From: Gammaproteobacteria bacterium Ga0074134
GTDB lineage: Bacteria; Pseudomonadota; Gammaproteobacteria; Ga0077554; Ga007554
Length of the DNA: 64,000 bases
Assembly: GCA_001464965.1 (NCBI GenBank)
Contig: LNEJ01000059.1
Location: 1-64,000 of the forward strand
Direction: 5' to 3'
A program made the translations under genes and the position numbers. The stretch's first letter is position 1. Each line of letters opens with the position of its first letter. The notes beneath the pieces are model-generated. The model ran no database searches. It saw only the letters and a list, made by a program, of their open reading frames with translations, and was not told the origin of the DNA. Shown here in pieces: positions 1 to 64,000 of this stretch.

Positions 1-729
1 GGCACCTGGAGCGACACCAATGCCTTCGCTACCTATATCGACGGCGGCATCGCCTTCAACAATACCGGCACCTACAACAAGCAGGGCAACACCGTCACGA
101 CGCTGCTTGGCGCTTTCAACAACAGCGCGACCGGCATCGTCAACGTCAATGCCGGTACGCTCAACATCGCCAGCAACTTCGCCAACGCGGGTGTGATCGC
201 CGTGGATACTGGCGCCACCTTCCAGGTGAGCGGTACGACCTTCGGCAACACGGCGACCGGGGTGATCCACGGTAACGGCACCGTCGATGCACCAACATCC
301 GGCCTGAGCAACAGTGGCAACATCACGCCGGGCAACTTAATCGGCCATCTCACCATTGCTGGCGACCTGCAACAAACTTCGACGGGCGATCTGAGTTTCG
401 ATCTGGCCAGCTTGAGCAGCTTCGATCTGCTGACAGTCATGGGCAACGTAAGTTTGGGCGGCACGATCTCGGTTTTGAACGCGGGTTACTCGCCGATCAT
501 CGGCGACAGCTTCAAGGTGATGACCTTTAACGACCGGGCGGGAACGACGTTCAGCAGCCTCAGCGTCAACGGTTTTGGTGCGGGAGTGGACTTCAATGTG
601 GTCTACAATCCCCAGGACGTGACCTTGCAGGTGACTGCGGTGCCGGAGGCGGAAACCTGGATGATGATGCTGGCGGGGCTGGGATTGGTGGGTTTCATGG
701 TGCGGCGGCGTAATACGCTGGCGGCCTAA
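1..729 (+). CDS. PEP-CTERM surface protein, C-terminal part (5' end outside window)
   Basis: The frame is open from base 1 to the TAA at 727-729, so only the last 242 residues are present. Most of it is a low-complexity, Gly/Asn/Thr/Ala-rich beta-repeat region with many NxG and NSG steps, as in extracellular autotransporter-like or filamentous proteins. The tail is a classic PEP-CTERM sorting signal: VPEAETW, a hydrophobic stretch (MMMLAGLGLVGF), then a basic cluster MVRRR. By family knowledge such proteins are exported by Sec, cut by an exosortase and released or bound to surface polysaccharide. The tryptophan within the PEP motif region and the RRR stop-transfer are clear. The partner exosortase is not in this window. 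Function beyond surface display cannot be told. Confidence 0.85.
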   Translation, partial: GTWSDTNAFATYIDGGIAFNNTGTYNKQGNTVTTLLGAFNNSATGIVNVNAGTLNIASNFANAGVIAVDTGATFQVSGTTFGNTATGVIHGNGTVDAPTSGLSNSGNITPGNLIGHLTIAGDLQQTSTGDLSFDLASLSSFDLLTVMGNVSLGGTISVLNAGYSPIIGDSFKVMTFNDRAGTTFSSLSVNGFGAGVDFNVVYNPQDVTLQVTAVPEAETWMMMLAGLGLVGFMVRRRNTLAA

Positions 730-767
730 GGAAAACGCCTGAAGATCGTTTATGGGAGCGCACTGGA

Positions 768-1382
768 TCAAGACCCCGCCAGCAACTCCTCCACCGCCGC
801 AACAGCCACGCGCCTTATTGGACGGCCGTCGGTTGGGCTGCGTGGCGCCTGGCGGATGCCGTCCACGGGGAATACCACCAGCTCAATCGCCACATCCTGC
901 GCCACAAAACGGTAGGAGGGGTAGCTGGCCGGGCTGCCATCCATCAAGGTGATGTGCTTGTCCGCCAGCTCATGAGGGATATGTTTGTGTGCCAAAAATA
1001 ATCCTACTTCCTCGGGGACGTCCGTGAATACATGCAGATTGACGGTGCTATGCCCGGTGGCGGTGCCGTTCAATACCGGGCCGACGAGGCGGGGATTGAA
1101 TTGCTCCACAAAGCGCATCGCCTGCACAGCGGTCTGGCGCAGTTGCTTGAGTTTGGCGGGTTGCGTATCGGACCTGAAAAGCCGGAGGTACTCTTCCAGT
1201 GCCTGTTCGATCTCGTCATTGCGCGGCAGGTTGCGCGTGTCGGCGGCACCGAGGCGGGCAGCCGCTTTGCGCTTGGCCGCGCCATAGTCATCAACACCCT
1301 CTTCGGCCATGATGCGCGCGGCCTCCATGGCGAGGCGCTGGCGCATGCGCTTATCGGTAGCGCTACCGGCGCGAGAAGTCAT
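768..1382 (-). CDS. Unrecognised 204-residue cytosolic protein coupled to PBP1A
   Basis: I do not recognise this protein with certainty. It is soluble, with no signal peptide or membrane segment. The N-terminal half (about residues 1-90) is charged and helical, with many Arg, Ala and Glu. The middle holds a GPVLNGTATGHSTVNLHVF segment and a likely mixed alpha/beta fold follows, faintly like a degenerate nucleotidyltransferase core (GTATG...HVF), but the metal-binding Asp pair is not evident. Its ATG shares one base with the TGA of the PBP1A gene (TGATG at 1384-1380), so translation is probably coupled. That suggests a co-expressed accessory to wall synthesis or just an operon passenger; sequence alone does not decide. 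Confidence 0.75.
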   Translation of the reverse strand: MTSRAGSATDKRMRQRLAMEAARIMAEEGVDDYGAAKRKAAARLGAADTRNLPRNDEIEQALEEYLRLFRSDTQPAKLKQLRQTAVQAMRFVEQFNPRLVGPVLNGTATGHSTVNLHVFTDVPEEVGLFLAHKHIPHELADKHITLMDGSPASYPSYRFVAQDVAIELVVFPVDGIRQAPRSPTDGRPIRRVAVAAVEELLAGS

Positions 1383-3739
1383 CAGAACAATTGCTCAGGA
1401 GCTGCCGCGCCACCTTCAACACCGCCATCAAGTACCGCGGGTTGCGCTTCACCCTCGGCGGGCACGGCATTTTCAGGGAAAGTCTCCAAAATCGCGCTCG
1501 GATCATTCGCACCGGCACGCAGGCCGGTAGTGGGATTGATACGCACCGTCACCAGGCCTGGGGGCTGTTCGAGAGAGCGTTCCGGCACGCCGTTAAGCGC
1601 CGCCGCCATGAAGCTCATCCACATCGGCAAGGCAGCAGAACCGCCTGTTTCTTGCGCGCCCATCGGCGTGGGGGTGTCGAAGCCCAGCCAGCTTACCGCT
1701 ACCATGCCGGGATTATATCCGGCGAACCATGTATCACGCTGTTCGTTGGTGGTGCCGGTTTTTCCCGCCAGGTCTTGACGGCCAAGCTGCATCGCGCGCT
1801 TGGCCGTGCCGCGGCGGATTACGTCTTGCATCATAGAGGTCATGAGATAGACATTCTGCTCTGAAATAACGCGCGGCGCGTCCGTGCAGGCGGGGCACAC
1901 CCTGGCGGGCTTGGCCTGCATCAGCACAGCGCCTTTCATGTCCTCGATGCGCTCGATGTAGTATGGTTGCACCCGATAGCCGCCATTGGCAAATACGGTA
2001 TAGGCGCGGGCCAGGTCGAGCGGCGTGACACTCATGCTGCCCAGCGCCAGCGACAGATTGCGCGGCCAGTTCTGGGTCTGAAAGCCGAAGCGGGAAACAT
2101 GGTTGAGCGCGGTTTCAAGGCCCATCGCCTGCAGCAGGCGTATAGAGACCAGGTTGCGCGAGAACACCAGCGCCTCGCGCAAACGCATGGGGCCGAGAAA
2201 CTCTTCGTTATAGTTTTGCGGGCGCCAGGTATTGGGATCATTGGCATCTCCAAACATTAGCGGGGCGTCATTGATCAGGCTGGCAGGGGTATAGCCATGC
2301 TCCAGCGCTGCGGAGTAGAGGAATGGTTTAAAGCTGGAGCCGGGCTGACGGATGGCTTGCGTGACGCGGTTGAATTTGCTCCGCGCGAAATCAAAACCAC
2401 CCGCCAGGGAGACTATCGCGCCATCATCCGGCTTGATCGCAACCATCGCCCCTTCGACCTTGGGGAGCTGTGCCAAGCGCCATTGACCGCCCTGCACGGG
2501 CTGCAGACGCACCACATCCCCTGCACGGAACATAGCTGCGCTGCCGGGCGCAGCAGCGACAGGCCGGGGCGAAGCACGATAGCCCTGCGCCCAGGCCAAA
2601 CCAGCCCAAGGTATCTGAACCTTCCTGCCGTCGGCCAGCGCGACCGAAATAACTTGCGGCTGCACCCCGATCACCACGCCGGGCAGCAGCCCACCCGCTG
2701 TTGATAGACCCTCTAGTGCCTTGCGCCATTCCTGCGCTCCTGCGGATGCAGGCAGATTGACGTGACGCTCCGGACCACGGTAACCATGTCGCCCATCATA
2801 GGCCAGCACGGCGCCGCGCAACGCTGCGGTGGCAGCGCGCTGGAGGCGGGAATCGAGGGTGGTATAGACCTTCATGCCGGAGGTGTATGCCGCCTCGCCA
2901 TAGCGTTCAACTACTGCGGCACGCGCCATTTCGGCGATATCCGGCGCCTCAACCTCGGGGGCCAGCGCATGTAAAGATGCCCGGTCCGGTTCGGCGAGAG
3001 ACGCTTGAAATACGTCATCGCCAATGTGCCCCAACTCGTGCAAACGCCGCAGCACGTAGTTCCTGCGCTCCAATGCGCGGGCCGGGGCAACAATAGGGTT
3101 GAATCGGGAAGGCGCTTTGGGCAAACCGGCGATCATCGCCATCTGCGCCACACTGAGATGCTTGAGATCCGTGCCGTAATAGACCTGCGCTGCAGCGCCA
3201 ATGCCATAGGCGCGGTTACCCAGGTAGATCTTGTTCAGATAAAGCTCAAGAATTTCTTCCTTGGTTAACTCGCGGTCAATCTTCATCGCCAGCATTATTT
3301 CGCTGATTTTGCGCGAATAGGTCTTTTCCGAGCTGAGGAAGAAGTTGCGCGCCACCTGCATGGTGATGGTGCTGCCGCCCTGCCCCTTTTCGCCGGTAGT
3401 GAGCAGATACCACGAGGCGCGCAGCAGTCCCTGATAATCGATGCCGTGGTGCTGGAAATAGCGGTCATCCTCCGCCGCCAGCACGGCCTTGACCATAAGA
3501 TCAGGCACCTCGGCGAATTTCAGAGGGACACGCTTCATCTCGCCAAACTCGCCGATCAATTTACCGTCATGGGTATACACCCGCAACGGCACTTGCAGGC
3601 GCACATCCTTGAGATGCTCGGTGGAAGGGAGCTTGGGGGCAAGATAGGAGTAGATCCCTCCGGCAGCCAGACCGCTCACGGCAAACAGGCCCAACAGCAC
3701 CAGTAACACTATGCGCAGTTTTTTCAAGAAATCGTTCAT
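1382..3739 (-). CDS. mrcA: Penicillin-binding protein 1A, bifunctional peptidoglycan synthase
   Basis: Class A PBP, 785 residues, anchored by one N-terminal membrane helix (about 9-31). The glycosyltransferase domain carries the catalytic Glu90 in VLAAEDDRYFQHHG and the GQGGSTITMQVARN and RELTKEEILELYLN motifs. The transpeptidase domain has the SxxK box SSFK (468-471), SRN (527-529) and KTGT (660-663). It polymerises lipid II and cross-links stem peptides in the periplasm. The ATG at 3739 was chosen over a TTG at 3748. It is transcribed away from pilM, the usual arrangement in Pseudomonas-like genomes, with 131 bp between the two starts for divergent promoters. The C-terminal tail is Ala/Gly/Glu-rich and probably disordered. 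Confidence 0.96.
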   Translation of the reverse strand: MNDFLKKLRIVLLVLLGLFAVSGLAAGGIYSYLAPKLPSTEHLKDVRLQVPLRVYTHDGKLIGEFGEMKRVPLKFAEVPDLMVKAVLAAEDDRYFQHHGIDYQGLLRASWYLLTTGEKGQGGSTITMQVARNFFLSSEKTYSRKISEIMLAMKIDRELTKEEILELYLNKIYLGNRAYGIGAAAQVYYGTDLKHLSVAQMAMIAGLPKAPSRFNPIVAPARALERRNYVLRRLHELGHIGDDVFQASLAEPDRASLHALAPEVEAPDIAEMARAAVVERYGEAAYTSGMKVYTTLDSRLQRAATAALRGAVLAYDGRHGYRGPERHVNLPASAGAQEWRKALEGLSTAGGLLPGVVIGVQPQVISVALADGRKVQIPWAGLAWAQGYRASPRPVAAAPGSAAMFRAGDVVRLQPVQGGQWRLAQLPKVEGAMVAIKPDDGAIVSLAGGFDFARSKFNRVTQAIRQPGSSFKPFLYSAALEHGYTPASLINDAPLMFGDANDPNTWRPQNYNEEFLGPMRLREALVFSRNLVSIRLLQAMGLETALNHVSRFGFQTQNWPRNLSLALGSMSVTPLDLARAYTVFANGGYRVQPYYIERIEDMKGAVLMQAKPARVCPACTDAPRVISEQNVYLMTSMMQDVIRRGTAKRAMQLGRQDLAGKTGTTNEQRDTWFAGYNPGMVAVSWLGFDTPTPMGAQETGGSAALPMWMSFMAAALNGVPERSLEQPPGLVTVRINPTTGLRAGANDPSAILETFPENAVPAEGEAQPAVLDGGVEGGAAAPEQLF

Positions 3740-3837
3740 TGCACTCAAGGAAGGGAAATCGGGTGCCGATAAGGCATGTAAGAGGATGAGGCCTAATTAT
3801 AAAGCCTTTAACGGTGATAGACCAACACCTCTTGTAA

Positions 3838-5557
<1,720 letters not shown>

Positions 5558-5561
<4 letters not shown>

Positions 5562-6175
5562 AAATCTCCGACTTGAATCAATTGGACTTCGGCAATGTGG
5601 GCAAGTGGCCCATGCCAACCAAGGTAGCGGCAATAGCGATTGTATGCATCATCGTACTTGCCGCCGGTTTCTGGTTTGACACGCAGGAGCAGATCAAGGT
5701 ACTGGGACAAGCCGAGGAAAAAGAAAAAGAATTAAAAGGCATTTTCGAGCAAAAACAAAACAAGGCCGCCAATCTTGATGTTTACCGGAAGCAGTTGGTA
5801 GGCATCAAAAAATCTTTCGGCACCATGCTGCGCCAGTTGCCCGGAAAAACTGAGGTGGAAGGACTGATAGACGATGTCTCGCAGAAAGGAATCAGTAGCG
5901 GCCTGCAGTTTGATCTTTTCAAACCGGAGCAGGAATCCCCTATTGAGTTCTATGCGGAATTGCCGATAAAAATCAGGGTGGCGGGAAACTACAATGAATT
6001 TGGCGACTTTGTGAGCGGGGTCGCCGCCCTGCCTCGCATCGTCACGCTGCACGACATATCCATAACTTCCGTGTCAGGCAACAAAGATGGCAAGGACAAA
6101 AAAGATCTGAAGGGCTCATTGGTTATGGAGGCGACCGCAAAGACCTATCGCTACCTCGAGGAGGAATCGAAGTGA
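5558..6175 (+). CDS. pilO: Type IV pilus assembly protein PilO
   Basis: Bitopic inner-membrane partner of PilN, 205 residues, with one membrane helix at about 22-42, a Glu/Lys-rich coiled coil (about 45-80) and a ferredoxin-like periplasmic domain with the typical LPGKTEVEGLIDDVSQKG start. With PilN it forms the periplasmic stalk that holds PilP. The gene starts inside the pilN stop (ATGA) and its own TGA lies within the pilP start region. An internal GKDKKDLKG stretch near the C-terminus is a charged loop. Confidence 0.95.
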
Positions 6176-6702
6176 GCTACGCAAGGCTGCGCAACCGCAC
6201 GGCTGCATTAACGGTGATCGTCTTTTTACTGGCGGCATGCAGCACCGATCATGTTGAGGATTTGCGCCAATATGTTGCGCAGGTCAAGGCCAAGCACAAA
6301 GGCCCCATAGAGGCGCTGCCCAAAATCGAGCCATTCGTCCCTTATGCGTACCAGGCTAACGACCGACGCGATCCCTTTGGCCCAGCATCGGCAAAAATTA
6401 TCCAGGGAGCCTCCAGCGCTCCCGTCATCCAGCTTGATAGCGCGCGCCGCAAAGAGCCACTCGAAGGCTTTCCTCTAGACGCGCTGAAAATGACTGGGAC
6501 ACTGGAACGTGGCGGCGAAAGATGGGCGATCATCAAGGCTTCCGACGGGAATGTTTATTGGGCAAAGCGCGGCAACTATATTGGCCAGAGTAATGGAAAA
6601 ATCACTCAGATTACCGATACAAAAACCGAGCTTATTGAAGTAGTGCCTGACGGGATGGGGGGTTGGCAGGAGAATCCAACATCTCTGGTAATGGCCGAAT
6701 AA
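6172..6702 (+). CDS. pilP: Type IV pilus lipoprotein PilP
   Basis: Periplasmic lipoprotein, 176 residues, that connects PilN/PilO to the secretin PilQ. A lipobox LLAAC places the acylated Cys at residue 23. The C-terminal half has the beta-sandwich PilP domain (FPLDALKMTGTLERGG ... WAKRGNYIGQSNGKI). The start is a GTG at 6172 preceded by a strong GAGGAGG ribosome site inside the end of pilO, and it overlaps the pilO TGA. Processing by signal peptidase II is expected from the lipobox. Confidence 0.94.
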   Translation: MSYARLRNRTAALTVIVFLLAACSTDHVEDLRQYVAQVKAKHKGPIEALPKIEPFVPYAYQANDRRDPFGPASAKIIQGASSAPVIQLDSARRKEPLEGFPLDALKMTGTLERGGERWAIIKASDGNVYWAKRGNYIGQSNGKITQITDTKTELIEVVPDGMGGWQENPTSLVMAE

Positions 6703-6724
6703 CCCCCCACAGGGAGTAACAAAA

Positions 6725-8917
6725 ATGATTCAGGAATCAAAAATGGTTAATATCCTTAAAACAGCCAGTGGCGTACCGGGACGCACCAGGGTGCCTATCC
6801 TCGCTGCCGGGATAAGTATCTTCATGGGTCTTTTTTTGATCCATGGCGCCGCCACCGCGGCCGGCCCGCGTCCGGCACCGTCCACCTCGATGGATGCAGT
6901 GAGCTTTTCATCGCTGTCAGGAAGTCAGGTGCAGATCAAGTTCGCGCTTTCCTCTCCCGTCGCGCAACCGCTCAGTTTTAGCACGGACAATCCGGCGCGT
7001 ATCGCGTTTGATTTTCCTGACACCGCCAACAAGGTTAACCCAAAGAATCAGCCCATCGGACTGGGCATGGTCAAAAGCATCAACACCGTTGAAGCCAACG
7101 GACGTACCCGTGCGGTACTTAACCTCGTCAAGATGGTGCATTATGAAACTCGTACCGAAGGCAGCAACTTCTACGTTACGTTGAAAGAAGACAGCGCGAG
7201 TCCGGTAACGGCAAACTCCAAACAGGGCGCCACTGGAACGGCCTCTTCAGCGCCGGCTCATGACATAAGCAAGATTGATTTCCAGCGCGGCCCCAAAGGC
7301 GAAGGCCGCGTAATAGCGAGCCTGTCTGACCCCGCCACGGTAGTGGACGTGCGCAGGGAGGGTGGAAAAATCATCGTCGATTTTTCAAATACACAGTTAC
7401 CAAGAAACCTTGAACAACGCCTTGATGTGACAGATTTCGCCACGCCTGTGCAAAATATCGAAACCTCGGCGCAAGGCAAAAACGTGCGCATGGTTATCTC
7501 CGCAGCAGGAAATTATGATCACATTGCATATCAGGCTGACACTCGATTCACCCTAGAGGTAAAAGCCATCTCCAAGGAAGATCAAAATCTCAGGGAAAAG
7601 CAACAACCCACCTACAAAGGTGAAAGACTCTCGCTCAACTTCCAGAATATTGAGGTGCGCGCAGTACTGCAAATTATCGCCGACTTTACGAAGCTGAATA
7701 TGGTCACCAGTGATACTGTAACCGGCAATCTGACATTGCGGCTGCAAAACGTACCGTGGGACCAGGCATTGGATATCGTACTCAAAAGTAAAGGCTTGGC
7801 AATGCGCCAAACGGGCAATGTGATTCTCGTGGCGCCCAACGAGGAAGTTGCGACGCGTGAAAAACAGGAGCTGGAATCCAAGAAACAGATTGAGGAACTG
7901 GAACCCCTGCGCTCCGAGCTGATACAGGTCAATTACGCCAAGGCGGCAGACCTTGCCAATCTTTTGAAATCGAAAGAAAACTCACTTCTCACCAAGGATC
8001 GTGGCAGTGTTACCATCGACGAACGCACCAATACCCTGCTGGTACAGGATGTCGCCGACAAGCTGGTGGAAATCCGCAGGCTTCTTATCAAGCTGGATGT
8101 GCCGATACGCCAGGTGCTGATCGAGGCACGGGTTGTCATCGCCAATGACACTTTTAGCAAGGATCTGGGTGTGCGTTTCGGGGCCAGTGCAGTGAAGGCC
8201 AACGGCAATGACGGTATCATTACCACGTCGGGAAGCGCTGTCGGCACAGACACCGTTGTGTCGCGCGCCCTGGGAAATCTGCAGTCGAGCGGCCAGCCTT
8301 TTCCTGTGGGCCTGCCATCTCTGCCAAACAGGTTAAATGTAAATTTCCCGGTAGTTAATCCCTCGGCAGGCAGACTGGCGCTCGCCATCCTGGGGTCCGA
8401 TTACCTGCTTGATCTGGAATTATCCGCCATGCAAGCCGAGGGACGCGGCGAGGTCGTCTCCAGCCCGCGCGTCATTACCGCTGACCGCAAAGAGGCAACC
8501 ATCAAGCAGGGCACCCAAATCGCCTACATCCGCCCGGGCGGCATAGGTGGCACAGCAACCGTGGAATTCAAGGACGCGCTGCTTAGCCTCAAGGTGAAAC
8601 CGCAAATCACCCCGGATGAGCACATCATTATGGATCTTCTGGTCACCAAAGACACGGTGGGGCAAATACTCAATGGCGTGCCCAGCATCGACAAAAAGGA
8701 AGTCAGCACCCAGGTGCTGATTGCCAATGGCGAAACCGTGGTGCTGGGCGGGGTTTACGAGACGGTGCGCAGCAAGAAAGTCACCGGCATTCCCTTCCTC
8801 AGCGAGTTGCCCGGCATTGGCAGGTTGTTCAGAAATACCGGCAACGTGGACGACAAGGTCGAGCTACTGATTTTTGTAACACCAAAGGTTGTGAATGATG
8901 CTGTCAGCCTGCGTTGA
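6725..8917 (+). CDS. pilQ: Type IV pilus secretin PilQ
   Basis: Outer-membrane secretin of 730 residues through which the pilus passes. After an N-terminal signal region (hydrophobic core about residues 25-47) come two AMIN-type beta domains (roughly 55-150 and 175-275), an STN/N0 domain (LSLNFQNIEVRAVLQIIADF), an N1 secretin_N domain, and the conserved secretin core with VSSPRVITAD and the final GIPFLSELPGIGRLFR. AMIN domains bind peptidoglycan. An AGGGAG-like ribosome site lies 8 bases before the ATG; a second in-frame ATG at 6746 is possible. A hairpin terminator follows at 8974. Unlike in many relatives, aroK-aroB does not follow pilQ. Confidence 0.96.
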   Translation: MIQESKMVNILKTASGVPGRTRVPILAAGISIFMGLFLIHGAATAAGPRPAPSTSMDAVSFSSLSGSQVQIKFALSSPVAQPLSFSTDNPARIAFDFPDTANKVNPKNQPIGLGMVKSINTVEANGRTRAVLNLVKMVHYETRTEGSNFYVTLKEDSASPVTANSKQGATGTASSAPAHDISKIDFQRGPKGEGRVIASLSDPATVVDVRREGGKIIVDFSNTQLPRNLEQRLDVTDFATPVQNIETSAQGKNVRMVISAAGNYDHIAYQADTRFTLEVKAISKEDQNLREKQQPTYKGERLSLNFQNIEVRAVLQIIADFTKLNMVTSDTVTGNLTLRLQNVPWDQALDIVLKSKGLAMRQTGNVILVAPNEEVATREKQELESKKQIEELEPLRSELIQVNYAKAADLANLLKSKENSLLTKDRGSVTIDERTNTLLVQDVADKLVEIRRLLIKLDVPIRQVLIEARVVIANDTFSKDLGVRFGASAVKANGNDGIITTSGSAVGTDTVVSRALGNLQSSGQPFPVGLPSLPNRLNVNFPVVNPSAGRLALAILGSDYLLDLELSAMQAEGRGEVVSSPRVITADRKEATIKQGTQIAYIRPGGIGGTATVEFKDALLSLKVKPQITPDEHIIMDLLVTKDTVGQILNGVPSIDKKEVSTQVLIANGETVVLGGVYETVRSKKVTGIPFLSELPGIGRLFRNTGNVDDKVELLIFVTPKVVNDAVSLR

Positions 8918-8973
8918 GCATCGACCGACGCCATGATTGCGTAAAAACCGCTTTTTATCGCTACCAAGTATTA

Positions 8974-9003
8974 CTGAAAAAGCCCAGAGATGGGCTTTTT
9001 CAG
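8974..9003. terminator. Rho-independent terminator after pilQ, probably bidirectional
   Basis: A perfect 13-bp stem (left arm 8974-8986, right arm 8991-9003) with a GAGA loop. The stem contains a run of five A and a matching run of five T, so it can act on both strands, ending pilQ on the plus strand and the arsC-like gene on the minus strand. Confidence 0.85.
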
Positions 9004-9067
9004 TTTATGCCCTTACCGCCGCCGGAAAATCGGGGCCGTACGGATTGCTGGCTCCCCTGAATCAAGG

Positions 9068-9421
9068 TTAAAGAATTTCCAACACGGCTTCCGGCGGACG
9101 TCCCGCCGCTGCCTTGCCATTAAACACCACGATGGGCCGCTCAATCAGTATGGGATGCGCAATCATGGCGGTGATCAGATCATCACGTGTCAGCCCTGGA
9201 TCATCCAGCCCCGCTTCCTTGTATGCCGCCTCCTGCCTTCGCATCAATTCGCGCGGTGCCATGCCAAGGAAGGAGAGAATCTTTTTCAGCCCAGCCTTGC
9301 TGGGTGGGTTTTTCAGGTATTCGATGACGAACGGCTCAATGCCTTTGTCCCGCAAAAGCTGGAGCGTTTGCCGTGATTTGCTACAATGCGGATTATGGTA
9401 GATGGTGACATCGGCGCGCAT
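9068..9421 (-). CDS. ArsC-family (arsenate reductase-like) glutaredoxin-fold protein
   Basis: A 117-residue thioredoxin-fold protein with the ArsC start IYHNPHCSKSRQTL (7-20; Cys13), which matches the catalytic Cys of glutaredoxin-coupled arsenate reductases. Later motifs EYLKNPPSKAGLKKIL, IAHPILIERPIVV and GRPPE (107-111, including the conserved Arg-Pro) fit the ArsC/YffB family. No arsR, arsB or acr3 neighbour is present, so arsenate resistance is not supported by context; a general thiol oxidoreductase or Spx-like role is possible. The ATG at 9421 is chosen because the family begins just before this IYHNP motif; the open frame runs on upstream to 9868 opposite apaG, which is antisense shadow. 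Confidence 0.85.
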   Translation of the reverse strand: MRADVTIYHNPHCSKSRQTLQLLRDKGIEPFVIEYLKNPPSKAGLKKILSFLGMAPRELMRRQEAAYKEAGLDDPGLTRDDLITAMIAHPILIERPIVVFNGKAAAGRPPEAVLEIL

Positions 9422-9487
9422 GGTGGTTATCCCAGAATGTTGAGTGCTGCATTTTATTTTATCAGGCGCGCCGCCCTTGGATGAGAT

Positions 9488-9871
9488 ATGTTTATGAACA
9501 GTGACTACAACGTGCAGGTGCAGGCGGAATCGTTTTACATCGAGGATCAGTCTATCCCGGAGCGGGACCAGTATGTGTTTGCCTACCGCATCACCATCCG
9601 CAATACCGGGGAGGTGGCGGCCAAGCTCATGACCCGTCACTGGGTTATCACCGATGCCAATGGCAAGGTGCAGGAGGTGCGCGGCGAAGGGGTGGTCGGC
9701 GAGCAGCCGCATCTTAAACCGGGCGATGAATTCCAGTACACCAGCGGCGCGATTATCGAAACCCCGGTCGGCACGATGGAGGGTAGCTATCAGATGGTCG
9801 CCGATGACGGCGGGCATTTCGACGCGGAAATCTCTCCATTCATGCTCGCCGCACCGCGCGTGCTGCACTGA
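9488..9871 (+). CDS. apaG: ApaG (CorD) domain protein
   Basis: A 127-residue cytosolic protein of the ApaG family, a fibronectin-III-like beta sandwich. The family core VFAYRITIRNTGEVAAKLMT, HWVITDANG and GEGVVGEQPHLKPGDEFQYTSG is fully conserved, as is GTMEGSYQMV near the end. In enterobacteria it sits with apaH and ksgA and its biochemical role is unclear (reported links to Co/Mg resistance and pyrophosphate-containing nucleotides). Here neither apaH nor ksgA is adjacent. A second ATG at 9494 (MNSDYN) could be the true start; spacing does not decide. Confidence 0.93.
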   Translation: MFMNSDYNVQVQAESFYIEDQSIPERDQYVFAYRITIRNTGEVAAKLMTRHWVITDANGKVQEVRGEGVVGEQPHLKPGDEFQYTSGAIIETPVGTMEGSYQMVADDGGHFDAEISPFMLAAPRVLH

Positions 9872-9946
9872 AAGCTCCGGATTAAATGGACGAGGTCGCT
9901 GATTTCATGATAAAAACCTTATCTCCTGCCGCGGATTGAGACGACC

Positions 9947-10249
9947 ATGCACAACTTCCCCTGCCCGCGTTGCGAGGCAAACAGCATAACCCTCAAAGAC
10001 AAGTTCCGCGCGGGGTTGTGGGTACCCATCTTTTGCAGCAATTGCGGCGCGAAATTGACACCCGTGCCTATTCTGCTGGGACTGCTGCACGCCATCTATG
10101 TCTGGAATGTTTTGTGGATGTATGCCACCTTCAAGTTCGACCTCACCGTGTGGTGGTACCCCATCGTAATGGTGGAGTGGGGTGTGCTTGAGCTGTTAAG
10201 CATCTGGTACATGCCGCTCGCCGTGCTGCGATCCGACCCTCGCCAGTAA
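9947..10249 (+). CDS. Small zinc-ribbon membrane protein, function unknown
   Basis: A 100-residue protein with an N-terminal zinc-ribbon pattern, CPRC at 6-9 and CSNC at 30-33, followed by two likely membrane helices (about 42-62 and 68-92) rich in Trp, Tyr and Leu. I do not recognise a named family. The layout (short cytosolic zinc ribbon plus a helical hairpin) resembles small membrane proteins of unknown role found in many proteobacteria. It lies between apaG and the PfkB kinase, 75 and 10 bases away, so it could be in one transcript with the kinase. Confidence 0.75.
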   Translation: MHNFPCPRCEANSITLKDKFRAGLWVPIFCSNCGAKLTPVPILLGLLHAIYVWNVLWMYATFKFDLTVWWYPIVMVEWGVLELLSIWYMPLAVLRSDPRQ

Positions 10250-10259
10250 GCCCGTCCCC

Positions 10260-11174
10260 ATGGCGCGGATACTCGGTGTCGGCATCGCCACCCTGGACAT
10301 CATCAATACCGTGGATGGCTTTCCCGCGGAAGATAGTGAGGTGCGGGCCTTAGCTCAACGTATATGCCGTGGCGGCAACGCCACCAATACCCTGGCAGTG
10401 TTGAGCCAGTTGGGGCACGCATGTGCCTGGGGCGGCGTGCTGGCGGATGAACCCGATGCCAGGCGCATCCTTGATGATCTTGCCCGCCACCGCATCGATA
10501 CGAGCGCTTGCCGCCAGGAGGCGCAGGGCAAGGTGCCTGCCTCGTACATTGTGCTGAACCGGCGCAACGGTTCGCGCACCATTATTCATTACCGTGACCT
10601 CCCCGAATACAGCTTTGCTGACTTCAGCCGCATCGATCTGTCCGGCTTTGGCTGGTTGCACTTCGAAGGCCGCGCGGTTGACGAGACACGGCGCATGCTG
10701 GAACGGGCCCGCGCCGAAGCGCCGCACACTCCGTGTTCGGTCGAGATCGAAAAACAACGCGACGCTATCGAGAACCTGTTTCCCCTCGCCGATGTGCTGT
10801 TGTTCTCGCGCAACTATGCCCGGTCATGCGGCATCGAAGATGCTGGCGCTTTTTTGCGCCACGCACGCCTCCTGGCACCCCATGCCGACCTGGTGTGCGC
10901 CTGGGGTGATAAGGGAGCATATGGCCTGACGCAGGATGGAACGGCGCACCACAGCCTTGCCTTTCCACCCGCTACGGTGGTTGACACCCTGGGTGCGGGC
11001 GACACCTTCAATGCGGGCATCATTCATGCCCGTTTGAACGGTTATACCTGGGAACACGCCTTACGATTCGCCTGTGAGCTTGCGGGAAAGAAGTGCGGGC
11101 GGGTGGGGTTTGATATCCACGCACCAACCACCCTCACCCCAACCCTCTCCCGCCTTGCGGGAGAGGGGGTGTAA
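10260..11174 (+). CDS. PfkB-family sugar kinase
   Basis: Ribokinase/PfkB-family kinase of 304 residues. The N-terminal substrate motif GGNATNTLAVLSQLG (about 38-52) and the C-terminal signature DTLGAGDTFNAGIIHA, with the catalytic Asp in GAGD, are present. An EKQRD segment and CAWGDKGAYG match ketohexokinase-like members, so a keto-sugar such as fructose is a plausible substrate, but substrate is not provable here. The last 11-15 residues are encoded by an interspersed palindromic repeat (stem 11143-11167) that reads through in frame to TAA, so the native C-terminus was probably replaced or extended by the repeat. Confidence 0.88.
   Translation: MARILGVGIATLDIINTVDGFPAEDSEVRALAQRICRGGNATNTLAVLSQLGHACAWGGVLADEPDARRILDDLARHRIDTSACRQEAQGKVPASYIVLNRRNGSRTIIHYRDLPEYSFADFSRIDLSGFGWLHFEGRAVDETRRMLERARAEAPHTPCSVEIEKQRDAIENLFPLADVLLFSRNYARSCGIEDAGAFLRHARLLAPHADLVCAWGDKGAYGLTQDGTAHHSLAFPPATVVDTLGAGDTFNAGIIHARLNGYTWEHALRFACELAGKKCGRVGFDIHAPTTLTPTLSRLAGEGV
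11143..11167. repeat. REP-like palindrome, copy 1 (inside PfkB gene end)
   Basis: A perfect 11-bp stem (CCCTCTCCCGC at 11143-11153 and its complement at 11157-11167) around a CTT loop. The identical 25-bp palindrome recurs at 18089-18113, in both cases preceded by a run of CCCTC/CCC repeats. This type of ccctctcccgc repeat is common between genes of many proteobacteria (recalled, not checked). Here it is translated as the kinase C-terminus and could also act as a terminator or mRNA 3' stabiliser. Confidence 0.9.
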
Positions 11175-11191
11175 AACAGACTTGCTTCCTG

Positions 11192-12583
11192 TTACTTCTG
11201 CGCAGCCGGGCGGCCGACGACTACTGTGATCATCCTGTCAGGCTGTATGCGCCGCTTGAAGGCATCCTGGATTTGCGGCAGGGTGACGGCATCCACCTTG
11301 GCGATAAAGGTGTCCAGGTAGTTCAGCGGTATGTTGTAAAAGCCGATCATGCCGATGTAGTCGACGATCTTTTTGTTGGTGTCGATGCGCAGCGGAAAGC
11401 CGCCGGTGATGTTTTTCTTTGAGGCTTCGAGCTCCTTGGCGGTGGGGCCTTTTTCAACAAAGGTACGCAGCGTGTCGCGCATTACCTTGAGCGCCTCATC
11501 GGCCTGATTGGATCGGGTTTGCAGGCCCATGGTGAACGGCCCCCGGTCGCGCATCGGCATGAAGTAGCTGTAAACGCTATATGACAAGCCGCGCTTTTCG
11601 CGGATTTCCTCGCTCAGGCGCGACACCAGCCCGCTGCCGCCCAGGGTGTGGTTGCCCACGTACAGCGCGAAATAGTCGGGGTCGTTGCGGCTCATGCCTG
11701 GCTGGCCGGAGAGGATATGGGTTTGCGCTGAAGGGTATTCGATGGTGACGGTTTGGGATGCCGCCAAATCGTTCACCTTGGGCAAAGCGGGCGCAGGCTC
11801 GCCTTCCGGAAGCTTGCCTACCAGGGTGTCGGCCAGTGCTTGCGCCTGGGCACGGTCCAGCGCACCGACGATGGCCACCACGGCATTGCGCGCCACATAG
11901 TAGCGGCTGTGGTGGCTGACGGCGTCATCGCGGGTGAGCGCATTGAGTGATTCCTCGGTGCCTAGCGGTGGCGCGCCATAGGGGTGGTCGCCATACATGG
12001 CCTTGTCGAATGCCTTGTCGGCAATGGCCTCCGGCGATTGCTGCTGCTGGCGCAGGCCGATCAACATGCGCTTGCGCACACGCTCGAATGCGTCCTGCGG
12101 AAAGGTGGGCTGACGCAGAATCAGCGCCAGGGTGTCGAGGGCCGGTTGCAGCACCTCCGGTTTGCTCAGGCTACGCAGACTGACCGTGGCCGTGTCCAGC
12201 TCGGCGGCGGTGGCGAATCGCGCGCCCAGATCGCCGAAGCGCTCCGCAATCTGGTCAGCGTTCAGGTCGCCAGCACCATCGTTAAGCAGGCCGTTGGTAA
12301 GTTTCGCCAGGCCGCCCTTGCCGCCATCGCGCGCACCACCCGCGTCGAACATGACGCGCACATCGACTATCGGCAGCTCTGGCGCGGGCACGAAATAGAT
12401 GCGCGCGCCGTTGGCGGTCTGCCATTGCTGGATCGCGGGGGCGGCGCTGGCAAAGGTTGCGGGCAACAGGCTGAATACTGCGACAACCGCAAACACAGCG
12501 ATTTTTCTTGCGTTGTTAAGCATGGGGTGTGGCTTCCTGGGCTGGGAGGTCGTGGAATTGGTCATATTGAGATTAACGGCCAT
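11192..12583 (-). CDS. Periplasmic M16 peptidase-like protein lacking the zinc site
   Basis: M16 (pitrilysin/processing-peptidase) family protein of 463 residues, exported by an N-terminal signal (hydrophobic core in KIAVFAVVAVFSLLPATFASA, about 27-47). The position that should hold HxxEH reads FDAGGARDGGKGGLAKLTNG, so this copy has no zinc ligands and is the inactive partner of the upstream M16 protein. Pairs of active and inactive M16B subunits form heterodimers in other bacteria. I chose the ATG at 12583 because GGAGGAGG (12589-12596) sits just before it inside the end of the upstream gene; the two genes overlap by 11 bases. The frame also opens 9 codons further upstream. Confidence 0.88.
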   Translation of the reverse strand: MAVNLNMTNSTTSQPRKPHPMLNNARKIAVFAVVAVFSLLPATFASAAPAIQQWQTANGARIYFVPAPELPIVDVRVMFDAGGARDGGKGGLAKLTNGLLNDGAGDLNADQIAERFGDLGARFATAAELDTATVSLRSLSKPEVLQPALDTLALILRQPTFPQDAFERVRKRMLIGLRQQQQSPEAIADKAFDKAMYGDHPYGAPPLGTEESLNALTRDDAVSHHSRYYVARNAVVAIVGALDRAQAQALADTLVGKLPEGEPAPALPKVNDLAASQTVTIEYPSAQTHILSGQPGMSRNDPDYFALYVGNHTLGGSGLVSRLSEEIREKRGLSYSVYSYFMPMRDRGPFTMGLQTRSNQADEALKVMRDTLRTFVEKGPTAKELEASKKNITGGFPLRIDTNKKIVDYIGMIGFYNIPLNYLDTFIAKVDAVTLPQIQDAFKRRIQPDRMITVVVGRPAAQK

Positions 12584-13955
12584 GGCGGCCTCCTCCGGCG
12601 GGCATCGCACCGTGCGCTGGCTTGTCGCTCATCGGCTGCGGATCGAGCACCGCCACGGTAAGGCCGTCGTCCACAAGATATTTGCGCGCCACCTGCTGGA
12701 TCTGTTCAGGGGTGATGGCGCTGAGCTTGTCGACATACTCATCGAGCAGCTTGGGATCCAGCCCCACTGTGACCAGCGTGCCGATCTGCATGGCCTGGTA
12801 AAACGGCGAATCCAGTTCGTAGACCTTGCTGGCGATAACCTGAGCCTTGATGCGGGCAAGCTCCTGCGCGCTCACCGGCTCGTCCTGGAGGCGCTTGATC
12901 TGATCACGGATCGCCTGTTCCAGGTCCGCCACGCTGCGATCCTGGGAGGGCGTGCCGGCGAAGTTGAAGACATCCGCGCCGCGGTTATACATGTTATAGC
13001 CTGCGCCCGCTTCGGCGGCGATCTGTGATCCGCGCACCAACTCTTTGGCAAAACGCGCACTGTCGCCACCATCCAGCACGCCGGCCAGCATCTCCAGCGC
13101 GTAGGGCTCCCAGCTTTCCTTGGCGGTCTTGATGACCGGTACCTTGTAGCCCATCAGAAGATAAGGCAGCTCCGCTGGGGCCTTGACGGTGACGCGGCGC
13201 ACCCCCTTTTGTTCTATTTCCTGGCGCGGCTTGGCGGGGGTTATCTTGCTGGGTTTGAGTGGTCCGAAATACTGCTTGGCCAGCTTGAACACGTCATCGG
13301 CATTCACATCGCCCACCACCACGACCGTGGCGTTATTCGGGGCATACCATTTCTGGTACCACTCACGCAGGTCCTCGGCACGGAGGTTTTCCAGGTCATC
13401 CATCCAGCCAATAATGGGGTGACGATAGGGGCTGTTGACGAAGGCGGCGGCGGTGAACTGCTCCTGGGTCAGGGCCTGTGGCTCATCGTCGGTGCGCAAA
13501 CGGCGCTCCTCCATCACCACCTTGATCTCTTTGGCGAATTCCTCTGGTTGCAACAGCAGATTGCGCATGCGATCCGCCTCCAGCTCGAAACTCACTTTGA
13601 GGCGGCTTTTCTCCATTTGCTGGAAATAGGCGGTGTAGTCCTGGCCGGTAAAGGCGTTCTCACGCCCGCCGTTGGCGGCGATGATGCGCGAAAATTCCCC
13701 GGCAGGGCGTTTGGGAGTACCCTTGAACATCATGTGCTCCAGCACATGGGAGACGCCGGTGATGCCATCGTGCTCGTAGCTGCTGCCTACCTTGTACCAG
13801 ACTTGCGACACCATCACCGGGGCGCGATGATCCTCTTTGACAATCACGCGCAAACCATTGTCCAGCGTGGTTTCGCGCAAAGCGTTCTGCGCCTGCGCGG
13901 ATGACATGAAAGACAGGCTGAAAAAAGCTGTGAATAGCAGAAAGCGTATCGGCAT
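12573..13955 (-). CDS. Zinc-dependent M16 peptidase, periplasmic
   Basis: M16B peptidase of 460 residues with a cleavable signal (MPIRFLLFTAFFSLSFMSSAQAQ region; three more residues than that complete it) and the inverted zinc motif HxxEH in GVSHVLEHMMFKGT. The distal Glu ligand is likely in FELEADRMRNLLL. It degrades peptides in the periplasm, presumably as a heterodimer with the zinc-less protein encoded next. The ATG at 13955 is preferred over an upstream frame extension to 14126, since it puts the signal peptide at the N-terminus. The pair lies divergent from ftsY with about 120 bp between starts, an arrangement kept in many gammaproteobacteria. Confidence 0.92.
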   Translation of the reverse strand: MPIRFLLFTAFFSLSFMSSAQAQNALRETTLDNGLRVIVKEDHRAPVMVSQVWYKVGSSYEHDGITGVSHVLEHMMFKGTPKRPAGEFSRIIAANGGRENAFTGQDYTAYFQQMEKSRLKVSFELEADRMRNLLLQPEEFAKEIKVVMEERRLRTDDEPQALTQEQFTAAAFVNSPYRHPIIGWMDDLENLRAEDLREWYQKWYAPNNATVVVVGDVNADDVFKLAKQYFGPLKPSKITPAKPRQEIEQKGVRRVTVKAPAELPYLLMGYKVPVIKTAKESWEPYALEMLAGVLDGGDSARFAKELVRGSQIAAEAGAGYNMYNRGADVFNFAGTPSQDRSVADLEQAIRDQIKRLQDEPVSAQELARIKAQVIASKVYELDSPFYQAMQIGTLVTVGLDPKLLDEYVDKLSAITPEQIQQVARKYLVDDGLTVAVLDPQPMSDKPAHGAMPAGGGRHGR

Positions 13956-14074
13956 ATAGATGTAGTCCTTGTTGTTGTCTTGAAGCCAGACTGAAATCGG
14001 GGCATGAATGATGTTAGAATGCCCTGCATCATCACGCCTGATCTCAGACACTGAGCTTATTGACCGAGAATAGC

Positions 14075-15106
14075 ATGTTTGGTTTCCTGAAAAAAAAGGG
14101 CGACGATAAAATTCCGCCCGATTCAATCGCAGCCCCGGACGCTGAAGCGCCTGTCGAGCAGCCCGCTGGACTCTTCAATCGCCTGAAAAACCGCCTGACG
14201 CGCACCCGCCAGGGCCTGACCGAGGGTTTGGCCAGTCTGGTGCTGGGCAAAAAACAGATCGACGCGGAGGTGCTGGAAGACCTCGAAACCCGGTTATTGA
14301 GCGCCGATGCCGGCGTGGATGCCACGCGCAAGATCATTGGTGATCTGACGGCACGGGTGGCGCGCAAACAGCTCGCCGATGCCGACGCCCTGTTTGCAGC
14401 ACTGCGCGAGGATATGCTGGCAATTCTGCAACCGTGCGACAAGCCCCTGGTGATTCCCGCAGGCCGCAAAACGCCATTTGTGCTGCTCATGGTGGGGATT
14501 AACGGTGCGGGCAAGACCACCACCATCGGCAAGCTCGCCAAGCGCTTTCAGAACCAGGGACACTCCGTAATGCTCGCCGCGGGCGACACCTTCCGCGCCG
14601 CGGCGGTGGAACAGTTGCAGGTATGGGGCGAGCGCAATGGTATCCCGGTGATCGCCCAGAAACAGGGGGCCGATCCGGCCTCGGTGGCCTATGACGCCCT
14701 CCAGGCCGCCACGGCGCGCGGCGTGGACGTGCTGATCGCCGACACGGCGGGCCGGCTGCACACCCAGACCAACCTCATGGAAGAACTGAAAAAGATCAAG
14801 CGCGTCATCGCCAAACTCGACCCCGGCGCCCCACATGAGGTGATGCTGGTGGTTGACGCCGGCATTGGTCAGAACGCGCTCAATCAGGCCCAGCAGTTCG
14901 GCCAGGCAGTGGGCCTGACCGGCATCACCCTCACCAAGCTGGACGGTACCGCCAAGGGCGGCACCATCTTCGCCATCGCGCAAAAAACGGGTCTGCCCAT
15001 CCGCTTTATCGGCGTCGGCGAAGGCATCGACGATCTGCGCGAATTCGATGCCGCGGAGTTTGTTGATGCATTGCTGGGAGGGGAACAGCAAGAGGCAAGT
15101 AAATAA
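14075..15106 (+). CDS. ftsY: Signal recognition particle receptor FtsY
   Basis: SRP receptor GTPase, 343 residues, which brings ribosome-SRP complexes to the Sec translocon. The N domain (four-helix bundle, about 20-110) is followed by the G domain with the P-loop GINGAGKTTTIGKL, DTAGRL, and TKLDGTAKGG. The acidic A domain is very short compared with E. coli FtsY (about 40 residues against 200), which is usual outside enterics. The ATG at 14075 is chosen; a TTG 15 bases upstream is in frame. ftsE follows after 63 bases. Confidence 0.97.
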   Translation: MFGFLKKKGDDKIPPDSIAAPDAEAPVEQPAGLFNRLKNRLTRTRQGLTEGLASLVLGKKQIDAEVLEDLETRLLSADAGVDATRKIIGDLTARVARKQLADADALFAALREDMLAILQPCDKPLVIPAGRKTPFVLLMVGINGAGKTTTIGKLAKRFQNQGHSVMLAAGDTFRAAAVEQLQVWGERNGIPVIAQKQGADPASVAYDALQAATARGVDVLIADTAGRLHTQTNLMEELKKIKRVIAKLDPGAPHEVMLVVDAGIGQNALNQAQQFGQAVGLTGITLTKLDGTAKGGTIFAIAQKTGLPIRFIGVGEGIDDLREFDAAEFVDALLGGEQQEASK

Positions 15107-15169
15107 GCAGGAATTTGCATGAGCACCCCCTGTTCTATATTCTTCTTTTTACTCACCACTTTTGAAAAC

Positions 15170-15823
15170 ATGATCCAGTTTACCAACGTCACCAAACGCT
15201 ATCCCGGCGGCCATCAGGCCCTGAGCAATGTCAGTTTCGAGCTGAAATCTGGAGAAATGGCCTTTCTCACCGGCCACTCCGGCGCCGGTAAAAGCACCCT
15301 GCTCAAGCTGATCACCTGTATCGAGCGGCCCACTGCTGGGCAGGTGATGGTCAATGGCAAGAATCTCGGCAAGCTGGGCCGCCGCCATGTCCCTGCGGTG
15401 CGGCGCCAGATCGGCATGATCTTCCAGGATCACAAACTCATCAATGAGCGCACCGTATTCGACAACGTAGCCCTGCCGCTGGTGATCGCCGGCCTGCACA
15501 ACCATCAGGAAATTGCCCGCCGCGTGCGTGCTGCGCTCGACAAGGTGGGGCTGCTGGGCAAGGAAAAACAGTATCCGGTGACGCTCTCCAGCGGCGAGCA
15601 GCAGCGCGTCGGCATCGCCCGCGCTGTCGTCAACAAACCGGCGCTGTTGCTGGCCGACGAACCCACTGGAAACCTTGACCCCGATCTGGCGGCGGAGGTG
15701 ATGGGATTGTTCGGGCAATTCAACCAGGTCGGCGTCACGGTGCTGATCGTCAGCCATAACATCGACCTCATCAGCCGCTTCCGGTCACGCATACTGCACC
15801 TGGAAAATGGCGGGCTGGTGTAG
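15170..15823 (+). CDS. ftsE: Cell-division ABC ATPase FtsE
   Basis: ATPase subunit of FtsEX, 217 residues, which controls septal peptidoglycan hydrolases through EnvC-type activators. Walker A GHSGAGKSTLLKL, signature LSSGEQQRVGIARA, Walker B LLLADEPTGNLD and the H-loop VSHN are intact. The start at 15170 (MIQFTNVTKRYPGG) matches family N-termini; an upstream in-frame extension is unlikely. The TAG stop at 15821-15823 is the first three bases of a palindromic repeat that separates ftsE from ftsX by 90 bases, whereas these genes normally overlap. Confidence 0.97.
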   Translation: MIQFTNVTKRYPGGHQALSNVSFELKSGEMAFLTGHSGAGKSTLLKLITCIERPTAGQVMVNGKNLGKLGRRHVPAVRRQIGMIFQDHKLINERTVFDNVALPLVIAGLHNHQEIARRVRAALDKVGLLGKEKQYPVTLSSGEQQRVGIARAVVNKPALLLADEPTGNLDPDLAAEVMGLFGQFNQVGVTVLIVSHNIDLISRFRSRILHLENGGLV

Positions 15824-15877
15824 GGTGCGTCCCACGCACCACCGCAAAACGGTAACAGATGCACATAGCGCACCCTA
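15821..15877. repeat. REP-like palindromic repeat between ftsE and ftsX
   Basis: A 57-bp unit bounded by TAGGGTGCG (15821-15829) and its exact complement CGCACCCTA (15869-15877). An inner GGTGCG/CGCACC pair lies within its left part (right half ACGCACC around 15834-15840). Repeats with this GTAGGGTGCG...CGCACCCTA form are familiar in proteobacterial intergenic regions (recalled). The left edge supplies the ftsE stop codon. As RNA it would fold between the two cistrons and could lower ftsX expression or protect the ftsE 3' end. Confidence 0.75.
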
Positions 15878-15913
15878 TCCCCTAAACTTCCGAGTAAGCC
15901 ACATAACACATTG

Positions 15914-16834
15914 ATGCGCATAAAAAACTACTTTCTCAACCACCTTTACGCCTTCTTTTACAGTCTGGGCCAGATGAGCCGCGCGCCGCTGTCCAGTGTC
16001 ATGACCATGGTGGTGATTGGCATCACCCTGGCCTTGCCCGCCGGGCTGTATGCCGTGCTGAAAAATGCCCAGCAGCTCAGTGCGGGCTGGGATGATGTGG
16101 CGCAAATCTCGGTGTTTCTCAAAAAGGACGTGGACAGCCAGGCTTTGGCTGGTCTGGCAAAGCGTTTGCATGACCGGCCGGATATCGCCAAGATTACGAC
16201 CGTTCCGGCGGCCCAGGCGTTGGAGGAATTCAGAAAACTTTCCGGTTTCGACGACGCCTTGCGTGCCTTGGATGAAAATCCCCTACCTTCTGTATTGATA
16301 ATTCAGCCGGCAGTGGGATATGCTGACCCAGCGGCCGTCGAACATTTGCAGGCGTCGCTACGAAAACTGCCGGAAGCCGATTTTGTCCAATTGGATATCC
16401 AGTGGGTACAACGCCTGCACGCAGTGCTTGAAATCGCCAAACGCGGCGTGGAGATCCTCGCCGTGTTGCTGGGGCTGGCGGTGCTGCTGATTGTGGGGAA
16501 CACCATCCGCCTGGGCGTCCAGAGCAACCGTGACGAAATCGCGATCACCAAACTGATCGGCGCCACTGATGGCTTCGTCCGCCGCCCCTTTTTATATGCC
16601 GGAGTCTGGTACGGGCTGCTGGGCGGTATCATCGCCTGGGGGCTGGTCAGTCTCGCGCTGTTGCTGCTGGATGAGCCGGTGAGGAAAGTGTCGGCCCTGT
16701 ATGACAGCGCCTTCGCCCTGGGTATGCTGGATGCCTGGACCATTCTGTTGCTGCTATGCTCTGGCACGCTGCTCGGCCTGCTTGGGTCGTGGCTGGCGGT
16801 GGGCAAGCATTTGCGGGCGGTTGAACCCGATTGA
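15914..16834 (+). CDS. ftsX: Cell-division membrane protein FtsX
   Basis: Membrane subunit of FtsEX, 306 residues, with four transmembrane helices: one near residues 25-45 (SSVMTMVVIGITLALPAGLY) and three in the C-terminal half (VEILAVLLGLAVLLIVGNTI, LLGGIIAWGLVSLALLLL and the last before LAVGKHLRAVEP). The large periplasmic loop (about 55-175) is the domain that recruits the hydrolase activator. The start is the ATG at 15914; a TTG directly before it is also in frame. It is followed by the CIRCE operator and rpoH. Confidence 0.95.
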   Translation: MRIKNYFLNHLYAFFYSLGQMSRAPLSSVMTMVVIGITLALPAGLYAVLKNAQQLSAGWDDVAQISVFLKKDVDSQALAGLAKRLHDRPDIAKITTVPAAQALEEFRKLSGFDDALRALDENPLPSVLIIQPAVGYADPAAVEHLQASLRKLPEADFVQLDIQWVQRLHAVLEIAKRGVEILAVLLGLAVLLIVGNTIRLGVQSNRDEIAITKLIGATDGFVRRPFLYAGVWYGLLGGIIAWGLVSLALLLLDEPVRKVSALYDSAFALGMLDAWTILLLLCSGTLLGLLGSWLAVGKHLRAVEPD

Positions 16835-16859
16835 CGGAGTGCATGGAACTTTTTCCGCG

Positions 16860-16886
16860 TTAGCACTCTAATGGTAGGAGTGCTAA
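16860..16886. promoter_or_regulatory. Perfect CIRCE operator (HrcA site) upstream of rpoH
   Basis: TTAGCACTC at 16860-16868, nine spacer bases, then GAGTGCTAA at 16878-16886. This is an exact match to the CIRCE inverted repeat bound by the heat-shock repressor HrcA. It lies 26 bases after the ftsX stop and about 104 bases before the rpoH ATG, with no other gene between. CIRCE normally sits at groESL or dnaK/grpE promoters. The placement suggests HrcA represses a promoter for rpoH. No hrcA is in this window. Confidence 0.9.
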
Positions 16887-16989
16887 TATTGGCACCTATT
16901 TAGGGATTTCTTGAGATAGATCAAATCATGGGACCGGAAAAACTGCTATATACATACCATAATTCTAAAATGGAGAGGGGGGTACAGCA

Positions 16990-17847
16990 ATGAGCAAAAC
17001 CATGCAGCTGGATTTAGTGTTGCCGCCAGTAGGCAGCATCGAGGCTTACACCCAAGCGGTGGCGCGTATACCTGTATTGACTGCGGAAGCCGAGCGCGAA
17101 CTCGCGCTGCGCCTGCGCAATGAGAATGATCTGGATGCCGCCCGGCATCTGGTGATGTCGCACCTGCGCTTTGTGGTGCACGTCGCGCGCGGTTACAGTG
17201 GCTATGGCCTGGCGCAGGCGGACCTCATCCAGGAAGGCAACATCGGCCTGATGAAGGCGGTCAAACATTTTGACCCCACCATGAATGTGCGCCTGGTGTC
17301 GTTCGCCGTACACTGGGTGCGCGCCGAAATGCACGAATTCATCCTGCGCAACTGGCGCATCGTGCGGGTGGCGACCACCAAGGCGCAGCGCAAGCTGTTC
17401 TTCAATCTGCGCAGCTCCAAGAAGCACCTCGGCTGGTTCAGCCGCGAGGAGGTCGATGCGCTCGCCAAGGATTTGAACGTAAGCCCGGAAGTAGTGCGCG
17501 AAATGGAAATGCGCATGAACGGCTACGATGCCTCCTTCGATCCCTATACCGAGGATGAAGATGCCGAATCCCCCAACATAGCCCCTGCGGCCTATCTGGC
17601 GGACGCGCAGGCTGACCCTTCGCTGATGCTAGAGAACAGCGATTGGGAGTCTCGCGGAACGGAGCGTTTGCACAACGCCCTCACCGCACTGGATAAACGC
17701 AGCCAGGATATCCTTCAGCGCCGCTGGCTGGCCGATGACAAAGCCACGCTGCATGACCTGGCCGACAAATACCAGGTCTCGGCTGAGCGCATCCGCCAAC
17801 TGGAAAAGAGCGCAATGAAAAAGCTCAAGCAGGCGCTGGAGGCTTAA
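16990..17847 (+). CDS. rpoH: Heat-shock sigma factor RpoH (sigma-32)
   Basis: Alternative sigma factor of 285 residues for heat-shock genes. Region 2 motifs ([52 protein letters not shown]) and region 4.2 helix-turn-helix ([31 protein letters not shown]) are complete. The diagnostic RpoH box QRKLFFNLR is at 133-141. A strong GGAGAGGGGGG ribosome site (16972-16982) precedes the ATG. It follows ftsYEX as in other gammaproteobacteria. A CIRCE operator lies upstream, so transcription is probably heat-controlled by HrcA. The TAA stop (17845-17847) forms the first bases of a 228-bp inverted-repeat element. Confidence 0.97.
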
Positions 17848-18072
17848 GAGCCTGTCTGTGAATAAATCATCCCTGCGACGGAGGCCGGTTTTGCGCAGGG
17901 CAAGGAAGGCTGAGCGTAGTGTGCTTGTTGCACATGAGCGAAGCGTGACACCGCACTGCGCAAAACCGGCCCCGTCCCTCCGGGTTGCGCTCCAAAACAT
18001 GCCAGGCGGCGTTGCTCGTCGTTCATTTGGAATCACCAAACTTCTCTCGATTTATTCACAGACAGGCTCTTA
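17845..18072. repeat. 228-bp MITE-like element with 24-bp perfect terminal inverted repeats
   Basis: The ends 17845-17868 and 18049-18072 are perfect 24-bp inverted repeats starting TAAGAGCCTGTCTGTG. A second perfect inverted pair of 16 bp lies inside (17883-17898 and 17956-17971, GGCCGGTTTTGCGCAG), so the transcript would form a long nested hairpin. There is no transposase frame. The first three bases are the rpoH stop codon. No clear target duplication flanks it. The intergenic DNA from 17848 to 18178 holds only this element and the REP-like palindrome at 18089. Confidence 0.85.
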
Positions 18073-18088
18073 TCCACCCTCTCCCCAG

Positions 18089-18113
18089 CCCTCTCCCGCC
18101 TTGCGGGAGAGGG
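18089..18113. repeat. REP-like palindrome, copy 2
   Basis: Identical in its 25 bases to the palindrome at 11143-11167 (11-bp stem, CTT loop), again preceded by CCCTCTCCCC-type repeats. It lies just after the 228-bp element, downstream of rpoH and the convergent metal-efflux operon, and may serve as a transcription or mRNA 3' end signal for either. Confidence 0.88.
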
Positions 18114-18178
18114 GGCATATACACACCTGTGAATGGGAATCAGCATGACGACGTAGTTTTGCCGTCATGTTCTGTGCT

Positions 18179-18481
18179 TCACTCCAACCGTCCTGCCTCC
18201 AGCACCGGCACCATCCAGTAGTGCAGGCCGCTACCGGCAAAGCCATGCTTAAGTCCTTCGATGACTTCTCGCGCCTCCTCCATGGGGAGGTGGCATCGGA
18301 ACATCAGCCTGCGGCTGTGGCCCGCCACCTGTTCGGCTATGCTGAGGGGTTGATGCCCAGTGCCGTGACCGTTGACCTCCAGGCTCGTGAAACCGCCCAC
18401 ACCCTCACAGGTAAGCAGCCAGTCCACCAGTGCGTCCTCGATGGCCGGGGTGGCGATAATCTCAAGCAGGCATTCATTCAT
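18179..18481 (-). CDS. DUF3240-family small protein of the metal-efflux operon
   Basis: A 100-residue soluble protein resembling the DUF3240 family, small PII/ferredoxin-like proteins regularly encoded at the end of heavy-metal RND operons. Visible features are MNECLLEIIATPAIEDALVDWLL at the start (family-like beta-alpha), a GVGGFTSLEVNGHG turn and a HYWMVPVLEAG end. His residues at HGTGH and GHSRR might bind metal. It begins 25 bases after the RND pump stop, with GAGGA before the ATG at 18481; a TTG six codons upstream is in frame. Role in efflux is unproven; an allosteric or metal-sensing role is often assumed. Confidence 0.75.
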   Translation of the reverse strand: MNECLLEIIATPAIEDALVDWLLTCEGVGGFTSLEVNGHGTGHQPLSIAEQVAGHSRRLMFRCHLPMEEAREVIEGLKHGFAGSGLHYWMVPVLEAGRLE

Positions 18482-18505
18482 GTTGTTGTCCTCAATCAAT
18501 CAGGT

Positions 18506-21500
18506 TCAGCGTGACTCTCCGAAACGGCGGTACAAGATCGGCAGCAGCACCAGCGTTAGCAGGGTGGATGTGATCAGCCCGCCAATCACTACAATCGCCA
18601 GCGGGCGCTGGATTTCCGAGCCGGGGCCGGTGGCGAATAGCAGCGGCGCGAGCCCGAAGGCGGTGGTCGAGGCGGTCATCATTACTGGCCGCAGGCGCCG
18701 CTTGGCGCCTTCCACCACCACCTGCGCGAGCGCCATGCCCCGGGCGCGCAACTGGTTGAAGTGGCTCACCAGCACCACGCCGTTGAGCACGGCGATGCCG
18801 AGCAGGGCGATAAAGCCCACCGAGGCGGGCACCGAGAGGTATTCGCCCGACAGCCACAGGGCGAACACGCCGCCGATCATGGCGAACGGGATGTTGGACA
18901 GCACCAGTATCGACTGGCGCACCGAACCAAACGTGGAAAACAGCAGCAGGAAAATCAGGCCTATTGCAACCGGCACAACAATGGAAAGGCGCGCGGCGGC
19001 GCGTTGCTGATTTTCGAATTGACCGCCCCATTCCAGATGGTAACCGTTGGGCAATGGTACCCGTTGCGCGACCACGCGCCGCGCCTCCTCGACGAAACCT
19101 ACCAGGTCACGACCCTGCACGTTGGCGATCACTACGACCATGCGTGCGGCGCGCTGGCGGTCCACCTTAACTGGCCCTTCCACGCGCGTGAGTTTTGCCA
19201 CGCTGGCAAGTGGTACATTGTGGCCATCGGGCAGGGTGATGAGCAGGTTGGCGAACGTGGCGGGCGAACCCATGCCCGTGCGCAGAATCAGTGGGGTGCG
19301 GCGCATACCTTCGTGGATAGTGCCTACCCGGTTGCCTTCAAGCTGGGCGCGCAAGGTGTTTTCCAGTTCATCAACGGAAAGGCCGAGGCGACCCGCCGCC
19401 AGACGGTCTATGTCGATTTTGAGAAACTGCATGCCTGCATTGCGGGTAGTGTAGACATCCTGGCTGCCTTTGATGGAACGTACCGCAGTGGCGATTTCCT
19501 CGGCCTTTTTGTTGAGGGTATCGATGTCGGTGCCGAACAGCTTAATGGCCAGGTCGCCGCGCACGCCGATGATCATCTCCGAGACGCGCATCTCGATAGG
19601 CTGCGTGAAGTTGTAGACCAGGCCGGGAATGCCGTCCATCACTTTACGCAGCTCCTCGATCAGCGTCTCCTTGCTTTTCATGCGCCACTGCTCGCGCGGC
19701 TTGAGCACGAGAAAGGTATCCGTCTGATTGAGGCCCATCGGGTCGAGACCAATTTCATCTGAGCCTACCCGTGCGACGATGCTGGTCACCTCCGGCACAC
19801 GCTTCATGATCTCCTGCTGGATCTTGAGATCGAGGGCCGCGGATTGCTCAAGCGTGATCGACGGCAGCTTTTCCACGCCAATGATGATGTCCCCTTCATC
19901 CATGGTGGGCATGAAGGTTTTGCCGATCTGCGTATAGGCCGCGGCCGTAAGTGCCAATGCGACAAGCGCTATGGCGACGACGGTGCGCGTATGCCTCAGC
20001 GACCAGTTGAGCAGCGGTGTGTACAGACGGGTGAGGATACGCACCAGCCAGGGGTCACCGTGCCCTGTAATCTTGAGCAGGAATGAGGCGATCACCGGGA
20101 TCACCGTCAAGGACAGCAGCAGCGAAGCGCTCAGGGCAAACACAATGGTGAGCGCCACCGGGCTGAACAGTTTGCCCTCCAGCCCTTGCAAGGTGAGCAA
20201 CGGCAGAAACACGGTGATGATGATCAGGATGCCGGCGGTAACCGGCACCGCGACCTCGCGCACCGAGCGGTAGATCACGTGCAGGCGCGGCAGGCGCGCG
20301 GCCTGTTCGTGGGCAAGATGTGCGACGCTGTTTTCCACGACCACCACCGCGGCATCAACCAGCATGCCGATGGCAATCGCCAGACCGCCCAGGCTCATCA
20401 GGTTGGCGGACATGCCAAACAGGCTCATCAAAATAAACGTGACCAGCGCGGCCAGGGGCAGCACAAGCGCCACCGTCACGGCGGCGCGCAGGTTGCCGAG
20501 GAACAGCACCAGCAGAACCAGCACCAGCGCGATGGCCTCAAGCAGCGCTTCCGCCACGGTAGTGACGGCGCGTTCCACCAGGTGGCCGCGATCATAAAAG
20601 ACCTGGAGGCTGACGCCTGGCGGCAGGCTGGGCTTGATCTCGTCGAGCTTGGCACGCACACCTGCCACCACCTGCCGGGCGTTGGCGCCGCGCAGCCCCA
20701 GCACCAGTCCCTGCACCGCCTCGCCCTGGCCGTTGCGCGTCACCGCGCCATAGCGCGTCAGCGCGCCGATGCGCACCTCGGCGATATCCGCAACGCGCAC
20801 CGGCACACCATGGTCGTTTTTGACCACGATGGCGCGCGCGTCGTCGAGGTTTCTGATGCGGCCCTCGGCACGCACCAGCAGCGCCTCCTCGCCATCATTC
20901 ACGCGCCCCGCGCCGTCATTGCGGTTATTCATCTCCAGTGCCTGTTGCAGCATTTGCAGGGTGACGCCGCGCGCGGTCATGCGCACATTGTCCGGCGCCA
21001 CCTCGAAGGCGCGCGCCAGCCCACCCAGCACGTTCACATCAGCCACGCCCGGCACGGTACGCAGCGCCGGACGTATCACCCAGTCGAGCAGGCTGCGCCG
21101 CTCCATCAGTGTCAGGCCACCGCCCTCGATGGTGAACATGAACATTTCACCCAGCGGCGTGGTCAACGGCGCTATGCCGCCGCCGATACCGGGCGGCAGA
21201 TCGCCACGCACGGCGTTGAGACGCTCGGTGACCTGCTGGCGCGCCCAATAAATGTCCGTGCCGTCAACGAAGTCCACGGTGACATCGGTGAGCGCGTATT
21301 TGGTCACCGAGCGCAGCATGGTCTGGTTGGGGATGCCCAGCATCTCCACCTCGATGGGCGCGGTGATACGCGCCTCCACTTCCTCGGGCGTCATGCCGGG
21401 GGCTTTGATGATAATCTTGACCTGAGTGGACGACACATCCGGGAAGGCGTCGATGGGCAGGTTTTTGAAGGCCAGCGTCCCGCCTCCCGCCAGTAGAGCG

Positions 21501-21559
21501 ACCACCAGCATCATCAGCAGACGCTGGGTGAGCGCGAATTGGATCAGGCGTGACAGCAT
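18506..21559 (-). CDS. Heavy-metal efflux RND pump (CzcA/CusA family)
   Basis: Inner-membrane proton-driven RND transporter of 1017 residues (HME family), typical length and 12 membrane helices. The fourth-helix signature reads AIGMLVDAAVVVVEN (396-410; Asp402), the AIGx3DAAx3VEN form that I recall as typical of Cu/Ag pumps such as CusA rather than the DFGx3DGA form of CzcA. The periplasmic cleft segment DPMGLNQTDTFLVLKPREQW is nearer CzcA/CnrA, and only one of the CusA methionine triad positions appears to hold Met. The metal is therefore undecided. Its ATG shares a base with the stop of the membrane-fusion gene (TGATG). Works with the two genes upstream as a tripartite envelope pump. Confidence 0.93.
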   Translation of the reverse strand: MLSRLIQFALTQRLLMMLVVALLAGGGTLAFKNLPIDAFPDVSSTQVKIIIKAPGMTPEEVEARITAPIEVEMLGIPNQTMLRSVTKYALTDVTVDFVDGTDIYWARQQVTERLNAVRGDLPPGIGGGIAPLTTPLGEMFMFTIEGGGLTLMERRSLLDWVIRPALRTVPGVADVNVLGGLARAFEVAPDNVRMTARGVTLQMLQQALEMNNRNDGAGRVNDGEEALLVRAEGRIRNLDDARAIVVKNDHGVPVRVADIAEVRIGALTRYGAVTRNGQGEAVQGLVLGLRGANARQVVAGVRAKLDEIKPSLPPGVSLQVFYDRGHLVERAVTTVAEALLEAIALVLVLLVLFLGNLRAAVTVALVLPLAALVTFILMSLFGMSANLMSLGGLAIAIGMLVDAAVVVVENSVAHLAHEQAARLPRLHVIYRSVREVAVPVTAGILIIITVFLPLLTLQGLEGKLFSPVALTIVFALSASLLLSLTVIPVIASFLLKITGHGDPWLVRILTRLYTPLLNWSLRHTRTVVAIALVALALTAAAYTQIGKTFMPTMDEGDIIIGVEKLPSITLEQSAALDLKIQQEIMKRVPEVTSIVARVGSDEIGLDPMGLNQTDTFLVLKPREQWRMKSKETLIEELRKVMDGIPGLVYNFTQPIEMRVSEMIIGVRGDLAIKLFGTDIDTLNKKAEEIATAVRSIKGSQDVYTTRNAGMQFLKIDIDRLAAGRLGLSVDELENTLRAQLEGNRVGTIHEGMRRTPLILRTGMGSPATFANLLITLPDGHNVPLASVAKLTRVEGPVKVDRQRAARMVVVIANVQGRDLVGFVEEARRVVAQRVPLPNGYHLEWGGQFENQQRAAARLSIVVPVAIGLIFLLLFSTFGSVRQSILVLSNIPFAMIGGVFALWLSGEYLSVPASVGFIALLGIAVLNGVVLVSHFNQLRARGMALAQVVVEGAKRRLRPVMMTASTTAFGLAPLLFATGPGSEIQRPLAIVVIGGLITSTLLTLVLLPILYRRFGESR

Positions 21560-22671
21560 CACTCGTGCCCTCCGCCGCCTAATCCCGTCCACGCGCCTTT
21601 CACCGCCGCCACGCCGCGCACCGCGACGCGCTCATCGCCACGCAGCTCGCCCGCAATCACGCTATGGCCATTCTGTTCGCTGACGATCTGTACGGGCTGG
21701 GCGCGGAAGCCCTGTGCGGTCTGCACGAAAATCACACTCTGCTTCGCGCCGCGCGCCACGGCTGCGACAGGCACACTATAACGCGGCCCAGCGGCGGGGG
21801 CTGACAACTGCGCCTCGATGAACTGACCCGGCCGCAGTCTATCAGTGCCGCGCGTGATCTCGGCGCGCAGCAGCACGGTCTGGTTTTCGGGATCCACGTC
21901 ACGCCCGATCATGATCAGGCGGCCCGATGCCGCTGCGGCGGGTACCTCTACCCTCTGTCCAACGTTCAGTCCGTTTACCCGCTCCTGCGGTACGCGCAGT
22001 TCCAGCCACAGCGCATCCAGCCGTGCCATGCGGTAGAGCGGTTCGAGGCGGTCTACACGCTGACCTGCTACCACTTTTTGCTCCAGCACGATCCCGGCGA
22101 TGGGCGCTGTTATTGTGAGCGTACCGCTCAATGCGCGTGTCTGCTCCAGCCTGCGCAACGCGGCTTCATCCATCCCTGCCAGACGCAAGGTTTGACGATG
22201 CTCATTGAGTGCCGACGCCAATTCCTCGTGGCGGCTCCTGGTGGTCAGATAGCGGCGCTCGGCGATGATGCCGTCCTTGAACAACTGCTCGTCGCGCGCC
22301 AGCTCGGATTGCGCCAGCCGCACTTGGGTCAGCGCCTGGAGATAGCTGCCTTGTTCAGTGACAAGCTCCGTGCTGCGGAGGGTGGCAAGCGCTTGCCCCT
22401 TGCTTACCTTGTCACCCACAGCGGCCAGCAGCGCCTCCACCAGTCCGCTTTGGGAAGCGCTGACCACGCGCTCCTGTGCTGGCGGAATCACCACACGCGC
22501 CGGGAAACGGCTGCTCAACACCATCGGTGCCGGTTCCATCTGCGCAACCACGATGCCCAGCGTCTTGAGTTGGACGGGCGTGAAACGGATGTCGTCAGCG
22601 GCTCGCGCCGCAGGAAAGACCACGGTAATGGCGAGCAGGCAGGCCAGATGACGGGCAGTTATTTTTCTCAT
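21559..22671 (-). CDS. RND efflux periplasmic adaptor (CzcB/CusB family)
   Basis: Membrane-fusion protein of 370 residues with a signal peptide (RHLACLLAITVVFPAARA). It shows the lipoyl-like half motifs (VEALLAAVGDKVSKGQALATL ... ITAPIAGIVLEQKVVAGQRV) around a helical hairpin (about 115-190), then beta-barrel domains. It bridges the RND pump and the outer-membrane channel. No N-terminal His-rich or Met-rich metal-binding extension is seen. Its ATG overlaps the stop of the channel gene by four bases and its stop overlaps the pump start. Confidence 0.9.
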   Translation of the reverse strand: MRKITARHLACLLAITVVFPAARAADDIRFTPVQLKTLGIVVAQMEPAPMVLSSRFPARVVIPPAQERVVSASQSGLVEALLAAVGDKVSKGQALATLRSTELVTEQGSYLQALTQVRLAQSELARDEQLFKDGIIAERRYLTTRSRHEELASALNEHRQTLRLAGMDEAALRRLEQTRALSGTLTITAPIAGIVLEQKVVAGQRVDRLEPLYRMARLDALWLELRVPQERVNGLNVGQRVEVPAAAASGRLIMIGRDVDPENQTVLLRAEITRGTDRLRPGQFIEAQLSAPAAGPRYSVPVAAVARGAKQSVIFVQTAQGFRAQPVQIVSEQNGHSVIAGELRGDERVAVRGVAAVKGAWTGLGGGGHE

Positions 22672-23939
22672 GGTATTTCTCCAGCGGCTTGGTTATAGCG
22701 CGCGATATTTCTTTGTAATTGCAGTCCAAGCTGCTGTTCGGCGCGTTCTGCGGCAAACGCCAGGGTCTGTACACGCAGCAGGGTCACCAGATCAATCTCT
22801 CCGATGGCGAAGGCCTTTTTCATCAGGCGCAGGTTTTCCTGCGCTAGGCGATTTTGCTCAACGGCCAGATCAAACTCGGCGCGCGCCAGCGCCAGTCTGT
22901 GCTCCGCTTCATCCAAAGCCAGATCCAGTTCGCGTTTGAGCGCATCGCGCGTACTCTGCGCCTCGGCCTGGGCCACCACCGACGCGGCCAGCCGGGGACC
23001 AGCATGTGCCGTGCTGTGCAGGGGCAGGGTCAGGGCGATGCCGACGCTATCGTTAATCTCGCTGCGGCGCGTTGACTTCTCATGGCGGGCACCCAGAGTA
23101 AGCACGGGATTGCCGCGCCGCTCCTGCCTGGCCAGTTGAGTCTCGGCGGCGGCCTGCGCCACGCGGCTTTGACCGTCGGCAAGCAGGGGGTGATCGTCAG
23201 TGACGGCGATTTGCGTTGACGGGGCCTCGTTACGCACCGCCGGCAGTGCTTCAATGCCTGTCAACATTTCATAACGGTGCAGTGCGTGCTTGAGTTCGGT
23301 ATGGGCACGCAGGTATTGCGCCTGGCGGCGCAGTGTTTCGTCCTGCGCCAGCAGCAGATCGACCCTGGCCAGTTCGCCTGCCGTCATGCGCTTGCGCACA
23401 TCCTGCTCCAGGGCCTGTGCAGCACGCCATTGCTGCTCCGCCAGCACCAGATCGTTTTCCATCAGGGCCACATCCCACAGACGCTCGCGTACCTGCCCGG
23501 CCACCTCCAGCCGCAGGGCGTGCTCCAATGCCTTCAGCCCCATACCCGCTTGATCGGCGGCCGCTCTTCTCGCCTGTTTCTGTCCGAGCAGCCACAGCGG
23601 CATCTGAACGCCGCCCTCCCATTCGGTCAGCCCATCACGGCTGCCGATCTGATCGCTCTGGTGGCGCAGCACCAGCGCCGTGGGACCTGCCAGCGGGTTG
23701 CCCGCCTGGCGGCGCAGTGCATCCACCTGCTCCCCACGCGGCGCGATTACCTGCTGGCGCGGATAACGCTCAAAGGCTTGCAGAGTCACGTCATGCAATG
23801 TCAGGCTCGGGTCTACCGGCACACGGATGGCATCTTCGGCAGGAGGCGCCGCCAGGGCATGGCCCGTCAGGCAGATCCAAAGCGCCATACCCCAGATATG
23901 GAAAGACGGCGCCGCACCCCGCAAGGGCATCAGTCGCAT
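22668..23939 (-). CDS. Outer-membrane efflux channel of metal pump (CzcC/TolC family)
   Basis: TolC-like outer-membrane factor of 423 residues, with a signal peptide ending at HALAAPP and two Ala/Gln/Glu/Arg-rich coiled-coil repeats (about 110-215 and 300-410) that form the periplasmic tunnel. The final motif GEIDLVTLLRVQTLAFAAERAEQQLG is typical of CzcC-type channels. GGAG is 5 bases before the ATG. First gene of the three pump genes; the small His-containing protein gene lies 97 bases upstream on the same strand. Confidence 0.9.
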   Translation of the reverse strand: MRLMPLRGAAPSFHIWGMALWICLTGHALAAPPAEDAIRVPVDPSLTLHDVTLQAFERYPRQQVIAPRGEQVDALRRQAGNPLAGPTALVLRHQSDQIGSRDGLTEWEGGVQMPLWLLGQKQARRAAADQAGMGLKALEHALRLEVAGQVRERLWDVALMENDLVLAEQQWRAAQALEQDVRKRMTAGELARVDLLLAQDETLRRQAQYLRAHTELKHALHRYEMLTGIEALPAVRNEAPSTQIAVTDDHPLLADGQSRVAQAAAETQLARQERRGNPVLTLGARHEKSTRRSEINDSVGIALTLPLHSTAHAGPRLAASVVAQAEAQSTRDALKRELDLALDEAEHRLALARAEFDLAVEQNRLAQENLRLMKKAFAIGEIDLVTLLRVQTLAFAAERAEQQLGLQLQRNIARYNQAAGEIP

Positions 23940-24030
23940 AAAATCTCCGCATTAATGAAATGAATTACCGCCACCGTAAGGAACGGCAGCACACCATCAG
24001 CAGGATATCCTGCCAGAGGTTAAAGCAGGC

Positions 24031-24062
24031 TTAAACCTAAAAACCGAAGTTTTTAGGTTTAA
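24031..24062 (-). terminator. UUCG-capped hairpin over a stop codon
   Basis: Perfect 14-bp stem (24031-24044 with 24049-24062) with, on the minus strand, a C-UUCG-G tetraloop. The TAG of the gene at 24037-24492 lies inside the right arm. There is no U-run after it in the minus direction, so it could be an attenuator or an mRNA processing or stability element between this gene and czcC rather than a full terminator. Confidence 0.6.
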
Positions 24063-24492
24063 TGAACGGGGGAGCGCGCGGCGCGCAAGGGGAGGTGTGA
24101 GGGCAGGGCTGGCATGACGGGACACTATTCAGCGCAAGGTGTTGCAACACCATCGGGGCCGGAAACACCGGGATGGAGGGAGGGGCACCCGCGGGCGGGC
24201 TCTTCTTGGCCTTGAAAGGCGGAACCTCAGCCAGACCGCCTTCGATGCCGATGGGCATTCCAACGGCGGCAGGCACTGTGTCAATGGCTGAGGCATCATC
24301 CGCGCCGGCGCTGGCGCCATAATCAACGCCACCCTTTTTCAGATGGACAGGCAGCACATGGATATGCACCCCCATCACGGCGGCCGGACCAGCGCCGTCA
24401 TCACCGCCCACATGCGCATGGACCAACGGGGCCATCACCTGGAGTACCACGATCCAAAAAATCAGAAACAAATCGCTACAGCGTTTCAACAT
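24037..24492 (-). CDS. Secreted His-containing small protein upstream of metal efflux operon
   Basis: A 151-residue protein with an N-terminal signal (LFLIFWIVVLQVMAPLVHA) and, right after it, His motifs HAHVGG and GVHIHVLPVHL, followed by an Ala/Pro/Gly-rich disordered tail with CQPC near the end. I do not recognise a named family; proteins with this layout often precede Czc/Cus operons and are assumed to bind metal in the periplasm. Its position, same strand and 97 bases before the outer-membrane channel gene, supports a role in metal handling. The C-terminal residues PKNFGF and the stop fall within a strong hairpin. Confidence 0.65.
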   Translation of the reverse strand: MLKRCSDLFLIFWIVVLQVMAPLVHAHVGGDDGAGPAAVMGVHIHVLPVHLKKGGVDYGASAGADDASAIDTVPAAVGMPIGIEGGLAEVPPFKAKKSPPAGAPPSIPVFPAPMVLQHLALNSVPSCQPCPHTSPCAPRAPPFIKPKNFGF

Positions 24493-24562
24493 TGAATGCC
24501 TATCGCCTGGATGCCTCGGAACACAACGGATGCTTCATACTGTAACATAGCCGCCGGATTTC

Positions 24563-24895
24563 AACCCAAATAATCCATTAGCCGAATTGGGTCATTCTGT
24601 GTAGGATGGTCAACCGCGATTCCTAAATAGTTTCTACGCCACGGAAGCGGCGCTGGGCTTTGCCATGCTGGCCCACAACCATTTCGACAGGCCGCGATGC
24701 GCGCCAAGATTCAACCGGCGCTGGAAACATTATACCAACAGGTGTTAGCGACCGGTGCATTCTGGCATCGTAACCCGAAACAGAGCCAATTGTTGCTCGC
24801 CGTCTCGCGACGACGAAGGGCGTGGTTCGACGGGTTATGGGCAAACGCCGGTTATCCCCATTGAGACGAAAATCGGCTAATGGATTATTTGGGTT
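24563..24895. mobile_element. 333-bp inverted-repeat element with a coding fragment
   Basis: Perfect 23-bp terminal inverted repeats (24563-24585 and 24873-24895, starting AACCCAAATAATCC) enclose 287 bp. Inside is an open frame without upstream start (24631-24864, 77 codons) whose latter part, from an ATG at 24697, reads like real protein. It looks like a non-autonomous element or a decayed small transposon carrying a gene fragment. No target duplication is obvious. The right end lies 22 bases before the ATG of the next gene, so the element may supply part of its promoter. It fills most of the 425-bp gap 24493-24917. Confidence 0.75.
24631..24864 (+). pseudogene. Gene fragment inside the inverted-repeat element
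   Basis: Stop-to-stop frame of 77 codons with no start near its 5' end; an internal ATG at 24697 would give 55 residues. The segments KIQPALETLYQQVLATGAFW, NPKQSQLLLAVSRRRRAWF and DGLWANAGYPH have protein-like composition. I do not recognise the parent protein. It may be the tail of a larger gene captured between the terminal repeats. Expression is doubtful. Confidence 0.4.
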
Positions 24896-24917
24896 AAATA
24901 TAACGGTCGGGAGTAAT

Positions 24918-25520
24918 ATGAATAAAAATAAAATCATTTCATCTATCACGTTGTTGGCGGCCGGAGTGCTGGGCGTAACCGGGTCTGAAGCGAAGGAGTA
25001 TCGTTGTAATCTGGTGAGTGGCAGTGTGATTTTGGTGCCTGATGCCGGGTGTGATATCAAAAAAGCTTACCCAGGTTTTGCCTACGTTGGGTTGCCGGGC
25101 ACCTGTTTCTCAGCGAGTATGACGATGGGGAAACAGAAGTTTTCCGGTGTTGCGGGGTTGACAACTGAGGCGGTGACTCATCCCTTGGAAGGTTCGCAAT
25201 CGCAGCGTGGCACTCCGGCAATGCTGAAGGAGGAGAGCCTTCCTGCGGTTACGAATGAGTTTGGTTTTGTTGAGTCGCGGCGGCTTTTTACTGGAAGAAC
25301 TGCGTTATCCCTTGCTGGCGGGAAAGTCTATACGGCTGATGCCGGTGTTGCTGCAGGGGCTTCTTCCACTGAGCAAATGTTGATCACAGGTGGTAGTGGT
25401 GTCTATGAGGGTGCAACGGGCACTATCTATGCGAGCGGTGATCTTGTTGGGAAAGGAGGCGAGTATTTTGGTAAAATCTGTACGCCTGTTTCGCCATCAG
25501 CCCGAAGGGGCGATGGTTGA
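24918..25520 (+). CDS. Secreted 200-residue protein, allene-oxide-cyclase-barrel-like (uncertain)
   Basis: Exported protein with a signal peptide (KIISSITLLAAGVLGVTGSEA, about 5-25). After two Cys-containing stretches (YRCNLV, PDAGCDIKKAYPGF, PGTCFS) comes a long insertion and then ITGGSGVYEGATGTIYASGDL, a pattern seen in beta-barrel proteins of the allene oxide cyclase/dirigent type; I rate that match as weak. The ATG at 24918 has GGGAG upstream. Base use is AT-richer than flanking genes, and the start lies directly behind an inverted-repeat element, which together hint at horizontal acquisition. A terminator follows. Confidence 0.7.
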   Translation: MNKNKIISSITLLAAGVLGVTGSEAKEYRCNLVSGSVILVPDAGCDIKKAYPGFAYVGLPGTCFSASMTMGKQKFSGVAGLTTEAVTHPLEGSQSQRGTPAMLKEESLPAVTNEFGFVESRRLFTGRTALSLAGGKVYTADAGVAAGASSTEQMLITGGSGVYEGATGTIYASGDLVGKGGEYFGKICTPVSPSARRGDG

Positions 25521-25535
25521 AGTCTGACTGACAAT

Positions 25536-25562
25536 GAAAAGGCCGCTGTTTGCGGCCTTTTC
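25536..25562 (+). terminator. Rho-independent terminator
   Basis: Eleven-bp perfect stem (25536-25546 with 25552-25562) with a TGTTT loop; the arm GCGGCC is followed by TTTT. It lies 15 bases after the stop of the secreted-protein gene. The following 25563-25774 is a 212-bp AT-richer gap that should hold the glmU promoter; no specific boxes are convincing. Confidence 0.85.
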
Positions 25563-25774
25563 ACATTTTCGGCATGGTATGCGATTTAAAGCCCATGAGA
25601 AACCGAATTAATGTCATTTTGTGCGGCTAAAATGTGGTTTTAACTGTGCTTCCAATAGATGTAAATGTAAACCATGGTTTTTATTTTGCAAGTCTGGGCA
25701 TCAAGCGTCCTGCGAGTTTCTCCAGGACGGCATTTTGGCATTTTTAACTCCTTTTCATTCCGTCGGTTATCGCT

Positions 25775-27142
25775 ATGAGTCTTAACGTCATTATTCTCGC
25801 GGCAGGTGCGGGGACGCGGATGCGTTCCAAATTGCCCAAGGTGTTGCATGAAGTGGGTGGCAAGCCCATGCTGGAGCATGTGGTGGATGCCGCACGGCAA
25901 CTCGATGCGCGGCGTATCCAGGTAGTGTACGGCCATGGCGGCGAGGCGGTGCGCTCAGCGCTTGCCCATCTGGAGGTGGTCTGGGTGGAACAGGGCGAAC
26001 AGCTCGGTACCGGCCACGCGGTAGCTCAGACGCTGCCTCATATGGGGGCGGGCGATACGGTGCTGGTGCTGTATGGCGATGTGCCGTTGATCAGCGCCGG
26101 GACGCTGCAGCAGGTGGTCGCTGTCGCGCAACAGGATAGTCTGGGCCTGTTGACGGTGCGGCTGGATGATCCGCGTGGCTACGGCAGGATTGTGCGTGAT
26201 GGTCAGGGTAGCGTGGTGCGCATTGTCGAGGAGAAGGACGCCAGCGCAGAAGAGCGCGCCATTGCCGAGATCAATACAGGGATGCTGGCAGTTTCGGGCG
26301 AGAGGCTCCAGAAATGGCTGGCGGTTCTCGACAACAACAACGCCCAGGGTGAATATTACCTCACCGATATCATCGCCATGGCGGTGCGCGATGGCGTGAA
26401 GGTCAGTACCGTTGCGCCACTCTGGGTGGCCGAGGTCATGGGGGTCAACAACCGGATGCAACTGGCGGAGGTGGAGCGCCATTACCAGCGTGCCCAGGCT
26501 GAACGCTTGATGCTTGCTGGCATCACTTTGCGTGATCCGGCGCGCTTTGATGTGCGCGGTGAGCTGAGCGCGGGCAGTGATGTGACGATTGATGTGAATG
26601 TGGTGATAGAAGGCAAGGTGGTGCTGGGCAACGGCGTGCGGATCGGGCCGAATGTGATGCTGCGCAATGCCACCATCGGGGATGATGTGGAGATTCTGGC
26701 GCAGTGCGTGATCGAGGACGCCGTGATTGGCGCACACTGTCGCATTGGGCCGTTTGCCCGCATCCGCCCTGAGACGCGCCTGGCCTCCGATGTGCATATC
26801 GGCAATTTTGTCGAGATCAAAAAGTCGGAGATCGGCCAGGGCTCCAAGATCAATCATCTGAGCTATGTGGGCGATGCCACAGTGGGTGGCAACGTGAATA
26901 TCGGCGCGGGCACGATTACCTGTAATTACGATGGCGCGAACAAACATCGCACCATCATCGGCAATGATGTGTTTGTCGGCTCCAGTACCCAGCTTGTTGC
27001 GCCAGTGACGGTGGGTGACGGTGCGACGATAGGCGCAGGCTCCACCATCACCCGCGATGCCCCACCGGGTGAGTTGACGCTGAGCCGTGCGCCGCAACAA
27101 ACACGCCTTGGGTGGAAACGCCCCGTAAAAAAGAAAAAATAG
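25775..27142 (+). CDS. glmU: Bifunctional GlcN-1-P acetyltransferase / UDP-GlcNAc pyrophosphorylase
   Basis: GlmU, 455 residues, makes UDP-GlcNAc for peptidoglycan and lipopolysaccharide. The N-terminal uridyltransferase has the LAAGAGTRMRSKLPKVLHEV nucleotide loop (8-27), GTGHAV and YGDVPLI. The C-terminal half is a left-handed beta-helix of hexapeptide repeats with RIGPFARIRPET and the acetyl-CoA-site region GAGTITCNYDGANKHRT. The C-terminus ends in a lysine run. It is 11 bases upstream of glmS, so the two steps of amino-sugar synthesis are co-transcribed. Confidence 0.97.
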   Translation: MSLNVIILAAGAGTRMRSKLPKVLHEVGGKPMLEHVVDAARQLDARRIQVVYGHGGEAVRSALAHLEVVWVEQGEQLGTGHAVAQTLPHMGAGDTVLVLYGDVPLISAGTLQQVVAVAQQDSLGLLTVRLDDPRGYGRIVRDGQGSVVRIVEEKDASAEERAIAEINTGMLAVSGERLQKWLAVLDNNNAQGEYYLTDIIAMAVRDGVKVSTVAPLWVAEVMGVNNRMQLAEVERHYQRAQAERLMLAGITLRDPARFDVRGELSAGSDVTIDVNVVIEGKVVLGNGVRIGPNVMLRNATIGDDVEILAQCVIEDAVIGAHCRIGPFARIRPETRLASDVHIGNFVEIKKSEIGQGSKINHLSYVGDATVGGNVNIGAGTITCNYDGANKHRTIIGNDVFVGSSTQLVAPVTVGDGATIGAGSTITRDAPPGELTLSRAPQQTRLGWKRPVKKKK

Positions 27143-27153
27143 GAGATTAGATC

Positions 27154-28980
27154 ATGTGTGGCATTATCGGCGCGGTTGCGCAGCGTAACGTTGTTCCCAT
27201 CCTGATTGAGGGCCTGAGCCGCCTGGAATACCGCGGCTATGATTCGGCGGGTGTGGCGGTGCTTAACGGCGGCATCAAGCGCGTCCGCGCAGTGGGCCGC
27301 GTTGCCGGCATGCAAGCCAAGGCGGCGGAGGAAGGCCTGCACGGCTTGGTAGGTATCGGACATACCCGCTGGGCGACTCACGGCGGTGTCACTGAGTACA
27401 ACGCCCATCCGCACATCTCCCGCGGCGAGATTGCGGTGGTGCATAACGGCATCATCGAAAATCACGACGAGCGTCGCGCGCATCTCCAGTCCTTGGGTTA
27501 TGTCTTTGAGTCGCAGACCGATACCGAGGTAATCGCGCACCTCATTCATCACCATTATGCGCAATGCGGCGATTTGTTTGCCGCCACGCAGCATGCCGTG
27601 GCTGAGCTGGTCGGTGCTTTTGCGATTGGCGCGATGGCCCTCAAGTCGCCGGAAATCATCACATGCGCGCGCGTGGGCTGCCCGCTGCTGATAGGGTTGG
27701 GCGAAGGCGAGAACTTTATTGCATCCGATGTCTCCGCCGTGCTCTCAAGCACGCGCCGCGTGATTTACCTTGAGGAAGGTGATGTCGCCGAATTGGGGCG
27801 CGATCATGTGACCATCGTTGACCGGTCGGGTGCGCGGGTCGAGCGCGCGGTGCATGTCAGCGATGTCTCGCTCGCCTCGATGGAGCTGGGGCCTTACAGC
27901 CATTTCATGCAGAAGGAGATCCATGAGCAGCCGCGCGCGCTCACCGACACCATCGAGCCCGTCATAGGCGAAGGTTTCAATCCCTTGTTGTTCGGCGCCC
28001 AAGCCGAGGCGATTTTCAAGGACATCAACAGCATCCTGATTCTTGCGGCGGGCACCAGCTACTATGCGGGACTCACCGCCAAGTATTGGATCGAAGCCAT
28101 TGCCAAGCTACCGGTGGCGGTGGAAATCGCCAGCGAATATCGTTACCGCGAGTCGGTGCCGAACCCGAAGCAGCTCATTATCACCATCTCCCAGTCCGGT
28201 GAAACACTGGATACGATGGAGGCCTTGAAGCATGCCAAGGCTTTGGGGCAGAACAAGACACTGGCCATCTGTAACGTGCCGGAAAGTGCCATCCCGCGTG
28301 CCTCCAGCCTGGTGTTTTACACGCGCGCCGGTGCGGAGATCGGCGTGGCGTCCACCAAGGCCTTTACCACGCAGCTCGCCGCATTGTTTGCGCTGGCGGT
28401 CACGCTTGCCAATACCCGTGGTCTGCTGACGCCGGAGAAGGATGCGGAATATCGCGACTCGTTGCGCCACCTGCCCGGCAGTGTGCAGCATGCGTTGAAC
28501 CTGGAGCCTCAGGTTGCCGAGTGGGCCAAGGCGTTTGCGCACAAGCATCATGCGCTTTTCCTTGGGCGTGGCATCCATTATCCCATCGGCCTGGAAGGCG
28601 CGTTAAAGCTCAAGGAAATCTCCTATATCCACGCCGAGGCCTATCCCGCAGGTGAGCTGAAACACGGCCCACTGGCGCTGGTGGATAGCGACATGCCGGT
28701 GGTTGTCATTGCCCCCAACGACGCGCTGCTCGAAAAGGTGAAATCCAATATGCAGGAAGTCCGCGCGCGTGGCGGCGAACTTTTTGTCTTCGCCGATCTG
28801 GACAGCCATTTTGCGGAAAGCGAAGGCGTTCACGTCATCCGCACGCCACGCCACGTCGGCATGCTCTCGCCTATCGTCCATGCCATCCCGGTACAAATGC
28901 TCGCCTATCATGCCGCTTTACAGAAAGGCACCGATGTCGACAAGCCGCGCAATCTGGCAAAGTCGGTGACGGTGGAGTAG
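27154..28980 (+). CDS. glmS: Glutamine-fructose-6-phosphate aminotransferase
   Basis: GlmS, 608 residues, converts fructose-6-P and glutamine to glucosamine-6-P. The catalytic Cys directly follows the initiator Met (CGIIGAV), and the glutaminase domain has YRGYDSAG and GHTRWATHG. Two SIS domains follow, with [11 protein letters not shown], and the chain ends with the conserved [14 protein letters not shown] precedes the ATG. No glmS ribozyme-like leader is present, as expected for a proteobacterium. Confidence 0.97.
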
Positions 28981-29136
28981 CGATTGGCTCATGGGATTCT
29001 TGGCATGGAAGCCATGGAATATGTTACGGCTTTTTATAGCAGAGCCTCTGCTTCCGACCCGCTGTAGCCAGCCGGTTTAGTAAATAGAGGTCGTTCGACG
29101 TGCGCCAATGCAAAGCGGTGCGCTGCTCTACGTTAT

Positions 29137-29158
29137 TTATTTGCCACAAGGCAAATAA
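29137..29158. terminator. Hairpin containing the stop codon of the DUF4260 gene
   Basis: Nine-bp perfect stem TTATTTGCC (29137-29145) with GGCAAATAA (29150-29158) and a 4-base loop. The TAA stop of the minus-strand gene is the outer end of the stem. Possible terminator or 3' protector; no long U-run. Confidence 0.45.
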
Positions 29159-29550
29159 CGCCCGCGTGATTCTCCATCCGCCCGTCCAATAATGCCAAGA
29201 TGGGTGACATTGAATCCTTCTGGGTACTTCAGGCCGTAACCCAACAATCTATCCGCGCCGATGTGGACGAACCAAATAAGCGCCAAGGCCATAAACAAGG
29301 TGTTGCCCGTTGTGGCAGCAACAACAGCTAATGCGCTAGGCAACAACTTTGAATGCGTGACGTTATATGCCCTTGCTCCAACCTTGGCATTAACGAGATA
29401 CCCAAGAAGCGCCAAATCCGGAAGAAATACGGTTGACCAAAACAGTGGCCAGCTAAACGACTGCTGCCAATAGACAACGAGAGCCAAGAGAAAAACAGCA
29501 AAGCCTTCGAGCTTTAGCAGGATGTTCGGTTTCTCGAATACCGGAAGCAT
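29137..29550 (-). CDS. DUF4260-family membrane protein
   Basis: A 137-residue protein with four probable membrane helices (about 12-28, 35-50, 70-97 and a last partial one). The segments LPDLALLGYLVNAKVGARAYN and HIGADRLLGYGLKYPEGFNVTHLG match my memory of DUF4260, a small membrane family of unknown role that is often found among accessory genes. GAGGA precedes the ATG. The last dozen residues (SRGRYLPCGK) are encoded by a palindrome, so the natural C-terminus may have been altered. Confidence 0.75.
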   Translation of the reverse strand: MLPVFEKPNILLKLEGFAVFLLALVVYWQQSFSWPLFWSTVFLPDLALLGYLVNAKVGARAYNVTHSKLLPSALAVVAATTGNTLFMALALIWFVHIGADRLLGYGLKYPEGFNVTHLGIIGRADGESRGRYLPCGK

Positions 29551-29660
29551 GAATTAGGTCCTCTTTTAAACGTATAACATTGATTATTGTATAATTATTG
29601 TGGATTCAACTATAGAGAAAAATGCCAAATCTGATTTTGTTTACAGCCGCAACGTGTGAG

Positions 29661-30512
29661 TTAGACGCCACTTGCGACCTTGGCCTGCATGAGTGCATCC
29701 ATCTCGCGCAGTCGCACGGCCTTGATGACAAGGCCAAGGTTGTTGGGAATAGTGGAAACTGCAACCGCGCGTTGCTGCGTTGGGACGTTGACGATCCGAA
29801 CTTCACCGGTCGCTGTGTGTTGGGGGCCTGCATAGAGAAGCCCCAAGAGCTTCACCCTGGTGCCGCCCATCATCATATTTCCCTTGCGGTCAGTCCACCC
29901 CGAAGCGTTGTAAAGGAAAACAGGCGAGCCGCTTGAGCCCGGGAAACACGCGGCGTCAATGAGAAATTCCTTGCGACCTTCGTAGTCAATGTTCGGGTGA
30001 GTGGCGGTGATTCCCCTGCGAAGAATCGGCATGTTGTTGGTTTTATCCCAGATCCCATTTGGATAGCCAATCATGAGAATGTCTTCAAGTGCCGAGAGAT
30101 CTTCCAATTCGGCGTCGGTAGGGAGGGTCGATTCGTCGAGCGTGATGAAGAAGAAAGTCTTGCCCGCAGCGGCGGCTTCCGCAATTAGCGGTGCGATCGG
30201 CATGATACACAGATCGACTTGTGGGTCGGGATGTGGAATCCAACGATCTTCGAAGCGATCGAGCTCCAGCGTGATGTGCTGTCCGATCATTGGCCCGCCG
30301 TCCGGTGCTCGCAGGGTCAGACTGAACTGACCTTTCACTGCGCCCTCGATCACGTGCTTGTTGGTAACAATGGCTGGCACGTTTTGAGTGGGACTTTTTA
30401 CAAAGGCGAAAAAGAACCCCGAACCGGTTGAGGACGTACCGTCGGCGAGTTGGCAGACCATGCGAACGGTGCTGTGAGTGAGTTGCTCAGATGGGAGCAG
30501 ATTCAACGGCAT
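29661..30512 (-). CDS. Trypsin-like serine protease domain protein, cytosolic
   Basis: A 283-residue protein with a chymotrypsin-fold triad: His53 in VTNKHVIEG, Asp100 in PQVDLCIMPI, Ser194 in CFPGSSGSPVF. There is no signal peptide and no PDZ domain, unlike HtrA proteases, so it probably acts in the cytosol. GYPNGIWDKTNNMPILRRG is shared with a group of stand-alone trypsin-like proteins found sporadically in bacterial accessory regions. The C-terminus after about 255 is helical and charged. The start has no clear ribosome site. Neighbouring DUF4260 gene is in the same direction, 110 bases downstream. Target and role unknown. Confidence 0.8.
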   Translation of the reverse strand: MPLNLLPSEQLTHSTVRMVCQLADGTSSTGSGFFFAFVKSPTQNVPAIVTNKHVIEGAVKGQFSLTLRAPDGGPMIGQHITLELDRFEDRWIPHPDPQVDLCIMPIAPLIAEAAAAGKTFFFITLDESTLPTDAELEDLSALEDILMIGYPNGIWDKTNNMPILRRGITATHPNIDYEGRKEFLIDAACFPGSSGSPVFLYNASGWTDRKGNMMMGGTRVKLLGLLYAGPQHTATGEVRIVNVPTQQRAVAVSTIPNNLGLVIKAVRLREMDALMQAKVASGV

Positions 30513-30865
30513 TTCGAACCCCTAGTCACGAGCCATGGCATCTACAGTAATAGCAGGGGGCCAGCACCCGGACATTCTTTAATAACACGGACGCCCATAA
30601 TGCCACCGTAATTGGTTGATGAGCAATGGAATCGGTGCCCCTGCATCAGTATATTAACACCAATAGTGCTGACAGTACCGGCATGCCGCCGCGGCTATGT
30701 GTACGCCCCCGCCTACTCGATCTGGTCTCCATCGCTTGTCCGAGGTCAGAGCCTCTCTGAGCCAGTCTGTCGACGACGATTTTAAAGTGATATACAACAG
30801 GCCTTGGCTTCACATCCCGTGAAATAAGTATACTTAAACGATGGTCGGCTTCAGCGTTTTCATGG
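30513..30865. other. 353-bp intergenic region without recognisable gene
   Basis: No coding frame with convincing composition, tRNA or strong hairpin is seen. A 12-bp palindrome TAAGTATACTTA at 30825-30836 lies 30 bases beyond the DgkA stop. The region should include the promoter of the protease gene, which reads leftward, and the 3' end of the DgkA operon. Confidence 0.5.
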
Positions 30866-31237
30866 CTATTTCACCAGGATGCAGCCCCAGACCACCAGTA
30901 CATTGATCAGGGCAATCAATACCGAGGCACTGCCGATATCCTTGGCGCGCTTGGCAAGGCGGTGGTTTTCCAGTGAGATACGGTCAACGGCCGCCTCGAC
31001 GGCGGAGTTGAGCAATTCCACGATGAGCACCAGCAATACGCTGGCAATCATGATGGCTCGTTCGGTGCCCGTCACCGGCAGGAACCAGGTTAAGGGTATC
31101 AGGCCTGCGGCAAGCAGCGCCTCCTGGCGGAAGGCGTCTTCACAAACATAAGCGGCTTTCAGTCCGGCGAGCGAGTAATGCAGTGCGTTCCACATCCGTC
31201 GCAGGCCGGTTTTACCCTTGTACGGGCTTTCTTGCAT
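30866..31237 (-). CDS. dgkA: Diacylglycerol kinase DgkA
   Basis: Integral membrane kinase of 123 residues that phosphorylates diacylglycerol to phosphatidic acid. It has three membrane helices, the active-site stretch LIVELLNSAVEAAVDRI and the family signature RAKDIGSASVLIAL. A start at 31237 has AAGGA before it and gives the normal family length; the frame continues upstream inside the glycosyltransferase. It is the last gene of a three-gene operon with the glycosyltransferase and phosphoesterase, 4 bases from the former's stop. That setting suggests it recycles diacylglycerol released by the phosphoesterase. Confidence 0.95.
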   Translation of the reverse strand: MQESPYKGKTGLRRMWNALHYSLAGLKAAYVCEDAFRQEALLAAGLIPLTWFLPVTGTERAIMIASVLLVLIVELLNSAVEAAVDRISLENHRLAKRAKDIGSASVLIALINVLVVWGCILVK

Positions 31238-31241
31238 CACA

Positions 31242-32402
31242 TCATCCTTGCTTGGCAGCAGCAATGACCCGTTGATATAGCCCGGCCATCCGGCCCGCCA
31301 GCGCGGTATCTGACCATTGAGCGGCATACTCGCGCGCCTCTTGCGACATTCGCATGCGTCGCGGCGGATCGCTCAACAGGCTTGTCATGGCATCGGCAAA
31401 GGCGTCAGGATCATCCTCGGGAACGCAGGCGCCGCGGGCCGGGGACAGGATGTCGACGGTGCCCATAACGGCCAGAGCCACTACCGGCAACCCCATCGCC
31501 ATGGCCTCAAGCAATACCAGTCCCTGGGTTTCAGTTCGTGAAGCGAAGACAAACACATCGGCGGCGGCGTAGCAGTCCAGAAGTTCGCGGGCACGGTCAA
31601 GATATCCTACAAACATAACGTTATGCACCAACCCCTGTTCCTCGACCCTCTGTTTCAGCGAGTTCAGCGCCGGCCCTTCGCCAGCCACCAGCAGCAGAAA
31701 ATCCGGCATCTCGCGTCTCGCCCGGGCGGCAACATCTATCAGAAAAGCGATATTCTTTTCATGAGCCACCCTTCCAACATACAGTGCCAGCGGGCGCTCG
31801 CTGGCAATGCCGTGATCAGCGCGAAACCGCTCGCGCTCACCGTGGCGAAAATTCGCCAAGGGTATACCCGTGGGCAATATCTCCATCGGTGTCGTTACCC
31901 CATAGTTTGCGAGACGGTCATGTATGGCGCGGGACGGCACGATTACCGAATCCAGCGCATTACACTGGGCGCGTGAAAAGCGCCGCGCCATGCCGCGCGT
32001 CCATGAGGCGGGAAGAAAAGGTGCGTAGTACTGAAGGTAATCCTCGAACAAGGTATGGTAGGTGGCAATGACCGGTATCTTGAGGCGGCGCGCGACGGAA
32101 TGGCCGGTGTAGTGGGCAACAAAGGGGGTTTGGATATGGATCAGGTCGCAACCTTGCTGGACGGCCTCAGCAACCGATGCTTGCATCAGGCGCCAGTTGA
32201 CCAGCCTATCCTCCGGGTCGCGAGGCACGGTGCGTGATGGCACTCTGACAACCCAATCGCTATTGCAGGGAATGCCATAGTCAGGGGCGATCACCCTGAC
32301 TTCGACACCACAAGTGGCCAGTGCATAATGATAGGTCTGAATCGCGGTTGATACCCCGTTTATCCGGGGAAAATAGACATCAGACACCATCAATACACGC
32401 AT
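31242..32402 (-). CDS. GT4 glycosyltransferase, candidate glycolipid synthase (Agt-like)
   Basis: A 386-residue GT-B glycosyltransferase of family GT4. The N-terminal acceptor domain begins MRVLMVSDVYFPRINGVSTA, and the donor site has VGRVAHEKNI and the EAMAMGLPVVAL motif with upstream Glu in RTETQGLVLLE. Relatives include mannosyl-, glucosyl- and lipid glycosyltransferases. The next gene upstream encodes a PlcP-type phosphoesterase and overlaps it by 13 bases, the same pairing as the plcP-agt operons that replace phospholipids with glycolipids under phosphate limitation in marine and soil bacteria. That function is inferred from context. Confidence 0.85.
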   Translation of the reverse strand: MRVLMVSDVYFPRINGVSTAIQTYHYALATCGVEVRVIAPDYGIPCNSDWVVRVPSRTVPRDPEDRLVNWRLMQASVAEAVQQGCDLIHIQTPFVAHYTGHSVARRLKIPVIATYHTLFEDYLQYYAPFLPASWTRGMARRFSRAQCNALDSVIVPSRAIHDRLANYGVTTPMEILPTGIPLANFRHGERERFRADHGIASERPLALYVGRVAHEKNIAFLIDVAARARREMPDFLLLVAGEGPALNSLKQRVEEQGLVHNVMFVGYLDRARELLDCYAAADVFVFASRTETQGLVLLEAMAMGLPVVALAVMGTVDILSPARGACVPEDDPDAFADAMTSLLSDPPRRMRMSQEAREYAAQWSDTALAGRMAGLYQRVIAAAKQG

Positions 32403-33172
32403 TCATTTTCCTTCTGCAGTTCTTTCTTTCTATTGGATTGAGGCCCCCAGTGAACAAGTTCCAACCGGCCGTCAAAATGCTCAACAATGGCGGTACAGCT
32501 GTCGACCCAGTCACCGCAATTAACATACACCAGGCCATCAACGTCACGAATCGAGGCGCTGTGGATATGGCCGCAAATAATGCCGTGCAGCCCTTTCTGG
32601 CGGGCATAGTGGATTGCCGCCTCCTCGAACTCGAAAATAAATTGCAGCGCTTTTTTTACGCGACCCTTGGCGTAACCCGCCAGCGACCAGTATCCGGGAA
32701 TGCCAAGAAAACGCCGCCACCAGGAAATCCATGAATTGATACGGACCAGCTCGTTGTAGGCCATATCACCCAGCACAGCGACCCAGCGATGATGCTTTGT
32801 GACCTGATCGAATTCATCCCCGTGCATGAGAATAAATTGACGGCCATCAGCCAACTCATGCACGTATTCCGAAACCACCTCGATGTCGCCAAAAACGACA
32901 CCAACATATTCACGAAGTGCCTCATCGTGATTGCCGGGAATAAATCGCACGCACTCGCCATGGCGGCCACGGCGCAGGACTTTTTGGATAACGGTATTTT
33001 GTGCTCTGCTCCAGTGGATACTGCGATTCATGGCCCAGAAATCCAGAATATCGCCAATCAGAAACAGGTTTTCGGCGCTATGTTCACGCAAAAAATCAAC
33101 CAATTGCTCAGCCTGACATGAACGTGTACCCAAGTGGAGATCAGAAATGAAAATGGAGCGAACGCTTTGCAT
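32390..33172 (-). CDS. Calcineurin-like phosphoesterase, PlcP-type phospholipase C candidate
   Basis: A 260-residue metallophosphoesterase with all five metal motifs: DLHLG (11-15), GDILD (40-44), GNHDE (80-84), HGDEFD (117-122) and GHIH (201-204). Such proteins are often labelled UDP-2,3-diacylglucosamine hydrolase, but LpxH has GNRDF where this has GNHDE, and the N-terminal FISDLHLGTRSCQAEQLVDFLR and HSAENLFLIGD match PlcP of rhizobia and marine bacteria as I recall it. PlcP cuts phospholipids to diacylglycerol. The gene heads an operon with a glycosyltransferase and DgkA. No convincing Pho box was found upstream. Confidence 0.85.
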   Translation of the reverse strand: MQSVRSIFISDLHLGTRSCQAEQLVDFLREHSAENLFLIGDILDFWAMNRSIHWSRAQNTVIQKVLRRGRHGECVRFIPGNHDEALREYVGVVFGDIEVVSEYVHELADGRQFILMHGDEFDQVTKHHRWVAVLGDMAYNELVRINSWISWWRRFLGIPGYWSLAGYAKGRVKKALQFIFEFEEAAIHYARQKGLHGIICGHIHSASIRDVDGLVYVNCGDWVDSCTAIVEHFDGRLELVHWGPQSNRKKELQKENECVY

Positions 33173-33245
33173 CCGAACATAGTAAAGATGTTTTGTTGCA
33201 GATAGATGAATGCTGGAAAATAAGGCAAATGAAATGGATTCTGAG

Positions 33246-33278
33246 AAGCGCCTCGATCAGCAGGCCGATCAGGCGCTT
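33246..33278 (-). terminator. Hairpin between ABC exporter operon and phosphoesterase operon
   Basis: AAGCGCCT-C-GATC (33246-33258) pairs with GATC-AGGCGCTT (33267-33278), one bulged C, loop of 8. It lies 78 bases after the end of the ABC permease operon on the minus strand and 74 bases before the phosphoesterase start. No U-run follows, so a terminator role is tentative. Confidence 0.5.
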
Positions 33279-33355
33279 GGTTCAGGTTTGCATAGGTCAG
33301 CTCGCACAGGTGGCGGGCACATTGTCACCTTTAGTTAGCCCCCTTCCTGCATACA

Positions 33356-34441
33356 TTATCGGATTCTGAATATGCTCAACACCAGTGTCGTCATCCCCAG
33401 CAGCGCCATCATACCGTACTCGAAGGGGTGGTCGGTGATGCCGCCGCCTTTCAGAAAGAGATCGCGGATCACGACCAGATAATAGCGCAACGGATCGAGC
33501 CAGGTGAGGAGCTGCACTCCTTCCGGCATATTGTGGATCGGGAAGGCGAAGCCGGACAGGATCATCATGGGCATGACAAAGAAGGTGGCGGTCAGCATGG
33601 CCTGCTGCTGGGTGGCGGCGTAGCTGGATACCAGCAGGCCGAGCCCCTGGGTACTGGCGAGCAGAAGTAGGCTGGCCGCGATCAGGGCGATGAACTCGCC
33701 GTAAAATGGCACATCGAACCACAGCACGGCGATAGCCGCGATCAGTATCGCATCGAACAGGCCGACGCATGCCACGGGGATAATTTTGCCGATTAGAAAT
33801 TCAATGCGTCCCAGCGGTGTCACCATCAGCCGTTCCAGGGTGCCGCGCTCACGCTCGCGGACCACGGTCATGGCGGTGAGCATCATGGTGCTGATGAAAA
33901 TCACGTTGGCCATGATGCCCGGGATGAAGTACCAGCGGTCTTCGAGATTGGGGTTGAACCAGGACCGTTCTTCCACCGTCACCGGCGGCACGATTCCGGC
34001 CTGTGTCTGAGCGTGTTGGCTGATGATGCGGCTCATCTCGCCGGTGATCAGTTGCGCGCTGTTGGGGTCGGAACCGTCGGACAGCAGTTGTACTGTGCGC
34101 TTTGCGGTAAACTTTGACGGGATTTGCAGAATAACGCGCACTTCGTTGCGATCCATGGCCGCGCTGGCGTCGCGCATGGTGGGAAAATGATGCAGCGTGT
34201 AATGTCCGGTGGCGGTTATTGCGGATAGCAGCTCGCGCGCCTGCTGGCTGTCGTCGAAACTGACCACCGCGACGTCGGCGTGCCGCACATCGAAAGTGGC
34301 GGCATAGCCGAATACCACAAGCTGGAGCAGTGGCGGAACGATCAGCGAAAAGCGCATGCGTGGGTCGCGGAATAACTGAAGGAACTCCTTGGTCAACAAG
34401 GCGCGCAGGCGTAGCAGGACGGCGGTCAGTGCGGAGATCAT
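33356..34441 (-). CDS. ABC-2 exporter permease, second (YbhR-like)
   Basis: ABC-2 type permease of 361 residues: an N-terminal helix after LTKEFLQLFRDPRMRFS, a large extracytoplasmic domain (about 45-165) and five C-terminal helices beginning GIMANVIFISTMMLTAM, with the motif VVREREXGTLERLMVTPL-type (here VVRERERGTLERLMVTPLG). The ATG overlaps the preceding permease stop by four bases. It closes an operon of adaptor, two ATPases and two permeases resembling E. coli YbhGFSR, which exports drugs and other small molecules. The substrate is unknown here. Confidence 0.9.
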   Translation of the reverse strand: MISALTAVLLRLRALLTKEFLQLFRDPRMRFSLIVPPLLQLVVFGYAATFDVRHADVAVVSFDDSQQARELLSAITATGHYTLHHFPTMRDASAAMDRNEVRVILQIPSKFTAKRTVQLLSDGSDPNSAQLITGEMSRIISQHAQTQAGIVPPVTVEERSWFNPNLEDRWYFIPGIMANVIFISTMMLTAMTVVRERERGTLERLMVTPLGRIEFLIGKIIPVACVGLFDAILIAAIAVLWFDVPFYGEFIALIAASLLLLASTQGLGLLVSSYAATQQQAMLTATFFVMPMMILSGFAFPIHNMPEGVQLLTWLDPLRYYLVVIRDLFLKGGGITDHPFEYGMMALLGMTTLVLSIFRIR

Positions 34442-35544
34442 GGCGGCAACTCCAGTTTCCGCGCCTGTCGTATGAGAAGAACGGCAAACACCGCCAATAT
34501 CAAAAGCAGCGCCACCACCTCACCCCATAGTGCGAGGGGCGAGATGCCCTTGAGAAAGATCGCCTTGGAGAGAGTTACATAATGACGTGCCGGAACGATC
34601 AGCGTCACGTATTGCAGGATCACGGGCATATTGGCGATGGCATAGATAACGCCGGACAGCAGGAAGGCGGGCAGGAACGTGCTCACCTGGGCGAGCTGGG
34701 TGGCAAGCATCTGGTTGCCGGCAAAGACCGAGATCAGGGCGCCTTGCGTCATGACGACAAGCAGGAACAACGCGGAGACCAGCGCGAGTTCCAGCATCGA
34801 GCCGCGCAACGGTATATCGAAGATGAGCAGCGACGCGGCAATGGCGAGGAGAACGTCGGCCATGCCGATGAAGAAATAGGGGGTCAGCTTGCCGAGCAGG
34901 AATTCGTTGCGTGTTAGCGGCGTGGTGCGCAGCATCACCAGATTGCCTGACTCCATCTCGCGCGCGATGGTAAGCGAGGTCAGCAATGACCCCACCACGG
35001 ACATGACCATGACGATCACGCCGGGGACGATGGCGTAGCGGCTTTCATTGGCTTCATTGAACCAGGTGCGGGTTTCAACGACGATGGGCGCGCTGCGGCT
35101 CTTGAGCGACAGGGCATATTCGTTGACCAGCGACATTGCATAGTTGCGCATCAGGCGCGCGGTATTGGCATCCATGCCGTCGAGAATGAGCTGCACTCGC
35201 GCCTGCCCCTGGGCCAGCGCGCGCGCATAGCCGTGCGGAATCACCACGGCGGCCCACACCTCGTCATTCTGAATCGCGGCCCGCAGGGCATGACGATCTT
35301 CGAAATGTCGCACCACCTGAAAGGCATGGCTGCCTTCGAAACGTGCGGCGAGTTCGTTGGAGGCGGTATCGTGCGATTCCTGCAGGATGCCAATCGGCGC
35401 CTCCATAATGTCCAGGCGGATGGCATAGCCATAGAGGAACAGCATCATCGTCGGCAGAAAGAACATCAGCCCTAGGCTGCGCGGATCACGCAGCAAATGC
35501 CACCATTCCTTGCGGGCCATGGCACGGACGTTTTGCAGTCTCAT
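34438..35544 (-). CDS. ABC-2 exporter permease, first (YbhS-like)
   Basis: ABC-2 permease of 368 residues with the RKEWWHLLRDPRSLGLMFFLP amphipathic start, a periplasmic domain, and the helix-linker motif AREMESGNLVMLRTTPLTRNEF. It pairs with the following permease to form the channel. Overlaps: its stop with the next permease start (ATGA), its ATG with the stop of the ATPase gene upstream. Same operon and inference as the neighbours. Confidence 0.9.
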   Translation of the reverse strand: MRLQNVRAMARKEWWHLLRDPRSLGLMFFLPTMMLFLYGYAIRLDIMEAPIGILQESHDTASNELAARFEGSHAFQVVRHFEDRHALRAAIQNDEVWAAVVIPHGYARALAQGQARVQLILDGMDANTARLMRNYAMSLVNEYALSLKSRSAPIVVETRTWFNEANESRYAIVPGVIVMVMSVVGSLLTSLTIAREMESGNLVMLRTTPLTRNEFLLGKLTPYFFIGMADVLLAIAASLLIFDIPLRGSMLELALVSALFLLVVMTQGALISVFAGNQMLATQLAQVSTFLPAFLLSGVIYAIANMPVILQYVTLIVPARHYVTLSKAIFLKGISPLALWGEVVALLLILAVFAVLLIRQARKLELPP

Positions 35545-36494
35545 GCGGCCTCCCGTCCTTCCAGCACGGCGACAAACACGTCTTCGAGCTCCGGTGGTGC
35601 GGGCTTGATCGCGCCCACTATAACACCGTGGCGTTCCGCTTCGGTGCGGATTTTTTTGATAACCTGATCTGCCGAGGCGCCAGACTGCAATCTCAGACGC
35701 AGACGTTCAGCATGCGGTATAACCTCGCGCACCTCGTCCCACTGCGCGAGCAGGCGCGCACAATCTGGACAGGCCGGAGTATAAACCTCGATGATCGGCG
35801 TGGGCAGTGGACGTGCGAGCAGCTCCTCCGGCGTTCCTTCGGTGACGATGCGGCCGGCATGCATCAGGGCAAGGCGGTCGCAGAACAGTGCCTCGTCCAT
35901 GTAGTGGGTCGTCACCAGAACGCCGATACCGCCCTCGGCAAGTTCATAGACCAGCTCCCAGAGCTGCTGGCGGGCGAACGGATCTATCCCTGAGGTGGGT
36001 TCGTCGAGGAACAGCACGTCGGGCTCGTGCAGCAATGCGGCCGCTACCGACAGACGCCGCTGATAGCCGAGCGGCAAGCGTGCCGCCCGCGTGTCCTTGT
36101 CGCTGCTCAGGTTCAGTCGCTCAAGCGCCCAGTCCAGCCGTGTCTTGGCGCGCGTTCCGTGCAGGCCGTAGAGACCCGCCTGTAGCGTAAGATTTTCCAT
36201 GATGGTGAGATCGCCATAAAGGGCGAAGCGCTGGGTGACATAGCCGATATGCGACCGTGCGCGGCGGGCATGGCGCACCATGTCGATGCTGCCCACGTGT
36301 ACTTGGCCGCTGGTCGGTGGGAGTGTTCCGCAGAGCATGCGGATAGCGGTGGTCTTGCCGGCGCCATTGGCGCCGAGCAAGCCGAATACCTCGCCGCGGC
36401 GTACCACGAGATCGATTTCCCTTACCGCCGCGAACCTGCCGAAGTAGCGTGTGAGTCCGCGAGCTTCGATGACCGGATCGTGTTGTTCAGTCAT
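35541..36494 (-). CDS. ABC exporter ATPase, second half of a split YbhF-type ATPase
   Basis: ATP-binding protein of 317 residues: Walker A GANGAGKTTAIRML, signature LPLGYQRRLSVAAAL, where the usual LSGGQ is replaced by LPLGYQ, Walker B LFLDEPTSGIDP and H-loop TTHYMDEA. A C-terminal extension (about 235-317) has CPDC and a ferredoxin-like region. The ATG at 36494 overlaps the TGA of the first ATPase by four bases; the frame extends further upstream but as shadow. In E. coli YbhF both ATPase domains are one chain, here they are two. Confidence 0.92.
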   Translation of the reverse strand: MTEQHDPVIEARGLTRYFGRFAAVREIDLVVRRGEVFGLLGANGAGKTTAIRMLCGTLPPTSGQVHVGSIDMVRHARRARSHIGYVTQRFALYGDLTIMENLTLQAGLYGLHGTRAKTRLDWALERLNLSSDKDTRAARLPLGYQRRLSVAAALLHEPDVLFLDEPTSGIDPFARQQLWELVYELAEGGIGVLVTTHYMDEALFCDRLALMHAGRIVTEGTPEELLARPLPTPIIEVYTPACPDCARLLAQWDEVREVIPHAERLRLRLQSGASADQVIKKIRTEAERHGVIVGAIKPAPPELEDVFVAVLEGREAA

Positions 36495-37423
36495 GTGCGG
36501 GGGCTCCCCGCAGCGGCCAGCGCCAGATCGCGCAGGGTGATATCCTGCAATGTCGGGGTGAGCGTTTCGAGGCGCAGACCGGGCGCTAATGCGGCGAGGC
36601 TGTCCTTGAATGCCTGCGGGGTTTGTCCTTTTACGAGCCATACCCGGAGTTGCCGGCCCACCGGGAATATCAGTTCCACCACGGGCAGATTTCGTAGTGC
36701 CTGGCGGTAAGCGCGAGCATCGGGGCCTGACACACCCACCAACAGGGTATCTTCACGGCTCATCAATTCACTTGGTGTACCCTGACGGATCATCCGCCCG
36801 CTTTCCAAAATGCCGACACGGTTGCAGCGTTCGGCTTCGTCCATATTGGCGGTGGCATACAGAATCGCTACACCTTCGGCCCGCACGCCATCGAGCAACT
36901 GCCAGAAGGCTCGCCGCGACACGGGGTCCACCCCCGTGGTGGGCTCATCGAGAAACATCGCCCGCGGCTTGCTGACCAGGGCGCAGGCCAGCGCTAATTT
37001 CTGCATCATGCCACCCGAGAGCTGGCCTGCGCGGCGTCCTTCGAATCCCTTCAGGCCGGTACGGGCGAGCAGATCACGGATGAGAGAAGTTGACGTATCG
37101 CGGTCGAGGCCGTGCAGGTCGGCGAAGAATTCGAGATTTTCCTGCACCGAGAGATCCTGATATTGCCCAAACCCTTGCGGCATATAGGCGATCTGATCGC
37201 GTAACGAGGGACTGGTCGGCGCCAATCCCAATACGCCGAGACGACCCGCAGCGGGGGGCAATTGGCCGATCATGAGACGCAACAACGTACTCTTGCCGGC
37301 GCCGTCGGCGCCAACGATGCCGAAGACCTCACCCGCCTTCACCTCAAGATCTATGCCGTCGAGCACTACTTTATTGCCGTAGGCGAAGCGCAATCCCTCG
37401 GCATGGATAAGCGGCTCACTCAT
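36491..37423 (-). CDS. ABC exporter ATPase, first half of a split YbhF-type ATPase
   Basis: ATP-binding protein of 310 residues: Walker A GADGAGKSTLLRLM, signature LSGGMMQKLALACAL, Walker B MFLDEPTTGVDPVSRR. The region after about 225 is a regulatory C-terminal domain. It retains the canonical LSGG, unlike its neighbour, so the two nucleotide sites are probably asymmetric. Its ATG overlaps the adaptor gene end by 8 bases. Confidence 0.92.
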   Translation of the reverse strand: MSEPLIHAEGLRFAYGNKVVLDGIDLEVKAGEVFGIVGADGAGKSTLLRLMIGQLPPAAGRLGVLGLAPTSPSLRDQIAYMPQGFGQYQDLSVQENLEFFADLHGLDRDTSTSLIRDLLARTGLKGFEGRRAGQLSGGMMQKLALACALVSKPRAMFLDEPTTGVDPVSRRAFWQLLDGVRAEGVAILYATANMDEAERCNRVGILESGRMIRQGTPSELMSREDTLLVGVSGPDARAYRQALRNLPVVELIFPVGRQLRVWLVKGQTPQAFKDSLAALAPGLRLETLTPTLQDITLRDLALAAAGSPRT

Positions 37424-38495
37424 GGCCGGTGGTTTTGAGTTTCACATCGGCAGGCATGCCGATCTTGAGTTGCCCTTGAGCGTTGTCCACTTCCACCTTG
37501 ACGCGATAGACGAGATCGACACGCAGCGCGCGGGTCTCCACCGTCTTGGGGGTGAACTCGGCGGCGGGCGAGATAAAGCTCAGCCGGCCTGAGAACACCT
37601 TGTCCGGCAGTCCATCGACGCGGACTTCGGCCGGCTGTCCTAGTTTGACGCGCGGCAGATCGGTCTCGCTTAGGTAGGCCCGTACCCAGGGCCGGTCGAG
37701 TTCGGCCACTCGAAATATGGGCTGCCCGGCCGCCACGACTTGGCCAGCCTCGGCTAGGCGCACGCTGATCACGCCAGTCACCTGGCTGACAAGCTTCACA
37801 TAACCCAACTGCTGCTCGGCGGTTTTCATCGTGGCTTGGGCGGCGGTCTGCTCGGCGGCCGCGCGTTCGATATCTTCTTTGCGGGGGCCTTCGCGCAGCA
37901 GTGACAGCTGCTGCCTGGCGGTTTCCACTTTGGCTGCGGCGACCGCAGCCTGGGCCTTGACCGTGTCAAACTGCTCCTGGGTCGCAAAGTGCTTGGTGAC
38001 CAGATTACTGATGCGCGCGGCCTCCAAGTTGGCGAGATGCAGACTGGCTTCGGTTTCTGCCAGCGCCGCCTCGGCTGCACGGATGTCCTGCTTGCGCGAT
38101 CCCGCTTTCAGTACCGCCAACGCCTTATGCGCCGAGGCCGCCTGGGCGTGGGCACGCTCAAGCGCCAGATCATAATCACGCGCATCGAGTTCGGCGACGA
38201 CTTGCTGTGCCTGAACCTTCTGGCCCTCATCGGTATTGAGCTGCTTGATGCGTCCGCCCGCCTGGAACGACAAATCCACTTCGCGCGCGTCCACCGTGCC
38301 GGAGAGGGTGATGGTGGATGTGTCGGACTCGCTGTTCCAGGGCCAGTTGCACCCGCCAAGTGCAAAGGCGGCAGCCAGCGTGAAAACGCGCATGGCCTTT
38401 GCGGCTATCGTGTGAATCCGCCGCCGTCCAATCGCATTTGTCTGTTCGAGACGTGTCCAGCTCATTGTGTAGTGAAACAACGTTGAAGTGAGCAT
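37416..38495 (-). CDS. HlyD-family adaptor lipoprotein of ABC exporter (YbhG-like)
   Basis: Membrane-fusion protein of 359 residues. A strong AAGGAGG lies before the ATG at 38495, giving a 34-residue N-terminal leader ahead of a signal with lipobox LGGC (RVFTLAAAFALGGC). An internal ATG at 38393 would start directly at the signal and lacks a good ribosome site. Lipoyl-like halves flank a long coiled coil (about 95-210, Ala/Glu/Lys/Gln-rich), then a beta-barrel (AYLSETDLPRVKLGQPAEVRVDG). It links the inner-membrane ABC exporter to an outer-membrane channel not encoded here. A degenerate repeat copy (38527-38640) lies just upstream. Confidence 0.88.
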   Translation of the reverse strand: MLTSTLFHYTMSWTRLEQTNAIGRRRIHTIAAKAMRVFTLAAAFALGGCNWPWNSESDTSTITLSGTVDAREVDLSFQAGGRIKQLNTDEGQKVQAQQVVAELDARDYDLALERAHAQAASAHKALAVLKAGSRKQDIRAAEAALAETEASLHLANLEAARISNLVTKHFATQEQFDTVKAQAAVAAAKVETARQQLSLLREGPRKEDIERAAAEQTAAQATMKTAEQQLGYVKLVSQVTGVISVRLAEAGQVVAAGQPIFRVAELDRPWVRAYLSETDLPRVKLGQPAEVRVDGLPDKVFSGRLSFISPAAEFTPKTVETRALRVDLVYRVKVEVDNAQGQLKIGMPADVKLKTTGHE

Positions 38496-38526
38496 GTGAC
38501 GACCCCTCCTTGATCGTGGCTATTTT

Positions 38527-38640
38527 TATTCCTACTGTGTCATAAGCTGCCGAGGTGCGCATCGCAGCGTTAGATTTCGGCTCGGAACGCAGTCGGGAAG
38601 CGGCAGGCTACGTGCAAACTCCGCGTCCTCACCGAAATCC
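38527..38640. repeat. Interspersed repeat family, degenerate copy C
   Basis: The sequence from TATTCCTACTGTGTCAT to about 38640 aligns by eye over its length with 62671-62785 in the same orientation, with shared blocks such as GTGCGCAT, GGGAA.CGGCAG, and ACTCCGC. The core also matches the palindromic element at 58925-59085. It occupies the gap between the DUF1828-type gene and the exporter adaptor, hence lies in the likely promoter region of the exporter operon. Confidence 0.7.
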
Positions 38641-38682
38641 GCTTTGTGTTGTATCCCCTGATCGGCTTATGGCCTGGCAGGA

Positions 38683-39462
38683 TTAGGCGACGCGTTTCAA
38701 AACCTTGCGCTGAAAATCATCTTGCGCGTCAAGAGATGCCACCATTTCCCCGCCAACATTAGATAATCGGGCCAAATCTCCTCGGGGAATCACGCTCTGG
38801 TCAGCGAAGATCAGCAGGCAATCAAACTCGGCTTTTTCTCGCAACAGGTGCTCCAAAATGATCGTGGCCAAGCGCGCCTTATCCCTGCCGGGAATGCCGA
38901 AAACAAACAAGGGGGCATACTTTCCGTCAATACGGAAATCAATGGGATAATCTCTCGCATTGGGCATTGCCTCGTACACGTAATTTTCCGTGACTTTTTC
39001 GGTCGGCACGATGTGCAGGAGGGACTCCCGGAGATCCTCATAAAATGTGGATTCTGTCCTCAGCCGGTTCAGGAAGGTGAGATCATGAATTTTAGTCACC
39101 GCTTGTCCGAATCTGAAAAGAGCGATCCCGATGCTTTCCATTGACGTATCCGTGTAAAAGGCGCCATTTTCCTCTCTTATATCCATCTCGTTGAGAATTT
39201 GTTCAAAAATCTTGCCTCGCGTACCTTCACGGAACTTGTCAATATCGTTTTCATAGCTGAGGTGCATCATAGTGTGACCATAATCACTAATACGAAAACC
39301 ACCACTCGGCAATTGCCTGAGGTAGATCGAATAAGTATCGCCATCACTGAACGAGAAGGGGGTTTCAACAAAAATCAGATCGTCCCCCTTCTCGTAAAGA
39401 CGTACCTCGGCACAGAGTGCATTGCAGAGTAACTGTTTAATCTCTTCGGTGGGCATGGTCAT
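38683..39462 (-). CDS. DUF1828/DUF1829-type protein, second gene of an overlapping pair
   Basis: A 259-residue soluble protein. The N-terminal part (EVRLYEKGDDLIFVETPFSFSDGDTYSIYL, read in pieces, about 20-50) and GGFRISDYGHTMMHLSYE fit the DUF1828 family; the C-terminal half (about 160-250, FGIPGRDKARLATIILEHLL) fits DUF1829. No catalytic motif is obvious, though the acidic positions might form a nuclease-like core. Its ATG overlaps the stop of the 174-residue gene by four bases, so the two products are made together. Such pairs occur sporadically near phage-defence and toxin-antitoxin loci; no function is established here. Confidence 0.75.
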   Translation of the reverse strand: MTMPTEEIKQLLCNALCAEVRLYEKGDDLIFVETPFSFSDGDTYSIYLRQLPSGGFRISDYGHTMMHLSYENDIDKFREGTRGKIFEQILNEMDIREENGAFYTDTSMESIGIALFRFGQAVTKIHDLTFLNRLRTESTFYEDLRESLLHIVPTEKVTENYVYEAMPNARDYPIDFRIDGKYAPLFVFGIPGRDKARLATIILEHLLREKAEFDCLLIFADQSVIPRGDLARLSNVGGEMVASLDAQDDFQRKVLKRVA

Positions 39463-39983
39463 TTGAATAAGTCCGGGTGATCTGGTTCTGTAATAATCCC
39501 TTTGATTGCGCAATCGCTAACAAGGCAAGCCAATGCGCCTTTAACGCTGTTATAACGTCTTGACGCATCCTCCGCATACCCTTCGATCTTTTTTCCGGCG
39601 CGGATGTATCGCTCTGTAGCTTTATGGATGTGGCATACAAATCCAAGCTTTTGTTTCTCAATATGGTTTGGATGAGAATGGCTGCTGCCGTTATATCGTG
39701 CCAGTGTTATGGTTTCGCCGCTCGGTGCAAGCCAGCTCAATCCGCAAGAGAAATCATCTTCCAGGTTGCGGTTTTGTCGTACATATAGAACAAAATGATG
39801 GGTGCTATCCACGCTTTCAACGGTAAAGTTTCGTTCGTTATGCCCCGGCTTTTCGCGCCACTTGCTATTAGGGTTAGTAACCCGTTTCGGCATTAATAGC
39901 AGTTCCCCGATTTTTTCGTCAGTCAAACTCTCGGCGCTCATTGGTCTACTCTCGTCATCTGCAAGCTGGCGCAAACATTCCAT
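39459..39983 (-). CDS. Unknown 174-residue protein, first gene of an overlapping pair (DUF6978-like)
   Basis: A soluble, slightly basic protein; I recall similar proteins as DUF6978, with moderate certainty. Features are LPKR-like MPKRVTNPNSKWREKPGHN, then a beta-rich stretch FVLYVRQNRNLEDDFSCGL and RYNGSSHSHPNHIEKQ with HSHPNH, possibly metal-binding, and FVCHIHKATERYI. The C-terminal segment is helical. Start may be at 39983 or at a later Met (15 residues on). The four-base overlap with the DUF1828-type gene argues for a functional pair. Low-GC codons (AAT, TTT, GAT) are more frequent than in flanking genes, hinting at acquisition. Confidence 0.7.
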   Translation of the reverse strand: MECLRQLADDESRPMSAESLTDEKIGELLLMPKRVTNPNSKWREKPGHNERNFTVESVDSTHHFVLYVRQNRNLEDDFSCGLSWLAPSGETITLARYNGSSHSHPNHIEKQKLGFVCHIHKATERYIRAGKKIEGYAEDASRRYNSVKGALACLVSDCAIKGIITEPDHPDLFK

Positions 39984-40015
39984 TGAGCGCCCCGAATAGT
40001 CTCTTAACGTGACCG

Positions 40016-41257
40016 CTAACGGTAGTGCTCAGGATAATCCTGTCGCGCCACCCCCGATTCCACGGCAGCGCGCGCCACGGCGGCCGGTATGCGGTCAATC
40101 AAACGCAGGTCGAACGGTTTGGGGATGATGTAATCGGGGCCGAATTCCAGGTGGTCCAGCTTGTAGGCGTCGAGCACATCGCGGGGTACCGGTTCGTGGG
40201 CCAGCGCCTGCAAGGCGTGCACGGCGGCGATTTGCATGGCCTGGTTGATGCGTGTGGCGCGTACGTCCAGGGCGCCGCGGAAGATGAAGGGAAAGCCCAG
40301 TACATTGTTGACCTGATTGGGGTAATCGCTGCGCCCGGTGGCCATGATCAGGTCGCTGCGCACCGCGTGAGCCACGGCAGGACGGATTTCGGGATCGGGG
40401 TTGGACAAGGCGAAGACGATAGGGCGAGGCGCCATGACTTCCAGCATCTCAGGGGTCACCAAGTCAGGGCCGGACACGCCGATCAGTACGTCCGCGTCCT
40501 GCATGGCGTCGGCCAGGGTGCGCTTATCGGTGTCGATGGCGAACTCGCGCTTGTAGGTGTTAAGGTCGGTGCGGCCGCTGTGTATCACACCCTGGCGGTC
40601 GGTGAGGAAAATATTGTGCTTTTTCGCGCCCAGCGCCACCAGCAGGCGCATCGAGGCGATGCCCGCGGCGCCCGCGCCCAGGCATACGATACGCGCCTCG
40701 CCGATGGATTTGCCTTGCAGTTCCAGGGCGTTGAGCAGGCCGGCGGCGACGATGATGGCGGTGCCATGCTGGTCGTCGTGAAACACAGGAATATCAAGGC
40801 GTTCGATGAGTGCCTCTTCTACTTCGAAGCAGTGTGGTGCGGCGATATCTTCCAGATTGATGCCGCCAAAGGTCGGCGCGATGTGCGCCACGGTGTCGAT
40901 GAAGGCCTGCGTGGAACCGGCGGCGACTTCGATATCAAACACGTCGATGTCGGCGAACTTCTTGAACAGTACCGCCTTGCCTTCCATCACCGGCTTGCCC
41001 GCCAGCGCCCCCACATCGCCCAGGCCCAGCACCGCCGTGCCATCGGTAATCACAGCCACCAGGTTGCCCTTTGCCGTATAGCGGTAGGCGGCTTCGGGAT
41101 CTTTGGCGATTTCGCGCACCGGCTCGGCCACGCCAGGCGTATAGGCCAGGGCCAGCTCGCGCTGGGTGTCGCAAGGCTTGGTGACGGTGATGCCGAGCTT
41201 GCCCGGCTTGGGATGTTCGTGATAGTCGAGGGCGGCTTGCTTGATGTCTTGAGTCAT
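40016..41257 (-). CDS. NAD(P)-dependent malic enzyme, short form
   Basis: Malic enzyme of 413 residues (oxidative decarboxylation of malate to pyruvate). It has the N-terminal [35 protein letters not shown] and FDIEV motifs and a Rossmann GAGAAGIAS. It lacks the phosphotransacetylase-like domain of E. coli MaeB, so it is the short bacterial form. The start at 41257 (MTQDIKQ) gives the usual N-terminus; the frame extends 15 residues upstream. Transcribed with the YecA-like gene 22 bases upstream. Confidence 0.95.
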
Positions 41258-41279
41258 GGTTAAGGTCCGGTCTGGGTTG

Positions 41280-41852
41280 TTAGTGTGCGCGCCAGAAGGC
41301 ATAAACCGCCGCTACGCTGTCTGGCAACATATCGCAAAGGTCCGTCATTTCCTCGGGGCTTAGGGGTGCGATAGGATCTTCCTCGCTCGAAAAGTCTGGC
41401 GGCTCGCCCGCCAGTGCGATGATGGGAAACAGCATATTGCCCAGGTCGCCCTCAAGGTGTTCCATCCACTGTTCTCCACGCAGGCTCATGCCCATCATAA
41501 AGCCACGGCACCAACCCTCGGCGACGGAGTCCGCGTCCTCACTGTCCTCGCTCTGCGGTAGCAGCGGTTGATACTCTTTCCCCACTTGGAGGGTGGCGGC
41601 GATACTGTTGTGCATGCGCATCAGCAAGCCCATGATGTCTTCCGCCTGCCGCGCATCGGCGAAATCCGGATCTCCAGCGAAAACCAAAGGCATCCATTCG
41701 CTGGGCACGATCACCTCCGGCCCGCATATTATGGCAGTCATCAGGCCGTGGATTTCGTCCGGATAGAGGCTTTCCTCGCCGCTGGCGTCCGAAGACAAAA
41801 AGTCGTCGAGGCGTGTGAGTTCCTCGTCAGTAAGTGGTGAGTTCACATTCAT
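41280..41852 (-). CDS. YecA/YgfB-family (UPF0149) protein
   Basis: A 190-residue acidic cytosolic protein. The helical YgfB-type domain shows [32 protein letters not shown], and the [10 protein letters not shown] motif. The C-terminal SEC-C zinc-binding tail found in full-length YecA is absent. In other bacteria relatives affect ribosome-associated or membrane traffic processes; the role of this short form is not known. It is followed by the malic enzyme gene in the same direction. Confidence 0.85.
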
Positions 41853-42010
41853 GTTTTGGTCCTTTTTGCCTGTGGGATGCCGTGGTACGCAGTGCCCTGC
41901 CGATAGCCTGCGCGGTGAATAAAACGTGCCGTTGTTTTTCAGGATACAAGCTTACATCAAAAAGCCTGTGTACCCCAATGGGCTTTCTCCGTGCCAGAGC
42001 CTTTTTCGGG

Positions 42011-42910
42011 TTAAGAAGCCTGCTTCATTAGTGTGTGGTACGTCGCCAAGCGGCGCACGGAAATTTTTCCTGCGGCTACCGCCTGAAGTACGCTGCAACC
42101 AGGCTCATGGATATGTTTGCAATCGTTGAATTTACACTGGCCAAGAAACGGGCGGAATTCAATGAAGGCATGATCGAGTTGCGTAGCATCAACATGGTGC
42201 AGGCCGAACTCTTGCAGGCCGGGTGAATCGATCAAATGGCTGCTTGCATCCAGGTGGTAAAGTTCGGCGTGGGTGGTGGTGTGACGCCCGGAGTCCAGCG
42301 TTGCCGAAAGATCGCCAGTACGTGCCCGCGCGCCAGGCAGCAGTGCATTGATAATGCTGGATTTGCCCATGCCGGATTGCCCCACCAGCACGCTGGTATG
42401 GCCGGTCAGCATAGGGCGCAAGGGGCTTATGTTTTGTTTTGCGCACAAGGTCAGCAGCGGATAACCCAAGTCACGATAAAGTTGCAGTATGCCCAAAGCA
42501 TGTTGCGTTTCATTCACCATGTCGCTTTTATTGAGCACGATGAGCGCCTTGATGCCCGCCACTTCGGCGGCCACCAGATAACGGTTAAGTAAATCTTCGT
42601 GAAAGCCCGGCACCGCCGCGACCACAATAATGATTTGCGTGACATTGGCGGCAATGATTTTTTCGCGGAACTGATCGGAGCGATGCAGCAGCGAGGTGCG
42701 CGGCTCAACGGATTCGATGACACCATGATTCGATCCGGTGAGCTTGATCTGCACGCGGTCACCACACGCCACGCCGGTTTTTTTGCCGCGCGTCACGCAC
42801 GCAATGATTCTGCCGTCCGCCAATTCTACGACCAGTTGCCGGCCAAAACTGGCGGTGACTTGGCCTGGCAATAGCGAGGTCAATGCGCGTATGAAAGGTG
42901 TCCTGGACAT
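42011..42910 (-). CDS. rsgA: Ribosome small-subunit maturation GTPase RsgA
   Basis: Circularly permuted GTPase of 299 residues that checks 30S subunit maturation. An OB-fold (about 15-80) precedes G motifs in permuted order: NKSDM (G4) first, then GQSGMGKSSIINALL (G1) and DSPGLQEFG (G3). The C-terminal zinc motif CKFNDCKHIHEPGC is complete. The ATG at 42910 is chosen; in-frame sequence continues 17 codons upstream but without family similarity. No strong ribosome site is seen. Confidence 0.96.
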   Translation of the reverse strand: MSRTPFIRALTSLLPGQVTASFGRQLVVELADGRIIACVTRGKKTGVACGDRVQIKLTGSNHGVIESVEPRTSLLHRSDQFREKIIAANVTQIIIVVAAVPGFHEDLLNRYLVAAEVAGIKALIVLNKSDMVNETQHALGILQLYRDLGYPLLTLCAKQNISPLRPMLTGHTSVLVGQSGMGKSSIINALLPGARARTGDLSATLDSGRHTTTHAELYHLDASSHLIDSPGLQEFGLHHVDATQLDHAFIEFRPFLGQCKFNDCKHIHEPGCSVLQAVAAGKISVRRLATYHTLMKQAS

Positions 42911-43096
42911 AGGGGGTTGATCACTGCAATTTTTCACATTTGTGGAGGTGCCCGATAGCACGCTTGTACCAATACGACTGCGTTGGTACCAATACCGGCA
43001 TTGTAGAGGTAACAGTGGACAGCGTCATCTATCGAGTTGCCGGGGGCGCGGCTATGGCATAATTGGCAGTATTCAACTCCAAGCGGAATTTCTCTC

Positions 43097-44134
43097 GTGA
43101 ACCAGATTACCCTTACCCGTCCCGATGACTGGCACTTGCACCTGCGCGATGGCACGGTGCTGGCTACCACCGTTGCGCATACGGCACGCTGCTTTGCTCG
43201 CGCCATCATCATGCCCAATCTCAAGCCGCCGGTCACTACGACGGAGGCGGCGCTGGCCTACCGGGCGCGCATCCTCGCGGCGTTGCCGGAGGGTGCGGGT
43301 TTTGATCCGCTGATGACATTGTACCTCACCGACAATACTCCATCGCAGGAGATCGCACGCGCCAAACTCAGCGGCCATGTGGCGGCGGTGAAGCTCTACC
43401 CGGCGGGGGCGACGACGCATTCCGATGCGGGCGTGACAAAGTTGGAAAAGACGTATCCCGCGCTGGAGGCGATGCAGGAGCATGGATTGCCGCTGCTAAT
43501 CCATGGCGAGGTTACCGATGGCGATATCGACATCTTCGACCGCGAGCGGGTGTTTATCGAGCGCCACCTGATCCCGCTTGCAGCGCGTTTCCCTGCTCTG
43601 CGCATCGTGCTGGAACACATCACCACCAAAGAGGCTGCCGATTATGTGGCAGCGGCAGCGGATAACGTCGCCGCTACCATCACAGTCCATCATTTGCTGC
43701 TCAATCGCAACGCCATGCTGGCGGGCGGCATCCGCCCCCATTACTACTGCCTGCCAGTGCTCAAGCGCGAGATGCATCGCCAGGCGCTAGTGGCGGCGGC
43801 GGTAAGTGGCAGCCCGAAGTTTTTCCTCGGCACCGACAGTGCGCCGCACGCCAGGCACACCAAGGAGGCTGCCTGCGGCTGCGCGGGCATTTACACCGCT
43901 CATGCCGCGATTGAGCTTTATGCCGAGGCCTTTGAGCTGGCGGGTGCCTTGGACAAGCTGGAAGCCTTCGCCAGTTTCCACGGCCCGGATTTTTACCGTC
44001 TGCCGCGCAATAGCGGACGCATCACTCTGCGGCGGCGCGAGTGGCGCGTGCCGGCGTCATTCGACCTGGGCGAGGATACGTTGATCCCCTTCCGTGCCGG
44101 TGAAGCTGTCGCCTGGAGCGTTGCCGATGAATAA
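43097..44134 (+). CDS. pyrC: Dihydroorotase PyrC
   Basis: Class II dihydroorotase of 345 residues, third step of pyrimidine synthesis. Zinc ligands and active-site residues are in [18 protein letters not shown] (carboxylated Lys), [16 protein letters not shown] and [12 protein letters not shown]. The start is a GTG at 43097 with GCGGAA upstream; starting at an upstream in-frame ATG would add 20 residues with no family similarity. Its TAA overlaps the rnt start (ATGAATAA). Confidence 0.95.
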
Positions 44135-44786
44135 TTCTGTGAGCACTCCAGCCAAGTCTCCCATGGCCTCCCGCTTTCGCGGTTTTCTGCCGGTGGTGGT
44201 GGACGTGGAGACGGCGGGATTCAACGCACAGACTGATGCGCTGCTGGAAATCGCCGCAGTCACGCTACGCATGGATGAGGCGGGCGCCATAGGCCCGCAC
44301 GAGACACATGCCTGCCATGTGGAACCGTTTGCGGGCGCGAACCTTGAGCCATCGGCGCTGGCCTTCAACGGCATTGATCCCTATCACCCGTTCCGGTTCG
44401 CAAAGCCCGAGGCCGAGGCCCTGCACGTCATTTTTAATGCGGTGCGCAAGGCGCTCAAGGACAGCGGTTGCACCCGCGCCATCCTGGTAGGGCATAATCC
44501 CTTCTTTGATCTCGGCTTCCTCAATGCCGCGGTGACGCGCACCAAAATCAAGCGCAATCCCTTTCATCCTTTCAGCACGTTCGATACCGCCACCCTGGGT
44601 GGCCTGGCCTACGGCCAAACCGTGCTGGCGCGCGCGGCGCACGCGGCAGGGCTGGAGTGGGACAGCCGCGAGGCGCACTCGGCCATTTACGACGCCAAAA
44701 AAACCGCCGAACTCTTCTGTGCGGTAGTCAACCGCTGGGGAATCCTGCAACGATCAAGCGCTTTGAAAGTGATGGACACGGGTTGA
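44127..44786 (+). CDS. rnt: Ribonuclease T
   Basis: DEDD-family 3'-5' exoribonuclease of 219 residues for tRNA end turnover and maturation of small RNAs. The catalytic motifs [10 protein letters not shown] (ExoI), [14 protein letters not shown] (ExoII) and [14 protein letters not shown] (ExoIII) are intact, as is the NAxxTR basic patch ([17 protein letters not shown]). It starts inside the pyrC stop, so translation is coupled. The N-terminal 24 residues before VVVDVE are slightly longer than in E. coli. Confidence 0.95.
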
Positions 44787-44877
44787 AATCCCGCGTAATC
44801 TTAGGGGTTTACAGCGTGTTGGTGTTTTGCGGGATTGTTGTTACTGAGGACTGCTGACCCGCCAGCACACAAACCCC

Positions 44878-45831
44878 ATGATGAGTAGAGATGATTTATC
44901 GATAATCGTGGTGGATGACATGCCTCTTGCGTGCGAGGCGGTCTGTCTGCTGCTTGAAGATATCGGCTATCTGGATGTGCGTAGCGCACACAGCGCCAGG
45001 CACGCCTTGGCGTTGTTGATGGAGCGCCCAGCGGATGTGGTGCTCACCGACTGGAATATGCCTGAGATGGATGGGCTGGAGCTCACGCGCCGTATTCGCC
45101 AGGTGGATGAGGATGCCAATCACTACACTTCGATAATCATGGCTACAGCTACCGAAGATCTGGAAGGCATGTTGCTGGCCTTTCAGCATGGCATCGACGA
45201 TTACATGACCAAGCCCCTGCGCAAACAGGAGCTGGCTGCCCGCCTCCATGCCGCGGGGCGTATTGCCGACCTGCAGAACCGGTTGATCGATACCGCCCAA
45301 CGCCTCGATGCTCTCAACAAACAATTGCAGGAGCTGGCGACGACTGATCCACTTACCGGTATTGGTAACCGCCGCTACCTGCAAACCCATCTGGATGCCA
45401 TGCTCGCGGAAACCATGGCGCGTGGCGGCGCCACCTGCCTTGCTCTGATCGACCTCGACCATTTTAAAGCAATCAATGATACCCATGGGCATGGTGTGGG
45501 TGATGAGGTGTTGGTGGCGTTCACCAAATGTTTGCATGGCGTGGCACGGCCGACCGATATAGTGGCGCGGATGGGCGGGGAGGAGTTTGCTGTGGTCATG
45601 CACTACCCGAAGATGAGCAGATGCAACACTGAAGCGTTTGAACGCATTTTGCACGATATAAGCCAACGCCCTATCAAAACCACAGCGGGCGATATTTCTC
45701 TGACCGCTTCGGCTGGGGTATGTTGCTACGTTAGTGGTGAAGCATTGCCGACACCCGAGGCATTGATAAGCCGTGCCGATATCAAGCTGTATCAGGCCAA
45801 GGCGCAGGGGAGGAATCGAGTCGTGTTCTGA
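44878..45831 (+). CDS. Response regulator with diguanylate cyclase domain (REC-GGDEF)
   Basis: A 317-residue two-domain signal protein, PleD/WspR-like. The receiver domain has Asp13/14, phospho-acceptor Asp58 in LTDWNMPEMDG and Lys112 in YMTKP. The GGDEF domain holds the active signature GGEEF (233-237) and an inhibitory RxxD site RPTD (224-227) with the usual 5-residue spacing, so it should make c-di-GMP on phosphorylation, with product inhibition. A coiled linker joins them. No sensor kinase is adjacent. The ATG may be the first or the second of two tandem Met codons. Confidence 0.93.
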   Translation: MMSRDDLSIIVVDDMPLACEAVCLLLEDIGYLDVRSAHSARHALALLMERPADVVLTDWNMPEMDGLELTRRIRQVDEDANHYTSIIMATATEDLEGMLLAFQHGIDDYMTKPLRKQELAARLHAAGRIADLQNRLIDTAQRLDALNKQLQELATTDPLTGIGNRRYLQTHLDAMLAETMARGGATCLALIDLDHFKAINDTHGHGVGDEVLVAFTKCLHGVARPTDIVARMGGEEFAVVMHYPKMSRCNTEAFERILHDISQRPIKTTAGDISLTASAGVCCYVSGEALPTPEALISRADIKLYQAKAQGRNRVVF

Positions 45832-45923
45832 CGCATTGCCACCATTGTTCCCTTCACCGGGATTTACGGTGGAATGTCCCCCTGATTTTCTCCAGTCCCG
45901 CCACGCTTTCTTGAATTATTGCC

Positions 45924-48110
45924 ATGAAAAAATCCGATTTTTTTGCCACCGCCCCCAAAGGCATGGAACCACTGCTGGCCGGCGAACTGCGCGCGCTGGG
46001 TATCTCCAGCGTAGCCGAGACCCGTGCCGGTGTAGCGTTTGAGGCATCGCTGGAGCAGGCCTACAGGGTGTGTCTGTGGTCGCGCATTGCCAACCGGGTT
46101 TTGTTGCCGCTGGCGGTCTTTCCCGCGCCCACGCCCGAGGCGCTCTATTCAGGCGTGCGCTCGATCCGCTGGAATGAGCATTTGTCCGCGGAGGGTACAC
46201 TGGCGGTGGATTTCAGCGCATTGCAGTCACAGATTACCCACACCCATTTTGGCGCGCTAAAGGTGAAAGACGCCATTGTCGATCAATTTCGCGAGGCGAC
46301 GGGGATACGCCCGTCCGTGGCACGGGAGCGGCCCGATGTGCGTATCAACGTCTATCTGCGCCGCGACGAGGCCACTGTCAGCCTCGACCTGGCGGGCGAA
46401 AGCCTGCACCGGCGCGGTTATCGTCAGGAGGGTGTGGAGGCGCCGCTCAAGGAGAATCTCGCCGCGGCGATTCTGCTGCGTGCCGGCTGGCCGGAAATCG
46501 CGCGCATGGGTGGTGCGTTGCTCGATCCGATGTGCGGCTCCGGCACGCTTCCTATCGAGGCCGCCATGATCGCCGCCGATATCGCCCCCGGCTTGCTGCG
46601 GCCGTATTACGGATTTTTGCGCTGGAAGGGGCATGATGCCGGGGTCTGGGCCAGCCTGGTTGCAGAAGCGCAGGCGCGCCGGGAGCAGGGGATGAAACAC
46701 CTGCCGCCGATATCCGGCTACGACGCCGATCCGGGCGCGGTGAGGATTGCGCTAGTCAATGTGGAGCATGCAGGCTTGCAAGGCCGCGTGCATATCGAAC
46801 GCCGTGAGCTTGCCAGCATGGATGCGCCACGCTCACATCAGCCCGGCCTGGTGGTTGTCAACCCGCCTTACGGCGAGCGTTTGGGACAGATAGACGAGCT
46901 GCGGCATCTGTACAAGGCATTGGGCGACAAGCTCAAGGCGCACTTCGAGGGCTGGAAAGCCGTAGTGCTCACTGGTAATCCCGATCTGGGTAAGCACATG
47001 GGGCTGCGGGCGCGGCGCATTCACACACTCTATAATGGCGCCATTGAGTGCAAGCTGCTGAGCTTTGACGTCATCCCCGAATGGTACATGGGTCACCACG
47101 CCAGGAGCGTTGAAGCTGCCGCCACCGGCGCGCCTGTTGCATCTTCCCCTGAACCACACTCTGAGCCGCTCAATACAGGCGCGGAAATGTTCGCCAACCG
47201 CCTGCGCAAGAACCTGAAAAACATCGGGCGCTGGGCGCAGCGCGAGGGCGTGCATTGCTTCCGCCTGTACGATGCCGATCTGCCGGAATATGCGCTGGCG
47301 GTGGATATCTACGAGAAATGGGTGCATGTGCAGGAATACGAAGCCCCCAAAACAGTGGATCCGGCGAAGGCCGCATCACGCCTAAGTGTAGCCCTGGCGG
47401 CAATGCCGGAAGCGCTCGGCGTCCCCGCGGCAAACATTTTTCTCAAGGTGCGCCGCCAGCAGAAGGGCAAGTCGCAATATGTGAAACAGGATGCGGCAGG
47501 CAATTTTTATGAGGTGCGCGAGGGCAACTGTAAGTTCTTGGTGAACTTCACGGACTACCTCGACACCGGCCTGTTCCTCGATCACCGCCCGACACGCGCC
47601 CTGATACAGTCGCTGGCGAAGGGGAAGCGCTTTCTCAATCTGTTCGGCTACACCGGCGCCGCGACGGTGCATGCTGCCGTGGGCGGCGCGGCCGCCACTG
47701 TCACGGTTGATATGTCCAACACCTATCTTGCCTGGGCGCGGCGCAATCTTGCGCTTAACGGATTCAGTGATCGCAGGCACGAATTCATCCAGGCGGACTG
47801 TCTGGAATGGATGGAAAACGAGAAGCAGCGCTACGGCCTCATCTTTCTCGACCCGCCCACCTTTTCAAACTCCAAGCGCATGGATGGCACGCTGGATGTT
47901 CAGCGGGATCATGTGATGTTGATCAAGGCCGCCGTCCGGCTGCTCGAGCGCGACGGCGTGCTGCTGTTTTCCAATAACAATCAGCGCTTCAAGATGGATC
48001 GTGAGGCGCTCCCCGGCCTGCGGATCGAAGACATCTCACGCACCACCCTGCCCAAGGATTTTGAGCGCAACCCGCGCATTCATAACTGCTGGAAGATTAC
48101 GCAGGGATGA
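45924..48110 (+). CDS. rlmKL: Fused 23S rRNA methyltransferase RlmKL (m2G2445 and m7G2069)
   Basis: A 728-residue bifunctional enzyme. The N-terminal half has a THUMP domain (about 50-155) and the RlmL methyltransferase with DPMCGSGTLPIEAA and catalytic NPPYGERL; the C-terminal half is the RlmK methyltransferase with LNLFGYTGAATVHAA and DPPTFSNSK. The fusion of both activities in one chain is typical of gammaproteobacteria. The start at 45924 (MKKSDFFATAPKGMEPLL) fits the family. A hairpin lies downstream before rsfS. Confidence 0.96.
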   Translation: MKKSDFFATAPKGMEPLLAGELRALGISSVAETRAGVAFEASLEQAYRVCLWSRIANRVLLPLAVFPAPTPEALYSGVRSIRWNEHLSAEGTLAVDFSALQSQITHTHFGALKVKDAIVDQFREATGIRPSVARERPDVRINVYLRRDEATVSLDLAGESLHRRGYRQEGVEAPLKENLAAAILLRAGWPEIARMGGALLDPMCGSGTLPIEAAMIAADIAPGLLRPYYGFLRWKGHDAGVWASLVAEAQARREQGMKHLPPISGYDADPGAVRIALVNVEHAGLQGRVHIERRELASMDAPRSHQPGLVVVNPPYGERLGQIDELRHLYKALGDKLKAHFEGWKAVVLTGNPDLGKHMGLRARRIHTLYNGAIECKLLSFDVIPEWYMGHHARSVEAAATGAPVASSPEPHSEPLNTGAEMFANRLRKNLKNIGRWAQREGVHCFRLYDADLPEYALAVDIYEKWVHVQEYEAPKTVDPAKAASRLSVALAAMPEALGVPAANIFLKVRRQQKGKSQYVKQDAAGNFYEVREGNCKFLVNFTDYLDTGLFLDHRPTRALIQSLAKGKRFLNLFGYTGAATVHAAVGGAAATVTVDMSNTYLAWARRNLALNGFSDRRHEFIQADCLEWMENEKQRYGLIFLDPPTFSNSKRMDGTLDVQRDHVMLIKAAVRLLERDGVLLFSNNNQRFKMDREALPGLRIEDISRTTLPKDFERNPRIHNCWKITQG

Positions 48111-48192
48111 TGTATGTACGGCCAGGCTCTTGATGGATAGGCTCTTACATAGTGCCGGATCATGTAAACGGGGATACAATAGCGCTATTATC

Positions 48193-48218
48193 GAGGCATC
48201 CTTGTGAATCAGGATGCC
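48193..48218 (+). promoter_or_regulatory. Hairpin in the rsfS leader
   Basis: GAGGCATCCT (48193-48202) and AGGATGCC (48211-48218) pair over 8 bp with a loop of 8. It lies 47 bases before the rsfS ATG and after the rlmKL stop. There is no U-run, so it may be a leader structure or a weak terminator. Function unproven. Confidence 0.4.
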
Positions 48219-48264
48219 CTCAATGGGTTCATGCTGTACGATTTTTGTTTATCCAGGATCATTA

Positions 48265-48618
48265 ATGCAATCTGAAGAATTGAAGCAACTCGCGGTTGCC
48301 GCGCTCGAAGATATCAAGGCGGTCGATATCAAGGTGTTCGATGTGCGTGGCATCACCGGCATTACGGACTTTATGGTGATTGCCAGCGGCACGTCCAGCC
48401 GGCATGTCAAATCGATAGCCGATAATGTGAGCGTGGAGGCCAAAAAGGCCGGGGTGCGGCCGTTGGGCGTGGAAGGAGAGCGTGAAGGCGAATGGGTGCT
48501 GGTTGATCTGGCGGATGTGGTGGTGCATGTCATGCTGCCGCAGGCGCGTGACTTTTACCAGTTGGAGAAGCTGTGGGACGCCGGGGCACGTAAACAGGAT
48601 TCCATGGCGGGCGGCTAA
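48265..48618 (+). CDS. rsfS: Ribosomal silencing factor RsfS
   Basis: A 117-residue protein that binds L14 on the large subunit and blocks subunit joining during starvation. The core [24 protein letters not shown] (read in pieces), [30 protein letters not shown] and [11 protein letters not shown] is fully conserved. Start at 48265 matches the family start. In E. coli rsfS is followed directly by rlmH; here an OmpA-like gene on the opposite strand lies between them. Confidence 0.95.
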
Positions 48619-48669
48619 GACTGCTATGACTGGGCAGGGGAACTACGCCTGCCCAGTTGCTATTGGGAG

Positions 48670-49371
48670 TTAACCTTGGCTGTTCGCGTCTTTGAGCAGC
48701 TGATCGTTTGGGGATATGTGCAGCTCGACGCGGCGGTTTTGCGCGCGGCCGTCGGCGGTATCATTGGAGGCTATCGGATTGTCCGGGCCGAATCCCATCA
48801 CCGTCATGCGGCTGGCTTTTACGCCCTGTTCGCTCAGGTAGGCGCGCACGGCATTTGCACGGCGCTCTGAAAGTTGCTGGTTATAGCTCATTGTGCCGAC
48901 ATTATCGGTGTAACCCGCTACCGTGATTTCGGTTTTATCATATTTTTTCAAAATATCAGCCATTTTTTGCAGACTGGCCTTCGATTCGGGCCTAAGGGTC
49001 GACTGGTTAAAGTCGAAAAGAATCTTGTCTTTCATGGTAGCCACGATACCGTCATCGACACGTTTTACTTCGGCAACTTGCGCCAGTTCCTGTGCCTGCT
49101 TGTCCATATAATTGCCGATAATGCCGCCGGTCGCCGCGCCAAGCGCACCGCCGATCAGCGCGCCTTTGCCGGCGTTGGCCTTCTTGCTGCCGATCAGGCC
49201 GCCAACGATAGCGCCACCCAGGCCACCGATCAGCGCGCCTTTTTGGGTGCGCGACATCGGTTCAGAGCCGGAGGAGGTTTGCGAGCCTGGCGTTGTCGCG
49301 CATCCGGCCTGCCCAAGGACAAGGACGGTAATGATGGCCAAGGCAATGCCTGTTTTCCATTGGCGGGTCAT
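48670..49371 (-). CDS. OmpA-domain lipoprotein with glycine zipper
   Basis: A 233-residue outer-membrane lipoprotein with lipobox GQAGC. Residues about 40-95 are a Gly-zipper membrane-spanning segment (GALIGGLGGAIVGGLIGSKK and GALIGGALGAATGGIIGN). The C-terminal OmpA/MotB domain has IVATMKDKILFDFNQSTLRPES, TVAGYTDNVG and the SERRANAVRAYL peptidoglycan-binding motif. It anchors the outer membrane to the wall non-covalently. The ATG at 49371 with GGAG upstream is chosen. It is inserted, opposite in direction, between rsfS and rlmH, which are normally adjacent. Confidence 0.9.
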   Translation of the reverse strand: MTRQWKTGIALAIITVLVLGQAGCATTPGSQTSSGSEPMSRTQKGALIGGLGGAIVGGLIGSKKANAGKGALIGGALGAATGGIIGNYMDKQAQELAQVAEVKRVDDGIVATMKDKILFDFNQSTLRPESKASLQKMADILKKYDKTEITVAGYTDNVGTMSYNQQLSERRANAVRAYLSEQGVKASRMTVMGFGPDNPIASNDTADGRAQNRRVELHISPNDQLLKDANSQG

Positions 49372-49493
49372 GGGTTGTATCTCCAATTCAGATTAGGGTA
49401 TTAAGAAATTAATTAATGTATAAACTAATTATATCACGCAAAGCCGCTGGAGCAGCGCTTCATGGCGCAGCGGTTATCTTCCGGATAACTTGA

Positions 49494-49964
49494 ATGCAGA
49501 TTTACTTGATTGCGGTAGGCGACCGTATGCCGCGGTGGGTGCAAGACGGGTACCGGGAATACGCCAAGCGCCTGCCGCCGGAGTGCGGACTGCATCTGAT
49601 TGAAATCGCGCCCGGCAGGCGTGGCAAGGGTGTTGATGTGGAACGGACCGTGCATGATGAGGGTGAGCGTATGCTGGCAGCGATACCCCGTGGTTGCCGG
49701 GTGTTTGCGCTCGACGTGCCGGGACGGCAATGGAGCACGGAGGATCTGTCGCAGAAGTTGGCAGGCTGGATGCAGGGCGGCTGCGATGTCGCGCTGCTGG
49801 TCGGCGGCCCCGAGGGCCTGTCAGCCGCGTGCCGGCAGCGTGCCGAGGGGTTGTGGTCGCTATCACTGCTGACATTGCCGCATCCCGTGGTGCGCATCGT
49901 GCTCGCCGAGCAGCTGTACCGGGCATGGAGTATTTTAAAAAATCATCCTTATCACCGAAAATAG
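49494..49964 (+). CDS. rlmH: 23S rRNA pseudouridine-1915 N3-methyltransferase RlmH
   Basis: SPOUT methyltransferase of 156 residues, working as a dimer. The family start MQIYLIAVGDRMPRWV and the SAM-binding knot LVGGPEGLSAACRQRA, LSLLTLPHPVVRIVLAEQLYRAWSI are complete, ending NHPYHRK. The start at 49494 fits family length. An L,D-transpeptidase gene follows after 82 bases. Confidence 0.96.
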   Translation: MQIYLIAVGDRMPRWVQDGYREYAKRLPPECGLHLIEIAPGRRGKGVDVERTVHDEGERMLAAIPRGCRVFALDVPGRQWSTEDLSQKLAGWMQGGCDVALLVGGPEGLSAACRQRAEGLWSLSLLTLPHPVVRIVLAEQLYRAWSILKNHPYHRK

Positions 49965-50046
49965 TTTTTGATTTTGCGTAGCCAATTTAATGACGACACG
50001 TCAAAAATGTGACGTGTTATTGCAGAGATTCTTATGGAAGAATGCA

Positions 50047-50628
50047 ATGATGTGGAAATTGTTGACAAATAAGTGTGGTTATTTGGCGCGCGCCGCAGGC
50101 CTGTTGTTGTGTGTCTTATCCGGCGTCGCGAATGCGGAGGAAACTCAGCCATGGATTATGGTGGATAGCCGCCAGCAAACGCTGACTGTCTTTGCGGGGC
50201 AGGACAAGGTGCTGAAGCATTTCTCTTATGTGGCGCTAGGGCGGGGTGGCGTGGCTGGTGACCGTCACCGGGGTGATCGCACGACTCCCCTGGGTACATT
50301 TCATGTGGCATGGATAAATCCGAAAAGCCGCTTCGGCATATTTTTCGGTCTTGATTTTCCTTCTCTGGAAAATGCGGATCGCGCCTATCGCGATAATCTT
50401 ATCGATCGAGAAACCTACCTCAATATTCTCGATGCCGTTATCGAGCGCCGTGTTCCTCCGCAGGATACGCCGCTGGGTGGACAGATCGGTATTCATGGCC
50501 TGGGCGGCAGAGATCCGCGCATGCACCGCAGCGTCAATTGGACCGATGGCTGTATTGCGCTGACCGATGCCCAGATCAGGTTGCTTGCGCGTTTGGTGCG
50601 GATCGGCACCAAGGTATTGATCATCTAA
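50047..50628 (+). CDS. L,D-transpeptidase (YkuD domain), exported
   Basis: A 193-residue YkuD/ErfK-type enzyme with a signal (LARAAGLLLCVLSGVANAE). Catalytic His150 lies in IGIHGLGG and the Cys at 169 in NWTDGCIAL. The region between (RFGIFFGLDFPSLENA) and absence of a LysM domain make it a compact form. Such enzymes make 3-3 cross-links or attach Braun lipoprotein to peptidoglycan. It is 200 bases upstream of a Lpp-like gene in the same direction, and a second L,D-transpeptidase lies beyond, facing it. GGAAG precedes the ATG at 50047; an adjacent Met at 50050 is also possible. Confidence 0.9.
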   Translation: MMWKLLTNKCGYLARAAGLLLCVLSGVANAEETQPWIMVDSRQQTLTVFAGQDKVLKHFSYVALGRGGVAGDRHRGDRTTPLGTFHVAWINPKSRFGIFFGLDFPSLENADRAYRDNLIDRETYLNILDAVIERRVPPQDTPLGGQIGIHGLGGRDPRMHRSVNWTDGCIALTDAQIRLLARLVRIGTKVLII

Positions 50629-50765
50629 CCTGATCCCCACCTGAAAAATTCATCCTCGTCACACCTCCTTCCCAACCGGCAGGCGCCTCGTGGCGTCGCC
50701 AAATCCAGACGCGGTTTTTGTGCGCCCTATCTGGCAAAGTCCGAGCGAGTGGATTACCCTATGAA

Positions 50766-50790
50766 AGGTGCCCCTAAAGGGGGGTCACCT
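50766..50790 (+). promoter_or_regulatory. Imperfect hairpin in the lipoprotein leader
   Basis: AGGTG CCCC (50766-50774), loop TAAA, then GGGG and CACCT (to 50790) with a bulged GGT. It lies about 38 bases before the lipoprotein ATG and could be an mRNA leader structure or the end of the previous transcript. The ribosome site AAGGAG (50814-50819) is outside it. Confidence 0.4.
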
Positions 50791-50827
50791 AAATAGTGTG
50801 CAAATAAGAATGTAAGGAGACATGAAT

Positions 50828-51190
50828 ATGAATAAACAACTACTGAAGTTATCTCCCATTGTGTTGTCCCTTGGTTTGGCGGCCTGTGCAACGGGTGGGG
50901 ATGTGGATAAAATCCGTGCGATGGCGGAGCAGGCACAAGAAACCGCGAGCGCCGCCCAGGCCAAAGCGGATCAGGCGTTAAGCAAAACGGCTACGGCGCA
51001 ATCCACCGCGGACCAAGCGTTAAGCAAGGCGACTAGCGCCGCTTCGGCCGCGGATCAGGCAATGAGCAAGGCCAACGCCGCTCAATCCACTGCGGATCAG
51101 GCCATGAGCAAGGCCGATGAAGCCAGCCGGAAAGCTGATCAAAGCAATGAAAAGCTTGATCGGATGTTTAGAAAATCAATGGAAAAATAA
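50828..51190 (+). CDS. Braun-type alanine-zipper lipoprotein (Lpp/OprI-like)
   Basis: A 120-residue outer-membrane lipoprotein. Signal and lipobox LGLAAC place the acylated Cys near residue 21. The mature chain is an alanine-zipper coiled coil of near-heptad repeats (AQAKADQALSK, AQSTADQALSK, ASAADQAMSK, AQSTADQAMSK), clearly internally duplicated, and it ends in a C-terminal Lys (KSMEK), the residue joined to diaminopimelate in Lpp. It is longer than E. coli Lpp (58 mature residues) through extra repeats. AGGAG is 8 bases before the ATG at 50828; an ATG at 50822 is too close. L,D-transpeptidase genes flank it. Confidence 0.88.
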   Translation: MNKQLLKLSPIVLSLGLAACATGGDVDKIRAMAEQAQETASAAQAKADQALSKTATAQSTADQALSKATSAASAADQAMSKANAAQSTADQAMSKADEASRKADQSNEKLDRMFRKSMEK

Positions 51191-51215
51191 GCGGCGTTTT
51201 TTTAAGCTGCGAGAG

Positions 51216-51245
51216 AAGCCCCGCATGCCTTGCGCTACGGGGCTT
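51216..51245 (+). terminator. Terminator after the lipoprotein gene
   Basis: AAGCCCCG (51216-51223) pairs with CGGGGCTT (51238-51245) over 8 bp, followed by a short TTT. The 14-base loop can form a small inner stem. It lies 26 bases after the stop. Confidence 0.7.
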
Positions 51246-51270
51246 TCAACTATATGTAGATGTGATTCCA

Positions 51271-51286
51271 AGGGGGGCACCCCCCT
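51271..51286. repeat. GC-rich palindrome between convergent genes
   Basis: AGGGGG-GCAC-CCCCCT, a perfect 6-bp stem with a 4-base loop, 32 bases from the stop of the minus-strand L,D-transpeptidase. Possibly a termination aid; no U-run. Confidence 0.4.
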
Positions 51287-51318
51287 GCAACCTGAAAAAA
51301 TTCCCGATGCGTGCCGCG

Positions 51319-52653
51319 TCAGTTGACTTGACGCGTGATTTCCGGTGGTTTGATAAATGTATCAATCCCCAGGCGGGTTTGTATAAGCTTTTGGTGGGAC
51401 TGCGCTTCGTTCTTGTTGGCAAAAGGGCCGGCCAGGACGCGATATCCTCCTGGCATGGCAACATGCAGTGCCGGAATGGGTGGTCCCAGGTGGCGCAGCA
51501 TTGCGGTTAAGCGATGCACCTTGTCCATGTTTTTGAAGTTGCCGGCCTGCACATACCATTGCTTGGCATCGAACACCGCTACTTCGGCTGGAGGCGATGG
51601 CGCATCAATATTTTCTGCGTTGGCGCTATGTGCGGGCACTGTGCTGGCGGGCGGCGGTGCTTTCTGGGGCTCGTTGACCACAGGGAGATCCGTCATGATC
51701 TCTTCCAGTGCAGGGCTGCCAGCTGAGATGGGTAGAGGGTACCCTCCCCCGCGCCTGGTGATGCGAATGACATTTCGCCAGTTAATGTCGCGGCGCTTCT
51801 CACCCGAGGCGCCAATAATGACATTGACGACGGGTGTCAGATTGCCATCCAGTACTTTGGCGTCTTCTTCCAGCGGCTTGTGTGTTTCCAGATACAATGT
51901 GCCATCCCGCCAGCCGGCAAGGTACGGTTGATTCGATATCTGGACGGACACGCCGACAGGGATCTGGTCGAACAGCCTGGCGATATCCTCGGGGTAAAGA
52001 TGAATGCACCCATGGCTGACGCGCATGCCTATGCCGGAAGGTTTGTTGGTGCCATGGATGAGGTAGCCGGGCAGGCCAAGCCGGAAGGCGAATTGTCCCA
52101 ACGGATTGTCGGGGCCGGCGGGTACCACCGGCGGTAACGGTTCGCCCTTTTTGGCGTGCTCTTCCTGAATTGAGACGGGAACAGTCCAGACGGGATCTTT
52201 CTGTTTTGAAACTATGCGGGTGGTGCCCACAGGGGTGGACCAGCCCTCCTTGCCGATGCCTATCGGGTGCGTGATGACCACGGCGGACTCTCCCGGCTTG
52301 GGCGCGGGATAATAAAACATGCGCATCGTGGCGATGTTCAGGACGATACCTTGCCGTGGCGCGTTGGGAAGGATGAATTGGGTTGGCAGCAATACCGGCG
52401 TCCCGGCGCCGGGCAGCCAGGGATCCACGGTAGGGTTGGCATCGGTGATTTCGTTATAGCCCAGATTGTAGCGCCGCGCGATGTCCAGCAGGGTGTCTTC
52501 CTGGCGGGCCATTACCACGCGCAGGTCGCCGACAACATCGGTGCCGGGCGGGGGTAAGGGAAACGTGTCCGCGAGAGCCGGTGAGCCGAGGAATGTCAGC
52601 ATGCCGGCCAGGAAATATTTGTGCAAAGCCGCGTTTGCTTGAAATGTCATCAT
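51319..52653 (-). CDS. L,D-transpeptidase with LysM-like and SPOR domains
   Basis: A 444-residue exported enzyme (signal ends about ALADT). A LysM-like domain (about 45-95: VVMARQEDTLLDIARRYNLGYNEI read in parts), a YkuD domain with HGTNKPSGIGMRVSHGCIHLYP (His200, Cys216; read in parts), then a Pro-rich linker and a C-terminal SPOR domain (WYVQAGNFKNMDKVHRL to end) are all visible. SPOR binds denuded glycan at division sites, an unusual addition to this enzyme class. It faces the Lpp-like gene from the other side, so two transpeptidases bracket the lipoprotein. AGGAGG lies before the ATG. Confidence 0.9.
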   Translation of the reverse strand: MMTFQANAALHKYFLAGMLTFLGSPALADTFPLPPPGTDVVGDLRVVMARQEDTLLDIARRYNLGYNEITDANPTVDPWLPGAGTPVLLPTQFILPNAPRQGIVLNIATMRMFYYPAPKPGESAVVITHPIGIGKEGWSTPVGTTRIVSKQKDPVWTVPVSIQEEHAKKGEPLPPVVPAGPDNPLGQFAFRLGLPGYLIHGTNKPSGIGMRVSHGCIHLYPEDIARLFDQIPVGVSVQISNQPYLAGWRDGTLYLETHKPLEEDAKVLDGNLTPVVNVIIGASGEKRRDINWRNVIRITRRGGGYPLPISAGSPALEEIMTDLPVVNEPQKAPPPASTVPAHSANAENIDAPSPPAEVAVFDAKQWYVQAGNFKNMDKVHRLTAMLRHLGPPIPALHVAMPGGYRVLAGPFANKNEAQSHQKLIQTRLGIDTFIKPPEITRQVN

Positions 52654-52858
52654 GATTTAACAGCCTCCTTGCGCGAGTGATGGTTGCATGGCGAAGCGGG
52701 CATCCGTGCCCGTCCTTCAATCCAGGAATGGGCGCTGCCTCTATATTGCAACAAAGAAATACTATTTTCCAGCATTTCACCGTGTTTTGTGGCATGCTTT
52801 GAGTGAAAAACGTGCTGTGCTGGCATCTTAACTGCTTAGAATCCGAAATTTTTTTCCA

Positions 52859-53449
52859 ATGCAAGGTTTTCATATTTATCTGGCTTCATCATCACCCCGG
52901 CGGCGCACGTTGCTCGAGCAGATCGGTATACGCTACCGTACTCTGGCCGTGGATGTCGATGAAGGTGTGCATTTGTATGAAACGCCTGAAATGTATGTGC
53001 TGCGCCTGGCTCTGGAAAAGGCGCGCGCCGGTTGGCGGTCGCTGGACCCGCAGACGCGCCGGCCAGTGCTAGGCGCGGATACGGCCGTCGTGATTGACGG
53101 CGAGGTGCTGGGCAAGCCGCATGACCGCGAACATGCGCTGGCGATGCTGGCGCGGATCTCTGGACGCGGCCATCAGGTTTTGACCGCTGTGGCGCTGGTG
53201 GATGATGAACGGGAGGCGGCGCGCCTGAGTGTCAGCACGGTTACTTTCCGCGCTATCGCGGCGGCGGAACGCGAGGCTTATTGGGACAGTGGCGAGCCGT
53301 TTGATAAGGCGGGAGGCTACGCCATCCAGGGCCGCGCGGCGGTTTTTATCTCGCGCCTGGAAGGGAGTTTCTCCGGCGTGATGGGGCTGCCGCTGTATGA
53401 AACTGCCGAGCTGTTGGGTGAGTTTGGGGTCGATGTTTTTGGATATTGA
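52859..53449 (+). CDS. maf: Maf nucleotide pyrophosphatase (YhdE type)
   Basis: A 196-residue house-cleaning nucleoside triphosphate pyrophosphatase, probably for dTTP/UTP. The family motifs [16 protein letters not shown] (8-23), [22 protein letters not shown] and [16 protein letters not shown] are complete. It is followed 78 bases later by rng, the same order as in E. coli (mreBCD-maf-rng-yhdP), although mreBCD is absent here. Confidence 0.95.
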
Positions 53450-53527
53450 CGGGCTCTGTATTTTTGCCGCATAAGCGCGAATTATCTGTGGTCTCGGTGC
53501 GAATAAAAAATTTTTCAGGACAAATGC

Positions 53528-55000
53528 GTGAGTGAGGAAATACTGATCAATGTCACGCCACGTGAAACACGCGTGGCGACTGTCGAAAACGGCGTTCTGC
53601 AGGAGGTGTGCATCGAGCGCACCGGGCGCCGCGGTCTGGTGGGCAATATTTACAAGGGCAAGGTCAGCCGGGTCTTGCCGGGGATGCAGGCGGCTTTTGT
53701 CGAGGTTGGCCTGGAGCGGGCCGCATTCCTGCACGCATCGGATATATCGGCGTCGCCTATGCCCGGTGAGGAAAAGCCTGCCGAGAGCAAAAAAACAGAG
53801 GTGATCACCGATCTGCTCAGAGAGGGGCAGGAGGTGCTGGTGCAGGTGGTGAAAGACCCGCTGGGCAGCAAAGGGGCGCGCCTGACTACGCATATCTCCA
53901 TTCCGTCGCGCTATCTGGTGTTGATGCCGGGGATCCGTACTGTTGGAGTATCGCAACGCATCGAGAATGAGCAGGAAAGGCAGCGTCTCAAGGAGGTTGC
54001 TGCGTCTTTTTTGTCCGGTGTGGATGAGGGTTTTATCGTGCGTACCGCGGCGGAAGGGGCTACGGAGGAGGCCTTGCGCGCGGACATGGAATTTCTGTGT
54101 CGTTTGTGGGAGTCGATCCGCGAGCGTATTCCTTCACTGCCCCCGGGCGCGGTGGTGCACGAAGATCTGCCCCTGGGTTTGCGCATTCTGCGTGACCTGG
54201 TGGCCAGTGCGGTGGAAAAGGTGCGCATCGATTCACGCGAGACCCATCGCCGTGCAGTCGAGTTCGCCGAGAATTTTATTCCTGACCTGGTGCCGCGCAT
54301 AGAATACTACCCCGGCGAGCGCCCGATTTTTGATCTGTATTCCGTGGAGGATGAAATCCAGAAGGCGCTGGAGTCCAAGGTTCAACTCAAGTCGGGTGGT
54401 TATCTGGTCATTGATCAGACCGAGGCGATGACCACTATTGATGTGAACACCGGCTCGTTCGTCGGGCATCGCAATCTGGAAGAGACCATCTTCAAGACCA
54501 ATCTTGAGGCGGCGCAGTCGATCGCGCGCCAACTGCGTTTGCGCAATTTGGGCGGCATCATCATCATCGATTTTATCGACATGACCGAAGAGGATCACAA
54601 GCGCCAGGTGTTGCGTGCCCTTGAGAAAAGCCTGGAGCGCGATCATGCCAAATGCTATATCAGTGGCGTTTCGGCACTGGGGCTGGTTGAGATGACGCGC
54701 AAACGCACCCGCGAGAGTCTGGCCCACGTAATGTGCGCGCCATGCCCTGCCTGCAGCGGGCGCGGAATACTGAAGACGCCGGAAACCGTATGTTATGAAA
54801 TTTTCCGTGAAATTTTGCGCGCTGTGCGCCAGTTCGATGCAAAGCAGCTCTTGGTGCTGGCGCCACAGGTCGTGGTGGATATGTTGCTGGAGGAGGAGTC
54901 GGCTACCGTTGCCGAACTGGAGGCATTCATCGGCAAGCCGATAAAGTTCCAGGTAGAGTCACTTTATGCCCAAGAGCAGTTCGATGTCGTACCCATGTAA
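53528..55000 (+). CDS. rng: Ribonuclease G
   Basis: Endoribonuclease of 490 residues that trims 16S rRNA 5' ends and some mRNAs. It begins SEEILINVTPRETRVATVENG, has an S1 RNA-binding region (about 38-125), the metal-binding aspartates in TIDVNTGSFVG and IIDFIDM, and the Zn-link region with CPACSGRG (406-onward). The initiator is GTG or ATG-like near 53528. Length matches RNase G, not the longer RNase E. Confidence 0.96.
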   Translation: MSEEILINVTPRETRVATVENGVLQEVCIERTGRRGLVGNIYKGKVSRVLPGMQAAFVEVGLERAAFLHASDISASPMPGEEKPAESKKTEVITDLLREGQEVLVQVVKDPLGSKGARLTTHISIPSRYLVLMPGIRTVGVSQRIENEQERQRLKEVAASFLSGVDEGFIVRTAAEGATEEALRADMEFLCRLWESIRERIPSLPPGAVVHEDLPLGLRILRDLVASAVEKVRIDSRETHRRAVEFAENFIPDLVPRIEYYPGERPIFDLYSVEDEIQKALESKVQLKSGGYLVIDQTEAMTTIDVNTGSFVGHRNLEETIFKTNLEAAQSIARQLRLRNLGGIIIIDFIDMTEEDHKRQVLRALEKSLERDHAKCYISGVSALGLVEMTRKRTRESLAHVMCAPCPACSGRGILKTPETVCYEIFREILRAVRQFDAKQLLVLAPQVVVDMLLEEESATVAELEAFIGKPIKFQVESLYAQEQFDVVPM

Positions 55001-55047
55001 ATAGGGCGCATCCGCGTACCCACTAACGTCCACTGTCAAATATTTTT

Positions 55048-58000
55048 GTGAAGCCGCTTCAAAGGATAGTCCGTTATTGCCGCTCGCTGGCGTGGCCGCT
55101 GTTTGCCGCCACGGTGGTGTTGCTGGCGGTGGTGTTCACCCTGGCGCGCCTGTGGTTGCCGGAGGCGGGGCAATACCGCGAGGATATTCAGCGCTGGGTG
55201 TCTGAGTATACTGGGTTGCCGGTCACCGTGGGCGCTATTCATATGCAATGGCAAGGGTTGCGTCCACGTCTTGCGCTAAGGGATATCTGCCTGCTGGAAA
55301 AACAGGGCCCGCGTCCCGTAATGTGTTTTAAGGAGGCGCAGCTTTCCATTGATCTGGCCGCGTCCGTGTGGCAAGGCAGACCCGAACCCAGCGATTTAAC
55401 CGTGGCGGGTGCCAATCTCTCCGTGCTGCGGCAGTTGGACGGTAGTTTTACTATCGCTGGCCTGGAAGGCATGCCGCCCGACCCTCATCTTCAGGAGATG
55501 TTGCAGCAATGGTTGCTGAGCCAGACCTATCTGATTGTCAAAAACAGCCAGTTGCACTGGCGCGATATGAGCACCGGCCGGGAGCGGCATTTCACCAGCG
55601 TCAACCTGGATCTGCGCAATGATGGACAACGGCACCGGTTGTCAGGTGCCATCGTCCTGCCGGCTAGCCTTGGCAACAAGATTACCTTTGCGCTTGATCT
55701 GACGGGCAACGTGTTTGAGGCGAATGCCTGGTCAGGCACGGGGTACGTGGATGGCTCGACGGTGAATCTTGGGCAGTGGCTTGATGGGCGCGAGGTAATG
55801 GGCCTCACCGCAGGTGATGGCATTGCCGATGTCAAGTTGTGGGCCGAATGGAGGCATGCCCGCCTGCAACGGCTGACAGGCGAAGCGGGCGCCCGTGATT
55901 TACGCTTGATGGCAGGTCAGCGGCCAGAGGGCAGTGCCACCCTGTCTCTGGCGCCTGTCGATATCGCCACGCTCTCCGGGCGCTTTGCCTGGCAGCGTCA
56001 GATACGCCAGGGATGGAAGCTTGATGTAGATCGCTTTGTGCTTGCGCGCAACGGCAGCACCCTATTGCCCGCCACTTCTTTTAAGGTCGCCATGACGCGA
56101 GACGGGCAGGCGTCCATGCTGGAAGCGGGCGTTGGCCGGTTGCGGTTGCAGGACGCAACGGCGTTGCTGACGTTAAGCGATATGCTCGACACTTCCAGCC
56201 GCAATGCCTTGGCAGCATTACAGCCCGGCGCCGATCTGCGTGATGCCTATATCCGTTTCCGGTCTGGCGAGGGAGTGGAACCTTCCTATGCCGCCCACGC
56301 CCAGTTTCAAAATCTCGTTATGCGGCGCTGGAAAAAAATCCCCGCCATTGCGGGCGCCGGCCTGAGTGGCGTGCTGCGCATGAATGATCAATCCGGTGTG
56401 ATTGCGCTGGCAGGGGCCGGCTTGAAACCCGCAGCGACCATTGTTGATTTCGGCACGCTGTTTCGTGGCCCCTTGTCGGTCGATAGCCCGGCGGGCCATG
56501 TCGCCTGGCGTCACCAGGGGGACGTATGGCGCGTGCAGGCCAGCGATTTGGTGTTGCGCAACGCGGACTTGAGGGGGCATATCAATGGCGTGGTGGATAT
56601 CCCGGAAAATGGGTCGCCCTTTCTCAATATTGTGGCCAATTTTGAAAACGGCAATGTGGAGCACACGTCGCGTTACCTGCCCGTCGATGTCATGCCGGTT
56701 GATGTCGTGCAGTGGCTGGATAGGTCCATAGTCAGCGGGCGAGTCACGTCGGGGGGGATGGTGCTGCATGGTCGTGTCAGTGACTTTCCTTACCTTCACG
56801 GCACAGGCCGCTTTGAGGTGCGCTTTAATGTCATCGACGGCATTCTTGATTATGCCCCCGGCTGGCCGCGTCTGGAAGAGATCGAAACCGAGGTTGTTTT
56901 CAGCGGCCACAGCATGGAAATCAACGCCGTTGGCGGTAAGGCTTTCGCTTCAGTGATCCATCAAACCCGCGTTGCAATTAGTGACATGGAAGCAACACCG
57001 GCCATTCTTGCCATTCATGGCAAGGCGCAGGGGCCAACGGGTGATGCGCTGCGCTTTGTCATGGAAAGCCCGCTCCACGAAACCCTTGGCAAGTATCTCG
57101 ACAAAGCCCGCGCCGGTGGGCACAGCACGCTTGACCTCGATGTGCGCATGCCACTGTCATCGCAGTATTCAAATCAAATCAAGGGCGTGGTGAGCTTCGA
57201 TAACAGCACCCTGGTTTTCGCCGATGGCGATCTTGAGCTGGCGCACGTGAACGGCGTGCTGGGCTTTACCGAGTCCAGCCTGACAGCGCGCGGCGTCCAT
57301 GCCCGGCTGCTGGGCATGGACGCCGTCATCGACGTGGATACGCCATCTTCATCGCAGGAGGGAGTGCTCCGTTTTGGCGCGCGCGGCAAAGCTACGACTA
57401 ACGATCTTGTGCGGCAATTTAAATCCCCGCTTTTGAAGCACCTCGAAGGCGGCGCGGATTGGCTGGCCACGTTGCGTATTCGCGAGAGCCAGGATAAAAC
57501 AATGAGCGCGGGATTGCGCGTTGAGTCTGATCTGAAAGGCATGGCGGTAACACTCCCTGATCCGCTGGACAAAACCGCGGCACAGCGGCGCGCGCTGGTG
57601 GTTGAAACCGCTTTTCCGCGGACGCAGGGCACACCATTTACTGTGCAGTATGGCGACAACCTGAGAAGCATTTTTACGATTGCCGCCAATAATGACCTGG
57701 AGCGTGGCGAGCTGCGTTTTGGCGGTGGCGAGGCGGTGCTTCCCGAGCGGAAAGGTCTGCGCATCGCGGGGGAGATGCCGCGCATCTCCGCGACAGAATG
57801 GATGTCCTTTCTGAAGCCGGCCAAAGACAGTGCCGCTGCGGCGCCAACTCACGATTTAAGCAGCATTGATCTGCGTGCCGGTGAGCTGGAAATTTTCGGT
57901 CAGCGCTTCAGCAGTATCGACTTGCGGGCCGAGAATACGCCACAGGCTTGGACCGCCAATGTTGATAGCGCCAGACTGGCGGGCAGCTTGCGGTTTCCTC

Positions 58001-58917
58001 ATGCGCCGTCCTCCCCTGTTGTGGCGGATCTGGAACGTCTTGCCCTGGAAAAAATACCGGAAGGAACAGAAGGCGCAGGCGGGGGTGACATTGAGGCCGA
58101 TCCGCGCCAGGTTCCGCCCTTGCGCCTGCAAGCCAAGAATTTTTCTTACGCAGGCAACAATTTTGGCGCTCTCACCGTAGCGACATCCCAGCGTCCCGGC
58201 GGGCTGCATCTGGACAGCCTTGCCATGGTGTCCGGCACCTTGCGCATTACCTCGTCGGGTGATTGGACGATCGACAAGGGTCAGCAGGCGTCATCCTTTA
58301 CTATCGCCATGGAGAGTGACGATCTTGAGCAGGCTTTCGCCCTGTTTGGTCATGCGGGCGCCATCGAGAACGGCAAAGGCCGCAGCGATATCGTGGCGCG
58401 TTGGGCCGGAGCGCCCGGTGCGTTTGCATACGAGCGGCTCAATGGCAGCCTGCGCTTGAGTTTCAAAAAAGGACGGGTGCTTGGTATCGAGCCCGGCGCG
58501 GGGCGGGTGTTCGGCCTGCTGGGGACGCTCAACTTCAATGACCTGTTCTCCAAAGGCTTCACGTTCGACCGCGTCGAAGGGGATTTTTCCATCAAGAATG
58601 GCAATGCCTACACCGACAATCTTGCCATGGAGGGACCGGTGGCCAAGGTTGCCATTCAAGGCCGGGTGGGTTTGGCGGCCAAGGATTACGATCAGCGCGT
58701 CACCGTCACGCCACGCTCATCCACCACACTACCCCTGGCGGGCGCCTTGGCGGGGGGGCTGCCTCTCGGCGCGGCGGTGTTGTTGTTTCAAAAACTTTTA
58801 CAGCCCGGCCTTGACCGCCTTACCCGCTACCAATACACAGTGAAAGGCTCGTGGGATAATCCCGTCATTGATGTGCCAGCCGGCGAAAAAAAGACGAATA
58901 CGGCGCCGGGAAAGTAA
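55048..58917 (+). CDS. yhdP: YhdP-family AsmA-like inner-membrane lipid-transport protein
   Basis: A 1289-residue protein of the YhdP/DUF3971 family. One N-terminal membrane helix (about 15-38) is followed by a long periplasmic chain made of many beta-strand repeats, consistent with the hydrophobic-groove bridges that carry phospholipids to the outer membrane. The C-terminal part includes RLTRYQYTVKGSWDNPVIDV, the AsmA-like end. In E. coli YhdP works beside TamB and YdbH. It follows rng by 48 bases as in E. coli, but tldD does not follow; an inverted-repeat element and psd on the other strand come next. Confidence 0.92.
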   Translation: MKPLQRIVRYCRSLAWPLFAATVVLLAVVFTLARLWLPEAGQYREDIQRWVSEYTGLPVTVGAIHMQWQGLRPRLALRDICLLEKQGPRPVMCFKEAQLSIDLAASVWQGRPEPSDLTVAGANLSVLRQLDGSFTIAGLEGMPPDPHLQEMLQQWLLSQTYLIVKNSQLHWRDMSTGRERHFTSVNLDLRNDGQRHRLSGAIVLPASLGNKITFALDLTGNVFEANAWSGTGYVDGSTVNLGQWLDGREVMGLTAGDGIADVKLWAEWRHARLQRLTGEAGARDLRLMAGQRPEGSATLSLAPVDIATLSGRFAWQRQIRQGWKLDVDRFVLARNGSTLLPATSFKVAMTRDGQASMLEAGVGRLRLQDATALLTLSDMLDTSSRNALAALQPGADLRDAYIRFRSGEGVEPSYAAHAQFQNLVMRRWKKIPAIAGAGLSGVLRMNDQSGVIALAGAGLKPAATIVDFGTLFRGPLSVDSPAGHVAWRHQGDVWRVQASDLVLRNADLRGHINGVVDIPENGSPFLNIVANFENGNVEHTSRYLPVDVMPVDVVQWLDRSIVSGRVTSGGMVLHGRVSDFPYLHGTGRFEVRFNVIDGILDYAPGWPRLEEIETEVVFSGHSMEINAVGGKAFASVIHQTRVAISDMEATPAILAIHGKAQGPTGDALRFVMESPLHETLGKYLDKARAGGHSTLDLDVRMPLSSQYSNQIKGVVSFDNSTLVFADGDLELAHVNGVLGFTESSLTARGVHARLLGMDAVIDVDTPSSSQEGVLRFGARGKATTNDLVRQFKSPLLKHLEGGADWLATLRIRESQDKTMSAGLRVESDLKGMAVTLPDPLDKTAAQRRALVVETAFPRTQGTPFTVQYGDNLRSIFTIAANNDLERGELRFGGGEAVLPERKGLRIAGEMPRISATEWMSFLKPAKDSAAAAPTHDLSSIDLRAGELEIFGQRFSSIDLRAENTPQAWTANVDSARLAGSLRFPHAPSSPVVADLERLALEKIPEGTEGAGGGDIEADPRQVPPLRLQAKNFSYAGNNFGALTVATSQRPGGLHLDSLAMVSGTLRITSSGDWTIDKGQQASSFTIAMESDDLEQAFALFGHAGAIENGKGRSDIVARWAGAPGAFAYERLNGSLRLSFKKGRVLGIEPGAGRVFGLLGTLNFNDLFSKGFTFDRVEGDFSIKNGNAYTDNLAMEGPVAKVAIQGRVGLAAKDYDQRVTVTPRSSTTLPLAGALAGGLPLGAAVLLFQKLLQPGLDRLTRYQYTVKGSWDNPVIDVPAGEKKTNTAPGK

Positions 58918-58924
58918 TAATCTT

Positions 58925-59085
58925 AGAACCTGTTCACGATCTCGATCAAGGGAAGAGCGCAGCGAAGGGTTCCCAGTGCAAGGCAAAATCGAGCGAAAAA
59001 GCGGAGCATACACGAAGTATGTGAGCATTTTGAGTTCGATTTTAACGCCGCAATGTGCCCTTCAGCGAGATCGTGAACAGGTTCT
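58925..59085. repeat. 161-bp palindromic repeat element, copy A (intact ends)
   Basis: Ends AGAACCTGTTCACGATCTCG (58925-58944) and its exact complement (59066-59085). The core contains GCGAAAAAGCGGAG, ACTTCGTGTATG-type and GATTTTAACGCCGCAATG blocks that recur at 62671-62785 (reverse orientation relative to this copy) and more weakly at 38527-38640. It sits between yhdP and psd, which end facing each other, and its right edge forms the TAA of psd (59085-59087). Non-coding, MITE- or REP-like. Confidence 0.85.
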
Positions 59086-59981
59086 TAGCGGCCTGCCGGG
59101 TCAAACGTCCCCATCAGCTGCCCCATGTTGACCGGGGCATCCGGCTGGAGGGTCGCAGCGAGGTCGACGCAATCCGCGCCGAACAGCACGATCACCGTCG
59201 AGCCCATATTAAAGCGACCCATTTCCGCGCCGTGCTCCAGCGTGATGGGCGAATCGCGGTAGTCCCAGGTCTGCGGGGTGGTGCTGGGATGAGGATTGAC
59301 CAGGCCCGACCAGACGGTTTCGATACCCGCGACGAACAGCGCGCCGACCAGGATCAGCGCCATCGGTCCGGCAGGGGTATCAAAAATCGTGACCAGCCGC
59401 TCGTTGCGCGCGAACAGGCCGGGCACATAGCGTGTGGTGCGCGGGTTGACGCTGAACAGGCGGCCGGGGATATACGCCATTTCCTGCAGGTGTCCGGTCA
59501 ACGGCATGTGGATGCGGTGGTAGTCCTTGGGGGAGAGGTAGAGCGTGGCATAGCGCCCGCCGGCGAACAGGGCTGCCCGCTCCGGGGAGCCGCCCAGCAG
59601 GGTCTCCAGGCTGTAATCGTGTCCTTTGGCCTGGAAGATTCGTCCGTCCACGATATCACCGGCCTGACTCACCGCGCCATCCACCGGGCAGGCGATTTCG
59701 CTTGGGCCGTGTGCTATTGGGCGTGCCCCAGGTTTCAGGGCGCGAGTGAAAAACGTGTTGAAGTCCGGGTAGGCAAGCGGGTCGGGCTCCAGGGCGATGC
59801 CCATGTCCACCTGGTAACGCTTGATAAACCACCGGATCTGCCATTTTTTCCAGGCGGGCCAGCGCGCGCGCGTCAGGATATACATAAGCTGCGTCAGCCA
59901 ATGGTGCGGCAGCGGGTACTGGGTGATCAGGGTTTTCAGCTGGTCAGAGAGTGAAGAGGACGTAATCGGCGAATCAGCCAT
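59085..59981 (-). CDS. psd: Phosphatidylserine decarboxylase
   Basis: A 298-residue membrane-associated pyruvoyl enzyme that makes phosphatidylethanolamine. The self-cleavage motif GST in FNMGSTVIVLFG is present near the C-terminus, splitting the chain into beta and alpha subunits. FPVDG-like CPVDGAVSQAG and the SPKDYHRIHMPLTG motif are conserved. The ATG at 59981 is chosen; a TTG ten codons upstream is in frame. Its stop codon lies in the edge of the palindromic element. Confidence 0.95.
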   Translation of the reverse strand: MADSPITSSSLSDQLKTLITQYPLPHHWLTQLMYILTRARWPAWKKWQIRWFIKRYQVDMGIALEPDPLAYPDFNTFFTRALKPGARPIAHGPSEIACPVDGAVSQAGDIVDGRIFQAKGHDYSLETLLGGSPERAALFAGGRYATLYLSPKDYHRIHMPLTGHLQEMAYIPGRLFSVNPRTTRYVPGLFARNERLVTIFDTPAGPMALILVGALFVAGIETVWSGLVNPHPSTTPQTWDYRDSPITLEHGAEMGRFNMGSTVIVLFGADCVDLAATLQPDAPVNMGQLMGTFDPAGR

Positions 59982-60090
59982 GCGGATAATGAGTCCCTGT
60001 TTTATAGTCAAGCGCCTAACTGTACCAAATATGACCGGTTTTGGGCAGCATTGCGTGGTAATTAATCAAGGCGGTTGCTAGAATTTGAAT

Positions 60091-60585
60091 ATGGATGAGG
60101 AACTTAACACATTGTCCGCGCAGGTTGGCGATGCCTTGCGGCGCCATGGCTTCATGCTCGCCACCGCCGAGTCCTGCACGGGTGGCTGGGTGGCGCAGAC
60201 CGTGACGGCGGTGGCGGGTAGTTCGCGGTGGTTTGAGCGCGGTTTTGTCACCTACACCAATATCGCCAAGCAGGAGATGCTGGGAGTGCGTGCCGCCACC
60301 CTGGCCGAATTTGGCGCGGTCAGTGAGCAGACGGTGCGCGAGATGGCCCAAGGTGCGCTCAACAATAGCCATGCCCAGATCAGTCTTGCCATCAGCGGTA
60401 TCGCCGGGCCGGGCGGGGCCAGCCTCGACAAGCCGGTGGGAATGGTGTGTTTTGCATGGGCGGGGATTGACAGGCCCGTGCGCAGCCGCACTGAACACTT
60501 TATGGGCAACCGCGAGGTGGTGCGGCGTCAGGCGGTGTTGACCGCTTTGCGTGGCGTGCTGACGGCCATTGATGAAAAGCCCTGA
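60091..60585 (+). CDS. pncC: Nicotinamide-nucleotide amidase PncC (CinA C-terminal type)
   Basis: A 164-residue amidase that recycles nicotinamide mononucleotide to nicotinate mononucleotide. The family motif LATAESCTGGWVAQTVTAVAGSSRWFERG (read in pieces), the catalytic Ser in AESCTGG, and the SGIAGPGG loop are complete. The ATG at 60091 is chosen over a TTG at 60085. It commonly precedes recA, but here thpR follows, overlapping by 14 bases. Confidence 0.95.
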   Translation: MDEELNTLSAQVGDALRRHGFMLATAESCTGGWVAQTVTAVAGSSRWFERGFVTYTNIAKQEMLGVRAATLAEFGAVSEQTVREMAQGALNNSHAQISLAISGIAGPGGASLDKPVGMVCFAWAGIDRPVRSRTEHFMGNREVVRRQAVLTALRGVLTAIDEKP

Positions 60586-61171
60586 ACAACAATTACAGAA
60601 CACCCCGGTGGAGCAAGCCAAGGAGGACGGGACTCAGCGGCTGTTTTTCGCGCTATGGCCGGACGATGCCCTGCGCCGGCGGTTGGCCGGGCTTGCGGAG
60701 GATATCGGTTCGCGCGTAACAGGCCGGGTTGTGGCGGCGGACAACCTGCATATCACGCTGGTCTTTCTTGGTGCCCTGAACGGCGTGCGCAGGCAATGTG
60801 CGGAAGAGGTGGCGGCAGCCATCCGGAGTGAGCGGTTTACGTTGACGCTGGACCGGCTGGGGTATTGGTCCACGCCTCGCATCCTGTGGGCCGGTTCGAT
60901 GCAGGTGCCGGAGGCATTGCAATCGCTGGCGGGTGCGTTGCAGGCCGGCTTGGCGAGCTGCGGCATCCCCCTCGAAACCCGGCCCTACCAGCCCCATTTG
61001 ACGCTCATGCGCAAGGTGAACCGCCGGCCGACCGCAGCCGTCATCGACCCCATAAGCTGGAATGTCGAGCGGTTTTGCCTGGTGGAATCTGTCTCCGGGA
61101 GCAGGGGTGTGAGTTACCGCGTGCTGGCGTCCTGGCGATTGGAATTATTGTCTGCAACTCTTTTTCCATAG
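60572..61171 (+). CDS. thpR: RNA 2',3'-cyclic phosphodiesterase (ThpR/LigT)
   Basis: A 199-residue 2H phosphoesterase with both HxTx motifs: HITLVFLG and HLTLMRK. It opens 2',3'-cyclic phosphates to 2'-phosphates. The ATG at 60572 lies within the end of pncC (14-base overlap), suggesting coupled translation. The N-terminal 20 residues before RLFFALWPD are a little longer than typical and are hydrophilic. Confidence 0.92.
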   Translation: MKSPEQQLQNTPVEQAKEDGTQRLFFALWPDDALRRRLAGLAEDIGSRVTGRVVAADNLHITLVFLGALNGVRRQCAEEVAAAIRSERFTLTLDRLGYWSTPRILWAGSMQVPEALQSLAGALQAGLASCGIPLETRPYQPHLTLMRKVNRRPTAAVIDPISWNVERFCLVESVSGSRGVSYRVLASWRLELLSATLFP

Positions 61172-61259
61172 TTTTGTCGAACCGCGCAGCACCGATGGAA
61201 TGTGAATATTCCTGGCATACCGGCGGTTTTTGACAATGTGTCACAAAGGTAGATAGATA

Positions 61260-62639
61260 ATGAAAGCAAGATTCAGGTCTGTTACGGCGAGTGTTCTGCT
61301 GGTGGCGGCCGGTATGTTATCCGCATCGGTCATGGCGGCGCTGCCGTTGGCGGACAGCCAGGGCGTGGCTATGCCGACGCTTGCGCCCATGATCGAGAAA
61401 GCGGCGCCCGCGGTAGTGAATATTTCCACGCGCGGGCGCGTCCGCGTGGAAGACAATCCGCTGTTCCAGGACCCTTTCTTCCGCCGTTTCTTCGGCGCGC
61501 CCGACATGCCGCGTGAGCGGCTTACCCAGAGTCTGGGTTCAGGTGTGGTGGTGGATGCGGCCAAAGGTTATGTGCTGACCAATAACCATGTCGTCGACAA
61601 GGCGGATGAGATTACTGTCACCTTGCGCGACGGGCGCAGCCTCAGCGCCAAGCTGATCGGTGCGGATCCCGAGGCGGATGTGGCGGTGATCCAGATTCCC
61701 GCACAGAATCTTAGCGCGCTGCCGCTGGCCGATTCGACCAGGCTGCGGGTGGGTGATTTTGTGGTCGCCATCGGCAACCCGTTCGGCTTGGGCCAGACAG
61801 TAACCTCTGGCATTGTCAGCGCATTGGGGCGCACCGGCCTAGGGATCGAAGGCTATGAGAATTTCATCCAGACCGACGCCTCCATCAACCCCGGCAACTC
61901 CGGTGGCGCGCTGGTCAACCTGCGCGGTGAACTGGTGGGCGTCAATACCGCCATTCTTGCGCCCGGTGGCGGCAATGTTGGCATTGGCTTCGCCATCCCC
62001 AGCAACATGGCGCACGACATTATGCGGCAACTGGTGACTTACGGTGAGGTAAAGCGTGGCCAGTTGGGTGTTGTGATGCAGGATCTGACACCGGATCTGG
62101 CCAAGGCATTCAATATTAAAGGGCAGTCGGGCGCGGTAGTGGCCAAGGTTTTGAAGGGATCGCCCGCGGATAAAGCGGGCTTGGCCGCAGGCGATGTCGT
62201 TACCACCGTGAATGGCAATCCGGTGCGCGGCGCGGCCGATCTGCGCAATGTTGTCGGCCTGCTGCGCGTGGGCGAAAAAGTGGCGCTGGGAGTGCTGCGC
62301 GACGGCAATCCGCACACCATTAACGTGCTTATAGCCCAGGCCTCGCAGGCCAAGGTGGATATGGGGCGGGTTCAGCCGCGCCTGGCGGGCGCGACATTGG
62401 GCATGATTGAAGAGGGTTCCCCGCTGTATGGACGCATCGAGGGTATGGTGGTGCTGGATGTTGAGTCCGGCAGCCGGGCATGGGATGCCGGATTGCGCAA
62501 GGATGACATCATCCAGTCAATCAACCGCCTGCCGGTGCGCACCGTCGATGAACTCAAGCGCGCTGTCAAAGCCAGCGAGCGGCGTTTGCTGCTCGCTGTG
62601 CGTCGCGGCAGGAGCGGGATGTTTCTTGTTATTCAGTGA
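61260..62639 (+). CDS. Periplasmic HtrA serine protease (DegQ/DegP-like)
   Basis: A 459-residue HtrA-family protease and chaperone with signal peptide (VTASVLLVAAGMLSASVMA). The trypsin-fold triad is His110 (TNNHVV), Asp140 (DPEADVAVI) and Ser214 (NPGNSGGA). Two PDZ domains follow (about 262-355 and 370-455). A short LA-loop (about RGRVRVEDNPLFQDPFF) is more like DegQ. It degrades misfolded envelope proteins. No sigma-E-type box was recognised in the 88 bases upstream. No mucD-associated rpoE cluster is adjacent. Confidence 0.95.
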   Translation: MKARFRSVTASVLLVAAGMLSASVMAALPLADSQGVAMPTLAPMIEKAAPAVVNISTRGRVRVEDNPLFQDPFFRRFFGAPDMPRERLTQSLGSGVVVDAAKGYVLTNNHVVDKADEITVTLRDGRSLSAKLIGADPEADVAVIQIPAQNLSALPLADSTRLRVGDFVVAIGNPFGLGQTVTSGIVSALGRTGLGIEGYENFIQTDASINPGNSGGALVNLRGELVGVNTAILAPGGGNVGIGFAIPSNMAHDIMRQLVTYGEVKRGQLGVVMQDLTPDLAKAFNIKGQSGAVVAKVLKGSPADKAGLAAGDVVTTVNGNPVRGAADLRNVVGLLRVGEKVALGVLRDGNPHTINVLIAQASQAKVDMGRVQPRLAGATLGMIEEGSPLYGRIEGMVVLDVESGSRAWDAGLRKDDIIQSINRLPVRTVDELKRAVKASERRLLLAVRRGRSGMFLVIQ

Positions 62640-62670
62640 GGTTAGGCGGCGCGCGGGGCCTGAAGCTCGC

Positions 62671-62785
62671 TATTCCTGCTGTGTCACAAAGCGCTGAAGG
62701 GCGCATTGTGGCGTTAAAATCGGACTCAAAATGCGGGGCCGGGAAACGGCAGACTCCGTGTAAACTCCGCTTTTTCGCCGATGGA
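62671..62785. repeat. Interspersed repeat family, copy B
   Basis: Aligned by eye with 38527-38640 in the same orientation (shared TATTCCT.CTGTGTCA start) and, reversed, with the core of the element at 58925-59085. Shared blocks on the complement include GCGAAAAAGCGGAG, GCATTTTGAGT, CGATTTTAACGCC and GCCCTTCAGCG. The terminal inverted repeats are degenerate in this copy. It lies in the 380-bp gap between the DegQ-like gene and the J-domain gene. Confidence 0.75.
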
Positions 62786-62980
62786 CGCTCAAATCATGTG
62801 CCAAATCCATTTTTTGGATCTGTTTATGAAAGTAAAACAAGAAGATAAAATATCTTGTATACTAGATTGCGCCGACGCATGCAATTAAAACGCGCCGTGC
62901 AAGCAGGTATGGTTCTGTTGTTTCAGATAAATCGTTGCTTTTATAATAATAAAGTATACATTTTTTTGTAATCCGTGGGC

Positions 62981-63002
62981 CGGAGGGTCCAGGATCCCTC
63001 CG
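62981..63002 (+). promoter_or_regulatory. Hairpin just before the J-domain gene
   Basis: CGGAGGG (62981-62987) pairs with CCCTCCG (62996-63002) over 7 bp around an 8-base loop. It is 18 bases upstream of the ATG at 63020. The arm contains GGAGG, the only Shine-Dalgarno-like sequence near this start, and pairing would sequester it; the distance to the start is too long for a normal ribosome site. Possibly a leader control element; tentative. Confidence 0.4.
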
Positions 63003-63019
63003 CTGGCGTCATAAAATAA

Positions 63020-64000
63020 ATGAAAAAAACGCTTTACGATATTTTTGAGGTGAGTCCAGACGCCAATCCCGAGGCTATCAGAAACGCTTACAAAAGCCTG
63101 GCACAACGTCACCACCCCGATAAAAATCAGGGCGACCCACACGCTGAAGAGGTTCTCAAGGCGATCAACTTCGCCTACGGTGTCCTTTCCGATCCCATGA
63201 AGCGTCTGGCCTATGATGCCAGTCTGGCCTCCGTGGGGGGCGTACAAAATCCTGCCATACCTCCCGGTGAGACCCGTTCACAGAGCGCAGACAATAAGGC
63301 CGATCTCCGGCGTCAGGGCGCCACTGGGGGAGATGTTTCGGACTCCGAAGCGGCTGCGCCTGAAGTGGATCATGCGGCACATGCGCTAGCCCAGCCAAAG
63401 AACCGCGTGGCAGTAATATTGCTCCTGGCGCTGCTGCTGGCCGGTGGTGTTGTGGTGTTGTTGCTGCCGGGCGGAAATGGCCAGGATGAAGTTTCCTCAC
63501 ATACTGCCACAAAGCCCGAGCATAAACTTGATGTTGCGCCGGGTGATCAGGTGGTGCAAGCGCCCCCTCCCTTGGCGAAAATGAGCCCCGCACCAGACCG
63601 GCAGGCGCCTGAAATCAAGCACGGCGATAGCGAGGGGCGCGCCAGTGCCGAGGTTCCCCAGCAGGATGCTGACGCCGCTCCCGGCAAGCCGCATGCCGCC
63701 GCGCCGCCCGTCAAGGCTGAGGTGGTTGCCCCAGCGCCCATTGGCAAGCAGAACAACGTTGCAGCCCAGAGCGCTAAAGTTCAAGCGCTTCCCCAGCCGC
63801 CCCTTGATGCGCGGGCCAATGTTGAAGCGTCAAATGCCAGACCTAAAGGCGCCGAGCATCCTCCGCAGCAGCTTGCCGGGCAGCCGGTCAAGGTGAACAA
63901 AGGTGGGGAGAAGCCCGCCAGCGAACAGGGTAAAGAGGCAGCTATCGATAGACAAGGTGATGAAAAGCAGAAAAGTATCCCTCCTGAGCAGTTTTCCCTG
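63020..64000 (+). CDS. Membrane-anchored J-domain protein, N-terminal part (cut by window end)
   Basis: The frame is open from the ATG at 63020 to the last base (327 codons). Residues about 4-66 are a DnaJ domain with the HPD motif at HHPDKN (31-36) and NFAYGVLSDPMKRLAYD. Residues about 130-149 are a membrane helix, followed by a Pro/Ala/Lys-rich disordered region. The J domain is cytosolic and would stimulate an Hsp70 at the membrane; the periplasmic part is unknown. A repeat copy and a hairpin precede it, and there is no good Shine-Dalgarno sequence, so its translation may be weak or regulated. Confidence 0.85.
   Translation, partial: MKKTLYDIFEVSPDANPEAIRNAYKSLAQRHHPDKNQGDPHAEEVLKAINFAYGVLSDPMKRLAYDASLASVGGVQNPAIPPGETRSQSADNKADLRRQGATGGDVSDSEAAAPEVDHAAHALAQPKNRVAVILLLALLLAGGVVVLLLPGGNGQDEVSSHTATKPEHKLDVAPGDQVVQAPPPLAKMSPAPDRQAPEIKHGDSEGRASAEVPQQDADAAPGKPHAAAPPVKAEVVAPAPIGKQNNVAAQSAKVQALPQPPLDARANVEASNARPKGAEHPPQQLAGQPVKVNKGGEKPASEQGKEAAIDRQGDEKQKSIPPEQFSL

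Follow-up and report, generated by a model that had tools for sequence, protein, structure and literature searches.

A CIRCE operator in register with a predicted sigma-E promoter upstream of rpoH in Gammaproteobacteria

In the stretch of gammaproteobacterial DNA analyzed here (64,000 nucleotides, hereafter the window), the sigma-32 gene rpoH is preceded by an exact CIRCE operator that appears to overlap two promoters, one of the sigma-E type and one probably of the housekeeping type. We propose, with a probability of roughly 0.77, that HrcA would occlude both promoters and that GroE would gate the input of envelope stress into rpoH as part of a feedback loop. The observations on which this proposal draws are the sequence, its conservation, the fixed register of operator and promoter elements, the specificity of the arrangement for rpoH, its co-occurrence with hrcA and the rpoE-rseA pair of the genome. 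The coordinates of all features are collected in Table 1.

Table 1. Features of the ftsX-rpoH region of the window.
Feature	Position (nt)	Strand	Remarks
ftsX, upstream neighbor	15911..16834	+	TIGR00439, 359 bits
Predicted sigma-E -35 element, GGAACTT	16845..16851	+	exact consensus; in register with CIRCE at 75/90 rpoH sites
CIRCE, predicted HrcA operator (TTAGCACTC-TAATGGTAG-GAGTGCTAA)	16860..16886	+	exact; kept before rpoH in most hrcA-bearing relatives
Possible sigma-70 -35 element, TTAGCA, in CIRCE left arm	16860..16865	+	putative; 18 nt before TAATAT
Predicted sigma-E -10 element, TCTAA	16867..16871	+	begins with the last two bases of the CIRCE left arm
Extended -10-like element, TGC-TAATAT (sigma-70 type)	16881..16889	+	CIRCE right arm plus 3 bases; last T conserved
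Fnr/CRP-like box, TTGAG-ATAG-ATCAA, candidate activator site	16911..16924	+	9/10 to Fnr consensus
Candidate -10 element of downstream promoter, TGC-TATATA	16947..16952	+	putative; 22-nt distance to box
rpoH (sigma-32)	16990..17847	+	TIGR02392, 403 bits, exceeds equivalog cut-off

The operator (TTAGCACTC-N9-GAGTGCTAA, 0 mismatches) begins 25 bp downstream of the ftsX stop codon and spans 104–130 bp upstream of the rpoH start codon, with a gap of 103 bp to the latter. It is the sole CIRCE match in the window at up to 3 mismatches, and 100 shuffles gave 0 matches, such that the number expected by chance is about 0. The initial annotation had reported an exact CIRCE site between ftsX and rpoH, and both the site and its flanking genes, the latter by curated models, were confirmed. 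It had also suggested a genome search, which identified hrcA (PF01628, E = 1.3e-60; TIGR00331, 303 bits) and, in the 2.9 Mb assembly, three CIRCE sites in total at up to 3 mismatches, the rpoH site included. One of the other two is exact and located 69 bp upstream of groES (contig C26), and the second, with 2 mismatches, is found before hrcA-grpE-dnaK, divergent from an NAD-kinase-like gene (contig C14). Of the features that mark a CIRCE element and an HrcA regulon, the inverted repeat, an encoded hrcA, a nearby heat-shock gene promoter and conservation in relatives were found. The source genome and its named close relatives are uncultured Gammaproteobacteria; in congeners the operator is exact, while the spacer bases between its arms vary.

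Conservation was analyzed more widely in a panel of 56 genomes, which covered the organism's own family and otherwise, for the most part, a single genome from each family of the class, and in which rpoH scored over the cut-off in 52 and hrcA was detected in 37. Among the 52 rpoH-bearing genomes, CIRCE was present before rpoH in 32 of the 35 with hrcA vs. 3 of the 17 without (p = 2e-7), and with the own family removed the counts were 24 of 27 vs. 3 of 17 (p = 3e-6); a few sites with two or three mismatches are included, and because the sequences are related these p-values overstate independence, though most families are represented once. The initial annotation had proposed checking whether the site is kept before rpoH in relatives, which it is, and had treated rpoH as an unusual place for CIRCE, a view that these counts overturn: CIRCE before rpoH is the ordinary, common state in hrcA-bearing Gammaproteobacteria. 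Because its presence tracks hrcA across families, the rpoH operator looks like a functional member of the HrcA regulon. Three genomes have CIRCE before rpoH with hrcA not found in them (G023, G044 and G012); two of these are incomplete (62% and 81%), and G023 is 97% complete. In two Arenimonas loci (L112 and L118), the arms of the CIRCE-like operator upstream of rpoH are separated by 6 bp and not by 9 bp (TTAGCACTC-TGACCG-GAGTGCTAA in L118), and GGAACTT and the trailing T described below are retained beside it. In addition, contigs filed under a Halobacteria archaeon (L070) and a Rhizobium sp. (L122) carry a gammaproteobacterial-type rpoH with CIRCE, and are for this reason probably mis-binned.

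Alignment of 92 rpoH upstream regions on CIRCE revealed a sharp GGAACTT about 16 bp upstream of the operator and T-A/C-A directly after its left arm, the TC of which opens a TCNNA motif. With one entry counted per distinct site (n = 90), GGAACTT (up to 2 mismatches) was found 15–17 nt before this TC at 75 rpoH sites, at a distance of exactly 16 in 57 of them; it was in register at none of the 23 groES CIRCE sites, a small control (p = 2.7e-14), and shuffled upstream stretches gave a mean of 3/90 with a maximum of 10 in 1000 shuffles. TCNNA was present at 72/90 rpoH sites vs. 4/23 groES sites. At about a sixth of the rpoH CIRCE sites no sigma-E -35 stands in register, and the coupling of sigma-E to CIRCE is therefore not universal. 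The motif of the window reads GGAACTT-N15-TCTAA (16845–16871), with a spacer of 15 vs. the 16 of most relatives. Within the one genus that comprises the window and genomes G002 and G003, the spacer is either 15 (GGAACTTTTTCCG) or 16 (GGAACATTTTTCCG), a one-base change in length. The two elements expected of a sigma-E promoter are thus found at near-16 spacing in a genome that encodes rpoE followed by rseA (TIGR02939, 321 bits; RseA_N domain adjacent). Searched for by itself in this genome, the sigma-E pattern gave 12 matches vs. 15 for the reversed control, and because there is no excess the case for sigma-E rests on comparison. A search upstream of rpoE for a sigma-E autoregulatory motif returned none, even at 2 mismatches. 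Judging from the conserved elements, GGAACTT and TCNNA at rpoH CIRCE apparently constitute a promoter read by sigma-E, for which the usual spacing gives a likely start near 16877.

Escherichia coli has the same gene order (ftsY-ftsE-ftsX-rpoH), and in strain K-12 a TGAACTT-N16-TCTGA motif, which we take to be the sigma-E promoter P3, starts 121 bp upstream of the first codon of rpoH; the likeness to the sites described here lies in GAACTT-N16-TCTGA before rpoH. However, E. coli rpoH lacks CIRCE, and sigma-E acts there without an HrcA brake; a control search of E. coli with the HrcA profile gave no match. CIRCE is also absent from one hrcA-less genome of the set (L063, also G009 in the panel) that has kept GGAACTT-N16-TCTCA, and in four lineages (L007, L009, L031 and L072) a perfect GGAACTT-N16-TCNNA is shifted 15–27 bp upstream relative to CIRCE. 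The sigma-E motif and CIRCE are therefore separable, and, since L063 and E. coli have the motif without CIRCE, the link of sigma-E to rpoH extends beyond genomes with the operator.

Where the two occur together, the combination is specific for rpoH. At up to one mismatch, the composite in its exact register was identified in 118 of 369 genomes of the class (88 of 272 genera), a lower bound given that the copy in the window, with its 15-nt spacer, is missed by the fixed-register pattern. It is nearly always present in a single copy per genome, and of 90 composites checked, 88 are located before rpoH, 1 at hrcA and 1 before a clpB-like gene. The locus with a composite upstream of a clpB-like gene, not rpoH, is L250 (G078), in which the -35 is GGAAC-like. 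At groES, CIRCE is instead immediately preceded by a TTGAC...TAT promoter; the operator either overlaps the -10 or comes right behind it (e.g. L001, 1456–1527), an arrangement that is likewise conserved and differs from that at rpoH.

A second, -10-like element is formed by the right arm of the rpoH operator and the 3 bases that follow it, which together read TGCTAAAAT, TGCTAATAT or TGCTAAACT. Its final T is present at 89/90 rpoH sites vs. 2/23 groES sites. Moreover, the third base of CIRCE is off consensus in 18/90 sites and its mirror base, the first of the -10-like hexamer, in 1/90 (p = 3e-5), an asymmetry that, in a symmetric palindrome, is consistent with the right arm being additionally constrained as part of a promoter. 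The key bases TGn-TAnnnT are conserved, and a plain consensus hexamer scan does not call a promoter here; the one weak match of the generic sigma-70 scan of the window falls within ftsX. We think that the right-arm element is probably a sigma-70 extended -10, with TTAGCA, or TTGGCA at the 18/90 sites with G as third base, possibly serving as a -35 at 18 nt from it. The usual spacing would place the likely sigma-70 start near 16896. The stronger conservation of the -10-like T than of the sigma-E -35 (89/90 vs. 75/90), and the persistence of the -10-like element in lineages whose CIRCE has no sigma-E motif in register, could mean that CIRCE acts on rpoH via the sigma-70 promoter alone and that GGAACTT goes unused in the source organism. 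We consider this unlikely, as GGAACTT and TCNNA are sharply in register at rpoH and absent as such from groES sites, GGAACTT is exact in the window, the genome has rpoE-rseA, and a promoter of the sigma-E type precedes rpoH in E. coli.

The rpoH leader contains a further candidate promoter downstream of CIRCE. The same bases make up its Fnr/CRP-like box in congeners, and partly so in a second genus, and the 22-nt distance from the box to TGC-TATATA is kept between the two genera. With a start near 16959 the box would be centered at -41.5, making this a candidate class-II-like promoter for Fnr or CRP, both of which are encoded in the genome; it may bypass HrcA and thus provide HrcA-independent expression of rpoH in this genus. 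Given the conservation of the box and -10 in the genus at class-II spacing, and the presence of both regulators, one could regard the segment at 16911–16952 as the main promoter of rpoH and CIRCE as a relic or weak operator at which HrcA plays a minor role. This reading is very unlikely, since CIRCE is exact in the window and congeners despite the varying spacer bases, and tracks hrcA at rpoH, unlike what would be expected for a relic. A hairpin function of CIRCE in the mRNA has been considered for other genes. For rpoH, action of CIRCE in the transcript, be it as a stem-loop at the 5' end or as a thermometer, was the least credible possibility and was rejected: the predicted starts place the left arm upstream and would yield transcripts without the full hairpin, the rpoH leader and early coding region fold no better than shuffles (z = 0.78), and no Rfam family matched in the window.

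Occlusion of the sigma-E and housekeeping promoters by HrcA would operate as follows. HrcA on its operator (16860–16886) would mask the sigma-E -10 together with its start point, as well as most of the core region of the sigma-70 promoter. With enough free GroE, HrcA would be active and both rpoH promoters shut or damped, and sigma-E by itself could then not fully raise rpoH. The operator would open upon titration of GroE by unfolded protein or inactivation of HrcA by heat. For Campylobacter jejuni HrcA, stimulation by GroE and abolition of DNA binding by heating have been described (PMC8533110). At an open operator, the housekeeping promoter would yield some sigma-32, and sigma-E freed by envelope stress would add more from its own promoter, with full release of rpoH predicted only when both alarms, envelope stress and loss of HrcA activity, coincide. 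Sigma-32 would in turn raise chaperones including GroESL, HrcA would be re-activated, and the loop would be closed. From the observations listed at the outset we infer HrcA binding, the sigma factor assigned to each element, the transcription starts, this AND-type logic and the feedback. The initial annotation had predicted that HrcA controls rpoH, and this part stands as a well-supported prediction in that hrcA is present and the site is conserved and tracks it; the circuit it outlined was incomplete, with the sigma-E input missing. Because the operator overlaps the conserved, predicted sigma-E promoter as well as the second -10-like element, loss of HrcA alone need not fully activate rpoH.

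Relative to the known HrcA/CIRCE regulon (groE and dnaK of Bacillus subtilis, groESL of proteobacteria), the operator is the same, and the genome has hrcA and the sites at groES and hrcA-grpE-dnaK; what differs is that the target here is the sigma-32 gene, and that neither the sigma-E motif nor the last T is present at groES operators. CIRCE at rpoH of Gammaproteobacteria may have been described before: Permina and Gelfand (2003), in a study of beta-, gamma- and epsilon-proteobacteria, may have listed such cases. The initial annotation had suggested that comparative work mentions CIRCE at rpoH in some proteobacteria, and an exact CIRCE upstream of rpoH is listed for Geobacter sulfurreducens in a 2004 paper (Table 8, position -51; PMC545781). 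That case differs in that it concerns a deltaproteobacterium, is a prediction only and does not describe the overlap with sigma-E (PMC545781). Literature linking CIRCE to sigma-E at rpoH was not found, much of this literature not being open.

Accounts of heat-shock control in Gammaproteobacteria draw mostly on E. coli, a species without HrcA; most of the families sampled here have hrcA. It is about an even bet that a module of ~45 bp in many Gammaproteobacteria merges the HrcA operator with the sigma-E and housekeeping promoters of rpoH, and that the E. coli arrangement is a simplified one that followed the loss of hrcA. HrcA-bearing families seem to place the repressor on exactly the promoter that conveys the sigma-E input to rpoH. 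If this is true, the rpoH module would integrate cytoplasmic (GroE/HrcA) and envelope (RseA/sigma-E) stress to set the level of sigma-32, which would explain how one repressor is coordinated with two stress sigma factors. It also leads to the prediction that active HrcA would prevent the full induction of rpoH by sigma-E.
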